From the NCBI GenBank assembly GCA_937872315.1, contig CALMST010000207.1, positions 1 to 53,029 on the forward strand: DNA of 53,029 bases, in the 5' to 3' direction. A program made the position numbers and the translations under genes. Within the stretch, counting starts at the first letter, position 1; each line of letters begins with the position of its first letter. Positions 1 through 53,029 of the stretch are shown in pieces. The notes under the pieces were generated by a model, which did not search any database, was not told the DNA's origin, and was given only the letters and a program-made list of their open reading frames with translations. The DNA is from an uncultured Ignavibacteria bacterium. Lineage in GTDB: Bacteria > Bacteroidota > Ignavibacteria > Tepidaquicellales > Tepidaquicellaceae.

Positions 1-56
1 ACTTAATACTTAATACTTAATACTTAATACTTAATACTTAATACTTAATACTTAGT
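1..56. repeat. Heptanucleotide tandem repeat (ACTTAAT, 8 copies)
   Basis: Seven perfect copies of ACTTAAT are followed by one copy with a single change (ACTTAGT). The array starts at the window edge, so it may be longer. It ends five bases before the TTG start of the gene at 62, leaving no room for a Shine-Dalgarno site. A perfect short array like this can change length by replication slippage. Confidence 0.97.
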
Positions 57-61
57 ACCAA

Positions 62-412
62 TTGAAACTCGACTCTTTCACAAAATACTGCCTGTCCAAA
101 CCCGCTGTTACAAAGGATTTTCCTTTTGGTGAAGAGACTATTTGTTTCAGAGTAGCAGGGAAGATATTTGCTATCACTTCATACAGCATTCCTCTAAAAG
201 TTAATCTGAAATGTGAACCCGGAGAAGCTGTAGAACTCAGAGAAAGATATGAGGAAGTTCAGCCCGGATATCATATGAATAAAAAACACTGGAATACTGT
301 AGATTTTGAAGGCAGGATAACAGATGCTGAACTTAAAAAAATGACGGATAATTCTTATGACCTTATAATAAGCAGTCTTACAAAAAAACAAAGAGAATTA
401 TTATCAGATTAG
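62..412 (+). CDS. MmcQ/YjbR-like DNA-binding family protein
   Basis: A 116-residue protein with the pattern of the MmcQ/YjbR (CyaY-like fold) family. It has an N-terminal segment with DFPFGEE, a central strand pair (FRVAGKIFAI, then SIPLKVNLKCEP), a YHMNKKHWNTV segment around residues 70-80, and a C-terminal helix with SYDLIISSLTKKQRELL. Family members are small cytoplasmic proteins, often annotated as DNA-binding, whose biochemical role is poorly known. The start is TTG, chosen because no ATG precedes the conserved N-terminal region. The gene lies directly behind a heptamer array and 56 bases before the FAD dehydrogenase gene. Family recognition is from memory of the sequence pattern. Confidence 0.85.
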   Translation: MKLDSFTKYCLSKPAVTKDFPFGEETICFRVAGKIFAITSYSIPLKVNLKCEPGEAVELRERYEEVQPGYHMNKKHWNTVDFEGRITDAELKKMTDNSYDLIISSLTKKQRELLSD

Positions 413-468
413 CGTCAACTTTTTCACAAATTACTTTTTCACATAAATAGTGAACAGAATAAAAAATA

Positions 469-2025
469 ATGATAAAAAGAATTGAGATATCCATTCTTCC
501 TGAAGATGCGTTTGATAAAAAAATACTTGAAAAATTTTTAATATCGGAATGCAATATAAATGAAGAAGACAAATTAGAATTTAATATACTCAGAAGATCA
601 ATAGATGCCCGCAGCAGAACACCTCTGGTTAATTTACTTGTTGAAATATTTATAAATGAAACTCCTCCACCCGAACCTGCAGTAAGAGCAAACTACAAAT
701 CGGTTTCAAAAGATAAAAAAGTTATAATTGTAGGCGCCGGACCGGCGGGATATTTTGCGGCTCTGGAGCTGATAGAGCATGGTATTAAACCAATTGTGTT
801 GGACAGGGGAAAAGATGTCAGGTCGCGAAGAAAAGATCTGAGAGCCATTCAGCAGTTCAGTGAAGTAAATCCTGATTCCAATTATTGTTTTGGAGAAGGC
901 GGCGCTGGAACATACTCTGACGGAAAATTATACACACGTTCCCATAAGCGGGGAGATATTTTTAAGGCTTTGAGAATACTTGTCGAACACGGAGCAAGCG
1001 AAGACATTTTAATTGATACACATCCGCATATCGGTTCCAATAAACTTCCCGGAGTTGTCGAAAAACTTAGAGAGACTATTCTTAATTTTGGTGGGGAGAT
1101 ATATTTTGATTCTTTGGTTACTGACTTTATTTTAAAAAATGACGGAATTTCCGGAGTGATTGTAAATGATAATGTAGAACATATAGGCGATTCCGTAATA
1201 CTCGCTACCGGTCATTCCGCTCGGGATATTTTTTATTTGTTAAAAAGAAAGAACATATTAACAGAATCCAAACCATTCGCTCTGGGAGTCCGGATCGAAC
1301 ATCCGCAGGCTTTGATCGATGAAATTCAATACAGGCAAAATCCGAGAAGTAAATTTCTGCCAGCTTCTAGTTACAAACTGACTGCACAGGTAAACGGCAA
1401 GGGAGTGTTCTCTTTCTGCATGTGCCCGGGCGGGCTTATAGTTCCTGCAGCCACTGCGCCGGGCGAAATTGTTGTAAACGGAATGTCAATGTCACGCAGG
1501 GATTCTGAATTTGCAAATTCGGGAATTGTAACCGCAATTGATCCGGAAGATCTGAAAGGGTATGAAAAACACGGATCTTTTGCCGGACTTGAATTTCAAA
1601 AAAATGTTGAAAGAAAATTTTTTGATAACGGTGATGGTTCACAGAAAGCTCCGGCACAGCGGATGACAGATTTTGCAGAAAATAAAATTTCGTATGTCCC
1701 CGGAAAGACATCTTATATTCCGGGAATTTACAGTGCGGATTTACATATGCTGCTGCCAAAAGATATTTCAGCAAGAATACGGAATGCATTAATTCAGTTC
1801 GGAAAAAAGATGAGAGGATATTATTCTGAAGAAGGCTTTCTTGTCGGACTGGAGTCGAGAACGAGTTCACCGGTAAGGATCCCCAGAGATAAAATTTCAT
1901 ACGAACATCCGGAAATAAAGAATTTCTATCCGTGCGGCGAAGGGGCCGGATATGCGGGTGGAATTATCTCAGCGGCTCTGGACGGACAGAATGTTGCGAA
2001 AGCGATTGCGGGAAAATTGGTTTAA
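469..2025 (+). CDS. NAD(P)/FAD-dependent oxidoreductase (COG2509-like)
   Basis: A 518-residue FAD-dependent dehydrogenase. After an N-terminal domain of about 80 residues (a ferredoxin-like fold in this family) comes the dinucleotide-binding motif GAGPAG at residues 89-94, inside the run KKVIIVGAGPAGYFAALE. The segment FGEGGAGTYSDGKLYTR and the C-terminal FYPCGEGAGYAGGIISAA are typical of the COG2509 uncharacterised FAD dehydrogenases. In this family the second motif closes the FAD site. The substrate is unknown and nothing nearby identifies it. No membrane segments are visible, so it is probably cytoplasmic. The ATG start is preceded by an A-rich stretch and no ribosome-binding site. Confidence 0.9.
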   Translation: MIKRIEISILPEDAFDKKILEKFLISECNINEEDKLEFNILRRSIDARSRTPLVNLLVEIFINETPPPEPAVRANYKSVSKDKKVIIVGAGPAGYFAALELIEHGIKPIVLDRGKDVRSRRKDLRAIQQFSEVNPDSNYCFGEGGAGTYSDGKLYTRSHKRGDIFKALRILVEHGASEDILIDTHPHIGSNKLPGVVEKLRETILNFGGEIYFDSLVTDFILKNDGISGVIVNDNVEHIGDSVILATGHSARDIFYLLKRKNILTESKPFALGVRIEHPQALIDEIQYRQNPRSKFLPASSYKLTAQVNGKGVFSFCMCPGGLIVPAATAPGEIVVNGMSMSRRDSEFANSGIVTAIDPEDLKGYEKHGSFAGLEFQKNVERKFFDNGDGSQKAPAQRMTDFAENKISYVPGKTSYIPGIYSADLHMLLPKDISARIRNALIQFGKKMRGYYSEEGFLVGLESRTSSPVRIPRDKISYEHPEIKNFYPCGEGAGYAGGIISAALDGQNVAKAIAGKLV

Positions 2026-2179
2026 TTTTACCGATTTGGGTTTTTACCATTTTGCTTGCGGTAGAGATATTCATTGAATCAAAAATTTTTCAGATTGTCG
2101 TGTTACCATGCTCCCGGCAGGATAATATTCTGATTGAATGAGAAGAATTGAATTTTTTAAAAAAGTAAACTAAATAATC

Positions 2180-2626
2180 ATGGAGATTATTAAAGTAAGA
2201 ATTGAAGAACTTGAAACTGTATCAGTTCTGTTTGATCTATACAGACAATTCTATGAACAGGCATCTGATATTGATTCAGCAAAAGAATTTCTCAAAGATA
2301 GAATTACAAAAAATGAATCAGTTATTTTTGTGGCAATGGATACAGAGACAAACTCAGGAATGGGATTTGTTCAGCTATATCCTGCTTTCTCATCGGTATT
2401 TATGAAACGAATATGGATACTGAATGATCTATTTGTTCATGAAGATCACCGGAAAAAAGGAGTTGCTGAATCTTTGATCATGGCTTCAAAAGGACTTGCA
2501 GAGAAGACAGATGCTAAAGGATTGATCCTGGAAACACACAGCACGAATCACAGTGCTCAAAAACTATATGATAAAATCGGATTTAAAAAAGACGAAGAAC
2601 ATTTTTACTATTTCCTTGAAGTTTAA
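2180..2626 (+). CDS. GNAT family N-acetyltransferase
   Basis: A 148-residue single-domain GNAT protein that would transfer an acyl group from acyl-CoA to an amine. The acetyl-CoA pyrophosphate-binding loop is visible as RKKGVAESLI at residues 91-100, preceded by the conserved strand LNDLFVHEDH. The C-terminal motif B region carries the usual N...A..LY...GF pattern (residues 123-135). The substrate cannot be told from sequence. It is followed after 10 bases by the SDR gene at 2637, so the two may be co-transcribed. Confidence 0.92.
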   Translation: MEIIKVRIEELETVSVLFDLYRQFYEQASDIDSAKEFLKDRITKNESVIFVAMDTETNSGMGFVQLYPAFSSVFMKRIWILNDLFVHEDHRKKGVAESLIMASKGLAEKTDAKGLILETHSTNHSAQKLYDKIGFKKDEEHFYYFLEV

Positions 2627-2636
2627 TACTTAACTA

Positions 2637-4085
2637 TTGAAAATTTTATTAACCGGCGCAAGCGGATATATCGGCAAAAGATTATTACCTGTTCTTATTG
2701 AGCAGGGACATGAAGTAATAAGCTGTGTCAGGGATAAAAACCGGTTTGAATTCAAGGATTATTTTTCCGGTCAGGTTAAAGTTTTCGAAGTGGATTTTCT
2801 TAAAAAGGTCAATCCGGAAAATGCACCTGTAGAATTTGACGCAGCTTTTTATCTGATACATTCAATGTCTTCTTCCATCCAGGATTTTGAAGAGCTTGAA
2901 GCTGAAACCGCATTGAATTTCACCAGATATGTGTCTGATACAAAATGCCGTCAGATAATTTACCTTAGCGGAATTTCAAACGAGAAAAAACTTTCGAGGC
3001 ATCTTGCTTCCAGAAAAAATGTCGAGAATATATTAAAGAAAGGAAGTGTCCCCGTTACTATTCTGAGAGCCGGCATAATCGTCGGTTCTGGCAGCGCATC
3101 TTTTGAGATCATACGTGATCTCGTCGAAAAGCTGCCTGTCATGATCACTCCGAAATGGCTCAATACAAGATCACAGCCTATTGCAATAAGAGATGTGATA
3201 AAATTTCTGACAGGTGTATTGTTAAAAGAAGAATGTTATAATGATACCTTTGACATTGGCGGTCCTGAAATTTTAACATACAAAGAAATACTTCTTAAAT
3301 ATGCTGAAGTAAGAAAACTTAAAAGGCTGATCCTTACTCTACCGGTTATGACACCGAGACTTTCATCTTACTGGTTATACTTTGTTACTTCAACTTCATA
3401 TAAACTGGCTGTAAATCTTGTTAATAGTATGAAAATAGAAATTGTTTGCAGTGATAACAGACTTCAGGAAATATTAAAAATTGAAACAATAGACTATAAG
3501 ACATCGGTCCAGCTCGCATTCGAAAAGATCGAACAGAATCTTGTGCTTTCTAGCTGGAAAGATTCTCTTATCACTACTTCCGTCAACAACAGATTTTCCG
3601 AATTCATTGAAGTGCCTAATTATGGTTGTTACAAAGATTCAAAAGAAATTCCAATTACAAATAACCCTGAGCAGGTATTGCATAATATCTGGTCTATAGG
3701 AGGAAACAGGGGTTGGTATTATGCAAATTTTCTCTGGAAGCTGAGAGGATATTTTGATAAGATGATAGGAGGTGTAGGTTTAAGAAGAGGCCGTACTAAC
3801 AAAAATATTATATCGCCCGGAGATGCGCTTGATTTCTGGAGAGTCATAGTTGCTGATAAAAAAAAGAAAAGACTGTTGCTTCATGCAGAAATGAAACTTC
3901 CGGGCGATGCCTGGCTTGAATTTGAAATTAGCGAGCAGGATGGATTGAACATGCTAAGACAGACAGCTACTTTCAGACCATTCGGAGTTTTCGGAAGACT
4001 ATACTGGTTCTCACTTCTTCCGTTTCATTATTTTATTTTCAACGGTATGTTAAAAAATATTGAAAAATTTAAACATAAGAATTAG
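2637..4085 (+). CDS. SDR-type NAD(P)-binding protein with DUF2867 domain
   Basis: A 482-residue two-domain protein. Residues 1 to about 300 form an atypical short-chain dehydrogenase fold with the dinucleotide motif TGASGYIG at residues 6-13. An NmrA/Ycf39-like core follows (LILRAGIIVGSGSASFE; later DIGGPEILTYKEIL). Residues from about 320 to the end match the DUF2867 pattern (GNRGWYYANFLWKLRG, GLRRGR, GDALDFWRV). The combination is common in Bacteroidota and related phyla, where it is annotated only as an SDR oxidoreductase. The TTG start is well supported because the Rossmann motif begins at residue 3. The substrate is unknown. It follows the GNAT gene by 10 bases. Confidence 0.9.
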   Translation: MKILLTGASGYIGKRLLPVLIEQGHEVISCVRDKNRFEFKDYFSGQVKVFEVDFLKKVNPENAPVEFDAAFYLIHSMSSSIQDFEELEAETALNFTRYVSDTKCRQIIYLSGISNEKKLSRHLASRKNVENILKKGSVPVTILRAGIIVGSGSASFEIIRDLVEKLPVMITPKWLNTRSQPIAIRDVIKFLTGVLLKEECYNDTFDIGGPEILTYKEILLKYAEVRKLKRLILTLPVMTPRLSSYWLYFVTSTSYKLAVNLVNSMKIEIVCSDNRLQEILKIETIDYKTSVQLAFEKIEQNLVLSSWKDSLITTSVNNRFSEFIEVPNYGCYKDSKEIPITNNPEQVLHNIWSIGGNRGWYYANFLWKLRGYFDKMIGGVGLRRGRTNKNIISPGDALDFWRVIVADKKKKRLLLHAEMKLPGDAWLEFEISEQDGLNMLRQTATFRPFGVFGRLYWFSLLPFHYFIFNGMLKNIEKFKHKN

Positions 4086-4130
4086 TTATTTTTGTATAAA
4101 GTAAAATACAGCTATTAGAAAGGTGAATTC

Positions 4131-4172
4131 AACTTTTAATATTTAACTTTTTATTTTTAACAAATTTATATT
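4131..4172. repeat. Degenerate heptad repeat before the transhydrogenase gene
   Basis: Six consecutive seven-base units can be read: AACTTTT, AATATTT, AACTTTT, TATTTTT, AACAAAT, TTATATT. The dominant unit, AACTTTT, is the same as at 32197. The tract ends about 20 bases before the start codon at 4193. Confidence 0.6.
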
Positions 4173-4192
4173 TAAAATTCCCGGTTCAATTA

Positions 4193-5626
4193 ATGCCTAA
4201 AAACAAATCATACGATCTTATAGTTATCGGTTCAGGACCCGCCGGTGAGAAAGCCGCGGTAAAGGCAGCTTATTTTGGTAAGAATGTCGCCCTGATAGAA
4301 AAGTCTCCTGATGCAGGAGGTGCGGGAGTTCAGACGGGTACGCTTCCCTCCAAGACTTTGAAAGAAACCGCGCTTTATTTTTCGCGGGTTTATGAAAAGC
4401 AGATATTTGAACGATCTGAACACAGACTCAGAAAAACCAAACATAAACAATTTACATACAGGCGTGATGTAGCAAGACTTGATATGCAGTATGAAGTTGA
4501 AAACAATCTGTCAAGACATAAGGTCACTGTTTACAGAGGTTCAGGCTCTTTTATTGACAAGAATACGGTCAGAGTAACCGGGGATGCAAATGTCATTATT
4601 GAAGGAAAGAACATTCTAATCGCAACAGGTTCATATCCCGTTAATCCTCCCGATATTCCTTTTGACGGAAAGAGAATTCATGACTCGGATACAATTCTGA
4701 GGATCAAGCGGTTTCCTAAATCAATGTGCGTTATCGGAGCGGGAGTAATTGGCTGCGAGTATGCAACGATCTATTCTGCAATGGGAGTAAAGGTTTATCT
4801 CATCAACAACAGGGATAAGATCCTTCCGTTTCTTGATTTGGAAATTGCCGAAGCGCTTATCAGGCAAATGAAAAAACAGGGACTTGAAATATTATTCAAT
4901 ACTTCGATCTCTGAATATGAAGTTCCGAAAAAGGAAAAGGATAATATTCACTTAAAGCTCAGAAACGGAGAAGAACTTGAAACAGACATGGTTCTTTACG
5001 CAGCCGGGAGAAGCGGGAATACAGCAAAACTGAATTGTGAAAATGCGGGGATAATAATGGGTGAACGAGAATCAATAAAAGTAGATGAATATTACCGTAC
5101 AAATATATCAAATATTTACGCTGTCGGGGATGTCATAGGTTTTCCCGCGCTTGCAAGTACAAGCATGGATCAGGGAAGAGTTGCTATTACACATATGTTT
5201 GATACAAACGATCTCGATAGTGTTCATAAGATATTTCCTTACGGAATATATACAGTTCCGGAAGTTTCGATGGTAGGCATCAGCGAACAGGAAGCTCAGG
5301 CCAGCGGTATTAATTACAATACAGGGATCAGCCGTGACTGTGACATTGCAAGAGGAAAGATAATGGGAACTCCGGATGACGGTTTTTTAAAAATAATTTT
5401 TGATAACGAATCCAATGTTGTTCTTGGTGTTCATATACTCGGGAGGATTGCCACCGAACTCATACATTACGGTATGACGCTTGTTCAGGATAAAAAAACT
5501 CTTGATCAGGTGATAGCAACTATTTTCAACTATCCCACTTTTCACGATCTATACAAATATGCTGCTTACGACGGATTGGGAAACAAGAGCGGGAAGAATA
5601 TTAAGAATCCGAAACGGAAACAATAA
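4193..5626 (+). CDS. sthA: Soluble pyridine nucleotide transhydrogenase
   Basis: A 477-residue flavoprotein of the dihydrolipoamide-dehydrogenase superfamily, predicted to move hydride between NADPH and NAD+ in the cytoplasm. The FAD motif GSGPAG is at residues 13-18. The active-site loop is GGAGVQTGTLPSK (residues 42-54), in which both cysteines of the redox disulfide of true disulfide reductases are absent, as expected for SthA. The second dinucleotide motif is VIGAGVIGCEYA, and FAD contact YAVGDVIG follows. The C-terminal FNYPTFHDLYKYAA replaces the His-Glu dyad region of lipoamide dehydrogenase and resembles SthA. The length fits the family (about 465). It stands alone behind a heptad tract. 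Confidence 0.9.
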   Translation: MPKNKSYDLIVIGSGPAGEKAAVKAAYFGKNVALIEKSPDAGGAGVQTGTLPSKTLKETALYFSRVYEKQIFERSEHRLRKTKHKQFTYRRDVARLDMQYEVENNLSRHKVTVYRGSGSFIDKNTVRVTGDANVIIEGKNILIATGSYPVNPPDIPFDGKRIHDSDTILRIKRFPKSMCVIGAGVIGCEYATIYSAMGVKVYLINNRDKILPFLDLEIAEALIRQMKKQGLEILFNTSISEYEVPKKEKDNIHLKLRNGEELETDMVLYAAGRSGNTAKLNCENAGIIMGERESIKVDEYYRTNISNIYAVGDVIGFPALASTSMDQGRVAITHMFDTNDLDSVHKIFPYGIYTVPEVSMVGISEQEAQASGINYNTGISRDCDIARGKIMGTPDDGFLKIIFDNESNVVLGVHILGRIATELIHYGMTLVQDKKTLDQVIATIFNYPTFHDLYKYAAYDGLGNKSGKNIKNPKRKQ

Positions 5627-5672
5627 TAATGCCGGGTATTAAATAGTTAGTTTTTCAGGCGTAAATAAAAAA

Positions 5673-5697
5673 ACCGGTGTCAAAAAAAAACACCGGT
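5673..5697 (-). terminator. Rho-independent terminator of the FG-GAP protein gene
   Basis: A perfect 7-bp stem (ACCGGTG at 5673-5679 with CACCGGT at 5691-5697) encloses an 11-base A-rich loop. Read on the minus strand it is followed by a run of seven T, so it terminates the gene ending at 5769. On the plus strand the stem is followed by AAATTTAAAA and would work poorly for the convergent transhydrogenase gene. Confidence 0.85.
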
Positions 5698-5768
5698 AAA
5701 TTTAAAAGGTAATTCGTGACTTTAAATGTTCATATCCTCTAACCTGTGATCAAATAACTAACTTGGTC

Positions 5769-7559
5769 TTATTTTACGAGAAACATTTTTTTTGTTTCAA
5801 AAAAAATGCCGGTTTCTAATTTATAATAATAAACTCCTGAAGGAAGGTCGTTTGCATTAAAGCTTACTTCGTAACTTCCTTCTCTCTGAACACCATTAAC
5901 AAGCGTCCTTACTTCATTTCCCAATGCATCATAGATCTTTAGTTTTACATTGTTTCCTGAATTGACTAATTCATATTTTATCACTGTTTCCGGATTGAAT
6001 GGATTAGGATAATTCTGATAGAGATTAAAAGTTTTTTTTTGAATAGAATTATTTTCATTTACGGAAATGATTGTACCGTTTTCCGTAATACTGACTGATT
6101 GATTCACAGGCACATTTGTGAAGACCTGATCCGTGCCTGACTGCCACTCTACTTTCATGGAATCAATGACTGCGGCATTTCCCAGTCCGAAATGAAGCTG
6201 AAGGTTCTGTCCGCAGTATCCGGACTGCCCGTCAATCTCCTGCATCTGCCATACGGAATTTCCGTTAATGTTTGCTTTGACTCTGACCTTTGTACCGATT
6301 GCGGAACGGTTTGTCACAACGCCGACGCATTTTATGTTAATCCATTTATTTCCATTTGTAAGTTCATTTTTAAACAAACCGTTTCTCTGATTTTCTCCAA
6401 AAGTATTTGCCGTTGCAATGTCGAGATCTCCGTCGTTATCATAGTCACCCCAGGCAAATCCGTATGTGTAACCCGAATCATTGACTAGTATTCCATCAGT
6501 TACTTTTTCAAATGAGGGAGACCCTGTTTCGATGAGCATGTTTTTAAATAATTTATTGACAAGTTTCTGTGTAAAACCGGGAGGGACATAAGCCTGTGAA
6601 ATAAAGAGATCAAGATCACCGTCATTGTCATAATCTCCCCATCCTGTCACTGCATTATATCCAGATTCATTTACAACAGGACCATCAAGGATCCTTGTAA
6701 ATGTAAAATTACCGTCATTCCTGTATAAGAAATTTTTCTGATTACCGTAATTGGAAACTACCACATCGAGATCCCCGTCATTATCATAATCACCCCAGCT
6801 TGCGCTCCAGGATTCACCGCCGTTTGATGTCAGAGGTGTTGAAGTAATTTTTGTAAAACTTCCCGCGCCGTCATTTCTGTAAAGAAAATTATTGTTGTTC
6901 GATTCACGAGTAACAAATAAATCAAGATCTCTGTCATTATCGATATCAACCCAGTTAGCGCCTCTTGAGAAACCTGTTTCAGAGATCACAACTCCCGTAT
7001 CCATTTTTTGAAATTCACCATTCCCGGTGTTTCTGTAAAGAAAATTTCTGTGATTGCTTCCTGCGCTGTTGGTCACGAAAAGATCAAGCAATCCGTCATT
7101 GTCATAATCACCCCATGTGCATGTCTCGGAATAGCTTGGGTCCTGGCTCATTACAGCATCTGACTGGAAAATAAAATTGCCGTTACCGGTATTCAGATAA
7201 AGAAGTTTGATCTTGTTATACCAGTTCACGACACATAAGTCAGTTAATCCGTCATTATTATAATCACCCCAGCTTGCGCCGTCAGAAGGAAGATTGTCCT
7301 GTACAATTGATTGGCCTGTAATCTTAACAAATACGCCGTTGTCATTTCTGTACAGAAAATTATTCTGACCGGTATTAAGACCATTTGAGATAAAAAGATC
7401 AAGATCATTGTCATTATCGAAATCAATCCAGTTGACGGAGCGTGATGCTCCACTGTCAAGGCCGACTATGCTGTCAGTAATCTTAATAAAATCCTGACTT
7501 CTGACAATATTGGAAATAAAAAAGAGGTTTAAAAGAATAATTGTGATTATTGGTTTCAT
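5769..7559 (-). CDS. Secreted FG-GAP/VCBS repeat protein with ASPIC/UnbV domain and T9SS sorting domain
   Basis: A 596-residue exported protein. An N-terminal signal peptide (about 1-21, ending in RSQ) precedes seven repeats, each with a calcium-binding loop of the type D-x-D-N-D-x-D-x-D-(L/V). Seven such repeats are the number needed for an integrin-alpha-like beta-propeller. Residues of about 400-480 match the ASPIC/UnbV domain (GTKVRVKA, then QEIDGQSGYCGQN). The last 80 or so residues are a type A type IX secretion sorting domain (NYPNPFNPETVIKYEL, ending in KKMFLVK), so it should cross the outer membrane through T9SS and be anchored or released. Its ligand is unknown. It is transcribed divergently from 7717 and ends at a strong terminator. 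Confidence 0.93.
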   Translation of the reverse strand: MKPIITIILLNLFFISNIVRSQDFIKITDSIVGLDSGASRSVNWIDFDNDNDLDLFISNGLNTGQNNFLYRNDNGVFVKITGQSIVQDNLPSDGASWGDYNNDGLTDLCVVNWYNKIKLLYLNTGNGNFIFQSDAVMSQDPSYSETCTWGDYDNDGLLDLFVTNSAGSNHRNFLYRNTGNGEFQKMDTGVVISETGFSRGANWVDIDNDRDLDLFVTRESNNNNFLYRNDGAGSFTKITSTPLTSNGGESWSASWGDYDNDGDLDVVVSNYGNQKNFLYRNDGNFTFTRILDGPVVNESGYNAVTGWGDYDNDGDLDLFISQAYVPPGFTQKLVNKLFKNMLIETGSPSFEKVTDGILVNDSGYTYGFAWGDYDNDGDLDIATANTFGENQRNGLFKNELTNGNKWINIKCVGVVTNRSAIGTKVRVKANINGNSVWQMQEIDGQSGYCGQNLQLHFGLGNAAVIDSMKVEWQSGTDQVFTNVPVNQSVSITENGTIISVNENNSIQKKTFNLYQNYPNPFNPETVIKYELVNSGNNVKLKIYDALGNEVRTLVNGVQREGSYEVSFNANDLPSGVYYYKLETGIFFETKKMFLVK

Positions 7560-7716
7560 TTTTTTATGTTAATGTTTTGTAATTTTTTTTTGGTTAATTT
7601 ATGCATAAAGTAAACGGATTAAAATCATTTAGTTGCAGTGAAATCAGGTATAAAATACATCCATTATTAGAATCCTGAATTTAAAAAATTTATATTTTAA
7701 TTGTATATCTTATTGT

Positions 7717-9189
7717 ATGAAACCATCCAGAGAATTGTTTGATCTGATAAAATCCATGAGCGGGAGTGAGAAAAGGTATTTCAAACTTAATGTATCGCTT
7801 CAGAAAGGAAGTAAGAATTATCTGAAATTATTCAGTGCCATAGAAAGACAGAATGTATTTGATGAAATTGAATTAAGAAAATTAATAAAGGATGAAAAAA
7901 TAGTAAAGAATATCACCATCACAAAAAACTATCTTTACAAGCTGATTATAAAATCACTAACCCAGTTCAGAAATGACAGAAGCATAGACCTGAAATTAAA
8001 TTTTATTTTAAGCCGGTGCAAGCTGATGTACGAGAAAGGATTGTTTCCTGAATATTTTAAGACAATAAAATCAGGCAAAGAAGCTGCTCTTAAGCATGAG
8101 AAGTATACGATACTTTTGGACTTTCTCGAGCTCGAAAAGAATCTCATAAAGAAAGATGAGATCGGGAAGAAAGACATGAATCAGATATATGATTATGAGT
8201 CGGAAGTTCTGGATCGGATAAAGGAGATAAGTTATTATAAAAAGATCGTTACAGGCTTGTTCATAGAATTGAGAATTACGGGTATCATTAGAGATGAAAT
8301 TTCAGATCACAGAATTAAAAAGTTGTGCAGGGGACTTTCTTTCAGGGAAAGTAAGATTCAATTGCCCGTAAGAGCTCATAACATATTTCTTCTTGCGAAA
8401 TATCTTGAATGCCGATTGACAGGTGATTTAAGAAAGTCTATGGAATTCTGTAAACAAAGATATTCTCTGATTCTGAAAAACCCTGATGTGTTTAAAGATT
8501 ATTTGCAGGATCCGAAATTAGATGCTCTGGAATTCCATATTACATCCGCATTGAGACTGAATGATTTCAAAGAAGCTAAAAAAGTTTTATCCCGTATTAA
8601 GAAAATATCCAAGGATTCCGCAGAGTTGGATTTAACGTTTACAGAGATTGAATTCCGGCTTTGTGAATGCACTGAAAATGAGGACAAAGCAAACGGAAAA
8701 AAAGTAATTACTCAACTTGAAGACTATCTGGAAAAGTATGAAGGTAAAATACTGATAAATTCAGAAAATTATTTCAGATTCAGTATCATTAAACATTATT
8801 TTATGACAGAGAATTATACTGAAGCGCTGAATTCAGTTAATGATTTTCTTAACCGCCGCCAGACGAAACTGACACCGGAGTTTGAATCATATTCAAGAAT
8901 ACTGAATATACTTATTCATTTTGAACTTGGTAATTATAAACTGCTTGCTCATCTGATACCAACCACAAAAAAATACTTAATGAATAAGAAAAAATATTTC
9001 AGGTTTGAATCTGAAATTATCAAATGTATTAAGAAGATCATATCACTGAAAAATAAAGATTCGGTAAATAAAAATTTTAATGATCTATTTAAAAAATTAC
9101 TGATATTGAAAAAAGATAAGTATAATAAAAATGCATTCGTTTATTTTGACCCTGAAAGATGGGTTGAGAAGAAAATATTTAAGATTTAA
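7717..9189 (+). CDS. Conserved helical-repeat protein of unknown function
   Basis: A 490-residue, lysine-rich, almost entirely alpha-helical protein without signal peptide or membrane segments. It opens with MKPSRELFDLIKSMSGSEKRY, and this opening (a helix, then SGSEKRYFKL) is one I associate with a family of large helical proteins in Bacteroidota and Ignavibacteria. The spacing of aromatic and small residues in the second half (for example YFRFSIIKHYFMTENYTEALNSV) suggests TPR-like helical hairpins. No catalytic motif is visible, and a scaffold role is only a guess. It is followed by a gene desert and preceded by a 157-base divergent intergenic region shared with the secreted FG-GAP gene. 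Confidence 0.85.
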   Translation: MKPSRELFDLIKSMSGSEKRYFKLNVSLQKGSKNYLKLFSAIERQNVFDEIELRKLIKDEKIVKNITITKNYLYKLIIKSLTQFRNDRSIDLKLNFILSRCKLMYEKGLFPEYFKTIKSGKEAALKHEKYTILLDFLELEKNLIKKDEIGKKDMNQIYDYESEVLDRIKEISYYKKIVTGLFIELRITGIIRDEISDHRIKKLCRGLSFRESKIQLPVRAHNIFLLAKYLECRLTGDLRKSMEFCKQRYSLILKNPDVFKDYLQDPKLDALEFHITSALRLNDFKEAKKVLSRIKKISKDSAELDLTFTEIEFRLCECTENEDKANGKKVITQLEDYLEKYEGKILINSENYFRFSIIKHYFMTENYTEALNSVNDFLNRRQTKLTPEFESYSRILNILIHFELGNYKLLAHLIPTTKKYLMNKKKYFRFESEIIKCIKKIISLKNKDSVNKNFNDLFKKLLILKKDKYNKNAFVYFDPERWVEKKIFKI

Positions 9190-9677
9190 TATAAAAAATG
9201 AAAGGAAGTGAAGCCACTGATACAAGTGAGTTCAAAGCAGACAGACTTTCCGAATACTCTGATTTATTAGGGTTTGATTTGTAGCTCTCTTAAGTCTCCG
9301 TAAATATGATTGCTTAAAATTTATAAAATAGAAAATTGTACAGCACATTTTCATTTCAACTAAATAATCATTAAAGATAACATATCTTTGCTGTTAGTGT
9401 AGTTTTTCAGTTGTATGTCAGTACGGACATACTCATCCCGCATGCAACATTCTTTTTCATCATTTTTTATATAATCCGGAATTGTTAGAAGATCAGGAGT
9501 ATCTGTTTCGCTTCTATCATGAGTATCCGAAATTTTTTATAAATTTGCTATTAGACTTTACTCATAAAGTCTGTTATAAATTCTTTACAATTTGACTATC
9601 TTGTATTCATAACTCAATAGTGTTTGCGGGCAGTCTGAAAGTCAGTAAACAAGCATTAAACTAAAATTATTTATAAT
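9190..9677. other. Gene desert with three perfect inverted repeats
   Basis: There is no convincing gene in these 488 bases. Three perfect inverted repeats stand out: AAAGATA/TATCTTT at 9373-9389 (3-base spacer), GTATGTC/GACATAC at 9413-9432 (6-base spacer) and AGACTTTA/TAAAGTCT at 9553-9572 (4-base spacer). None is followed by a T run, so they are not ordinary terminators. They could be operators for the SDR gene at 9678 or structures in its 5' leader. A TATCTTTG at 9383-9390 resembles a Bacteroidota -7 element but has no convincing -33 partner. Confidence 0.6.
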
Positions 9678-10445
9678 ATGAAAAACCGCTGGACATTAAA
9701 GAATAAAAAAGCTCTTGTGACAGGAGCTACCCGTGGAATAGGCAGAGCCATTACGGAAGAATTTCTTGAGCTCGGTGCAGAAGTGTTTGTTGTATCAAGA
9801 AACCTAAAGGATGTTGATAAAATGGTAAAATCATATAAAGATAAAGGTTTTAAAATAACAGGTATGCAATGCGATGTGTCGGACAAGAGTGAAAGAGAGG
9901 ATCTGTTTAAGAGAATAAAAAAAGACTGGGGCAGCCTTGAGATACTTATAAATAATGCTGGGACGAATACGAGAAAGAAGACACTTGAAAATTCTGATGA
10001 GGATTTTGATAAACTTATGAATCTTAACATGAATTCAGTATTTGATCTTTGTAAAAAATTTCATCCGCTGCTGAAGAAATCAGGAAAAGGTTCGATCGTA
10101 AACATTACCTCTGTAGCGGGGATTACATGTGTCGGTACAGGTTCTCCCTATGCCATGACAAAAGCTGCGATAAACCATCTGACAAGATACTTATCCGTAG
10201 AGTGGGCTGAAGATAAAATCAGGGTGAATGCGGTTGCTCCATGGTATATAAAGACTTCACTGACTATGCCTGTTTTGAAAGATCCCTTAAAACTAAAAGC
10301 TATACTGGACTGCACGCCGATGAAAAGGGCGGGTGAACCGGTGGAAGTTTCTGCTGTTGCTGCATTTCTTTCGATGGATGCGGCTTCATTTATTACGGGA
10401 GAAATAATAGCTGCTGATGGCGGGTTTTTGAAATACGGACTTTGA
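9678..10445 (+). CDS. SDR oxidoreductase, tropinone-reductase-like
   Basis: A 255-residue classical short-chain dehydrogenase. It has the cofactor motif TGATRGIG (15-22), NNAG (92-95), catalytic Ser145, and the Y-x3-K pair Tyr158 and Lys162. The segment AVAPWYIKTSL after the active site and the HPLLK segment are characteristic of the tropinone-reductase-like SDR subgroup known from plants and found in bacteria. The tropane substrate should not be assumed for a bacterium. The enzyme is predicted to be a soluble NADP(H)-dependent carbonyl reductase of unknown substrate. It is an isolated gene, with 488 bases upstream and about 290 downstream free of genes. Confidence 0.92.
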   Translation: MKNRWTLKNKKALVTGATRGIGRAITEEFLELGAEVFVVSRNLKDVDKMVKSYKDKGFKITGMQCDVSDKSEREDLFKRIKKDWGSLEILINNAGTNTRKKTLENSDEDFDKLMNLNMNSVFDLCKKFHPLLKKSGKGSIVNITSVAGITCVGTGSPYAMTKAAINHLTRYLSVEWAEDKIRVNAVAPWYIKTSLTMPVLKDPLKLKAILDCTPMKRAGEPVEVSAVAAFLSMDAASFITGEIIAADGGFLKYGL

Positions 10446-10688
10446 TAACTGACAGGGGAATTTATCAAGAATACTTTGAAACACTAAGTTTGCCGCATAG
10501 ATTATTTATTGACAAAGAGAAATGGTTGACAAATATAGAGTTAGTTTTCTAATTTTTTCCAGTTCACATTTCAGATCTTATTTATATTTTGGTTACAGAA
10601 AATCTCAATGCAATTGTTTTTCAGTAATATTCTTATGATGTGTTTACACGGTTTTCAGATCAGATGAGTAGTTCAGAGTCAAAAAAAA

Positions 10689-10706
10689 AATCCGCCGGAG
10701 CGGATT
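10689..10706 (-). terminator. Terminator of the nuo gene block
   Basis: A 7-bp stem (AATCCGC at 10689-10695 with GCGGATT at 10700-10706) encloses the loop CGGA. On the minus strand it is followed by a run of about ten T. It lies 32 bases beyond the stop of nuoF, so the operon ends here without nuoG or the membrane subunits. Confidence 0.9.
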
Positions 10707-10737
10707 CTTTATCTTGTAATAAGCAAAACAAAAATTA

Positions 10738-12141
10738 TTAAGAACTGAATCTTTTGACATCATCACTCTGTGTAAGCTCCTGAACATTTCCCATCAGTTC
10801 TTTCACAACTTCCTGTTCACTCTGCAGTGTAATAGTATCATATTCATCAGGTGATTTCATAAGCCCGTGAACTTTATTCAGAACGGGAAGTTCTATTGTC
10901 TTATCCGTTATTTTCGCTTCAAAGTCTTTCCTGAATTTTCTGACAGCCCATTTAACCGGCCAGGCTGCTGCGTCACCAAGTGCACAGATAGTGTTTCCTT
11001 CAATATTTTCAGCTATTGAGATAAGCAGATCAAGATCACTCATTCTTCCTTTACCGTCCATAATCCTGTTAAGGACTTTCAGCATCCATCCGCAACCTTC
11101 ACGGCATGGAGTACACTGTCCGCAGGATTCGTGATAATAAAATTTTGTAACTCTTCTGATAACGTTTACAACGTCTGTTCCTTCAGCCATAACTATTACG
11201 CCTGCCGTACCTATATAAGAACCGATCTCTTTCAGGCTTTCATTATCCATTCTTACTTTAAGAGCTTCCTCTCTGTTGAGTGGAGGCATGGACGAACCGC
11301 CCGGAATTACCATCTTAATTTCTTTCCCGCCGATGACACCTCCGCAATGATCATTTATAAGTTCGATCAGGGGAATGCCAGTAGGCAATTCATACACACC
11401 CGGTTTATTTACATCTCCGCTGACCCCGAAAAGCAATGTACCGGGCTGACGCGGATCACCAATTTTACTGAACCACTCTCCGCCTTTATTTATTATCTCA
11501 GGTACATTGGCAAGTGTTTCAATATTATTAATGGTTGTGGGATTTCCCCAGACACCATTTACGGCAGGGAACGGTGGCTTGAATCTTGGATAACCTCTTT
11601 TGCCTTCAAGCGAATTCATTAATGAAGTTTCTTCTCCGCAGATGTAAGCTCCAGCGCCCATATGAACATACATCTCACATGAAAAACCTGTTCCCATTAT
11701 ATTCTTACCGATCATACCTTTTTTGTATGCATCGGCGACAGCCTCTTCCATGATGTTTATCCATTTCCAGTATTCACCTCTGATGTAAACATAGATCGCC
11801 CCGATTCCCATAGCATAAGCTGCTATCAGCGAACCTTCAATAAACTGCTGCGGATTTTTTTCAAATATTTCCCTGTCCTTAAAACTTCCAGGTTCGCTTT
11901 CATCACCATTACAACAAAGGAATTTCGGCTTCTCATTACCCTTAGGCATAAAAGACCATTTCATTCCCGTAGAAAAACATGCGCCGCCTCTTCCTTTCAG
12001 ACCTGATTTTTTGACTTCTTCAATAACCTGATCGGGTGTCATTCCGGTCAAAGCTTTTTTCAGTCCGGTATAACCTCCGTTGGAAATATAAACGTCTATC
12101 TTATCCAGATTCGGTATGTCTTTTAAAATTATTTTTTCCAT
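10738..12141 (-). CDS. nuoF: NADH-quinone oxidoreductase subunit F
   Basis: A 467-residue NADH-binding subunit of respiratory complex I, which oxidises NADH at FMN and passes electrons to the peripheral iron-sulfur chain. The FMN/NADH site shows as [12 protein letters not shown] (residues 48-59) and [14 protein letters not shown]. The N3 [4Fe-4S] ligands are Cys340, Cys343 and Cys346 in [12 protein letters not shown], plus Cys386 in NTICALGD. It is longer than many NuoF proteins (about 430-445) because of a C-terminal tail of about 45 residues with no recognisable motif. It is the last gene of this block, 55 bases after nuoE and 32 bases before a strong terminator. nuoG does not follow. Confidence 0.97.
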
Positions 12142-12196
12142 TAAAACTTTTATTATTTATTTTGTAATAAAAATCTGTTCAGATCAAAACAGGTAA

Positions 12197-12694
12197 TTAT
12201 CTGTTACGCAAATCTTCAATCAGTTTATCCACAGATTCAACAGTCAGGTTCTCATAATATTCACGGTTATTAACCTGAAGCATCGGAGCAGTTCCGCAGC
12301 TTCCGAGACATTCGACTTCTTCAATTGAGAACATTTTGTCGTCGGTAATTTCTTTATTCCTGATATTCAATTTACCCGATACATGATCAAAAATATCATA
12401 ACCTCCCCGAAGCATGCAGGATACATTAGTGCAGATCTGTAGATGATGTCTTCCCATCGGTTTCTTGAAATACATGGTGTAAAAAGTCGCAACTCCAAGT
12501 ACGTGATCATGCGGAAGTCCAAGCAGATCACCTACATACTTCATTGCATCAGTTGAGATCCATCCGTATTTATTCTGAATCATCCATAGCACAGGCATAA
12601 CTGCTGCCATTGGTTTGGGATATTTTGAAATGTGATACTGAACGGTCTTTAATTCATTTTCATCAAAGACGGGTTCATAATTTTGGTTACTCAT
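12197..12694 (-). CDS. nuoE: NADH-quinone oxidoreductase subunit E
   Basis: A 165-residue thioredoxin-like subunit that carries the N1a [2Fe-2S] cluster of complex I. The four ligands are visible as Cys88 and Cys93 (CTNVSC) and Cys129 and Cys133 (CLGSC). The length and the YGWISTDAMKYVGDLLG helix fit the family. It sits between nuoD and nuoF in the usual order. Its start codon is immediately preceded by a degenerate heptad tract rather than by a Shine-Dalgarno site. Confidence 0.97.
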   Translation of the reverse strand: MSNQNYEPVFDENELKTVQYHISKYPKPMAAVMPVLWMIQNKYGWISTDAMKYVGDLLGLPHDHVLGVATFYTMYFKKPMGRHHLQICTNVSCMLRGGYDIFDHVSGKLNIRNKEITDDKMFSIEEVECLGSCGTAPMLQVNNREYYENLTVESVDKLIEDLRNR

Positions 12695-12729
12695 TTTTTG
12701 ATTTTGGATTTTTATCTTTGAATTTTGAT
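12695..12729. repeat. Degenerate heptad repeat abutting the nuoE start
   Basis: Read on the plus strand, the five units are TTTTTGA, TTTTGGA, TTTTTAT, CTTTGAA and TTTTGAT. The first unit touches the nuoE start codon (complement at 12692-12694). On the coding strand this is an A-rich leader with a period of seven. Confidence 0.6.
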
Positions 12730-12761
12730 TTAGTGCTTTTGAAAAAACTTACTCCAACATT

Positions 12762-14042
12762 CTACTTATCAGCTTCACCCATTACAGGATCCACGCTTCC
12801 GATAATAACAACTGTATCAGATATCATACAGTTTTTCATCATTGGGGCTAAGCCCTGAAGATTCGAAAAACTCGGAGAGCGGATCTTCAGTCTCCACGGG
12901 TGACCGCTTCCGTCACTTATAAAATAAAATCCGAGTTCACCTTTTGATGCTTCAATAGCTGAATATGATTCCCGTTTATTTGGCGGATTGACTCCGAAAT
13001 TAATTATCATAAAATCATGAATAAGCTCTTCCATCTTTGTATAGATTCTTTCTTTTTTTGGTAACACTTTTTTTGTCTGAAGAGCATTATGTGAACCACT
13101 GGGGATCTTTTCAAGACATTGTTTAAGGATCTTCACGGATTCAACAAGCTCTTCAACCCTGACATAATATCTGGACAGACAATCACTGTCGGTATATGTT
13201 GGTATATTAAAATCAAGTTTATCATATACAAGATAAGGTTCCTGTTTTCTAAGATCTCTTTCAATTCCGCAAGCTCTGAGCAATGGTCCCGTAAGACCGA
13301 GATCTATACAATCCTGTTTTGGCAAATGTCCGATACCTTCACATCGTTCGATGAATATTTTATTTCTTTCTACAAGATCTCTGATCTCCTGAAGTTTTGC
13401 TGAGAATTCTTCTGTGAAAATTTTTATACCGTTCAATGCGCTGTCTGGAATATCCTGAGCCACGCCTCCGATCCGGGTATATGAAGTTGTAAATCTTGCC
13501 CCGCATATCACATCATAAAGATCAAGTATTTTTTCACGTTCTCTGATAGCCCAAAGGAAAGGAGTAACAGCTCCAATGTCCATAACAAGCGCGCCTATAG
13601 CAAGTAAATGCGATTGAATTCTTGCAAGCTCAGCTATTATAACTCTTATATATTTTCCTCTTTCAGGAATTTCAAGGTCAATTAGTTTTTCCACTGCCAG
13701 TGCGTAAGCTACATTATTTGCCATTGGTGACAAATAATCCAGCCGGTCAGTATGAGGGATAAATTCATGATAGGTCGATGCCTCTGCAAGCTTTTCATAA
13801 CCTCTGTGAAGGTATCCGAGTTCGGGAACGCATTTCATTACTGTCTCTCCGTCCAGGCTGACAAGAAGTCTTAAAACCCCGTGAGTGGCAGGATGCTGCG
13901 GACCCATATTTAAAATCATCTCATTATCGAGAGCATCGTTAAAAGTTACACTCAGATCTTCGGATTCAAGCGCTTCGAGGATCTTTGATTTTTTAATTTT
14001 AGGTTTCTTTTCTTCAAGATCCTTGTAAATTGTATGAGGCAT
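12762..14042 (-). CDS. nuoD: NADH-quinone oxidoreductase subunit D
   Basis: A 426-residue subunit of complex I that helps form the quinone-binding pocket with NuoB. Diagnostic segments are MGPQHPATHGVLRLLV, LGYLHRGYEKLAE, HTDRLDYLSPM, RIGGVAQDI, and the C-terminal IGSVDPVMGEADK. The last resembles the conserved family terminus, which usually ends in DR. An N-terminal extension of about 40 lysine- and glutamate-rich residues precedes the conserved core. An alternative start at Met44 (MILNMGPQHP) would give the usual family length. The gene is separated from nuoC by 66 bases, which include the heptad tract at 14043. Confidence 0.96.
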   Translation of the reverse strand: MPHTIYKDLEEKKPKIKKSKILEALESEDLSVTFNDALDNEMILNMGPQHPATHGVLRLLVSLDGETVMKCVPELGYLHRGYEKLAEASTYHEFIPHTDRLDYLSPMANNVAYALAVEKLIDLEIPERGKYIRVIIAELARIQSHLLAIGALVMDIGAVTPFLWAIREREKILDLYDVICGARFTTSYTRIGGVAQDIPDSALNGIKIFTEEFSAKLQEIRDLVERNKIFIERCEGIGHLPKQDCIDLGLTGPLLRACGIERDLRKQEPYLVYDKLDFNIPTYTDSDCLSRYYVRVEELVESVKILKQCLEKIPSGSHNALQTKKVLPKKERIYTKMEELIHDFMIINFGVNPPNKRESYSAIEASKGELGFYFISDGSGHPWRLKIRSPSFSNLQGLAPMMKNCMISDTVVIIGSVDPVMGEADK

Positions 14043-14077
14043 ACTTTTCAGTTAGTATATGTTAGTTAGTAGTTAAT
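14043..14077. repeat. Degenerate heptad repeat abutting the nuoD start
   Basis: Five seven-base units are read on the plus strand: ACTTTTC, AGTTAGT, ATATGTT, AGTTAGT and AGTTAAT. The array touches the nuoD start codon (complement at 14040-14042), which supports use of that start. It lies within the nuoC-nuoD spacer. Confidence 0.65.
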
Positions 14078-14108
14078 GGCGCGAATGTATTAACTTTAAA
14101 ATCAGTAA

Positions 14109-14591
14109 TTATTTATTCGGTAATGGGATCGAGTCCGGTATTCCCATTAATGGGAAATCTTTTCTCAGCGGATAATATTCAAATTCATCTGGCATATACA
14201 TTCTCCTGAGATCCGGATGATTAAGAAAATTGATTCCCATCATATCATAAGCTTCTCTTTCATACCAGTCTGCTGATTTCCATACCGGGATCAGGCTTTC
14301 CATTTCTGGTTTTTTACTGTCGAGTCTGATCTTGATAAAGATCCTCTCGTTATTTTCAATAGATAGCAGATTATATATCATCTCAAATCTGTCTTTCTTT
14401 ACGAATCTGTCAACGCTTACAGCATCAACGCATGAATCAAATTTTAATGATTCATCATTTTTCAGAATATTGCAGACATTCAGAACATCCTCTTTCAATA
14501 TATAAAAAGCAGTTGTTCCGTTTACGTCGGTATATTCTAATTTAAAATTCTGAAGTTTTGTTTTTAGCAGGTTTAGTCTGTCGCCGGTCAT
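14109..14591 (-). CDS. nuoC: NADH-quinone oxidoreductase subunit C
   Basis: A 160-residue peripheral-arm subunit of complex I (30-kDa family). The signature ERE-AYDMMGINFLNHPDLRR is split here as YEREAYDMMGI and NHPDLRRMYMPDEFEYYPLRKDF. It ends with PLMGIPDSIPLPNK. It is a separate gene, not fused to nuoD as in some bacteria. It is the first nuo gene after the inserted secreted-protein gene and that gene's terminator, so it needs either readthrough or its own promoter in 14592-14640. Confidence 0.96.
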   Translation of the reverse strand: MTGDRLNLLKTKLQNFKLEYTDVNGTTAFYILKEDVLNVCNILKNDESLKFDSCVDAVSVDRFVKKDRFEMIYNLLSIENNERIFIKIRLDSKKPEMESLIPVWKSADWYEREAYDMMGINFLNHPDLRRMYMPDEFEYYPLRKDFPLMGIPDSIPLPNK

Positions 14592-14643
14592 AATTTATTT
14601 TGGGTAAACTTACTTAATATAATATTTATTTTAAACAACAAAA

Positions 14644-14668
14644 AACCCGCTTATAAAATAAGCGGGTT
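14644..14668 (-). terminator. Terminator after the T9SS protein gene inside the nuo block
   Basis: A perfect 10-bp stem (AACCCGCTTA at 14644-14653 with TAAGCGGGTT at 14659-14668) encloses a 5-base loop. On the minus strand it continues into TTTTTTG. It lies 31 bases beyond the stop of the secreted protein gene and upstream of nuoC, so it divides the nuo block. Confidence 0.88.
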
Positions 14669-14699
14669 AATTTTAAAAAAATTTTTAACTGATCTGTTT

Positions 14700-15620
14700 C
14701 TATTTGATCAGCTGCATCTTTTTGGTTTGAGTAAAGAAGTCAGTTTCAAGTCTGTAAAAATATGTACCGCTTGCAAGTGAATTACCGTTAAATTCTGCCT
14801 GATAAGAGCCTGCTGATTTTTTACCGTTAAACAGATTCATAACTACCTGACCCATAGAATTATAAACAGTTAATTTAACATTTGATGCTTTTGCAAGATC
14901 AAAATTAATTTTTGTGGTCGGATTAAACGGATTTGGATAATTCTGATTTAATGCAAATTTATCGGGTATGTTAGTTCCGGTTTGAGTAATACCAACGGAA
15001 GATCTGTTACCAATAAATACATTATCAATATAGCACAACAAACCATCTACAGTTGTGTTCATATAATATCTGAATGCCAGGCAAACTGATTGTCCGGCAT
15101 AAGCGCTCAGGTCAAAACTGTATTGTTCCCATCCGTTTAAAGAATCCATGCTTCTGATAGTAGCTAACTTTTGTATGGAAAATGCCGGATCCTGATCAGA
15201 ACAAACATGAACCTGCATTGTGTCAATGTAAACTGTTTCAGAATTACTGCCAAGTGTCATCATAAATATTAAACTGTCGCCAGCTTCTATATTAAGTACA
15301 TTTGTAAACACCCAGTCATCAGCTACAGGATCACCTGCTCTCCATCCGATTGTAAGGCTTCTAAGACTCTCAAATGCACGGGTAGCGTAGATTGGATTTG
15401 TACCTGCTGGGAATGCTAATCCTGAGTCTCTTACTGCCCAGACTACGCCGGAAAGACCGGTACCGTCAACATCGGTCTGATACCAGCCGGTTGGTAAACT
15501 ATCCTGAGTAAAACCGGCATTTTCAAAGTCCTGATCGATCAGAATTCTTTGTGAAAATGCTAAATCCGGTGAAATACTGTAAACAAATAAAACAATTAAA
15601 ATGTAATAAATTTTTTTCAT
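14700..15620 (-). CDS. Secreted cleaved-adhesin-like protein with T9SS sorting domain
   Basis: A 306-residue exported protein. A signal peptide occupies about residues 1-24 (ending AFSQ). A jelly-roll-like domain of the cleaved-adhesin / choice-of-anchor-J type covers about residues 28-205. Its pattern is DFENAGF, LPTGWYQTD, then DDWVFTNVLNIEAGDSL and CYIDNVFIG. The last 80 or so residues are a type A T9SS sorting domain (NYPNPFNPTTKINFDL, ending KKMQLIK). Its place is odd: it separates nuoB (30 bases upstream) from nuoC, and it has its own terminator. It has no evident link with complex I. It may bind carbohydrate or protein at the cell surface, but this is inference. Confidence 0.92.
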   Translation of the reverse strand: MKKIYYILIVLFVYSISPDLAFSQRILIDQDFENAGFTQDSLPTGWYQTDVDGTGLSGVVWAVRDSGLAFPAGTNPIYATRAFESLRSLTIGWRAGDPVADDWVFTNVLNIEAGDSLIFMMTLGSNSETVYIDTMQVHVCSDQDPAFSIQKLATIRSMDSLNGWEQYSFDLSAYAGQSVCLAFRYYMNTTVDGLLCYIDNVFIGNRSSVGITQTGTNIPDKFALNQNYPNPFNPTTKINFDLAKASNVKLTVYNSMGQVVMNLFNGKKSAGSYQAEFNGNSLASGTYFYRLETDFFTQTKKMQLIK

Positions 15621-15650
15621 GATTTTATTAGTTAAGTTTAAAAAAAAATT

Positions 15651-16139
15651 TTAATTTACTGAAAAACTTCCTTCCTGTCCCGTCTGGATTTTTTCCTGAA
15701 GCAATATAAGCGCATTTAATAAATTATCCGGTCTGGGCGGACATCCTGCTACATATACATCAACAGGCAGAAACTGATCTATACCCTGTACCACAGAATA
15801 TGTCCTGTACATTCCGCCGCTTGATGTGCAGGCTCCCATTGCAATGACCCATTTTGGATCAGGCATCTGGTCATAGATCTTTCTGACGACTTGAGCCATT
15901 TTGTAAGTAGTGGTTCCAGCAACAATCATAACGTCTGATTGTCTGGGAGAAAATCTGAATACTTCGCTCCCGAATCTTGAAATATCAAATCTCGGACCCG
16001 CAGCAGCCATCATTTCAATAGCGCAACAGGATATGCCCATAGGCATCGGCCATAAAGCATTTTTTCTTGACCATTTTATGAGATCATCTATTTTGGAAGT
16101 GATAAATCCGTCTTTGGATAGTTTATCTTCTAATCCCAA
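15651..16139 (-). CDS. nuoB: NADH-quinone oxidoreductase subunit B
   Basis: A 162-residue complex I subunit carrying the terminal N2 [4Fe-4S] cluster, which hands electrons to quinone. The ligands are visible: the adjacent pair Cys38 and Cys39 (GISCCAIEM), Cys104 (GACTSSGG) and Cys133 ([11 protein letters not shown]). The length fits the family. The start overlaps the end of nuoA by 10 bases, indicating translational coupling. It is followed after 30 bases by the secreted-protein gene. Confidence 0.98.
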
Positions 16140-16498
16140 TTTAAAGCTCCTTTTCTAATTACGTAGATATAACCTACGAGTAAAATTATAATAAATACGG
16201 AAACACTTATGAATGAATACATCATTTTTACCTGATCGAGTCCGATAAATGAAACCGCCCAGGGATATAAAAATACAACTTCTATATCAAATAATATAAA
16301 AAGAACTGCAACCATGTAAAACTTAACCGAGAATCTTTCGTGAGCTGTTCCAACCGGGTCGATTCCGCTTTCATACGTTGAAAGTTTTTCTTTGTTAGGT
16401 CTTGAAGGACCTAATAAAGATGAAAGGTTTACGTTTACTGCTGCAAACAATACTGAAATGATCAGTATTATGATTATTGGTATATATGACTCTAGCAT
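16130..16498 (-). CDS. nuoA: NADH-quinone oxidoreductase subunit A
   Basis: A 122-residue membrane subunit of complex I with three predicted transmembrane helices (about residues 5-25, 60-82 and 90-112). The family motif [20 protein letters not shown] is followed by [16 protein letters not shown], which carries the conserved acidic residues. It overlaps nuoB by 10 bases. It lies 80 bases downstream of the acyl-CoA synthetase gene on the same strand, so the nuo promoter is either in that gap or upstream of the synthetase. Confidence 0.97.
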
Positions 16499-16578
16499 TG
16501 GACAATATATAAGATTTTATAATAAAGATTAATGAAAAAATTTTCCGTATTAAAATAAAACAGTTCAAAATAATGATT

Positions 16579-18357
16579 TTAAATCTTCGGATACATAGCT
16601 TCGATTTCATCTTTATAAAGATCAGAAACAAATTTCCTTTTGATCTTCATTGTAGGAGTTAACTCACCATCTTCTATAGTAAATGGTTTTTTGATCAAAG
16701 TAAATCTTTTAATCCGTTCATGATGAGCGAGATCCTTCTGAAGTTCGTCAATGTCCTTTTGAATTACTCTTATGAGTTTTTTATCATTAAACATTTCATC
16801 AGGAGAATCAAAACTAATATTATTTTTTTCGGCTAATTTTTTTAGTTCCGTAATCTCAGGAACGATCAAAGCTGTTATAAACATTCGTTCATTTCCAATT
16901 ATCATGATATTTTCTACATATTTCAAACCTGAAACAGATTCTTCAATCTGAGTCGGCGATACATATTTACCCCCTGATGTTTTCATCATAGCTTTTTTAC
17001 GGTCGGTTATTTTCAGATATCCGTCACTGTCTAATTCTCCTATATCTCCGGTGTGAAGCCATCCGTCTTTAATCATTTCAGAAGTGTTAGTTTCGTCTTT
17101 GTAGTAACCTTCCATTACAAGATCACCTTTTACAAGAATTTCATTATCATCAGCAATTTTTACGGTTACACCGTTCAGAGGTGGTCCTACGGTCCCGTAT
17201 TTATTCTTCTGCGGAGGGTTTACGGATATAACTGGTGATGTCTCAGTCAAACCGTATCCTTCCAGAACCTGTATCCCGATGTTGTCAAAAAAATTCCCTA
17301 CAGTTGAATTGAGTGCACCTCCCCCGGAAATAAAGTGTCTTACTCTGCTTCCTGTTTTCATCCTGATTTTTTTATATACAAGTAAATCAGCAATTTTATA
17401 TCGGATATTATTTTTTGACAGGTTATTTCCGTTTGCAATTTCCACAGCCCAGAGGAAAAGTTTTTTCCTGATTCCCGGCTCCATGTCTTCACCGCTGTTC
17501 TGCAGTTTATAATATATCTTATCAAGCAATCTTGGCACCGTAATTACGATCGTAGGTTTAGCTTCAGGTAATTGTGCTGCTATGGTTTCAATATTCTGTG
17601 CATAATATATTTTTGCACCGCAGAACAAGGCAAGATAGTAACCTGCTGTTCTTTCATATGCATGAGAATAAGGGAGGTAAGAAAGAAATGTATCGTCTTC
17701 ATTTATAGTCAGGACTTTCTGACAAGCTTCCACATTGGAATAAAAATTTTTATGCGTGAGCATTACGCCTTTCGGAATTCCGGTTGTACCGGAAGTATAT
17801 ATGATAGTTATCAGATCCTCTTCACCAATCCTGTCTGAAAGTTCATTCAGGTAATCAATTATTTCTTTGTCTGATACATCAGGATCGTCAACGCATATTT
17901 CAGAGAACAAATTATCATAACCAGAATTTTTCATATGACTGACATCTTTATATGGTATTACTTTTTTCAGTCCCGGTAAATTTTTCCTGATCGAATTTAC
18001 TTTATCAAGCTGAAATGAGTTTGAGATAAAGCAAATTCCTGAGCCGGAATTCTCAAGTATATATTCCACCTGAGCAGGTGATAATGACGTGTAAATTGGA
18101 ATTGATATAAGTTTCAGGAACATACACGCAAAATCAGTGATTACCCATTCAGTACAGTTATCAGATATGATCGCAATTTTATCGTTTTCTTTGAACCCGT
18201 TTTTTTCAAGATATTTTATTAAAAAATAAATTTTTCGTAATAACTGTCCGCTATTCATGTTCCAATAGGAATCATTCTCTTTCGTATAGAAAATTTCCTT
18301 ATCTGATCCTCTTTTGAGATGATTTTCAATTAATAACTTTGTTAATGTCTTTTTCAT
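16579..18357 (-). CDS. Long-chain acyl-CoA synthetase (AMP-binding)
   Basis: A 592-residue adenylate-forming enzyme predicted to activate long-chain fatty acids to acyl-CoA through an acyl-adenylate. The P-loop motif YTSGTTGIPKG is at residues 187-197. Further motifs are GYGLTETSPV and the hinge region WLHTGDIGELDSDGYLKITDRKK, with an insert after the hinge typical of the FAA1/bacterial long-chain group. The protein has no signal peptide and is probably cytoplasmic or membrane-associated. It is placed immediately upstream of nuoA. Beta-oxidation genes are not seen nearby, so whether it serves degradation or lipid recycling is open. Confidence 0.93.
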   Translation of the reverse strand: MKKTLTKLLIENHLKRGSDKEIFYTKENDSYWNMNSGQLLRKIYFLIKYLEKNGFKENDKIAIISDNCTEWVITDFACMFLKLISIPIYTSLSPAQVEYILENSGSGICFISNSFQLDKVNSIRKNLPGLKKVIPYKDVSHMKNSGYDNLFSEICVDDPDVSDKEIIDYLNELSDRIGEEDLITIIYTSGTTGIPKGVMLTHKNFYSNVEACQKVLTINEDDTFLSYLPYSHAYERTAGYYLALFCGAKIYYAQNIETIAAQLPEAKPTIVITVPRLLDKIYYKLQNSGEDMEPGIRKKLFLWAVEIANGNNLSKNNIRYKIADLLVYKKIRMKTGSRVRHFISGGGALNSTVGNFFDNIGIQVLEGYGLTETSPVISVNPPQKNKYGTVGPPLNGVTVKIADDNEILVKGDLVMEGYYKDETNTSEMIKDGWLHTGDIGELDSDGYLKITDRKKAMMKTSGGKYVSPTQIEESVSGLKYVENIMIIGNERMFITALIVPEITELKKLAEKNNISFDSPDEMFNDKKLIRVIQKDIDELQKDLAHHERIKRFTLIKKPFTIEDGELTPTMKIKRKFVSDLYKDEIEAMYPKI

Positions 18358-18478
18358 TTATTATAATTTTTTACAAATTTAATAATTTTTATTAATATAT
18401 ACTTGATTGTTTTATACCAAAATACTAATTTGACTTCAAAATAAATCAGTAATTATTCATATTTTGAAAGGGAAATTA

Positions 18479-19282
18479 ATGAAAAGAACTCTATACACTT
18501 TTATCATTTTATCGGTCATTACACTATGTTCCATGTCTTCAGCGGATAATGTGAATGCTCAGACAAAAACAACTTATACTTATACAAAACCTTCTTGGAC
18601 AATCTCTATTGGTCCTGTATGGAATCTTGCCACAAATGATTCTTACGGAAGAGCAAACTACACCTTCCAGGAGCAGGTTCTAAAAGATAATTACGGAATG
18701 AGATGGGGTTGGGGTGGATATTTAGTTGGAAAATACAGTCCCGGAAAAACCAAAGTTGACAGAATATTCCTTGGTGTTGATTATAAAGGAATGACCAATT
18801 CTGATTTTGACGGTGGTAACGAAGGAGCAAATGAAACTCAATTCAATATTGTAACAATTGATGCCGGATATGAATATTTGTTCTATGGAACCAATTTTTT
18901 CAGAAGCTATTACGGGGCGGGTTTAACAGGTAATTTTATTTCCGGGGAATATACTCCTGCTGCAAATAACACAAGCCTGACAAATGTTGCAAAAAGTTTT
19001 GATTCACAGTTCAGATTCGGTATGGAATTGAAAGCCGGTCTTGAATTCATTTTCAGCAGTTCAAAAAGGAATCTGGGTCTTAATGTCGGAGCAAAATACA
19101 ATTTAATGAATCTATTTACTGATGATAATGCCCTGCCTACAGAAGGTCAGACAACGAATCTGAATCTTAATGACGGTGACGGGACAGGTGGTCCGGGATT
19201 TAAAAGATATTTGGGAATGCTAAGTATTGATATTGGTATCTCAATTTATCCTGACGTAAAAAAAGTTGCAAGAACTTATTAA
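18479..19282 (+). CDS. Outer-membrane beta-barrel-like protein
   Basis: An exported protein of 267 residues if it starts at the ATG at 18479. An upstream in-frame TTG at 18464 would add five residues. The ATG is preferred because it gives a normal signal peptide (MKRTLYTFIILSVITLCSM, cleaved near NAQ) and lies a few bases behind GAAAGGG, a rare Shine-Dalgarno-like stretch here. The mature part alternates polar and aromatic residues in short strands with glycine- and asparagine-rich turns, and the final strand ends in a tyrosine. This is typical of 8-12-stranded outer-membrane barrels. It is the first gene of a plus-strand envelope cluster. The exact family is not recognised. Confidence 0.8.
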   Translation: MKRTLYTFIILSVITLCSMSSADNVNAQTKTTYTYTKPSWTISIGPVWNLATNDSYGRANYTFQEQVLKDNYGMRWGWGGYLVGKYSPGKTKVDRIFLGVDYKGMTNSDFDGGNEGANETQFNIVTIDAGYEYLFYGTNFFRSYYGAGLTGNFISGEYTPAANNTSLTNVAKSFDSQFRFGMELKAGLEFIFSSSKRNLGLNVGAKYNLMNLFTDDNALPTEGQTTNLNLNDGDGTGGPGFKRYLGMLSIDIGISIYPDVKKVARTY

Positions 19283-19393
19283 TTTCAACTAACCCAAATT
19301 AATATATAAGTATATTCTACGCTTTTATAATTTATATTTCAGACAATTAACATACTCAGTAAATTTCGATTCTTTAATGCAGTAATTATTATT

Positions 19394-20164
19394 ATGATTA
19401 CTGCATTATTTATTTCCTCTTGTGAAGAAAACAATGATGCTGTCATAGACACATCGATCTCAGCACCCATAATGCTGGATCCCTACATTTCAAGCGACAC
19501 GGTATATACTAATTCCGCAAATCCTGTTATAAATTTTAATACATCGGTCTCAGTGAATATTAACGGCGGATCGTCAATAAAGAGTGTTAAATGCACAGTC
19601 AAGGATCCTGACAGAAACATTGTCGGACAGTATGATCTTCTTGATAATGGTGTAAGCCCTGACTCTGTTGCAAATGACGGCGTGTATTCAGCTGCGATAA
19701 ACGTAACGGGGATCAATTGTTTACTCGTGGGAACTTACGGACTCGAGTATGTCGCAGAAAATAATTCGGGATTATTCAGTAATCTGCTGACGGATGACAT
19801 TAAAGTTGTAAATTCTGCCCCGGCTCCTCCGGTCATAATTTCAACAAATCTGCCGGACAGTGTAGTAAGACCTTTGCCGGGTGATTCCGCTTTACTTACA
19901 ATTACAGTTGACGTAAGTGATCCGGATGGTCTCTGTGATCTGAGGGATGTAAGTTTTGTAACTGTAAGACCTAACGGAGTGACATTCCCTCCGATCCCGA
20001 TGTTCAATATTGGCAATGGTCAGTTTGTTTTTGCAAACTATGTAAGTTACAGCACCGACCCGACATCATACGGATATTTTAAATATACATTCACGGCAAG
20101 AGACAGGTCAAATCTTGTGAGCGCACCGGTTACGGATAGTATAAAATTTGTAAGTCCATTTTAA
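19394..20164 (+). CDS. Putative surface lipoprotein with Ig-like domains
   Basis: A 256-residue protein with a lipobox (LFISSC) close to the start. The mature part looks like two beta-sandwich (Ig/cadherin-like) domains: about residues 40-135 (CTVKDPDRNIVGQYDLLDNG, then NDGVYSAAI) and 145-256 (VDVSDPDGLCDLRDVSF). From the ATG at 19394 the signal peptide would lack any positive charge. The frame stays open upstream to 19331. A non-standard ATT start at 19346 would give a normal n-region with Lys and Arg before the hydrophobic stretch. The gene is separated from the exoprotein gene at 20168 by three bases, so the products probably act together at the cell surface. Confidence 0.82.
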   Translation: MITALFISSCEENNDAVIDTSISAPIMLDPYISSDTVYTNSANPVINFNTSVSVNINGGSSIKSVKCTVKDPDRNIVGQYDLLDNGVSPDSVANDGVYSAAINVTGINCLLVGTYGLEYVAENNSGLFSNLLTDDIKVVNSAPAPPVIISTNLPDSVVRPLPGDSALLTITVDVSDPDGLCDLRDVSFVTVRPNGVTFPPIPMFNIGNGQFVFANYVSYSTDPTSYGYFKYTFTARDRSNLVSAPVTDSIKFVSPF

Positions 20165-20167
20165 TTT

Positions 20168-21832
20168 ATGAGAAATATATTGTCAATAAAAATATTAATA
20201 GTTTCTGTTATACTTCTGATCTCAGATCTTTCTCCGGCTCAGAATATTTTTAAAGCTGAAGATTTTAGTTTATCATTATTTAAAAAGCTGAATAATTTCA
20301 GCAGTAATACAAACAGTTACAGAAACGGTCCGAACTCAGTAAGCTCGACAACAGTGACTCCCGTAAATGTAAGCACCGTCATAAGTAATTTTATAACGGA
20401 TATTATTCTAAACGGTGATACCGTTTGGTTTGCAACCGGTAACGGGATCATGAGAACAGTAAATCATTTTAACTCTTTTCAGTCATTCGAGGGTATTGCT
20501 CCTTTTGGTAATGATGATATTTCAGGATTTAATTTAAACAGGGATATCATAGCGGCTGCTACAGCAATTGGCCAGGAAATAAACGGTGAGTCGGTTCCAA
20601 CCGGTACCGGTATAAAAGTATCAACAGATAACGGACTTAACTGGAATGCATATCCGCAGCCTGTAGACGGCCGTGGAGATTCTACCGTAGTTTACGGATC
20701 CAATACTCTGTATGCTTTACCTGTCGTGGTCACTCAGCAGAATCTTGCTTATGACATTGCGATTACAAAAACACAGAACGATCCTTCGAACTATACTATC
20801 TGGATCTGCTCATTTGCAGGAGGTCTCAGAAAATCAACTGATTACGGGAACACTTGGACAAGAGTGGTTTTGCCGCCTGATGATCTTGACAGTATTAATG
20901 TTAATGTTACCGGTTATACATTTCAGTTAAATCCAAGAGATAATTTAAATCAAAGAGTGTTCTCAGTTACTTCACCAAATGATTCGACTTTATATGTAGG
21001 TACTGCAAACGGTATCAATAAATCTACAAGCTGGGGTGTGAACTGGAGAAAATACAATTTTCAAAATACAGATTCTTTAGGGACAGGAAACGGTATCTCA
21101 GGAAATTTTGTGGTGAATCTTGATGTGCAGAAATATAACGGTAATGAAATAATCTGGGGTGCAACAAGGCAGGCTGAAAGTGTCGCTGAATACAATGCTT
21201 TGAGTTACACTTCCAATGGCGGCAGTAACTGGCGCAGTACTCTTGATAATTTTAAATCAAACGGAATGTCTTTCAAGGATTCAATAGTTTACGGATTTAC
21301 AGATCAGGGATTATGGAGAAGTAATTTCGGAATTTTCAACTGGGCAAAGGCAGGCGTGATCTATGATGAAAGAACTAAGGATCAGCTCAGGACTTCTTTG
21401 TTCTATTCAGGTAATAATGTGTTTGATACACTTTATTTCGGCAGCGCAGACGGTATGGTCAGTACTATAGAATACGGACAGCCCTGGATAGGTCAATGGT
21501 TAATATACAGAGAAATTACTGATATAGATCTTTCATCGGATATAAAAACTTATGCAGCGCCTAATCCTTTTTCACCGGATGATGAGGTCACAAGAATTTA
21601 TTACAAGACAACAAAGTCTCCCGCAAAGATCACTATCAACATATATGATTTTGGTATGAATCCGGTCAGGACGGTTATTCAGAATGCCACAAGAAGCGGA
21701 ACAGACGTTCTCTTTACATCATGGGACGGACTCAATGATAATGGCTTTCAGCCGGCTAACGGAGTTTATTTTTACAGAGTAGAATTTGATGATGATGATC
21801 CTGTCTGGGGAAAAATAATTTTACTTCAATAA
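20168..21832 (+). CDS. Secreted exoprotein with sialidase-like propeller repeats and C-terminal FlgD-type Ig domain
   Basis: A 554-residue exported protein. A signal peptide covers about residues 1-25 (ending SPAQ). The body has repeated units with S-T-D-N-G/N-W patterns (VSTDNGLNWNAY, KSTDYGNTWTRV, KSTSWGVNWRKY, TSNGGSNWRST), as in Asp-box beta-propellers. The C-terminal 90 or so residues are a FlgD-type Ig domain (APNPFSPDDEVTRIYY, then SWDGLNDNGFQPANGVYFYRVEF), common at the ends of exported proteins in this phylum and related to T9SS sorting domains. It follows the lipoprotein gene by three bases and precedes two PorV/PorQ-like genes. The function is unknown. Confidence 0.88.
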   Translation: MRNILSIKILIVSVILLISDLSPAQNIFKAEDFSLSLFKKLNNFSSNTNSYRNGPNSVSSTTVTPVNVSTVISNFITDIILNGDTVWFATGNGIMRTVNHFNSFQSFEGIAPFGNDDISGFNLNRDIIAAATAIGQEINGESVPTGTGIKVSTDNGLNWNAYPQPVDGRGDSTVVYGSNTLYALPVVVTQQNLAYDIAITKTQNDPSNYTIWICSFAGGLRKSTDYGNTWTRVVLPPDDLDSINVNVTGYTFQLNPRDNLNQRVFSVTSPNDSTLYVGTANGINKSTSWGVNWRKYNFQNTDSLGTGNGISGNFVVNLDVQKYNGNEIIWGATRQAESVAEYNALSYTSNGGSNWRSTLDNFKSNGMSFKDSIVYGFTDQGLWRSNFGIFNWAKAGVIYDERTKDQLRTSLFYSGNNVFDTLYFGSADGMVSTIEYGQPWIGQWLIYREITDIDLSSDIKTYAAPNPFSPDDEVTRIYYKTTKSPAKITINIYDFGMNPVRTVIQNATRSGTDVLFTSWDGLNDNGFQPANGVYFYRVEFDDDDPVWGKIILLQ

Positions 21833-21947
21833 TTTCTTCTGTCTAAAAATAAGCGGATATGAATTTAAAAATTATTTGGTATTTTTCATAACACGCTGAG
21901 ATGGAAAAGGAAAAAATGCTTTTAAACAGAAATCACAAAATTCGGAT

Positions 21948-22979
21948 TTGAAAAAATTTCTTATAACAATTTTATTCTTTACAGGTTTGCTTGGTACCGG
22001 TTTTGCACAGGTCGGAAGTTTTGCAGGTGCATTCTCCAGACTGGGTTTCAGTGCACGGGGAATGGCTATGAGTAATGCCATGGTTTCGGATGTTTATGGT
22101 GACATAAATGGTATCTATAATCCTGCTCTGGCAACTTTTCAGGAAGAAGGTCTTGTAAATTTAGGTTATTCATTTTTAAGTCTTGACAGAAAATTAAATT
22201 TTCTCGGATTCACAAAGAAAATCAAACTTCCGCAGCAGGAATCTGGTGGCGCCGGTATTACCGTCGCATGGATCAATGCAGGCGTTACAGACATTGACGG
22301 AAGAGATAACGGAACCAGACAGATCGGTACATTCTCAACCTTTGAAAATTTATTTTATCTCGGTACAGCTTTTATCATTAATGAAAAAATTTCAGCCGGA
22401 GTAGGTTTTAAATTATACTATGCAAGTCTTTTTGAAGATATAACGGCAACTTCTTTTGCTCTGGATTTTGGAGGAGTATATAAAGCAAGCGATAAACTTG
22501 CATTCGGTATTGCGCTGAAAGATCTCGGAGCTAAATATGAATGGCAGACTTCGGATCTATACGGAAATCTTGGAAATTCAACTTCTGACAAGTTTCCTTT
22601 TTTACTTGATATAGGAGGAACATATCTGCTTCCGGACAATCTCGGAATAGCTTCACTTGTTTTGAGGGAGGTGTTTAATCCCGAACCTGCATCGACAAAA
22701 GCAAACGACACCATTTCTTCACCTGATGTAAATAATAATACATTGTTAAGATTTGGTTTTGAAATTAATGTGGTAAGTCAGGTAAAATTCAGAGCAGGTC
22801 TTGACAGGATAGATTTTGCGTCAGATGATTTTACGGGAAATCTTGAACCTTCTTTTGGTCTTGGATTGAATAAGAACCTGTCTGAAAATATTAATCTCGG
22901 AATAGATTATTCTTTTCAATTAGAACCTTTTACACATGATCCTGTTCAGAACCTCGGAATAGTATTTAAATTTAAATAA
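21948..22979 (+). CDS. PorV/PorQ family outer-membrane protein
   Basis: A 343-residue beta-barrel of the PorV/PorQ (UPF0164-like) family, related to FadL-type barrels. A signal peptide is clear at residues 1-20 (ending TGFAQ) and depends on the TTG start at 21948, since no ATG occurs before it. The conserved N-terminal run FSARGMAMSNAMV and GDINGIYNPALA is the family hallmark. PorV acts in type IX secretion as a shuttle carrying cargo to the attachment complex. Whether this copy does so is inferred from family and from the exoprotein next door. It is followed after one base by a second copy. Confidence 0.9.
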   Translation: MKKFLITILFFTGLLGTGFAQVGSFAGAFSRLGFSARGMAMSNAMVSDVYGDINGIYNPALATFQEEGLVNLGYSFLSLDRKLNFLGFTKKIKLPQQESGGAGITVAWINAGVTDIDGRDNGTRQIGTFSTFENLFYLGTAFIINEKISAGVGFKLYYASLFEDITATSFALDFGGVYKASDKLAFGIALKDLGAKYEWQTSDLYGNLGNSTSDKFPFLLDIGGTYLLPDNLGIASLVLREVFNPEPASTKANDTISSPDVNNNTLLRFGFEINVVSQVKFRAGLDRIDFASDDFTGNLEPSFGLGLNKNLSENINLGIDYSFQLEPFTHDPVQNLGIVFKFK

Positions 22980-22980
22980 A

Positions 22981-23895
22981 ATGAATTTTAAGAATAAAAT
23001 AATAACATTAATAATTTTTGCATCAGGCTTGTTATCAGCTGATTCATATTCCCAGAATGACGGTTCGGGAAACACCGGATTGTCATTTCTCAAATTAGGC
23101 GTCAGTGCAAAAGCCATAGCCATGGGAGACGCATTCTCTTCTGTTGCGGAAGACGCTACTGCCTACATTTATAATCCGGCAAGACTTAATTTCGGAGTAA
23201 AGAGTAATGTCATTTTAATGCATAACGGAACTTCACAGGACCTTTACACTGATTATATTGCGGTAAAATTTCCTCTGGGTGAAGATGTATCCATGGGAAT
23301 CGGATTCTTTACAACGAGTGTGTCGGATATTGAGATCAGACAGATCCCCGGAGCATCTATCGGAACTTTTGATTCCAGAAATCTTTCCACGGGATTGTCT
23401 TTCGGCTACAAAGTTACACCAAATTTATCTCTTGGCGTGACAGGAAAATATCTTTATGAAAAGATATATGTAGATGAAGCAAACGGGTTGGCATTTGATT
23501 TTGGTTCGAATTATGTAAAAGATAATCTGAGCATATCGCTTGTCTTTGCAAATATAGGATCAATGGATGATCTTAAAAATGCCGCTTCAACGCTTCCATC
23601 TCTTGTCAGATTAGGCGGAAGTTATAAAGGAAAAAAAGATCAGTTCAGTTATGACATTGCACTTGAAGGATTTACTGTTCTTGACGGAGGTACTTTTCAT
23701 GTAAACACCGGAGGTGAGCTCGGTTACAAAGACTTTGCATTTCTCAGATTAGGATATCAGACTTCTTACGAGAACAAAGGCTTTACAACAGGTGTGGGCT
23801 TTAAATACAAAGCGGTTTATCTCGATTATGCATTCGTACCTTTTAACAATAATTTCGGAACCGGTAATTCGATCTCCCTGGGGATAAATTTCTGA
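22981..23895 (+). CDS. PorV/PorQ family outer-membrane protein (second copy)
   Basis: A 304-residue barrel of the same family as its upstream neighbour, with signal peptide at about residues 1-25 (ending DSYSQ). It has the conserved run LKLGVSAKAIAMGDAFSSVAEDATAYIYNPA. The two copies are clearly diverged, with only the N-terminal family motif easily matched, so this is not a recent duplication. The genes are one base apart. The conserved GDAFSSVAEDATA form is closer to the PorV type than that of the first copy. Together they suggest a dedicated secretion or surface-attachment unit. Confidence 0.9.
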   Translation: MNFKNKIITLIIFASGLLSADSYSQNDGSGNTGLSFLKLGVSAKAIAMGDAFSSVAEDATAYIYNPARLNFGVKSNVILMHNGTSQDLYTDYIAVKFPLGEDVSMGIGFFTTSVSDIEIRQIPGASIGTFDSRNLSTGLSFGYKVTPNLSLGVTGKYLYEKIYVDEANGLAFDFGSNYVKDNLSISLVFANIGSMDDLKNAASTLPSLVRLGGSYKGKKDQFSYDIALEGFTVLDGGTFHVNTGGELGYKDFAFLRLGYQTSYENKGFTTGVGFKYKAVYLDYAFVPFNNNFGTGNSISLGINF

Positions 23896-23914
23896 TAATA
23901 TTTTATCTGAAATT

Positions 23915-25591
23915 ATGTCAGACCAATTCTTTAAACTGGAAAATTATTTAAACAACGGGAAAAATTTTTATAAAATATTTTTTTTTCTCGTTGTTTTTTT
24001 ATGCGCGGTAAAACTGCCTTCAATACTTACATCAGACATACAGCCCTGGGATGAGGGAATGTATGCCACAAGAGTCCTGTCTGTTCATACAAACGGAGAT
24101 ATTATTGAACAAAGCAGACATTCTGTCGGGGGATTTTACTCAGCATCCCATCCACCTCTGTTAATATGGATCGGTTATCTTGTCACTCTCATCACAGGTG
24201 TAAATTCAGTCTCTCTTAAATTGATAATTTTTGTTTTTTCACTTCTTTGTGTACTGCTGATCATGCTCATCGGTCGAAATTTGTTTACAGCTTCTGTGGG
24301 TTTTTATGCTTCTCTTGTTTTTTGCGGTAATATAATATTTGCCGTTTTTTCCCAGAGGTTTCAGTTTGATTATCCTTACACATTTTTTATTCTTCTTTCA
24401 TTCTATTTCATTTTTAAATTCAATGATAGGAAGGAATACAGATATCTCATATTCAGCGGGATCTCTTTTGGAATGTGCCTTATGGTAAAAATACTTGTCG
24501 GATTTTACATACCTCTTGTTTTATTCATAAGTTATTTCCTGATAAAAGATAAGGTCAGTTACGGATTCAAGGATCTTATGATCCTTACATCCATAGGAAT
24601 TGTAATTGCTTTGCCATGGCATTTGTATATGATATTGAATTTTGGAAATTCATTTATTGATTATTTTTTGAAATTTCATATCTATCAGAGAATTGTGGAA
24701 GGAGTGGAATTCAATGAAAAAAGTTCCGGCGTTTTATATCACATTAATTATCTGTTCTCAATTATTCCATACAGCATCCTAATGTTTCCAGGTATAATTT
24801 ATGATCTTAAAAATTATAAAGATCTGGACTGGAAAAAAATATTTCTTCTTGTATGGTTTATTTCAGGCCTGGTTATTATTACTCTTTTGAAAACCAAACT
24901 CGAAGTATATGTGCTGATGATACTTGTGCCGGGATGTTTTCTGATCCCATTGTATATAAGGCAGATTTCCGGAAAAAATATTTTTCACAATACTATACTG
25001 CTCTTCTTTACTTTTCTGAATATATTCTGGTACTTATCCGAATCATACAGACCTCAGATAAAGGATTTTATATTCAGGGAAAATATTCTTATTGATGGTT
25101 TAATGGTCGTATCATTTTTACTTGTTTTGCTTTATACCGGCAGGTATTTAGCAAATAAAATTGAACTAAAAAAAAGCTACTATATTTTTATATTGGTATT
25201 CTTTTTCACGGTAAATATATATTACTTGTTTTTTGTGCCTCACTGGGTAAATATTTTCAAACTTTCGGAGATCAGTAATTACATAAAGGAAAACCCTTTA
25301 GAAGATGTTGTTTATATCGGATCTAATTACAGGCACAACCCCCAGTTCAGTTTTTATTTTAAAGGTCTGAATCTTAACTGGGAAAATCCTGAATACAATT
25401 ATGTTATGTTTGACACAAAAAAGGATAATGATATTCTTAGTTCACTGGACGGAATGACAGGCAGGGATTATTATTTAATACTCGAAAAAGATTATATAAA
25501 CAGGGCTGTGTATCCGCCTTCGGATTCAATAGTTCCGGGAAATATGAAACTCATCCTCAAAAACGGCGGATATGAATTATACGGGAAATAA
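23915..25591 (+). CDS. Membrane glycosyltransferase, ArnT/GT39-like
   Basis: A 558-residue integral membrane protein with about 11-12 hydrophobic segments and a soluble C-terminal tail. The first periplasmic loop has PWDEGMYATR, where the acidic pair matches the catalytic Asp-Glu region of ArnT/PMT-type transferases. SASHPPLLIWIGYL follows at the expected distance. Such enzymes use polyprenyl-phosphate-linked sugars and glycosylate lipids or proteins on the outer face of the inner membrane. It opens the glycan cluster and is followed by the acyltransferase gene after three bases. The acceptor is unknown. Confidence 0.88.
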   Translation: MSDQFFKLENYLNNGKNFYKIFFFLVVFLCAVKLPSILTSDIQPWDEGMYATRVLSVHTNGDIIEQSRHSVGGFYSASHPPLLIWIGYLVTLITGVNSVSLKLIIFVFSLLCVLLIMLIGRNLFTASVGFYASLVFCGNIIFAVFSQRFQFDYPYTFFILLSFYFIFKFNDRKEYRYLIFSGISFGMCLMVKILVGFYIPLVLFISYFLIKDKVSYGFKDLMILTSIGIVIALPWHLYMILNFGNSFIDYFLKFHIYQRIVEGVEFNEKSSGVLYHINYLFSIIPYSILMFPGIIYDLKNYKDLDWKKIFLLVWFISGLVIITLLKTKLEVYVLMILVPGCFLIPLYIRQISGKNIFHNTILLFFTFLNIFWYLSESYRPQIKDFIFRENILIDGLMVVSFLLVLLYTGRYLANKIELKKSYYIFILVFFFTVNIYYLFFVPHWVNIFKLSEISNYIKENPLEDVVYIGSNYRHNPQFSFYFKGLNLNWENPEYNYVMFDTKKDNDILSSLDGMTGRDYYLILEKDYINRAVYPPSDSIVPGNMKLILKNGGYELYGK

Positions 25592-25594
25592 ATT

Positions 25595-26578
25595 ATGATA
25601 AATGCAGTCAGAGTAGCAAACATTGAGAAGGATCTTGAATGGAAAGAATTTCTGAGAAATCAGTATAATCTTTTCTTTGATTTTAATTTCAATTCTTACA
25701 ATGATCTTTTTGATAAGAATATTAATTGGCATCATCTGAAATTCCGGGAGTCTGAGACAAATAAGATCCTTGCAGTTATGATAGGATGCGAAAAATATTC
25801 AGACGGCATAAATTCATTTGTTTCCTGTGACGGTGTAAGTAACGGAGGATTCTTATGGAAGAAAAATACAGATCTCCTGAATTATTTTGAAATAATAAAA
25901 AGCTTTAAGCTCTATCTCAGAGAAAATAATTTTTCACATTGTCTGCTGAAAAATCCTCCTTTCTTATACAACTTTGACAGAAATGAGGAAACAGAATACG
26001 CCTTGCTGAAATCCGGATTCAAAGCAAATTCCATTTCCATTACCAATATTATAGATCTTAAAGAATTCGAATTTAAAAAAATATCAGGACCCAAAAAGCG
26101 ATCTATAAATAAGTCGGATAAAAATATTAAGGTTGAGATTATTAATGATAAACTGGACGAAAAAGAATTCAGGAATTATTACAGTATTTTATTTGAAAAC
26201 AGAAAACTGAAAAATGTAACACCAACTCATACCTGCGAAGAGCTTTTTTATCTGATAAATAAACTGAATAAGGATATAATATTTTTTGTCGCTTATACTG
26301 ACTCAATACCCGCCGCTATCTGTGTGCTTTTCAGAATAAACAGAGAGATCATTCTGAATTTCTATCTTGCAGGTGATGAGAAATTTAAAATGAAAAGGGT
26401 TTCCGAGATACTTTTGTTTAAATCGATCGAATGGTCAAAGGAAAATGGATATAAATATTATGATATCGGGACATCGGATGCAAACGGTGTACTGATAGAA
26501 GGTCTTTTTGGATTTAAGAAAAAATTCCTTGCCGACGGATTTCTCAGAAAAACATTTGAAATAAATTTGCTAATCTAA
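25595..26578 (+). CDS. FemAB-like / GNAT acyltransferase
   Basis: A 327-residue soluble protein with a C-terminal acyltransferase domain (about residues 170-310). The pattern is NYYSILFENRK, then FFVAYTDSIPAAICVLFR, then ENGYKYYDIGTSDANGVLIEGLFGFKKKF, as in FemAB/BioF2-like double-GNAT proteins. These proteins N-acylate sugars or attach amino acids. It is coupled to its neighbours by 3- and 11-base gaps inside a polysaccharide gene cluster, so N-acylation of a surface sugar is likely. The substrate is not identifiable. Confidence 0.82.
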   Translation: MINAVRVANIEKDLEWKEFLRNQYNLFFDFNFNSYNDLFDKNINWHHLKFRESETNKILAVMIGCEKYSDGINSFVSCDGVSNGGFLWKKNTDLLNYFEIIKSFKLYLRENNFSHCLLKNPPFLYNFDRNEETEYALLKSGFKANSISITNIIDLKEFEFKKISGPKKRSINKSDKNIKVEIINDKLDEKEFRNYYSILFENRKLKNVTPTHTCEELFYLINKLNKDIIFFVAYTDSIPAAICVLFRINREIILNFYLAGDEKFKMKRVSEILLFKSIEWSKENGYKYYDIGTSDANGVLIEGLFGFKKKFLADGFLRKTFEINLLI

Positions 26579-26589
26579 ATGAAATACCA

Positions 26590-27558
26590 TTGAAAATAAA
26601 AAACAAAAGAATACTGCTGACTGGCGGAGCCGGATTTATAGGAAGTACACTGGCTGAAAAACTGATTAAAGAAAATGAGATACTTGTATATGATAATTTT
26701 GCAAGAGATTCCATCAGCAATAAAAAGATCAACTCAAAAAATCTCAGGATAATAAAAGATGACATTCTTAATCTTGATTCTCTGAGAAATGCCTGCGAGG
26801 ATTTTAAACCGCAGATAGTGGTGCATATGGCTGCAATAGCCGGAATAGATACAGTGATCATTAATCCCGTGAGAACGCTTGATGTTAACATTAACGGGAC
26901 ACTGAATCTTCTTAAAGCCCTTGAAAAATATTCCGGTAAACTGGAAAGAGTACTGGACTTTTCCACCAGCGAAGTGCTTGGTGCTTATGCCTATAAATCC
27001 ACAGAAAAGTCTTCCACTAATTTTGCTCCGGTAGGTGAAGCAAGATGGACGTATTCGATAAGTAAAGTTGCAGGTGAACATATCCTTCACAGTTATTATA
27101 AACAATTCGGATATCCTGTCGTGACCATCAGACCTTTTAATATCTATGGTCCCGGACAAGTAGGTGAAGGAGCAATACAGATATTCATAAAGAATGTTGT
27201 GAGAAATAAGAATATTCAGATACACGGTGACGGTGATCAGATCCGCTCCTGGTGTTATATTGACGATATGATAAACGGTGTGGAACTTTGTCTGACAAAT
27301 AAAAAAGCAATAGGAGAAGTTATAAACATCGGTAATCCGAAAGGTACAATTACCATATCTTCCCTTGCAGAAAAAATTGTAGCGCTGACAGGATCCAAAT
27401 CTAAAATAGTTTATATACCAAAAAATTATGTGGATGTGGAGTTAAGAATTCCAAGCATTGAAAAAGCAAAAGAGCTTATAGGATTCTATCCGAAGGTCGA
27501 TCTGAATGAAGGTATATTGAAAACATATGCTTGGTATAAGAAGAATCTGAAAAATTAA
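26590..27558 (+). CDS. NAD-dependent nucleotide-sugar epimerase/dehydratase
   Basis: A 322-residue extended SDR acting on nucleotide sugars. The cofactor motif GGAGFIG is at residues 12-18. The catalytic set is visible as the Ser-Thr-Ser at 125-127 and the Y-x3-K pair Tyr155 and Lys159 (TYSISKVAGEH). PFNIYGPGQVGEGAI and VINIGNPKGTITI are the typical substrate-domain segments. It could be a UDP-glucose/GlcNAc 4-epimerase or a 4,6-dehydratase; the sequence does not decide. The TTG start at 26590 is needed to keep the N-terminal strand. It sits in the glycan cluster, 11 bases after the acyltransferase gene. Confidence 0.92.
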   Translation: MKIKNKRILLTGGAGFIGSTLAEKLIKENEILVYDNFARDSISNKKINSKNLRIIKDDILNLDSLRNACEDFKPQIVVHMAAIAGIDTVIINPVRTLDVNINGTLNLLKALEKYSGKLERVLDFSTSEVLGAYAYKSTEKSSTNFAPVGEARWTYSISKVAGEHILHSYYKQFGYPVVTIRPFNIYGPGQVGEGAIQIFIKNVVRNKNIQIHGDGDQIRSWCYIDDMINGVELCLTNKKAIGEVINIGNPKGTITISSLAEKIVALTGSKSKIVYIPKNYVDVELRIPSIEKAKELIGFYPKVDLNEGILKTYAWYKKNLKN

Positions 27559-27575
27559 TCTTAATGTTTTACTAA

Positions 27576-28307
27576 ATGATAATAGATTCACATATACATA
27601 TCGGAAAGTGGAGCAGCATATTTTTTAATTATGAATCTACAGTTGAGGATGCCGTTAAAGTAATGAGATCTTCCGGTGTCGATGCTGCTGTATGTATGCC
27701 TACTGACCTGACCGGTAACAGATCATTAATGGATAGGACGATTGATGATAAAAATTTCAAATTTTATTTTAATGCCTGGATAAATCCGGAGGACAAAGAT
27801 CTTGATAAGTTCCTCGAAGATGATATTGAACGGATCTCACTTTTTAAAGTTCACCCGTCGATACAGAGAAAAAGGATAACTGATGAATCATATGATAAAT
27901 ATATGAAGATCGCCTCGGAGAACAAAAAGCCCGTTGTTGTGCATTGCGGCAGATGGCAGGAGATCGCAAGTTATAAATTTCCTCTTGAGCTTGTTGAAAA
28001 ATATCCTGATCTGACACTTATACTTGCCCATCTGGGAGGAGATCAGCCTTCACTCTATCTTGAGTGCGCTGAAACCATAAAAAATGTTAAATATAGAAAT
28101 GTGTATCTTGGGACCGAGTCAGTGAGAGAGTTTTATTTTGTCAATAAGGTCGTTAATAAAGTCGGAGCTGAAAAAATTATCTTTGGAAGCGATTACAATC
28201 TGGGTCTTCCCCTTACATACATTCCAATAGTTGATAGTCTTGATATCCCGGCTTCGGACAAAGATCTGATATTTTCAGGAAACATTCTGAGATTAATTAA
28301 TAATTAA
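27576..28307 (+). CDS. Amidohydrolase-family (PF04909-like) metal hydrolase
   Basis: A 243-residue TIM-barrel hydrolase. Metal-binding features in order are: IDSHIHIG (His-x-His after strand 1), Lys in LFKVHP, VVHCGR, LAHLGGD, and the terminal FGSDYN with the conserved Asp. Members of this amidohydrolase-2 branch decarboxylate or hydrolyse cyclic and aromatic substrates. Its placement between a sugar epimerase and a glycosyltransferase suggests a role in sugar modification, but this is inference. Its stop codon overlaps the convergent DUF952 gene by four bases. Confidence 0.88.
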   Translation: MIIDSHIHIGKWSSIFFNYESTVEDAVKVMRSSGVDAAVCMPTDLTGNRSLMDRTIDDKNFKFYFNAWINPEDKDLDKFLEDDIERISLFKVHPSIQRKRITDESYDKYMKIASENKKPVVVHCGRWQEIASYKFPLELVEKYPDLTLILAHLGGDQPSLYLECAETIKNVKYRNVYLGTESVREFYFVNKVVNKVGAEKIIFGSDYNLGLPLTYIPIVDSLDIPASDKDLIFSGNILRLINN

Positions 28308-28639
28308 ATATTTTCAGGTATTATAAATGATTCATTCCTGCTGCAGATAAGATCATTCACTTCAGTAACTGCATCAAGATTCAGCGGTCCGTAGATGTGA
28401 GGAAATTCAAATCCATGTTCATAAAGATCTTCTCTGATTATCTTACTTTCAACTTTAGATTCATCAATACTCAATAAGAGCAGATCCTTCTGCCCCCGGT
28501 AGAAACTGTTTGCGACTTCAATGATCATTTCTTTCGGCGAACAGTGGATGAATCCTTCAGTCTCCAGTGATACAGGTTCATAATATTTACAGCCTGATGC
28601 TTTAAGCCAGTTTGTTAAGTTTGTAATATGGTATATCAT
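28304..28639 (-). CDS. DUF952 family protein
   Basis: A 111-residue soluble protein matching DUF952: MIYHITN at the start, then EGFIHCSPKEMIIEVANSFY, LLLLSIDESKV, and FPHIYGPLNLDAV. Its biochemical role is not established. The Ile-His-Cys and Phe-Pro-His-Ile-Tyr-Gly motifs are its conserved core. It is the only minus-strand gene in the glycan region, and it ends tail-to-tail on the amidohydrolase gene with a 4-base overlap. It is probably a bystander. Confidence 0.9.
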   Translation of the reverse strand: MIYHITNLTNWLKASGCKYYEPVSLETEGFIHCSPKEMIIEVANSFYRGQKDLLLLSIDESKVESKIIREDLYEHGFEFPHIYGPLNLDAVTEVNDLICSRNESFIIPENI

Positions 28640-28790
28640 AAAGGTTATAATTTTTCGGATTAAGTTAATAAGAAAAATAAACAGATGAAAGAATCATTTC
28701 CCAAATTCATTTATTTAATGGATTGATCAAATTTTCTTTTATGTTTTATCTCTCAAAGTATTTAAATAATTTATACCTCAAATTATAAGA

Positions 28791-29855
28791 TTGTCTAAAA
28801 AAATTCTGCACATAGCACCACAGAACTTTGCCGGAATGCCGCTTGACTTTGTAAAGATGCACAGAGCTGCCGGCGACATATCCAATCTTGTTACCATTTA
28901 TAAAAACACACTTAACTTTGAAGAAGATATAACTCTTGGCTTTGAACTTCCACGGGGGAAGGGAGCTAAACTATGGCGGGATGCAAAGATAAGTAAATCC
29001 TCTAAACCTGAATTGAAATATATTAAACCAAAAAATATTCTGGAAAAGGTTTATTTTGATTTAAGGGATCTGAAAAACAAAAGTAAAATTGAATCTCTGA
29101 TAAAAGATAAAGATCTTTATAACTTTGATATTTACCATTTTGACGGAGGCATGGATTTTTTCAGAGATCTTGGATTTGCAAAAGAACTAAAGCGGAGAGG
29201 TAAGAAAATTGTTTGCTGCTATTTTGGAAGTGATCTGAGGACGAGAGGCATTTTCCGGGAGCTGGATGAAATGAGTGACCTTAACCTTACAGTTGAATTT
29301 GATCATCTTACAATGCATGATAATATAAATTATCTGTACTTTCCATTTGATGTGTTCGGATATGAGATAAAAAAAAAGAATAATAAAAAAATAAAAATTA
29401 TACATTCTCCGACCAACAGGCTTTTTAAGGGAACTGATAAGATAATTAAAGTTATAAGCGGGATAGAGTCAGAACGTCAGATAGAGTTTTTACTTCTTGA
29501 AAATATGGACAGAGATAAAGTTCTCGAAATTAAAAGCAGCTGTGATATCGCAATAGATCAGGTGGGGGGAGAACTTGGCGGTACGGGTTATGGAAAGAAT
29601 TCACTCGAAAGCCTGTCGATGGGAATACCTACCTTTACGGAATTTTCTGCTGACTATCTTCACTTCATAAAGGATAATCCTTTTATACATTCTACGATTG
29701 ATACTTTAAAAGAAAATATTATACAGCTTATCGATAATGAGATCCTTCGAAATGAAGTTTCTCTAAAAGGCAGACTCTGGGCAGAAAAATATCATTCATT
29801 CGGGGCGGTAAATGAGAAATTAACTGAATATTATAAATCAAGCTCTCTGATCTGA
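28791..29855 (+). CDS. GT-B fold glycosyltransferase (GT4-like)
   Basis: A 354-residue soluble protein with two Rossmann-like halves. The N-terminal half begins with KKILHIAPQNFAG, a donor/acceptor-domain start. The C-terminal half has IIHSPTNRLFKGTDKII and the acidic-loop region GGELGGTGYGKNSLESLSMGIPTF, which matches the E-x7-E-type nucleotide-sugar site of GT4-like enzymes. It would add a sugar to a lipid-linked glycan at the cytoplasmic face. The TTG start is used. The stop codon TGA overlaps the flippase ATG by one base, so the two are translationally coupled. Confidence 0.83.
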   Translation: MSKKILHIAPQNFAGMPLDFVKMHRAAGDISNLVTIYKNTLNFEEDITLGFELPRGKGAKLWRDAKISKSSKPELKYIKPKNILEKVYFDLRDLKNKSKIESLIKDKDLYNFDIYHFDGGMDFFRDLGFAKELKRRGKKIVCCYFGSDLRTRGIFRELDEMSDLNLTVEFDHLTMHDNINYLYFPFDVFGYEIKKKNNKKIKIIHSPTNRLFKGTDKIIKVISGIESERQIEFLLLENMDRDKVLEIKSSCDIAIDQVGGELGGTGYGKNSLESLSMGIPTFTEFSADYLHFIKDNPFIHSTIDTLKENIIQLIDNEILRNEVSLKGRLWAEKYHSFGAVNEKLTEYYKSSSLI

Positions 29856-31327
29856 TGAAACCCAAATCTTATGTATCGGAATTATTCAGACAGACCGTGA
29901 TTTACGGACTGGGCATAATGCTCAATAAATCAGTCGGATTTATTCTCATACCTTTATATACAAAATATTTCCCTCCCGAGCAGATCGGATTGTTTACACT
30001 TGTGCAGTCTTTGTCATTGTTTTTTGGAGTAGTGTATATGTTTGGAATGGAGACTTCATTCATGAAATTTTTTATTGACGGTAAGAATGAAAGTGAAAAG
30101 GCTGAAGTCTATTCTTCCACTCTCATTTTTTTATCGGTCGTTTCGGCAGTGCTGTCATCAATCATATATATTAACTCAGGTAGCATAGCAGAATTATTCA
30201 GATTTTCTCCGGAAGATGAAAGTATGTTTCTTGTTCAGATCCTGAGTTTAATGATGCTTATAGATACTCTATACAGATTCCCGCTTCTTCTTTTCAGAGC
30301 TAAGCTTGAATCCAAAACTTATGCTTTGATAAATCTTTTTACTTTTTTTATAAACATAATCAGCAATGTTGTCTTCATAGTCATTTTGAAATATGGAGTC
30401 GAATCAATTTTCTACAGTTATATACTTTCTTCAGGTATAACTCTGTTTGCCGGACTTGTTCTCACAAAAGAATATCTGACGGTCAAAATTTCCACGGCAA
30501 AGATCAAAGAAATGCTCGGATTCGGAAGCAAGTTTATTTTTATAGGTTTCTTTGTATTGTTTATCGATGTATCAGACAGATTTTTTCTTAAATATTATTT
30601 TGATGAGTTTACAGTCGGTGTATATTCGGCCAATTACAGACTTGCTTCTGTCATGAGTTTTCTCATAGCTTCATTCAAATTTTCCTGGACACCATACTTC
30701 CTCAATCTGAAAACAAATCCGGAGAACAAAAAAATTATTTCATCGATATTCACTAATTTTATTCTGGCAGGATTGTCATTGTTTTTACTTTTCTCCCTGT
30801 TTACGGAACTTCTTGTAAAGATATCTTTTTTCGGGATAGAATTTCTTAATATCAGTTACTGGGAAGGATTGAAGATCATTCCATTAATTCTGCTGGCTTA
30901 TTTTTTCTCAGGCGCATATTCAACGCTTAATGCAGCTCCGTTCTTTACTGACAATACCGGCGCAATATTCTTCATAACACTTTCCGGTGTGATCGTAAAT
31001 GTGCTTTTCAATTTCCTGTTAATCCCGCTTTTGAATATAACGGGAGCCGCGCTTGCAACGCTTTTTACATATCTGATAATGTTTGTTATAGTTTATTATT
31101 ATTCACAAAAAATCTACAGAGTGCATCATGATATCCGCAGGATAACGAAGATAGGTATTGTCACGGGTATATTTTTTATTGCGGGATATTACTTTGTAAA
31201 CGAACTTGATATTCTTGCAGTATGGAAAATTTTATTGAATGCAATTCTGATGGGTGTATATGTTTTTGTGCTTAAGCTGATGAAATTACTGGATATCAGC
31301 AGATTAAAAATGCTTTGGAAGAATTAA
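29855..31327 (+). CDS. Oligosaccharide flippase (Wzx/MATE-like)
   Basis: A 490-residue polytopic membrane protein with about 12-14 hydrophobic segments. It begins with SELFRQTVIYGLGIMLNKSVGFILIPLYTKYFPPEQIGLFTL, a pattern typical of polysaccharide biosynthesis proteins in the MOP exporter superfamily. It should move lipid-linked oligosaccharide across the inner membrane, supplying the GT39-like transferase or a polymerase. It overlaps the upstream glycosyltransferase gene by one base and is the last gene of the cluster. A polymerase and a ligase are not seen. Confidence 0.92.
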   Translation: MKPKSYVSELFRQTVIYGLGIMLNKSVGFILIPLYTKYFPPEQIGLFTLVQSLSLFFGVVYMFGMETSFMKFFIDGKNESEKAEVYSSTLIFLSVVSAVLSSIIYINSGSIAELFRFSPEDESMFLVQILSLMMLIDTLYRFPLLLFRAKLESKTYALINLFTFFINIISNVVFIVILKYGVESIFYSYILSSGITLFAGLVLTKEYLTVKISTAKIKEMLGFGSKFIFIGFFVLFIDVSDRFFLKYYFDEFTVGVYSANYRLASVMSFLIASFKFSWTPYFLNLKTNPENKKIISSIFTNFILAGLSLFLLFSLFTELLVKISFFGIEFLNISYWEGLKIIPLILLAYFFSGAYSTLNAAPFFTDNTGAIFFITLSGVIVNVLFNFLLIPLLNITGAALATLFTYLIMFVIVYYYSQKIYRVHHDIRRITKIGIVTGIFFIAGYYFVNELDILAVWKILLNAILMGVYVFVLKLMKLLDISRLKMLWKN

Positions 31328-31391
31328 TTCTGAAAAACATTTATTTCATTTTCCCATAAAATCTGCCCAAAGCCTAATAGCAAATTTTGTT

Positions 31392-32129
31392 TTAAAAAAC
31401 CAGCAGCTTGAACGCAGCAAACAATATAACAAACGCCAGTACGTTTTTAAGTATCCGGTAACTGGCAAATGAACTTCCCCAGACCGAACCTATAACTCCT
31501 CCCGTGAATGCTGCTGCTATCCACCACACAAAATCCTGACTGAAGTTAATGTTTTCAGATCCAAGTCCGATCAATCCCGAAACAGAATTAACAAAAATAA
31601 ACAAAGCCGAAACTGTTGCTGTCTGTTTTACATTACCCCAGCCAAACATCAATATGATCGGACTCAGAATTATACCACCTCCTATGCCTATCATTCCTGA
31701 AAATAAACCCAGCACACCACCTGTTATTAATCCTGGTAAAAGATTTAATTCTCTCTCCGGAGTTTCCGAATATCTGCTGAATATTCCAGAAATGCGGAGC
31801 GCTGCAATTATAAGAAACAATCCGAGTATCCTGTTGTACCAGACAGGCTCAAGCGTAATTCCTGCTCCGATGAATGCCATAGGAACAGATGCTATTGCAA
31901 AAGGATAAAATAATTTCCATTTGAAAAACCCGTTTCTGTAAAACAGATAAAATGAAATTGCCGATACAAGAATGTTAAGTATAAGAGCCGAGCTTCTCAT
32001 ATAGATCGTATTGACACCGAGCAAACTCATGAGTGCAAGATAGCCGCTAGCACCGCCGTGTCCGACCGATGAGTAAAGCATAGCGACAATCAGTATTAAA
32101 GGAAGGATCTTCCATAGCTCAAATTCCAC
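31392..32129 (-). CDS. TauE/SafE family membrane transporter
   Basis: A 245-residue protein with about eight hydrophobic segments arranged as two halves. The signature loops are SSVGHGGASGYLALMSLLG in the first half and GMIGIGGGIILSPIILM in the second, both typical of the TauE/SafE (sulfite exporter) family. Family members export sulfite, sulfoacetate or other small anions. The substrate here is not known and no sulfur-metabolism gene is adjacent. It stands alone between the convergent flippase gene and the divergent dinB gene. Confidence 0.92.
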   Translation of the reverse strand: MEFELWKILPLILIVAMLYSSVGHGGASGYLALMSLLGVNTIYMRSSALILNILVSAISFYLFYRNGFFKWKLFYPFAIASVPMAFIGAGITLEPVWYNRILGLFLIIAALRISGIFSRYSETPERELNLLPGLITGGVLGLFSGMIGIGGGIILSPIILMFGWGNVKQTATVSALFIFVNSVSGLIGLGSENINFSQDFVWWIAAAFTGGVIGSVWGSSFASYRILKNVLAFVILFAAFKLLVF

Positions 32130-32196
32130 TGTTTCGATCTTTGATTTGAATTCCGAAAAGATACTATAATTAATTTTGAAAAGCAGTTTCCTTCCA

Positions 32197-32231
32197 AACT
32201 TTTAACTTTTAACTTTCAACTTTTAATTTTA
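32197..32231. repeat. Heptad repeat (AACTTTT) upstream of dinB
   Basis: Four copies of AACTTTT (the third reads AACTTTC) at 32197-32224 are followed by a decayed unit AATTTTA. The array ends 22 bases before the dinB ATG. The unit is the same as in the tract at 4131. Confidence 0.85.
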
Positions 32232-32253
32232 TTTTACCATAAATTATTAGGGT

Positions 32254-33552
32254 ATGCAGTTAATCAGTTCATCATATTTCATTCCGCGCGAGGGGACGGA
32301 TTTTGACAGCCTCTACAAGCGTGTCCGCATAATGCCTCTGTATTCCTTTCCGCACATCAAGGATATGAATATTCACATTGTCTCTCACAAAAAACGGTTC
32401 TTTGTACATATAGACTTTGACGCTTTCTATGCACAGGTGGAGCAGCGGGATAACATCAAGCTCAGGGGAAAGCCTGTATCCGTCGGCGGCACTGAGGGCG
32501 GAAAGGGGATAGTGATGACTGCTTCCTACGAAGCGCGTGCAATGGGAGTTGATACCGGAATGTCTGTGCTGGAGGCGAAGAGGATCTGTCCCGATCTTAT
32601 CTCCGTTCCGTGCTACGGCCCGAAGTATGAAAGCATTATGCTGAATCTCCTGAGCGCGCTGAAGGATTATGTGCCCGATGACTGCATCGAACAGTACAGT
32701 ATTGACGAATGTTTTGCGGATCTCTCGGGAGTAGTGAAGAACTTCTATGAAGCGACGAAAGTCTCGAATGCGATAAAAAGGAAGATCCTCGAACTGGAAA
32801 ACCTCACTGCTTCCATGGGCATTTCATATAACAAGACCTTTGCAAAACTGGCAACCAAACTTCAAAAACCGAACGGACTTTCCGTAGTCACTCAGGAGAA
32901 TAAAGAGAAGATCTATTCAATGCCCGCCAACAAACTCTGGGGCATAGGCAGGAGAATTGAAGTCCGGCTCCATACTCTCGGCATAAAGACCATTGGTGAA
33001 CTCGCTGTCGCTAACGAGCGCATGCTGAAAAAAGAATTCGGCATCAACGGCGTGATCTTCCGCAAGCTTGCGCGCGGAGAAGACACTTCCGAAATTATCC
33101 GCAAGGAGAAAAAAGAAAAGTCACTCAATCATTATCATACAATGGCAAAGCCGATTTACAAAACCGAAGAAGTAAGGAAAGAGATCAGAAGGATAGGTGA
33201 GTATATTTGCCGGAAGCTCCGCTCCAAAGAACTCACAGCAGGGTGTATGCATCTTTCAATAAGGTTTGAGAATCTGACATACACATCGCATCTTGTGAAA
33301 CTCCCCGAGTTTACAAATGATGACAGGGAAATGTTCAATGCTGCGGCTGAGATATACAACCGAAAACTTCATAAGCCGCGTGAAGAAATGAAAGCCCGTC
33401 AGTTTGGAATGGGTGTATATGATCTTCACACTGACATGCGCGAACATAATCTGAATCTTTTCGAGAAGAAAGTTTTCCTGCCGTATTATGCTCTCGATAA
33501 AATAAAAACCAAATACGGAGAGGGGATAATCAGAGTGGGTCTGGAGTCATGA
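32254..33552 (+). CDS. dinB: DNA polymerase IV (Y family)
   Basis: A 432-residue translesion DNA polymerase. The catalytic acids are Asp54 in HIDFDAFYAQVE and Asp151-Glu152 in SIDECFADL. The steric-gate position is Tyr59. ASMGISYNKTFAKLATKLQKPNGLSVV and the HhH region LWGIGRRIEVRLHTLGI follow in family order. The N-terminus is about 48 residues longer than usual; Met39 (MNIHIVSHKKRF) would be a conventional start. The ORF, including the extension, has visibly higher GC and different codon choice from its neighbours (many GCG, CGC and CTC codons), suggesting a different origin. No SOS operator was recognised upstream. Confidence 0.95.
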   Translation: MQLISSSYFIPREGTDFDSLYKRVRIMPLYSFPHIKDMNIHIVSHKKRFFVHIDFDAFYAQVEQRDNIKLRGKPVSVGGTEGGKGIVMTASYEARAMGVDTGMSVLEAKRICPDLISVPCYGPKYESIMLNLLSALKDYVPDDCIEQYSIDECFADLSGVVKNFYEATKVSNAIKRKILELENLTASMGISYNKTFAKLATKLQKPNGLSVVTQENKEKIYSMPANKLWGIGRRIEVRLHTLGIKTIGELAVANERMLKKEFGINGVIFRKLARGEDTSEIIRKEKKEKSLNHYHTMAKPIYKTEEVRKEIRRIGEYICRKLRSKELTAGCMHLSIRFENLTYTSHLVKLPEFTNDDREMFNAAAEIYNRKLHKPREEMKARQFGMGVYDLHTDMREHNLNLFEKKVFLPYYALDKIKTKYGEGIIRVGLES

Positions 33553-33581
33553 GGTCTATAAGTAATCAGCGAAATCAGAGA

Positions 33582-33902
33582 TTAGTCGTGAATCTCTTCA
33601 ACTTTCACCTTTCTCAGAAATTCCGCCAGATCGTCATCATCATCCGCGCCGTAGGCATCAATGAGAATACCTTTAACTCCGTTGGAAGCTTTTACTCCGT
33701 AAAGAACTGATGAATCATCAGGACTTGAGTCACCTTCAAATCTGTAAACTCTTTCGATAGTAAGTTCTTCCGGCTGAAATGCTTCGTTGGTTTGTTTTGA
33801 GAGCATCCCGCCATCGATCATTTCAAAGTCATTCACGTATCCCTTTTCTCTAAGTTTAGGGATCATCTGTGAAAGTGTGGTCATGTAGTTTTTGTCTGAC
33901 AT
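33582..33902 (-). CDS. Small conserved protein (family often labelled phosphoribosylpyrophosphate synthetase)
   Basis: A 106-residue acidic soluble protein. Its pattern (an opening helix, LREKGYVNDF, then ERVYRFEGDSSPDDSSVLYGVKASNGVKGILIDAYGAD) matches a small family common in Bacteroidota. That family is frequently annotated as phosphoribosylpyrophosphate synthetase despite being about a third of the size of Prs. It has no visible pyrophosphate-binding loop, so that label is very likely wrong and the function is unknown. It lies convergent to dinB with a 29-base gap. Its leader has an irregular 7-8-base repetitive texture like other leaders here. Confidence 0.8.
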   Translation of the reverse strand: MSDKNYMTTLSQMIPKLREKGYVNDFEMIDGGMLSKQTNEAFQPEELTIERVYRFEGDSSPDDSSVLYGVKASNGVKGILIDAYGADDDDDLAEFLRKVKVEEIHD

Positions 33903-33976
33903 AGTAAGTAGGTTAATTATGTTTAATAATTAGTAAATTAGTTAACTGGTTCAATTGCATTGCTCAAATTCTTAGA

Positions 33977-34288
33977 TCAGTTGCGGAATAGCGGCAGAGA
34001 AAATTCAAATAATTCGCCTGTCATAATGCCGCATTTAATTGCCGGATCATTTTCCATTATCTCCCGAGCTTCTTCCATTGTATCAACTTCAAGTATAGCA
34101 ATACCGAAATCTCTATCTGTCATAGGTTCATGGACGGTTCTTCCGGCGAGAAACAGAATTTTCCGGGCAAGAAGATCTTTCAGATAACTGAAATGTATGC
34201 TGACGGTCTCAATATCTTTCTTCGTCCAGTCTTCGCTTCTGAACAATCTGGGGACAAGACTTAATTTGTAACAAAAGTGTTTTGCCAT
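33977..34288 (-). CDS. YciI-like protein
   Basis: A 103-residue protein of the YciI-like ferredoxin-fold family. The core shows HFSYLKDLLARKILFLAGRTVHEPMTDRDFGIAILEVDTMEEAREIMENDPAIKCGIM. The His and Asp of this segment are the proposed active-site residues of the fold. Members are small dimeric enzymes or binding proteins, mostly of unknown substrate. It is on the same strand as the small gene at 33582, with a 74-base gap. It is preceded upstream by a 12-bp inverted repeat at 34310-34344. Confidence 0.87.
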   Translation of the reverse strand: MAKHFCYKLSLVPRLFRSEDWTKKDIETVSIHFSYLKDLLARKILFLAGRTVHEPMTDRDFGIAILEVDTMEEAREIMENDPAIKCGIMTGELFEFSLPLFRN

Positions 34289-34309
34289 AACTTAAATATT
34301 CTTTTAGTT

Positions 34310-34344
34310 AATTTTTAAACATTAATAATTATTGTTTAAAAATT
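34310..34344. repeat. AT-only inverted repeat (12-bp arms)
   Basis: AATTTTTAAACA at 34310-34321 and its exact reverse complement at 34333-34344 enclose an 11-base AT spacer. It lies between the ndh stop and the yciI-like start (both minus strand). It could form a weak hairpin ending ndh transcripts, or be an operator for the downstream gene. There is no GC in the stem apart from one pair, so terminator activity would be poor. Confidence 0.75.
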
Positions 34345-34387
34345 GATTTACCACCGGGATACAAATTCATTAAGAAAACCGATTAAA

Positions 34388-35683
34388 TTATTTCCGGATA
34401 CTGTGAATAATGCTCTCCAAATCCTCTTGTGACGGAGTATCCTGAATCAGTCTTGCGCTTGCTCCAAATGTTAAATAACTCCACATCCACGTAATCAGGA
34501 TCGAGATCTTGTTTTTAAAACCGACCTGATAAAAAAGATGAAGTCCAAGCCACATCAGCCAGCCGATAAACCCTGTAAACTTGATTCCGAAAATATCAGC
34601 AACGGCATCTTTTCTTCCAATGGTAGCCATGCTTCCTTTGTCTTTATACTTAAAGGCTTTTAGCTCCTTTCCTCTGATCAGATCCATAATGGCAGAAGCA
34701 GCGTATCTTCCCTCCTGCATTGCAACTGCCGAGACTCCCGGCAATGTTTTGCCGTCCTCGTCCCTGAAATTTACTGAATCACCTATAGCAAACACTTCGG
34801 GATACTCATCAAACGAACAGTGTCTGTTTACAATCAATCTTTTCTGTCTGTCTTCAGGAAGTCCGAAAGTATTGTTAAGGTTTACAGCTTCTACGCCAGC
34901 CGCCCAGATAATTATATTAGCGGTAAGAGTCTTCTCACCTTCGGAAGTTTTCAAAAAGACTTTATTGTCTTCAATATTCATGACTCTTGAATTCAGCATT
35001 ACTTTTACGTTTCTCTTTTCAAGCCGTTTTTTTGCATATACGGACAGCTCCCGGTTAAAAGCCGGGATCAGATCTGCGCCGCCTTCAATAAGAATAATTT
35101 CCGATTTTCTGGTATCAATATTTCTGAAATCATCATTGATTATACTGTTAGAGAGCTCTGCTAACGAACCCGCAAGTTCAACTCCGGTCGGTCCGCCTCC
35201 TATAATAATATATTTCATAAGATCCTTTGCAGTGTCCGGATGATTTTCAGCTTCTTCAAAAGATTTCAGTATTTTATTTCTTATCATGAGCGCATCGAAA
35301 AGAGTTTTCAAACCAAGGGTGTATTTCATCCAGTCATTATGACCGAAGTAACCGGTCTTAGCACCGGCTGCAAGTATGAGATAATCATAAGAGATCCTTT
35401 TATCATCAAGAATTATCTGCTTATTCTCCTTGTCGATCCCTGTTACAGTATCCATCAGAACGGTGACATTCTTTTTTTTATGCATCAGCGATCTTATGGG
35501 AATTGCAATGTCGGCGGGACTCAAAACAGCGCTTGCCACCTGATAAAGGAGCGGCTGAAATAAATGATGATTGGATCTGTCAATCAATGTGATCCTGACG
35601 GATTTATCTTTAGCCAGTTTTTTAACTGCCTGCAATCCGCCAAATCCGGCGCCTATGATCACTACATGTTTTGGTTCGTTCAT
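34388..35683 (-). CDS. ndh: Type II NADH dehydrogenase
   Basis: A 431-residue single-subunit flavoenzyme that passes electrons from NADH to quinone without pumping protons. The FAD motif GAGFGG is at residues 11-16, within HVVIIGAGFGGLQAVKKL. The NADH-site motif is GGGPTGVELAGSLAEL in mid-protein. NHHLFQPLLYQVASAVLSPADIA and the FAD contact AIGDSVNF are typical of the family. The C-terminal part contains hydrophobic, amphipathic segments (FIGWLMWLGLHLFYQVGF) that would anchor it to the inner membrane. With nuo, the organism would have two NADH entry points. Confidence 0.92.
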   Translation of the reverse strand: MNEPKHVVIIGAGFGGLQAVKKLAKDKSVRITLIDRSNHHLFQPLLYQVASAVLSPADIAIPIRSLMHKKKNVTVLMDTVTGIDKENKQIILDDKRISYDYLILAAGAKTGYFGHNDWMKYTLGLKTLFDALMIRNKILKSFEEAENHPDTAKDLMKYIIIGGGPTGVELAGSLAELSNSIINDDFRNIDTRKSEIILIEGGADLIPAFNRELSVYAKKRLEKRNVKVMLNSRVMNIEDNKVFLKTSEGEKTLTANIIIWAAGVEAVNLNNTFGLPEDRQKRLIVNRHCSFDEYPEVFAIGDSVNFRDEDGKTLPGVSAVAMQEGRYAASAIMDLIRGKELKAFKYKDKGSMATIGRKDAVADIFGIKFTGFIGWLMWLGLHLFYQVGFKNKISILITWMWSYLTFGASARLIQDTPSQEDLESIIHSIRK

Positions 35684-35830
35684 TTTCTTTTTTTACAGAT
35701 ATAATTTATATAATATTTTTTAAAACTTAAATTTAAATACTCTCCGAATCCGGGGTAAAGAAAATTTGGATTTATAACTACACTTATTATTCATAATTTT
35801 GCGTAACAAAAAATTTAAACTTATGCTATC

Positions 35831-36676
35831 ATGTCAGCTAAAATCGGAATAGGAATTATACATGGAATGGGTACTCAGAATAAGAATTTTGCCAATACTC
35901 TCATTAACGATCTTAAGAGCTATTACGGAGAAAAAAATGACACGAAAGATCTTTATTTCAGATCAGTATTCTGGGCTGATATTCTTCAAAAATCTGAAAA
36001 TGCTTTATGGAAAAATCTGAAAATGGATGATCTGAGTTTTGATAAACTCAGACACTTTGTCGTACATTATCTCGCTGATACAATTGCTTATCAGAAAATG
36101 TATGAAGAAAAAAAGGCTGAATCCAAAAATGACAGAACGGTTTATTTCAGAATTCAGGAAAGAATATCAGAAGCTTTAAAGGATATTGATGAAAATACTG
36201 AACCGGACGCACCTCTGGTACTAATAGGTCATTCTCTCGGTACTGTCATGCTTCTCAACTATATTTACGATTCACAGAAATCTCCCGCCCAAAAGAAGAC
36301 AATATACTGGAATGGTAAGACCGAAACAGGAAATCTTGCAGGTCTTATTCTGTGCGGCAGTCCGTTTGCTCTATGGACTTTAAGAAAGGAAGGTTTCGGT
36401 GAAGCTATTAATTTTCCGGGTGAAAAAGTCAAAGGAAATCTGAAGACTATCTCAAAGTGGGTCAATTTTTATGACAAGGATGATGTACTGGGATTTCCGA
36501 TAAAAAATATCAACAGTTCATATAAAAAAAATAAACAGCTTATAGACATACCGGTCGAAGTGGATAACCCTGTTCTTGGCTGGACACCATTAAGTCATGA
36601 TGATTATTTCCGGACCATCAGTATTATAAAAAGTATATCTGGATTTCTTCAAAATGTAAGAAATAAAATTAACTGA
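35831..36676 (+). CDS. Alpha/beta-hydrolase-like protein (lipase type)
   Basis: A 281-residue soluble protein without a signal peptide. The nucleophile elbow GHSLG is at residues 133-137, after strand PLVLI. The early IHGMG (10-14) matches the oxyanion-loop position of alpha/beta hydrolases. SHDDYF near residue 258 may carry the catalytic His. An insertion of about 70 helical, charged residues lies between the first strand and the elbow. It is an uncharacterised intracellular serine hydrolase; an esterase or lipase role is inferred. Upstream, TAATTTTG at 35794-35801 looks like a Bacteroidota -7 element, but the nearest TTTG is 25 bases away, which is longer than usual. Confidence 0.78.
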   Translation: MSAKIGIGIIHGMGTQNKNFANTLINDLKSYYGEKNDTKDLYFRSVFWADILQKSENALWKNLKMDDLSFDKLRHFVVHYLADTIAYQKMYEEKKAESKNDRTVYFRIQERISEALKDIDENTEPDAPLVLIGHSLGTVMLLNYIYDSQKSPAQKKTIYWNGKTETGNLAGLILCGSPFALWTLRKEGFGEAINFPGEKVKGNLKTISKWVNFYDKDDVLGFPIKNINSSYKKNKQLIDIPVEVDNPVLGWTPLSHDDYFRTISIIKSISGFLQNVRNKIN

Positions 36677-36716
36677 AGTAATCATTGAACAAAATGTTTT
36701 CGTTATCTTTTTAATT

Positions 36717-36748
36717 AACTAATTAACCTATCAACTAATTAACCTACC
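36717..36748. repeat. Two tandem 16-base repeats before ybjQ
   Basis: AACTAATTAACCTATC at 36717-36732 is followed directly by AACTAATTAACCTACC at 36733-36748, with one mismatch. The pair ends nine bases before the start codon at 36758. Confidence 0.9.
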
Positions 36749-36757
36749 AACAAACAA

Positions 36758-37090
36758 ATGGATAAAAGTTTTATAACCACTGCTTTCGATTTCGAAGGTT
36801 GCAGGATCACAAAAAATCTTGGAATAGTAAGAGGCATTATTGTAAGATCCAGAAACATATTCGCAAATATCGGTGCAGGATTTCAAACTCTTGTCGGAGG
36901 AGATATTACTCTATACACAGAGCTTTGTGAGAAGACAAGAGCAGATGCTTTCGAACAGATGGTGCAGCATGCAGAAGAAATTGGAGCTAATGCAATTATT
37001 GGAATGCGATATGATGCAAATGAAGTTACCGCGGGAGTGACTGAAGTGCTTGCATATGGCACGGCGGTTGTGATTGAAAGGAATTCATAA
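36758..37090 (+). CDS. YbjQ/UPF0145 family protein
   Basis: A 110-residue protein of the UPF0145 (YbjQ, DUF74) family. The signature segments are GIVRGIIVRSRNIFANIGAGFQTLVGGD and ARADAFEQMVQHAEEIGANAIIGMRYDANEV, the latter followed by the terminal strand VLAYGTAVVI. The family forms pentameric rings and is sometimes called heavy-metal-binding, but its role is not settled. It is monocistronic here. The next 444 bases up to the Phe leader peptide hold no gene. Confidence 0.92.
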   Translation: MDKSFITTAFDFEGCRITKNLGIVRGIIVRSRNIFANIGAGFQTLVGGDITLYTELCEKTRADAFEQMVQHAEEIGANAIIGMRYDANEVTAGVTEVLAYGTAVVIERNS

Positions 37091-37534
37091 TTTTACAAAT
37101 ATTATGAATTTGATAACCAGATGCCAGTCTGATCCGGAAAGATCAATATAATAAATTCTTTACCGAATGCAGAAATACCTGGCCGGTTTTTTATTGAAAG
37201 TTTAAAAGAAAGTCTGCAATGAAAAATTTCCTGATTGTAATACAGATAATTACCGGAAACTCATACTTGTCTGTCTGCAAAAATTTCAACTTACCGCACG
37301 GCAGGAAAGCTCTGACGTTCGTTACGGACAGGAAATTTTTGCTTCTGAACCGGATTTTAAAAAGTAATTAATTTTAAGAAATATTCCGGGCGGCACGGGG
37401 AAGTTTTTATGAAAATCATTTTTTCATAAATTTCATTTTTAAAAAATAATGTATATATTGCACGCATATTAAACGGCAGGTTATTTGTTACCTGTCATTG
37501 CCGATAAAAAATTTAAAAGACATACAGAACTAAC
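37091..37534. other. Non-coding region before the Phe leader peptide
   Basis: No convincing gene is seen in these 444 bases. They contain a GCAAAAATTTC/GAAATTTTTGC inverted repeat (37277-37287 and 37332-37342), and a 12-base sequence at 37222-37233 that is the reverse complement of 37329-37340. A hairpin (CAGGT at 37477-37481 with ACCTG at 37490-37494, with CGG/CCG outer pairs at 37474-37476 and 37501-37503) lies in the probable 5' leader. The operon promoter should lie around 37400-37470, but no element fits well. TATATTGC at 37453-37460 is only a weak match to the Bacteroidota -7 box. Confidence 0.5.
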
Positions 37535-37612
37535 ATGAAATTCACTTTCACATTTACATTTTTCTTTTTTAGCTTTAGCTTTTTTAGCCAAAGAGGGGCT
37601 TTGTATATGTGA
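37535..37612 (+). CDS. Phenylalanine-rich leader peptide (pheL-like)
   Basis: A 25-residue ORF from ATG at 37535 to TGA at 37610-37612. Ten of its 25 codons are Phe (residues 3, 5, 7, 9-12, 14, 16, 17), four of them consecutive at 37559-37570. The first 18 residues are MKFTFTFTFFFFSFSFFS. Such Phe enrichment immediately before a prephenate dehydratase gene is the hallmark of a leader peptide that senses charged tRNA-Phe through ribosome stalling, as pheL does in enteric bacteria. The stop lies just past the antiterminator strand (37594-37602), so a ribosome finishing the peptide would cover that strand. The ATG has no Shine-Dalgarno site, like other starts here. The peptide itself is probably not functional. 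Confidence 0.88.
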   Translation: MKFTFTFTFFFFSFSFFSQRGALYM

Positions 37613-37667
37613 ATTTAATACACATAAGATTTATTTAAAGCCTCTGAAATTCAGGGGCTTTTTTTTT
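37586..37667 (+). promoter_or_regulatory. Phenylalanine transcription attenuator (competing RNA hairpins)
   Basis: Segments can be assigned by eye. Segment 1 (AGCC, 37586-37589) can pair with segment 2 (GGCT, 37597-37600). Segment 2 (37594-37602) can pair over nine bases with segment 3 (37637-37645), one pair being G-U, to form an antiterminator. Segment 3 (37637-37647) can instead pair with segment 4 (37651-37661) to form the terminator. A 6-bp hairpin (TATGTG at 37606-37611 with CACATA at 37621-37626) brings segments 2 and 3 together. If ribosomes stall at the Phe codons, segment 2 is free and the operon is read. If they reach the stop at 37612, segment 2 is covered and the terminator forms. 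This logic is inferred; the pairings are directly readable. Confidence 0.85.
37637..37667 (+). terminator. Attenuator terminator upstream of pheA
   Basis: An 11-bp stem (37637-37647 with 37651-37661, one G-U pair) has a 3-base loop. It is followed by a run of nine T at 37659-37667. It is a strong intrinsic terminator placed 35 bases before the pheA start, with no gene ending upstream on this strand for 500 bases except the leader peptide. That position fits attenuation rather than gene-end termination. Confidence 0.93.
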
Positions 37668-37702
37668 GGACTAAACTCAATTTTAACTCAATTTAATAAA
37701 TT

Positions 37703-38539
37703 ATGAAAGTAGCAATTCAGGGAATAAGAGGAGCTTTTCACGAAATAGCAGCCAGACAATATTTTGATGAAGAAATTGAAACTATTAACTGCACTAAATT
37801 CAGTCAGCTATTTGAAATTGTAAGATCCGGAAAAGCTGAATACGGAGTTGTTGCAATTGAGAATACTCTTGCAGGAAGCATACTTGAAAATTACAGTTTG
37901 CTCAAAGATTCAAAATTAAAAATAACAGGAGAGATCAGTTTATACATTTCGCAAAATCTAATGGCATTGCCCGGAACAAAGACCGGAAACATTACTGAGG
38001 TCTATTCGCATCCGATGGCGATCCTTCAGTCCAACGATTTTTTCAGCGCATATCCGGATATAAAACTGATTGAGTGGTCGGATACAGCTTCCAGCGCCAG
38101 GAAAATAGCTGAAGAAAATCTTTTGAATACCGGCGCTATTGCAAGCGAATATGCCGCTAAATTGTATGGACTTGAAATACTTGCCCATGAAATAGAAACC
38201 AACAAAAATAACTATACGCGCTTTATTATCATTCATAAAAAATCTCAGGACCTGCCTGAAAATAACAAGGCGTCTGTTTGTTTTGAACTTGACCACAGTC
38301 CCGGTTCTCTTACGGATGTTTTAAATGTTCTCAGGGATCACGGCATTAATCTGACAAAAATACAATCATTGCCGGTCATAGGAAGTCCATACAAATATTA
38401 TTTTCATGCTGACCTTGAATGGAAAGACCGTTCGAAATATGATCTTGCTTTGAACAAAATAATTAAGACAGTTTCAAATCTGTCAATGCTTGGTGAATAC
38501 AAAAGGGATGAAATGTTTAATCACGAAGCTTTTGAATAA
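37703..38539 (+). CDS. pheA: Prephenate dehydratase
   Basis: A 278-residue enzyme converting prephenate to phenylpyruvate in phenylalanine synthesis. The catalytic domain (about 1-180) opens with VAIQGIRGAFHEIAA and carries AIENTLAGSI (52-61) and the catalytic TRF motif (Thr172-Arg-Phe174). A regulatory ACT domain follows (about 191-268, SPGSLTDVLNVLRDHGINLTKI). The usual ESRP phenylalanine-site motif reads QSLP (221-224). Chorismate mutase is not fused here but to the next gene product. It is the first structural gene after the Phe attenuator and lies 40 bases before the DAHP synthase gene. Confidence 0.96.
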   Translation: MKVAIQGIRGAFHEIAARQYFDEEIETINCTKFSQLFEIVRSGKAEYGVVAIENTLAGSILENYSLLKDSKLKITGEISLYISQNLMALPGTKTGNITEVYSHPMAILQSNDFFSAYPDIKLIEWSDTASSARKIAEENLLNTGAIASEYAAKLYGLEILAHEIETNKNNYTRFIIIHKKSQDLPENNKASVCFELDHSPGSLTDVLNVLRDHGINLTKIQSLPVIGSPYKYYFHADLEWKDRSKYDLALNKIIKTVSNLSMLGEYKRDEMFNHEAFE

Positions 38540-38579
38540 TAAAAACCATTAAAAATATTTTAAAAATAAAAAACAAACT

Positions 38580-39674
38580 ATGAACATTAACTTAACTATT
38601 GAGTCTCTTGAAAGCTGGGGCGGTAATACCGGAAGACCCTTGATCATCTCCGGTCCATGCAGCGCTGAAACGGAAGAGCAGATGCTTTCAACCGCAAGAC
38701 AATTAAAAACACATGGGATAGGAATATTCAGAGCGGGTATCTGGAAACCAAGAACGCGTCCGAACCAGTTTGAAGGCGTTGGATCAATCGGATTGAAATG
38801 GCTGCGTCAGGTCAAAAATGAAACAGGAATGATGACTGCCGTCGAAGTAGCAAATGTAAAACACGTATATGAGGCTCTGAAAATGGGAGTCGATATTTTA
38901 TGGATAGGAGCAAGAACATCGGCAAATCCATTCTCCATACAGGAAATCGCAGACTCACTTGAAGGTGTGGACATTCCTGTACTGGTCAAGAATCCTGTCA
39001 ATCCGGATCTTGATCTGTGGATCGGCGCGATAGAGAGAATAGCCGGTGCGGGAATTACAAAACTTGCGGCTATACACAGAGGTTTCTCATCTTCGGAAAA
39101 AACCATTTACAGAAATGCGCCTAAATGGGAACTGGTCATTGAGCTGAGGCAAAGATTAATAAACATTCCGGTTATTTGTGATCCAAGCCACATAGCGGGA
39201 AGAGCTGATCTTGTATGCAGCGTGTCACAGCAGGCAATGGATCTCGGACATGACGGATTGATGATCGAATCTCATCCGGAACCGGTCAAAGCTCTTAGTG
39301 ACAGCAAACAACAGTTAACTCCGGATGAAACAGCAGCATTGATTAAAAATCTTATCATACGATCTGGCAGAACTGACAATGCAAAATACACTGCTTTGCT
39401 TATGGAGCTGCGTTCGAAAATTGATTCTCTTGATGATAAGATACTTTCTGTAATACAGAAGAGGATGGATATTGTAAAGGAAATCGGTATAACAAAAAAA
39501 ATGAATAATGTGCAGATACTTCAGACCGACCGTTGGACAGAGATCCTTGAAACAGCTAAAGAAAAAGGAAGTTCAAAAGGACTCAGTAATGAATTTATTG
39601 AAAAATTATTCAATGCAATGCATCAGGAGTCTATATCTGTTCAAACCGAAATATTAAATTCAGTAATGGACTAA
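38580..39674 (+). CDS. Bifunctional DAHP synthase / chorismate mutase
   Basis: A 364-residue fusion. Residues of about 15-265 are a type I DAHP synthase of the KDPG-like branch (IISGPCSAETEEQ, FRAGIWKPRTRPNQFEG, AAIHRGFSS, DPSHIAGRADLV), condensing PEP and erythrose 4-phosphate. Residues of about 275-360 are an AroQ-type chorismate mutase (LLMELRSKIDSLDDKILSVIQKRMDIVKEIG). The first and sixth steps before prephenate are thus on one chain, so carbon entry and the branch toward Phe/Tyr are expressed together. This fusion is known in Bacteroidota. Its stop overlaps the aroB start by one base. Confidence 0.95.
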   Translation: MNINLTIESLESWGGNTGRPLIISGPCSAETEEQMLSTARQLKTHGIGIFRAGIWKPRTRPNQFEGVGSIGLKWLRQVKNETGMMTAVEVANVKHVYEALKMGVDILWIGARTSANPFSIQEIADSLEGVDIPVLVKNPVNPDLDLWIGAIERIAGAGITKLAAIHRGFSSSEKTIYRNAPKWELVIELRQRLINIPVICDPSHIAGRADLVCSVSQQAMDLGHDGLMIESHPEPVKALSDSKQQLTPDETAALIKNLIIRSGRTDNAKYTALLMELRSKIDSLDDKILSVIQKRMDIVKEIGITKKMNNVQILQTDRWTEILETAKEKGSSKGLSNEFIEKLFNAMHQESISVQTEILNSVMD

Positions 39675-40738
39675 TGGAAAAATTAAATTGTATATCAGAA
39701 AATAAAAATATCCTTTCTATACAAAGTGAGATAGGTAATTCAAAAATAATAGTTGGGGAATCTCTTTCCAGTGTTTCGGAATATTTACCTGCGGGAAAAA
39801 AGACAGTTATAATAACTGACAGCACTGTTAAAGATCTTTACGGTCAGACTTTTCCGGAAGCTTGTTTGACAATTGAAATTCCGCAGGGTGAGAACAATAA
39901 AGTTTTACATACCCTGGATCTTGTTTTTGAAAAAATGACTGAAGCTGAAATTGACAGAACATCATTCATTCTTGGGATTGGAGGCGGCATAGTCTGTGAT
40001 GTTGCAGGGTTTGCTGCATCGGTCTATATGAGAGGAATTGAATTTGGCTTTGTTTCAACTACTCTTCTCAGTCAGGTAGATGCAAGTACCGGAGGAAAGA
40101 ACGGAGTAAACTTTAACGGATACAAGAACATGATAGGCACTTTTAATTTACCTGAGTTTGTAATATGTGATCAGGAGTTGCTTAAGACATTGCCCCGGCA
40201 TGAATTGATAAGCGGCATGGCGGAAGTTGTAAAGCACGGTGCAATTGCTGATCCGGGTTTTTTCAGATTTATAGAAGAGAACGCACATAACGTTCTTATG
40301 TATGATATTGAAGTGCTTGAAAAAATTGTTTACGAGTCAGTAGTAATTAAATCCGGAATAGTAAAAAAGGATGTAAAAGAAAACGGAGTCCGCAAAATTT
40401 TAAACTTCGGACATACGATAGGGCATGCAGTAGAAAAGTTTACCGGAATGCAGCACGGAATGGCAATCAGCACAGGAATGACATTAGCTGCGGAAATCTC
40501 TGCAGCCAGAGGACTTATAGAAAAGCAGGAAGCTGACAGGATACCGGCATTGCTGCAAAAACTCGGACTTCCGGTGAAATTACCGATCGGGCCGGAAATT
40601 CTTCTGGAAGCAATCAGAAGAGATAAAAAACGGGAAGGTGATCATATAAAATTTGTATTACTTGATAAAATAGGTTCTGCCTGTATTGAAAAAATTTCTC
40701 TTGAAGAATTAAAATCAATTTTAAATGATCTGTATTAG
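39674..40738 (+). CDS. aroB: 3-dehydroquinate synthase
   Basis: A 354-residue NAD- and zinc-dependent enzyme converting DAHP to 3-dehydroquinate. Motifs include IIITDSTVKDLYG, GIGGGIVCDVAGFAASVYMRG (about 101-121), VSTTLLSQVDASTGGKNGVN, and the metal-ligand regions GMAEVVKHG and LNFGHTIGHAVE with a further His in MQHGMA. The length is normal. It starts inside the previous stop (TAATG) and overlaps aroD by 14 bases, so it is translationally coupled on both sides. Confidence 0.97.
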   Translation: MEKLNCISENKNILSIQSEIGNSKIIVGESLSSVSEYLPAGKKTVIITDSTVKDLYGQTFPEACLTIEIPQGENNKVLHTLDLVFEKMTEAEIDRTSFILGIGGGIVCDVAGFAASVYMRGIEFGFVSTTLLSQVDASTGGKNGVNFNGYKNMIGTFNLPEFVICDQELLKTLPRHELISGMAEVVKHGAIADPGFFRFIEENAHNVLMYDIEVLEKIVYESVVIKSGIVKKDVKENGVRKILNFGHTIGHAVEKFTGMQHGMAISTGMTLAAEISAARGLIEKQEADRIPALLQKLGLPVKLPIGPEILLEAIRRDKKREGDHIKFVLLDKIGSACIEKISLEELKSILNDLY

Positions 40739-41366
40739 TATTTCCGAAAAAAGTAAAGACAAGTGCCTGGAAATTATCAGATCTGCTGAAATGGCTGAGA
40801 TCCGGATCGACATGGCGGGATACGATGAGACTGATGTGCGTTATGTATTTTCAAATTCCGGGAAACCATTGATTGCAACCTGCAGACCTGAAATTGTAAA
40901 AGACTCTGAACGCAAGATTCTTCTCAAAGCTGCAATAGAAACAGGTGCTGAATATGTCGATATAGAAACTGATGCGGAAAATAATTTAAAACACGAAATT
41001 ATCGGGTTTGCAAGATCACAGGGATGTAAGGTGATAGTGTCTTATCATAATTTTAAGAACACGCCTGATCCCGGTGAATTACATTCAATCATAAGATCGT
41101 GTTATGATTCAGGAGCTGATATTGCAAAGATCGCAACAACTGCTTTAAACACCCGGGATTGTGCAAGAATACTTTCTTTGTATGGGTATTATGATTCGCT
41201 GGTTGCACTGGCAATGGGCGAGGCAGGCAAGATCACAAGAGCGGCAAATATTTTTATGGGAAGTCCTTTTACATTTGCTGCAATATCAGATGAGCAGAAA
41301 ACAGCGCCCGGACAGTTTACTGTCTGTGAATTAAATCAAATCAAATCCATAATTAAAAAAGATTGA
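40725..41366 (+). CDS. aroD: Type I 3-dehydroquinate dehydratase
   Basis: A 213-residue TIM-barrel enzyme that dehydrates 3-dehydroquinate through a Schiff base. The catalytic residues are visible: His108 in VSYHNF and the Schiff-base Lys135 in ADIAKIATTA. EIRIDM near residue 25 and the ATCR (51-54) bind substrate. GSPFTFAA at the C-terminus is typical. It starts 14 bases before the end of aroB and is followed after four bases by the aroE-aroK fusion gene. Confidence 0.95.
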   Translation: MICISISEKSKDKCLEIIRSAEMAEIRIDMAGYDETDVRYVFSNSGKPLIATCRPEIVKDSERKILLKAAIETGAEYVDIETDAENNLKHEIIGFARSQGCKVIVSYHNFKNTPDPGELHSIIRSCYDSGADIAKIATTALNTRDCARILSLYGYYDSLVALAMGEAGKITRAANIFMGSPFTFAAISDEQKTAPGQFTVCELNQIKSIIKKD

Positions 41367-41370
41367 CTGT

Positions 41371-42678
41371 TTGACCAAAAGTATAAAAATATTTGCAGTA
41401 ACCGGAAAACCGGTTTTACACAGCAGGAGTCCCGCTATGTTTAACAAGGTATTTTCAAAAAATGGAATTGATGCAGTATATCTTAGGCTTGCGGCAAATG
41501 ATCCCGGAGAGGCTATCCGGCTATTCAAAGAACTTGGGATCAGCGGAATGAATGTTACATCTCCATTTAAGGAAAGCATTGTAAATTATCTTGATAAGAT
41601 CCACGGCGCTGCAGGAATTCTGGGTTGTGTAAACACAATTATTGAACGAGAAGGGAAACTGCATGGATATAACACGGATACTTTCGGAGTTACTCAAAGT
41701 TTTAAAGATCACGGAGTTAAACTGAAAGGAAAACGTTGTCTTGTGATCGGTGCGGGAGGTGCGGGTAAAGCTGCAGCATATAGTATGCTTAAATCAGGCG
41801 CCGAAGTTATAATGGTTAACCGCACAGATTCAAAAGCAAAGAAAGCAGCTAAGGTAATTGGTTGCAAATACAGAGATTTCAGCACATTAAAGGAATTGGT
41901 GAAAAAGTCTGATATCATAATTTCAGCATTAGTCCAAAATATTAATCCGGTAAAGAAAAGGTGGCTTAATTCTTCACAAGTGATATTTGATGCTAATTAC
42001 GGAAATTCGGAATTGAATTCAATAGCTGTTGATAAAGGCTGTAATATTATAAATGCAGAGAAATGGCTGGTCAATCAGGCAATAAGATCGTATGAAATTT
42101 TTCTGAATGAAAAACCTGATAAAGAATCAATGAAAGAAGGACTCAGTGATTGTAAAATTGCTGAAAAGAAAAACAGAATATCATTCATCGGGCTTTCAGG
42201 TTCAGGTAAAACAGATACCGGAAAAGCATTAGCTGAAAAATTAAAATATGATTTCATAGATATTGACGAATTGATAAGTATTAGAAATGGAAAGACCATT
42301 GCAGATATATTTGAAACATGCGGTGAAGAACATTTCAGGGAGCTTGAAAAAAGTGAACTGGAGGAAAGAATAAAATCAAAAGCCTCGCAGATTATTTCAT
42401 GCGGAGGAGGAATAGTTCTGAACGAATCCGTCAGAATGACTTTAACTAAAAATTCAATTGTGATATGGCTATATGCATCACCCGAAATTATTCACAAAAG
42501 AATTGATATAAATAGCAGACCTCTGCTTCAGGTTGAGGATCCTTTGACTAAACTTAGAAAACTTTTTATTTCAAGGACAGGACATTATGCCGGAACAGCT
42601 CATATTATTTTTTCAAATGAAGAAAACACAATTAATCAAATTTTAAAAAACATTATAAAAGAACTGAATTCAATATGA
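41371..42678 (+). CDS. Bifunctional shikimate dehydrogenase / shikimate kinase
   Basis: A 435-residue fusion of AroE and AroK functions. Residues 1 to about 260 are shikimate dehydrogenase: substrate motif SRS (18-20), catalytic Lys67 in NVTSPFKES, Asp103 in GYNTDTFG, and NADP motif VIGAGGAGKAA (125-135). Residues of about 268-435 are shikimate kinase: Walker A GLSGSGKT (274-281), shikimate-binding DIDE (297-300), FRELE with Arg323, and the GGG turn (345-347). Together they take 3-dehydroshikimate to shikimate 3-phosphate. No frameshift is present; the frame is continuous. The TTG start is needed to keep the N-terminal strand. It overlaps aroA by four bases (ATGA). Confidence 0.95.
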   Translation: MTKSIKIFAVTGKPVLHSRSPAMFNKVFSKNGIDAVYLRLAANDPGEAIRLFKELGISGMNVTSPFKESIVNYLDKIHGAAGILGCVNTIIEREGKLHGYNTDTFGVTQSFKDHGVKLKGKRCLVIGAGGAGKAAAYSMLKSGAEVIMVNRTDSKAKKAAKVIGCKYRDFSTLKELVKKSDIIISALVQNINPVKKRWLNSSQVIFDANYGNSELNSIAVDKGCNIINAEKWLVNQAIRSYEIFLNEKPDKESMKEGLSDCKIAEKKNRISFIGLSGSGKTDTGKALAEKLKYDFIDIDELISIRNGKTIADIFETCGEEHFRELEKSELEERIKSKASQIISCGGGIVLNESVRMTLTKNSIVIWLYASPEIIHKRIDINSRPLLQVEDPLTKLRKLFISRTGHYAGTAHIIFSNEENTINQILKNIIKELNSI

Positions 42679-43937
42679 CAACAAAAAATAAAATCTTACA
42701 TGCAGCTGAAATTAAAGGAACAATTACAGCGCCTGCATCAAAAAGCATAATACAGAGATTCATTGCAATTGCAGCACTTACGAAAGGTAGATCAATTCTG
42801 CATGGCTATACTCCCTGCAATGACAGTAAAGCCGCGCTTCAGATAGCTAAAGACCTCGGAGCTGAGGTATTATCTGATGGAAATAAAGTAATAATTAACG
42901 GAAATTTTAAACCGGTATCCAGGACACTTAACTGCGGTGAGTCAGGATTAGGTCTCAGAATGTTTGCTCCGATAGCAGCATTATGGAATTCACCAGTCAC
43001 TTTAACCGGTGAAGGTTCATTGAAGACAAGACCTGTCGGCATGCTCGAGCAGCCCTTAAGCGACATGGGAATTATGATCAAAACATATAACGGAACTTTA
43101 CCGGTAGAGGTCTGCGGTCCATTCAAAGGAGGGATTTCTATTTTAAACGGATCAATCAGTTCGCAGATACTTACAGGCTTACTTATCGCAAGTCCGCTTG
43201 CTGTAAGCGATACAACAATTCTTGTGCGTGACCTGAAAAGCAAACCATACATTGACATGACAATTCAGATCATGGCGGATTTTGGCGTGGAAGCATTGCA
43301 TGATGAGTATGAGACTTTTACAATTAAGTCAGGGCAGAGATATTCAGAACGGGAATACACAGCAGAAGGCGACTGGAGCGGAGCTTCGTTTTTACTTGTT
43401 GCCGGCGCGCTTGGTGGTTCGGTAACAGTTGAAAATCTAAGTACAGACTCAAAGCAGGCAGATTCAGCAGTCCTGAAAGTAATTGAAGATGCCGGCGCAA
43501 TTGTAACTGTAACAAGGGAAAATGTAAAAGTAGAAAAAAATGAACTTAATGCATTTGAATTTGATGCTACTGAAAGTCCCGATCTTTTTCCGCCTTTAGT
43601 TGCGTTAGCTGCACATTGTAATGGAGTATCCGGGATCAAGGGAGTATCGCGGCTGAAACATAAAGAGAGCGATCGCGCGACTGTACTTATGAATGAGTTT
43701 GCGGAACTCGGAACGAACATTGAGATCGGAGATGATACAATGTTTGTTTACGGAGGAACATTTAAAGGCGGTAAATTAAATTCCAATAATGATCACAGGA
43801 TAGCAATGGCAGGAGCGGTTGCATCGATCTTATCGGAGGAACCGGTTATGATAGAAGATTACGGATGTGTGGCAAAGTCATATACAGATTTTTTTAAAGA
43901 CCTTGAAAAGATCAGCAACCCGGCAGTAATGGTTTAA
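42675..43937 (+). CDS. aroA: 3-phosphoshikimate 1-carboxyvinyltransferase (EPSP synthase)
   Basis: A 420-residue enzyme joining shikimate 3-phosphate and PEP. Lys23 in APASKSIIQR, the SRRL-like KHKESDRA region and the Asp in ESPDLFPP are present. The loop that reads GNAGTAMRP in E. coli reads CGESGLGLRM (87-96) here, so the positions of Thr97 and Pro101 (E. coli numbering) are Leu and Met. This form seems typical of Bacteroidota-like enzymes rather than of class I or II. It overlaps the aroE-aroK gene by four bases and is followed after 28 bases by aroC. Confidence 0.95.
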   Translation: MTTKNKILHAAEIKGTITAPASKSIIQRFIAIAALTKGRSILHGYTPCNDSKAALQIAKDLGAEVLSDGNKVIINGNFKPVSRTLNCGESGLGLRMFAPIAALWNSPVTLTGEGSLKTRPVGMLEQPLSDMGIMIKTYNGTLPVEVCGPFKGGISILNGSISSQILTGLLIASPLAVSDTTILVRDLKSKPYIDMTIQIMADFGVEALHDEYETFTIKSGQRYSEREYTAEGDWSGASFLLVAGALGGSVTVENLSTDSKQADSAVLKVIEDAGAIVTVTRENVKVEKNELNAFEFDATESPDLFPPLVALAAHCNGVSGIKGVSRLKHKESDRATVLMNEFAELGTNIEIGDDTMFVYGGTFKGGKLNSNNDHRIAMAGAVASILSEEPVMIEDYGCVAKSYTDFFKDLEKISNPAVMV

Positions 43938-43965
43938 ATAATTAATTTAAAAAAATAAAAAATAT

Positions 43966-44955
43966 ATGAACAGTTTCGGAAGATCATACAGGGTAAGCAT
44001 ATACGGTGAAAGCCACGGATTACAGATCGGAGTGGTCATTGACGGATGTCCTGCGGGAATTGCCATAAGTGAATCAGATCTTGAAGAGGACCTTTCACGA
44101 CGTAAATCGGGAGGTAAGGGAACAACTCCCCGAACAGAGCCTGATATTCCAAAGATTGTAAGCGGTGTATATAACGGTAAAACAACAGGCGCACCTCTTA
44201 CTGTCATTTTTGAAAATACAAATATCAAATCAGGAGATTATTCCAATCTTAAAGATCAGCCACGACCCGGCCATGCAGATCTTACAGGCAGGAAAAAGTT
44301 CGGAGGTCTTAATGACCCAAGAGGCGGCGGACATTTTTCAGGAAGACTAACTCTATGTCTTGTAGCAGCAGGTATAATTGCAAAAAAAATTATAGCGCCT
44401 TCGAAAGTAACAGCTTCTCTCACAGAAGCAGGAGGAAGTAAGGAAATTCAAAGAGCTGTTGATAAAGCGCTCGAAGAAAATGATTCTATAGGAGGTATCA
44501 TAGAATGCCGTTGTGAAAATATTCCGGCAGGGATAGGCGAACCGTTTTTTGATTCGGTAGAATCAGAAATATCTCATATTATATTTTCAGTACCGGCAAC
44601 CAAAGGGATAGAATTCGGTAGTGGGTTCGCATCAGCACGGATGAAAGGAAGTGAGCATAATGATCTCATTATCGATAATGAAGGACTTACAAAAACCAAT
44701 TATGCCGGAGGAATTAACGGCGGTTTATCAAACGGAAATGAAATTAATTTCCGGGTGGCAATAAAACCCGCATCGAGTATTAGCATACCGCAGGAGACAT
44801 ATAACTTTAAATCAGGTAAAGTCGAGACTCTTGAGATAAAGGGAAGGCATGATGCCTGCATAGCTTTGAGAGCTCCCGTTGTAATAGAGTGCGCTGCTGC
44901 CATAGCAATTGCCGATCTGATGCTTGAGGCACAGATCAGGAAGAAGGTCTTTTAG
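43966..44955 (+). CDS. aroC: Chorismate synthase
   Basis: A 329-residue FMN-dependent enzyme that converts EPSP to chorismate. Family signatures are GESHGLQIGVVIDGCPAG near the start, then RRKSGGKGTTPRTEPD, RPGHADLTGRKKFG, and the C-terminal GRHDACIALRAPVVIE. It lacks some of the loops of longer family members (about 350-360), but all the flavin-contact segments listed are present. It is the last gene of the operon. No strong terminator is evident in the 163 bases that follow. Confidence 0.97.
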   Translation: MNSFGRSYRVSIYGESHGLQIGVVIDGCPAGIAISESDLEEDLSRRKSGGKGTTPRTEPDIPKIVSGVYNGKTTGAPLTVIFENTNIKSGDYSNLKDQPRPGHADLTGRKKFGGLNDPRGGGHFSGRLTLCLVAAGIIAKKIIAPSKVTASLTEAGGSKEIQRAVDKALEENDSIGGIIECRCENIPAGIGEPFFDSVESEISHIIFSVPATKGIEFGSGFASARMKGSEHNDLIIDNEGLTKTNYAGGINGGLSNGNEINFRVAIKPASSISIPQETYNFKSGKVETLEIKGRHDACIALRAPVVIECAAAIAIADLMLEAQIRKKVF

Positions 44956-45118
44956 TTTATAATACTGAATGTAATTTTAAAAAATGTTCAGGACAAACCT
45001 GGTATAGGTCTTATTTTCATATCTCTTTTTTAACTTTTTCATATTTAGTATATTGCTTTTTTTGAAAATAAGTAAATCACCGTTCAATTAATGGTTTTTA
45101 AGAATCTCAGATTCAAAA

Positions 45119-46549
45119 TTGAATAAAAGACTATCAAAAATATTACCTCCGGTTTTTTCTATTCTGATCTTTACATCGGCATTTATATATTTTACCCTGA
45201 GATCATCTGATCAGGAAAATAGCATACAGCTGTCTCCTGAAAGAATATATTATTCAGACAAATTCAGGGATAATACATCTTATGAAAAAAATGATATTAC
45301 GGAAGCAGAAAATATCCTGAATGTCCGGTTAAATGTTAAAGCAGGAGTCTCCGAACCGAAAATAGTCTGCAGCCCGGCTGATGAGAATATTCTTGCTGTT
45401 GCCGCAAATAATTTTTCAGGAAAGGAAAATTCTGCGACTATTTTTTTATCAACAGATAAAGGTAAGAGCTGGGATGAGAAACAAATTCCGCTTTCGGATA
45501 AATTTGAAAGTTCAACTTATTCTGATCCGTATATAGAATTTGATCCAGACGGCAATATTGATTTTATCACTGTGCAAAGGGATCTTAGAAACAGAAGTAA
45601 GGAAGGTTTGTGTTTTTCGAAATCCTCTGATAACGGTGACAGCTGGATCACGAACAGCGAGTTTGTTGATTATAACGGAAAAGAGATCATTCATCTTGAT
45701 AAACCCAAACTTGTTAGTTCAAAAAATTCCAAAGATCAGGATCTTGTATTTATTACCTGGACTGAATTCAAGGGTTTAAACTCGCTGATTTTGTTTGCAG
45801 CAAGTACTGACGGGGGAGCAACTTTTTCTCAATCCGGAACAATTGATAATAACCGCGTAAAATTCAGCTCAATTGTTTCAAACAATAATAATGAATTGTT
45901 TGCTCTTTATCTGAAAAATGATAATGAGATAAATATAAAAAAGTCATTTGATAATGGAAGCAGCTGGAAAGAAATAGATTCAAGAATTTCTATCAATCCT
46001 GCAGGGACATTTTCAAACGGTCAGTATCTGATTAAGAATAATTCGGAAAAAGGTATCAGAATAAATTCAGAACCAAATGTAGTATTAAGCGGGAATTCTG
46101 ATCTTTCAGTTACATACACGTCCGGATCGGAAAAGAATGACCAGTCTGATATTTATTACTGTAAGTTTCTGAACAGTTCTTCTGAATTTACAAAGCCTGT
46201 AAAAGTTAATTCTGATAATACAAATTGTGATCAGTTCATGCCCGCAATATCTGAAGACAGGTCCGGAAACATTTTTATAGTATATCAGGATTCAAGGGAT
46301 GATGATTCCAATATATTAATCAGCACTTATTTGTCATACTCAACAGACGGCGGTAAAACTTTTTATGATAAAAAAATATCTTTAAAAAGTTTTGATCCCG
46401 GAAACATTTCAGTTCGGAATTATATAAGTGATCACAATTCATGTGTGTTTGCGGGAAATCAACTTGTAGCAGTTTGGACTGACGGAAGAAACAATAATTT
46501 TGATCTGTATGCGGGGATCATAAGTTATGATGATATAATTAAACATTAG
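45119..46549 (+). CDS. Exported or anchored Asp-box (sialidase-like propeller) protein
   Basis: A 476-residue protein with one N-terminal hydrophobic segment (about residues 8-28), acting as signal anchor or uncleaved signal. Five Asp-box motifs of the type S-x-D-x-G-x-(S/T)-(W/F) are visible: STDKGKSW, SSDNGDSW, STDGGATF, SFDNGSSW and STDGGKTF. This indicates a six-bladed sialidase-like propeller. The sialidase Arg triad is not recognised, so enzymatic activity should not be assumed. No T9SS sorting domain is present. The TTG start is required for the signal segment. Its stop overlaps the convergent rdgB gene by four bases. Confidence 0.85.
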   Translation: MNKRLSKILPPVFSILIFTSAFIYFTLRSSDQENSIQLSPERIYYSDKFRDNTSYEKNDITEAENILNVRLNVKAGVSEPKIVCSPADENILAVAANNFSGKENSATIFLSTDKGKSWDEKQIPLSDKFESSTYSDPYIEFDPDGNIDFITVQRDLRNRSKEGLCFSKSSDNGDSWITNSEFVDYNGKEIIHLDKPKLVSSKNSKDQDLVFITWTEFKGLNSLILFAASTDGGATFSQSGTIDNNRVKFSSIVSNNNNELFALYLKNDNEINIKKSFDNGSSWKEIDSRISINPAGTFSNGQYLIKNNSEKGIRINSEPNVVLSGNSDLSVTYTSGSEKNDQSDIYYCKFLNSSSEFTKPVKVNSDNTNCDQFMPAISEDRSGNIFIVYQDSRDDDSNILISTYLSYSTDGGKTFYDKKISLKSFDPGNISVRNYISDHNSCVFAGNQLVAVWTDGRNNNFDLYAGIISYDDIIKH

Positions 46550-47169
46550 TTATTCTTTTCAATAAACTCTCTGAAAGATCTCAGTGCAAGAGCTCTGTGT
46601 GAAATCAGATTTTTTTCCTCAGCAGAAAGTTCCGCAAATGTTCCGGACATGCCATCCGGTACAAATACAGGATCATATCCGAATCCGTTTGTACCTTTTT
46701 CATTTTCTATGATCTTTCCTTTGCAAATACCTTTGAAAAATTTGTATTCATCAATTCCTGTATAAAGACAAATGACAGATTCAAATCTTGCTTTCCTGTC
46801 TTCAGACCTTACACTTTTTAAATTTGATAAAAGTTTTTTGCAATTATCACTGTATGACGCATTTTCACCCGCATAACGCGCAGAGTAGATACCCGGTTCG
46901 CCGTTAAGAGCATCAACAAACAATCCGGTATCATCAGAAATTGCAGGGATATCAAGTAATCTGAATACATATTCAGCTTTTAAAAGGGCATTATCTTCGA
47001 GTGTTTTCCCGTCTTCCGCTATTTCAGCCGTAATTCCAAAATCATTAAGAGAATAAACCGAAATTGTTTTCAATGAAGAAAGGACAGATCTTATTTCCTT
47101 TAATTTATTTTTATTGTTAGTTGCCATTAAAATTTTTCCGGTATGAAGATAGTCTGATTTTTTCATCAT
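46546..47169 (-). CDS. rdgB: XTP/dITP diphosphatase (Ham1/RdgB)
   Basis: A 207-residue house-cleaning enzyme that hydrolyses ITP, dITP and XTP. Motifs are ATNNKNKLKEIRSVL near the start, VSDDTGLFVDALNGEPGIYSARYAG in the middle, and the C-terminal GFGYDPVF and SHRALALRSF. The frame is open upstream to 47241, but those 24 residues are low-complexity and derive from an AT-repeat leader. The ATG at 47167-47169 (followed by a second ATG) gives the usual family length. It is convergent with the Asp-box gene and overlaps its stop by four bases. Confidence 0.94.
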   Translation of the reverse strand: MMKKSDYLHTGKILMATNNKNKLKEIRSVLSSLKTISVYSLNDFGITAEIAEDGKTLEDNALLKAEYVFRLLDIPAISDDTGLFVDALNGEPGIYSARYAGENASYSDNCKKLLSNLKSVRSEDRKARFESVICLYTGIDEYKFFKGICKGKIIENEKGTNGFGYDPVFVPDGMSGTFAELSAEEKNLISHRALALRSFREFIEKNN

Positions 47170-47332
47170 AAAAGATTTTTTAAAATCTAATTTGAAATTA
47201 AAATTAAAATTTGTAATTTTCTGAATTATAAGCCGGAACACTAAAAGTTATACTTATGATCTGATATTCGCGATCAGTCCAAATAGATAAATATAAAATT
47301 AAATATCAATTTAAAAATTAAATTTAAATCAC

Positions 47333-48325
47333 ATGAATAAATTTTTTAAGTATTTTATTTACTTTTTTATTTCAATAATGGTAATAGCAGCTGCAGGGTA
47401 TTTCTATATAAAAATACAATTTCCCAAAGTCAGCGCTGCTCCGGATATGAAGATTGTACCTACTGCTGAAATGGTAAACAGGGGTAAATATCTTGCTTAT
47501 GGATTTGCATCATGCATAGATTGTCATTCTGATAATGATTACAATAAACTGAATGCTCCACTGGTAGAAGGTACAGAAGGTAAAGGCGGAAGGGATTACG
47601 GAGAAGGTGCAGGCTTTGTTCCTGCAGCCAATATTACTTCCGATATTCAGACGGGAATAGGAGGATGGACAGACGGAGAAATATTCAGAGCAATTACGAT
47701 GGGAGTTGATAAGAATGGTGAACCGCTGGGACCTATGATGCCTTATATGTTTTTCCGGAATATGGATGAAAATGATATTAAAGCAATTATTGCTTACATC
47801 AGAACATTGCCGGCAATAAACAACAAAGTCCCCAAACATGAGTTCAATTTTCCTGTAAATCTTATTTTCAGGACAATACCCACAAACCCCGATTTTAAAA
47901 AATTTCCTGATTCAACGGACATTGTTTCAATTGGTAATTATTATTCGATCGGTTGTAAAGCCTGTCATAGTCCAATGGAAAAAGGTGAATTTATACAGGA
48001 CAAACAATTTGCGGGAGGTCTTGAATTTCCTGCTCCAAAAGGCGGGATTGTGAGAAGCGCAAATATTTCCCCTGATGAAGAAACCGGTATAGGGAAATGG
48101 ACAAAGGATCAATTTATTCATAAATTCAGAACTTCGGCTTCTCCGGAAGTAACAGGTATTACGGTAAAAGAAGGAGAGTTTAACACCATTATGCCCTGGA
48201 CATATTACGGAAATGTTTGTACTGATGAAGATCTCGGCGCCGTGTATGATTATTTAATGTCTCAGAAACCGGTAAAAAACTATGTGCAGAAATTCACACC
48301 TCCGGATAAATATTCATCAAAATAA
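47333..48325 (+). CDS. Membrane-anchored di-haem cytochrome c
   Basis: A 330-residue protein with an N-terminal membrane anchor (about residues 5-28) and two class I cytochrome c domains. Haem-binding motifs are CIDCH (61-65) and CKACH (208-212). Probable axial Met ligands lie in GPMMPYMF (about 134-140) and TIMPW. The arrangement resembles cytochrome subunits of periplasmic alcohol or sugar dehydrogenases. No dehydrogenase is adjacent, so the electron donor is unknown. It is predicted to face the periplasm and pass electrons to a terminal oxidase or reductase. It ends convergently on the phosphoesterase gene with an unusual palindrome covering both stops. Confidence 0.93.
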   Translation: MNKFFKYFIYFFISIMVIAAAGYFYIKIQFPKVSAAPDMKIVPTAEMVNRGKYLAYGFASCIDCHSDNDYNKLNAPLVEGTEGKGGRDYGEGAGFVPAANITSDIQTGIGGWTDGEIFRAITMGVDKNGEPLGPMMPYMFFRNMDENDIKAIIAYIRTLPAINNKVPKHEFNFPVNLIFRTIPTNPDFKKFPDSTDIVSIGNYYSIGCKACHSPMEKGEFIQDKQFAGGLEFPAPKGGIVRSANISPDEETGIGKWTKDQFIHKFRTSASPEVTGITVKEGEFNTIMPWTYYGNVCTDEDLGAVYDYLMSQKPVKNYVQKFTPPDKYSSK

Positions 48326-48347
48326 TTTTATATTAATATAAAATTAT
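48322..48347. repeat. Perfect 26-bp AT-only palindrome spanning two convergent stop codons
   Basis: The 26 bases equal their own reverse complement and contain no G or C. The TAA of the cytochrome gene (48323-48325) and the complement of the phosphoesterase stop (48344-48346) lie symmetrically inside it. It could act as a bidirectional hairpin, but the stem would be weak. Confidence 0.95.
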
Positions 48348-49621
48348 ACTAAAGTGATCTTAGTGATCTCAGGCGGGCAGTTAAATCTTATCGGGAGAGC
48401 AACGCTTCCTATACCTCTTGAAATATACATTTGTGAATTTCCGGATCTGTAAAGTCCGCTGATGTATTTACTTACTGCTCCGGCAAATGAAATATTCAGA
48501 TCTCCGAAACTTGCTAAAACCACCTGTCCGCCGTGCGTATGACCGCTTAATATAAGTTCAGGTTTCTTCCCGGCCATTTCTTCGAAAAAATAAGGTTTGT
48601 GAAACAGCAGCAGTTTTGGAACTTCCTCATAGGTCAGTCCACTCTTTTCAATCTGGTCCCTTGCCTGATCCATTGTAGAATCATAATAATTCAAAAGAAT
48701 ATTATCTGAATTAGAACCGCTCTGCCTGGTGTCATCACATCCAATAATAGAAATATTCTTTCCGTTAATGTTTATCAGTTCTGAATTATTCCTCAGCATT
48801 TTTACCGGAGATTCATTCGAAATTACTTTAGCTACATATTCCGGATCAGAGAAATAGTCATGGTTGCCGAGGGTTCCATAAATACCTTTGTCAGCTTTCA
48901 GATTGCTGATAGCTTTGACCAGAGGATGAACTTCCAGTTTATTTGAATTTGTAAAATCGCCGGGTATAAAAATGAAATCTGATTTAAGATCATTGATCAC
49001 ATCTGTATATTCTCTCATCATGTTTTCTTTCATATAAGGACCGGAGTGAATATCACTGATAAGTGAAATAGTCGTGCCTGATAATTCTTCAGGCAGGTTA
49101 TCTATCTTTATCTCCTTGTTTACTATCTCAAAATCGTGACTGCTCAAAACTCCAAGCGTAGCACCCGTAAACGCATAACCGGAAACCAAAGCTGTTGTGC
49201 CTCTTATAAATTTTCTTCTCGAGTAATCAATCTTTTTTATTTCCGGTTTATTAAAAAACTTATTAACTGACTCAAATTTATTGAGTATCCAGTATGAAAA
49301 TGAGAAAGGAGCTTTAAGGATTTTTCCTATAAGAAGGAATAGACCAATAAAGATCACTGCACCCTGAAAAATATAAAAGGGAAGGAATACATAGGTATAA
49401 ATTGTCTCGGGAATATTTGCCGAACTGAATCCGTTTGCAATGATATATATAAACGGCAGATTGAAAATTAAGAAAGGATAAACCGCTAAATTCTTTAAAA
49501 ATTTTGAGTCGGGATATTTGGATCTTACAAAATTTTTGAAAGTCCTGTAGACAAGATATTGCAGTCCGAAAAATATACCAAATACTATTGTGAAAAAAAT
49601 TATTCTGTTCCAGATTGTCAT
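48344..49621 (-). CDS. Membrane metallophosphoesterase (calcineurin-like)
   Basis: A 425-residue protein. The N-terminal part has three hydrophobic segments (about residues 5-25, 43-65 and 75-105). A twin-arginine-like SRRKFIRGTTALVSGYAF follows near residue 135, and then the phosphoesterase domain. Metal-binding motifs are in order: SDIHSG, PGDFTN, GNHDYF and SGHTHGGQ. These supply the Asp, His and Asn ligands of a two-metal site. It resembles YkuE/YaeI-type enzymes, some of which act on lipid headgroups such as UDP-diacylglucosamine, but the substrate here is not known. It is convergent with the cytochrome gene. Confidence 0.92.
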   Translation of the reverse strand: MTIWNRIIFFTIVFGIFFGLQYLVYRTFKNFVRSKYPDSKFLKNLAVYPFLIFNLPFIYIIANGFSSANIPETIYTYVFLPFYIFQGAVIFIGLFLLIGKILKAPFSFSYWILNKFESVNKFFNKPEIKKIDYSRRKFIRGTTALVSGYAFTGATLGVLSSHDFEIVNKEIKIDNLPEELSGTTISLISDIHSGPYMKENMMREYTDVINDLKSDFIFIPGDFTNSNKLEVHPLVKAISNLKADKGIYGTLGNHDYFSDPEYVAKVISNESPVKMLRNNSELININGKNISIIGCDDTRQSGSNSDNILLNYYDSTMDQARDQIEKSGLTYEEVPKLLLFHKPYFFEEMAGKKPELILSGHTHGGQVVLASFGDLNISFAGAVSKYISGLYRSGNSQMYISRGIGSVALPIRFNCPPEITKITLV

Positions 49622-49723
49622 ATGATTCTGCTAACGAAAGTGAGGAGAAATTCGTTTCAAAATAATAATTAATAATCCGTTAATAAATGATTTTATTGCT
49701 GCGACTTAAGAAGTTATTAGGAC

Positions 49724-49754
49724 TTGATAAAAAAGTTAAGTATCCTTAATTTTG
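49724..49754 (+). promoter_or_regulatory. Bacteroidota-type promoter of the DtxR-like gene
   Basis: TTG at 49724-49726 and TAATTTTG at 49747-49754 are separated by 20 bases. They match the -33 TTTG / -7 TAnnTTTG promoter known from Bacteroides. Transcription would begin near 49760, about 25 bases before the TTG start at 49784. Confidence 0.65.
49736..49749. promoter_or_regulatory. Putative metalloregulator operator
   Basis: The inverted repeat TTAAG-TATC-CTTAA lies between the -33 and -7 elements and overlaps the latter. It is followed by a second inverted repeat, TTTGC/GCAAA (49751-49766). Its position over the promoter of a DtxR-family gene suggests autoregulation. The arms only loosely resemble known DtxR/MntR sites. 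Confidence 0.45.
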
Positions 49755-49783
49755 CGATGTTGCAAACTTAAAAATATAATTAA

Positions 49784-50440
49784 TTGAACAAAAGTTTAGA
49801 AGATTATCTTAAGAATATCTATTCGATCCGTAATTCTGACGGAAAAGTTACTACAAGCATTCTTGCAGAAAGACTTAAGATCTCACCTGCAGCCGTAAGT
49901 GATATGATCTCCAAATTATCAAAGTCAGGCTATATTAAAAATATACCGTATAAAGGATTCGAACTCACGAAAAAAGGTTCGGCTATAGCAATAAATTTAG
50001 TAAGGAAGCACAGGATATGGGAGGTTTTTCTTGTAGAACAGCTTAATTATACATGGGAAAATGTACATAATGAAGCGGAAAATCTTGAACATGCATCTTC
50101 AGATGAATTGATATCCAAACTCGAGAAATTTCTGGAATATCCTAAATTCGACCCTCACGGTCATCCGATCCCTGATAATGAAGGCAGGATGCAGGAAGTA
50201 AAGACAATCCCGGCATCAAATCTGAAAACCGGGGATTCTGCGGTCATCAAACAGGTTTCCGATGAAAGTTCAGAAGTCCTTGTATATTTATCAAAAGTCG
50301 GGCTGAAGCTTAATGATGAAATAAAGGTAATAGATAAGATCAATTTTGATAATTCAATTCAGATCCATTTCAGATCAGGTAATATATTTCTAAGTGAAAA
50401 GCTTGCTGATAATATCTTTGTAATTAAAAATAAGTTGTGA
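49784..50440 (+). CDS. DtxR/MntR-family metal-dependent repressor
   Basis: A 218-residue regulator with three regions. A winged helix covers about residues 5-60 (SILAERLKISPAAVSDMISKLSKSGYI is the HTH). The metal-binding/dimerisation domain covers about 65-135, with candidate ligands His76, Glu80, Glu97, Glu99 and His103, and the family run DPHGHPIP. A C-terminal SH3-like/FeoA domain covers about 140-217. It would sense Mn(II) or Fe(II). The TTG start is required because no ATG precedes the conserved N-terminus. Its stop codon overlaps the GTG start of the Nramp gene (GTGA), tightly coupling repressor and transporter. Confidence 0.93.
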   Translation: MNKSLEDYLKNIYSIRNSDGKVTTSILAERLKISPAAVSDMISKLSKSGYIKNIPYKGFELTKKGSAIAINLVRKHRIWEVFLVEQLNYTWENVHNEAENLEHASSDELISKLEKFLEYPKFDPHGHPIPDNEGRMQEVKTIPASNLKTGDSAVIKQVSDESSEVLVYLSKVGLKLNDEIKVIDKINFDNSIQIHFRSGNIFLSEKLADNIFVIKNKL

Positions 50441-51825
50441 AGATGAATGAGCCTGTTTTGAAGATGGAGGAGTTAACTCCCGAAAAGGAAACAAGTGATC
50501 TTAACGGATGGAAGAAACAGGTTACTTCTTATTCACTTCCGGAGGTATATAATACTATAAATGTACCTTTTAATGGTTCATTCTGGAAAAAATTACTTGC
50601 TTTCACAGGACCGGGTTTAATGGTTGCCGTTGGTTATATGGATCCCGGTAACTGGGCGACTGATATTGCCGGCGGAGCAAGATTCGGATACACACTCATA
50701 AGTGTAATATTAATTTCCAATATCTTTGCAATTTTTTTGCAGCATCTTTCACTGAAACTCGGAATTGTAACCGGGCGGGATCTTGCTCAGGCCTGCAGGG
50801 ATAATTATTCAAAACCGGCAGCTTTTACTTTATGGGTACTGTGTGAAATTGCAATTGCTGCCTGCGATCTGGCGGAAGTGATAGGAACAGCGATTGCCTT
50901 AAATTTGCTTTTTGGTATCCCATTGATCGTAGGAGTAACTATCACTGTAATTGATGTACTTGTAATTCTTATGTTTCAATATAAAGGATTCAGATATTTA
51001 GAAAGCATTGTAGCCGGATTAATGGCTGTAATCCTTTCGTGTTTTGTTTATGAGATAATTGTGTCCAGCCCTGATGTAATGCCAATATTGTCAGGACTGC
51101 TGCCGGCAGCTCAGATAATTTATAATCCTGATATGCTATATATAGCAATCGGAATTCTCGGCGCTACTGTAATGCCGCATAATCTGTATCTGCACTCAAG
51201 CATTGTTCAGACCAGAAAATATGAGAGAAATAAAACCGGAAAAAAAATGGCGGTTAAATTTGCCACAATAGATTCAACGGTATCATTGTTTCTTGCTTTT
51301 TTTATTAATGCCGCTATTTTAATAGTTGCAGCTTCGACATTCCACTCAACCGGATATCAGGACGTAGCCGATATAGCAGATGCCTATCAGCTTCTGACAC
51401 CGTTGCTTGGAGCAGGAATGGCAAGTACGGTTTTTGCAATTGCTTTACTTGCATCGGGACAGAATTCCACTCTCACAGGCACACTCGCCGGGCAGATCGT
51501 CATGGAAGGATTTTTAAACATTAGGTTGAAGCCATGGCTGAGGAGACTGATCACAAGATTAATTGCAATAATACCTGCTTTCATTGTCACTCTGCTATTC
51601 GGTGAAAAAGGAACAACAAGCCTTCTGATTTTGAGTCAGGTAATTTTATCTATGCAGCTCAGCTTTGCCGTTGTACCTCTGATCCATTTTACAAGTGATA
51701 AAATTAAGATGGGTGAGTTTGTAAATAAACCGTGGCTGAAAATTACAGTTTATATGATTTCTTTTATTATAATAATCTTAAATGTCTATCTGTTAATTGA
51801 AACATTCAGTGAATGGTTATCCTGA
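50437..51825 (+). CDS. mntH: Nramp divalent metal transporter
   Basis: A 462-residue membrane protein of the Nramp family, a proton-coupled importer of Mn(II) and Fe(II). The metal-site motifs are both present: DPGNWATD in helix 1 (69-76) and MPHNLYLHS in helix 6. About 11-12 hydrophobic segments follow a soluble N-terminal tail of about 50 residues, which is longer than usual. The start can be GTG at 50437 (overlapping the regulator stop) or ATG at 50443; the difference is two residues. Coupling to the DtxR-like gene supports manganese or iron as the substrate. Confidence 0.94.
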   Translation: MKMNEPVLKMEELTPEKETSDLNGWKKQVTSYSLPEVYNTINVPFNGSFWKKLLAFTGPGLMVAVGYMDPGNWATDIAGGARFGYTLISVILISNIFAIFLQHLSLKLGIVTGRDLAQACRDNYSKPAAFTLWVLCEIAIAACDLAEVIGTAIALNLLFGIPLIVGVTITVIDVLVILMFQYKGFRYLESIVAGLMAVILSCFVYEIIVSSPDVMPILSGLLPAAQIIYNPDMLYIAIGILGATVMPHNLYLHSSIVQTRKYERNKTGKKMAVKFATIDSTVSLFLAFFINAAILIVAASTFHSTGYQDVADIADAYQLLTPLLGAGMASTVFAIALLASGQNSTLTGTLAGQIVMEGFLNIRLKPWLRRLITRLIAIIPAFIVTLLFGEKGTTSLLILSQVILSMQLSFAVVPLIHFTSDKIKMGEFVNKPWLKITVYMISFIIIILNVYLLIETFSEWLS

Positions 51826-52220
51826 TAAAATATTTTTGTTTGTAAATCTTTAAAAATTTTTTAATCCTGGAAGATCTGAACCCTTTTCTGACCGGATTTT
51901 GGATTTAAATAAGCGGTCACTTTTGGATCCTCCGGTATTAAAAAAAAAGATCAGTTGCATTAATTAACAGACGACCGGATATAATATGATCTGATATTTA
52001 CATAAATATAATAAGGAAGGGATTATCTCCTTAGATCCGGACACGAGATACTGTTCCTTTCAAACCATGTGAGAATTGATCTTAAGCGATTGGATCAGGT
52101 AATGCAGTATAAAGGGCAAAGATAAATTTCGAAAATATATTTTTTTGTATTTCAGGTCAGGAAATTTATATTAAAAAAAACCGGCGGGAAATTTATTTGT
52201 AAAATTTCAGTAAAAAAAAT
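51826..52220. other. Non-coding regulatory-looking region between metal genes
   Basis: No gene is seen in these 395 bases. They contain the inverted repeat TAAGGA/TCCTTA (52012-52017 and 52028-52033), TGACCG/CGGTCA (51889-51894 and 51914-51919), two copies of GACCGGAT (51890-51897 and 51973-51980) and two of GGAAATTTA (52160-52168 and 52187-52195). The last pair lies shortly before the lipoprotein gene. Its length and repeats suggest that the metal-binding lipoprotein gene has its own regulated promoter. Confidence 0.5.
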
Positions 52221-53029
52221 ATGCTTAAACATTTTATATTAATACCAATTTTAATCTGCTTCTTATATTCAGGCTGCGGAGACAGCGGTTCTAAAGACAG
52301 TACTAAAGACAATGGAGACAGGAAAGTAGCTATCTCTACTATTACTATAATAAATGATATAGTAAAGAATATAGGAAAAGAAAAAGTCGAAACTCACAGC
52401 ATATGTGAAGTCGGTAAAGATCCGCATACATATAATCCCAAACCTTCAGATCCCAGGCTTGTCGCTAACAGTGATATAGTATTTATAAATGGATTTGCAC
52501 TGGAGCACTGGATAGAAGAAATGATCAGCGGTGCGGGCGGTAATAAAGCCGAAGTTGTAGTAACCAAGGGAATAACTCCCCTGACTGATGAAAAAGGTTT
52601 TGGAGATCCCGATCCTCATGCATGGTTTGATGTATCCAATGTAAAAGTCTATGCTGAAAATGTTGCTAAGGGTCTTATACAAATCGATCCGGAGAATAAG
52701 GAATATTACGAAACAAATCTAAAAGAATATCAGCTTCAGCTTGATTCGCTGGACACATGGATCAGAGAGCAGATCAATACAATTCCCGAATCCCGGCGGA
52801 TTCTTATCACTTCCCATGATGCATTCAGATATTTCGGGAGAGCTTATGGACTGGAAGTTAAGGGACTTCAGGGAATATCAACTGAGGCTAAAATAAGAAC
52901 TGAAGATCTTAAGAATCTAATCGATTATATAAAGCTCAGGGATCTTAGATCGGTTTTTATAGAGACAAGCGTTAATCCGAAATTGCTTGAGCAGATATCT
53001 TCGGAGACAAATGCAGAGATCGGCGGAAC
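52221..53029 (+). CDS. Metal ABC transporter substrate-binding lipoprotein (ZnuA/TroA-like), 3'-truncated by window end
   Basis: An open frame of 269 residues that runs off the window. A lipoprotein signal ends in the lipobox LYSGC (Cys19). Metal-ligand motifs are spaced as in cluster A-I binding proteins: His69 in KDPHTYNPKPSD, His133 in DPHAWFDV and His199 in SHDAFRYFGRAYGL. The third ligand is His, as in ZnuA and TroA, rather than the Glu of PsaA-type manganese binders, so zinc or mixed specificity is more likely. FIETSVNP near residue 247 is the usual next motif. The fourth ligand region lies beyond the window. The ATP-binding and permease genes should follow. Start ATG at 52221, after a poly-A tract. 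Confidence 0.93.
   Translation, partial: MLKHFILIPILICFLYSGCGDSGSKDSTKDNGDRKVAISTITIINDIVKNIGKEKVETHSICEVGKDPHTYNPKPSDPRLVANSDIVFINGFALEHWIEEMISGAGGNKAEVVVTKGITPLTDEKGFGDPDPHAWFDVSNVKVYAENVAKGLIQIDPENKEYYETNLKEYQLQLDSLDTWIREQINTIPESRRILITSHDAFRYFGRAYGLEVKGLQGISTEAKIRTEDLKNLIDYIKLRDLRSVFIETSVNPKLLEQISSETNAEIGG

Follow-up and report, generated by a model that had tools for sequence, protein, structure and literature searches.

A 53,029-nt stretch of DNA, referred to here as the window, carries a locus that very probably works by classical ribosome-mediated transcription attenuation, reading charged Phe-tRNA and controlling an operon for the shikimate pathway and prephenate dehydratase. Upstream of the first gene, we found a short ORF in which codons for Phe, the operon's end product, are abundant, an intrinsic terminator between this leader and the first gene, and an antiterminator that is mutually exclusive with the terminator. 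The 5' strand of the antiterminator is predicted to be exposed by a ribosome stalled at the control codons and hidden by one that has reached the stop codon, as judged from folds and from covariation across 63 loci. The positions of these features are listed in Table 1.

Table 1. Features of the leader region and of the operon in the window.
Feature	Position	Strand	Basis
Leader peptide ORF, MKFTFTFTFFFFSFSFFSQRGALYM*, 10 Phe	37535..37612	+	Sequence reading; equivalents at 62 other loci
Control region, Phe codons 3-17, without Tyr	37541..37585	+
1:2 hairpin, Phe-codon RNA with strand 2	37547..37613	+	MFE structure; predicted for untranslated leader
Strand 2, antiterminator 5' strand, within last leader codons	37593..37604	+
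Leader stop codon	37610..37612	+	Sequence; masking of strand 2 by the ribosome presumed from footprint geometry and fold
Strand 3, common to antiterminator and terminator	37637..37647	+
Strand 4, terminator 3' strand	37651..37661	+
Nine-T tract of intrinsic terminator	37659..37667	+	Sequence
pheA, prephenate dehydratase, ACT-like C-terminal part	37703..38539	+	PF00800, 202 bits
Type I DAHP synthase-chorismate mutase fusion	38580..39674	+	PF00793, PF01817
aroB, 3-dehydroquinate synthase	39674..40738	+	PF01761
aroD, type I 3-dehydroquinase	40725..41366	+	PF01487
aroE-aroK fusion, shikimate dehydrogenase + shikimate kinase	41371..42678	+	PF08501, PF01488, PF01202
aroA, EPSP synthase	42675..43937	+	PF00275
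aroC, chorismate synthase, compact 329-aa form	43966..44955	+	PF01264

In the window sequence, the leader ORF runs for 25 codons from a candidate ATG at 37535 to a TGA at 37610-37612, and the ten Phe of MKFTFTFTFFFFSFSFFSQRGALYM all fall in codons 3 to 17. An earlier note on this DNA had described a 25-codon ORF with ten Phe codons, and every coordinate that it gave proved correct. When the 612-nt intergenic region was shuffled with its dinucleotides preserved, an ORF of at most 45 codons with at least 10 Phe arose in 0.37% of 3,000 shuffles. Short ORFs with at least 7 Phe arose in 13% of shuffles of the region, and the T-richness of the leader tract by itself inflates the Phe codon count. No Shine-Dalgarno site was seen for the leader ORF. 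Bacteroidota are known to begin translation without such sites. A sigma-70 scan for a promoter gave nothing above chance. A second DNA match in the host's own genome (contig C339) was considered as a second attenuator and rejected, as it is a low-complexity stretch with a chance match to the T-rich leader. Three further elements were observed on the 5' side. A stable hairpin, GGCAGGU...ACCUGUC (37475..37496, + strand; -10.6 kcal/mol by folding), lies in the presumed 5' UTR ahead of the leader start. A dispersed repeat of approximately 150 nt (37188-37343), present in many copies at 71 to 79% identity in two same-genus genomes (G001 and G002), lies just 5' of the leader region. A sequence of approximately 32 nt (36713-36744), 5' of a YbjQ-family gene, likewise has many copies, at 83 to 94% identity, in same-genus genomes.

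The RNA of the leader region can adopt mutually exclusive structures. Strand 2 (AGGGGCTTT, 37594-37602) pairs with strand 3 (AAAGCCTCT, 37637-37645) with a single G-U pair, forming the antiterminator. Strand 3 is also the 5' arm of the terminator (37637-37661), an 11-bp stem with a 3-nt loop that lies between the leader and pheA. The leader was folded more stably than expected (z = -4.5, equaled by 0 of 200 shuffles), as was the terminator region (z = -3.7), and the 2:3 duplex was matched by 0.65% of shuffles. Since the 2:3 and 3:4 stems are equal in energy (-15.1 versus -14.9), the switch must be kinetic. The order of synthesis would decide between the stems, as it does in other attenuators. 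The RNA was folded state by state. For stalls at Phe codon 3, 9, 12, or 17, with the edge of the ribosome placed 12 nt beyond the first A-site base and the RNA synthesized as far as strand 3, the 2:3 antiterminator was the best structure. A ribosome at the stop codon masked strand 2, and the 3:4 terminator formed; with no ribosome, 1:2 and 3:4 formed together. The alternative antiterminator and nine-T terminator proposed in the earlier note are thus present in the sequence and are supported by these folds. Its suggestion that a ribosome at the stop codon would cover the antiterminator strand agrees with the fold of that state, which gives 3:4 under the presumed footprint geometry. The 1:2 hairpin had been missed; it fills out the classical set of alternatives.

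These structures suggest the following mechanism, if transcription and translation are coupled in this lineage, as we assume. The leader would be transcribed and translated, and when Phe-tRNA is scarce, the ribosome would stall at one of the ten Phe codons. The stalled ribosome would leave strand 2 free to pair with strand 3 as it emerges; with strand 3 held in 2:3, no terminator would form and RNA polymerase would continue into pheA-aroC. When Phe is ample, the ribosome would reach the stop codon and cover strand 2, 3:4 would form, and transcription would stop at the T tract. A leader left untranslated should give termination too, with the Phe-codon RNA taking strand 2 in the 1:2 hairpin. The operon would in this way respond to Phe.

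The controlled operon spans 37703 to 44955, with its seven genes in the order shown in Table 1, separated by gaps of at most 40 nt or, in several cases, overlapping. By Pfam, it encodes all seven shikimate steps to chorismate together with chorismate mutase and prephenate dehydratase, and the last two activities are both of the committed steps to phenylpyruvate. The PF00800 match bears out the identification, made in the earlier note, of the first downstream gene as prephenate dehydratase. The claim that the leader would control the complete shikimate pathway held in that the operon contains every step; such control of many genes is not unique to the window, since leader-bearing Bacteroidales and Chitinophaga loci likewise have pheA-aroG-aroB-(aroD)-aroC operons. 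In one family of genomes (f24), PheA is fused to DAHP synthase-chorismate mutase in a single ORF of approximately 670 aa (L014, 1486-3507), and this gene also has an aromatic leader and a terminator on its 5' side. The chorismate synthases differ in form: those of the class-mates match in two parts with a break near residues 145 to 165, which suggests an extra segment in their proteins, and AroC of the Bacteroidales UBA1715 and Chitinophaga relatives matches in one piece.

The relatives of the operon are found in Bacteroidota. The closest PheA and AroC are those of the Bacteroidales UBA1715, at 63% identity each, and a quick PheA tree placed the window's protein as sister to that of UBA1715 with a support of 99; the PheA proteins of the class-mates are at most 50% identical to it. 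The nearest relative operon, in UBA1715, has the order pheA-tyrA-aroG-aroB-aroD and the leader MTNTYTYFFFYFYYFSSKIGAVCMD. Within the host's genus, G002 (97% complete) has both flanking genes adjoining, with approximately 130 nt between them and no operon: at this empty site (L122, 980-1120), a YbjQ-family gene is followed by a BNR-repeat gene. Chorismate synthase was found in none of the 26 genomes that represent other genera of the family, nor in any of 15 genomes from the other family of the taxonomic order. Because of the empty site in G002, the absence of AroC in the family, and the closeness of PheA and AroC to Bacteroidales, the simplest reading is that the cassette and its switch were probably gained horizontally, by part of the genus, from a Bacteroidales-like donor. 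The alternative is that the operon was inherited from the ancestor of the order and that every other sampled genome has lost it. G001 (67% complete), the one same-genus genome found to share the operon, would fit such an ancestry: its aroE-K, aroA, and aroC are 73% identical at the DNA level and have the same neighbors downstream, and its contig ends inside aroE-aroK, short of the leader. The age of the operon is therefore at least that of part of the genus. An origin in the whole order is nonetheless unlikely, given that in G002 the same flanking genes stand with no operon between them, that all 41 genomes sampled outside the genus, from the rest of the family and from the order's other family, lack AroC, and that the nearest PheA and AroC lie in Bacteroidales and not among the class-mates.

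Leaders of this kind, which usually have both Phe and Tyr codons, stand upstream of pheA in much of Bacteroidota. We gathered PheA homologues from genomes of the host's class and, with an alignment as the query, from named genomes, and scanned their upstream regions for a short ORF (at least 5 aromatic residues within ten) with a terminator after it. A leader with a terminator was present 5' of pheA at 63 of 116 loci, the window included, and the same scan of dinucleotide-shuffled upstream regions found none in four of four repeats. A relaxed search added 24 loci, mostly from Flavobacterium, which have a leader and whose terminator the scan had missed; their leaders include MSNNRFYFSNSFYFFFSRSEDCAMVI*, and the sequences displayed also have AGGATTGT ... 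ACAATCCTGATGAAAATCAGGATTTTTTTTT. Among Bacteroidota-type PheA loci, 87 of 100 thus have a leader and 63 of 100 have both elements. No leader was found at the 16 loci with the other PheA type, and no leader with a terminator was found at 60 further, more distant pheA loci of the class. By record titles, the groups with leaders include Bacteroidales, Flavobacteriales, Chitinophagales, Sphingobacteriaceae, and Cyclobacteriaceae.

The leader sequences are almost wholly different from locus to locus. The start of strand 2 lies at a median of 9 nt (interquartile range, 7 to 12) past the last aromatic codon. Covariation was measured by comparing matched with mismatched strands rather than with a covariance model. 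The mean 2:3 energy was -15.3 kcal/mol for matched strands, versus -8.4 in shuffles and -10.6 when strands were exchanged between loci, and the matched mean was reached by 0 of 10,000 permutations. Strands 2 and 3 change together, and this is compensatory change. The earlier note had proposed looking in relatives for Phe-rich ORFs and alternative stems; aromatic leader ORFs with alternative stems were found at 63 to 87 of 100 related pheA loci, with compensatory change in 2:3.

These comparisons also bear on other explanations of the switch. The structures could be real and the signal something other than stalling at Phe codons, with a protein or metabolite setting the terminator or the leader peptide acting in trans. 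Some bacteria do have leader peptides that act in trans (PMC7298713), and the window gave weak, subthreshold Rfam matches to other classes, such as a PyrR site and the trpB motif. This explanation is nevertheless highly improbable: no T-box or riboswitch reached its Rfam gathering score in the window, no conserved RNA domain was seen besides the leader ORF and the stems, and the narrow range of distances from the last aromatic codon to strand 2 is what is expected of a ribosome ruler. Less probable still is a constitutive terminator without attenuation, serving for example transcripts from upstream, with the Phe-rich ORF as a T-rich by-product, for although the tract is T-rich and short ORFs with at least 7 Phe are not rare in shuffles, the leader, terminator, and complementary strand co-occur 5' of pheA in dozens of genomes whose sequences differ, the leader-terminator set never appeared in shuffles, the strands covary, and the relatives' leaders use both Tyr and Phe codons and so are not mere T tracts.

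The cluster in the window contains 10 Phe and no Tyr. The clusters of the 62 other leaders together contain 285 Phe and 221 Tyr codons, and every one of them includes Tyr. If codons were drawn from a common pool, a Phe-only cluster would have a binomial probability of 0.003. The window lacks the mixed Phe and Tyr cluster of the Bacteroidota pheA leader group; its leader is a Phe-only variant of that group, matching it in its site before pheA, in its terminator, and in the place of strand 2.

The aromatic metabolism of the host was examined in its own genome (96% complete). No prephenate dehydrogenase (TyrA) was found above the cut-off (20.3 versus 26.5 bits), Phe hydroxylase, TrpE, and HisG were not found, and there were no PF00425 chorismate-binding enzymes at all. 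Positive controls for the TyrA, TrpE, and PF00425 searches were found in 14 of 14 cases. Chorismate seems to be made for Phe alone, with PheA as its sole user among the families tested, the futalosine route (MqnA) being outside that set. Because PheA is the sole chorismate user among these families, a Phe-only gauge over the entire pathway is sensible. The idea that the Tyr content of the leader tracks TyrA everywhere was only partly borne out: in G392, G406, and G415, the leader has Tyr codons and TyrA gave no match. TyrA scored above the cut-off in 25 of 28 genomes with leaders that were examined from beyond the window's order. The fit between leader codons and operon output, for which the Phe-only leader is a single case, is therefore suggestive and not proven. 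One scenario, to which we give an even chance, is that a dual Phe and Tyr attenuator common to Bacteroidota moved into a lineage without Tyr or Trp synthesis and that the leader was then retuned to Phe, so that the sensor codons match the output.

The best Rfam match of the window leader was RF01859 (Phe_leader), which covered model positions 1 to 125 of 125 with a score of 32 bits (E = 0.0016) and did not reach the gathering score of 55 bits. The leader works like RF01859 and is not filed as a member. It resembles the pheL-pheA system of Escherichia coli and other enterobacteria in having a leader of Phe codons just 5' of pheA, the 1:2, 2:3, and 3:4 alternatives, and an intrinsic terminator. 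However, pheL-pheA controls one branch, whereas the attenuator in the window lies over the whole shikimate pathway, differs in sequence, and has relatives with mixed Phe and Tyr leaders. The Leu/phe leader of Lactococcus lactis (RF01743), which is named for Phe and is found outside Proteobacteria (PMC2864571), belongs to a different phylum, and the window gave no match to it.

Closer to the host, Bacteroid-trp (RF01692) is a listed cis-regulatory motif of Bacteroidetes (PMC2864571). It is linked by name to tryptophan genes and thus to a different operon, and the window had no match to it at the gathering score or among the subthreshold matches. In Flavobacterium psychrophilum, strong clues for leader-peptide attenuation 5' of amino acid biosynthesis operons have been reported, along with a structured element 5' of pheA that is conserved in Flavobacteriaceae and has no Rfam match (PMC9723704). 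The gene, pheA, is the same as in the window, and the Flavobacterium leaders found here (MSNNRFYFSNSFYFFFSRSEDCAMVI* among them) very probably correspond to this element. In the main text of PMC9723704, there is no explicit Phe/Tyr leader, no spread beyond the family, and no Phe-only version. A map for Bacteroides thetaiotaomicron treats leader-like sORFs in general terms only.

The earlier note had named no well-described Phe case in the phylum. The novelty is lower than this implies: strong clues for attenuation and a pheA element had already been reported in Flavobacterium (PMC9723704) and Bacteroid-trp in Bacteroidetes (PMC2864571). We found no account of the phylum-wide Phe/Tyr leader in the open-access literature, to which the search was directed; priority is uncertain, as the bulk of the subscription literature, a 2010 comparative survey of attenuation among it, was outside this scope. 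What is new here is the Bacteroidota-wide Phe/Tyr leader together with its Phe-only version, and the mechanism itself is classical.

These findings support widespread ribosome-coupled attenuation in the phylum, which predicts tight coupling of transcription and translation there. The codon makeup of the leader, Phe and Tyr or Phe only, offers a simple readout of the products that an operon serves, and the cassette resembles a natural case in which an auxotrophic lineage gained a pathway and its supply gauge together. Trp codons were also observed within or beside the cluster in ten leaders (L028, L126, L134, L139, L143, L148, L156, L169, L192, and L198), hinting that several aromatic leaders sense all three amino acids.
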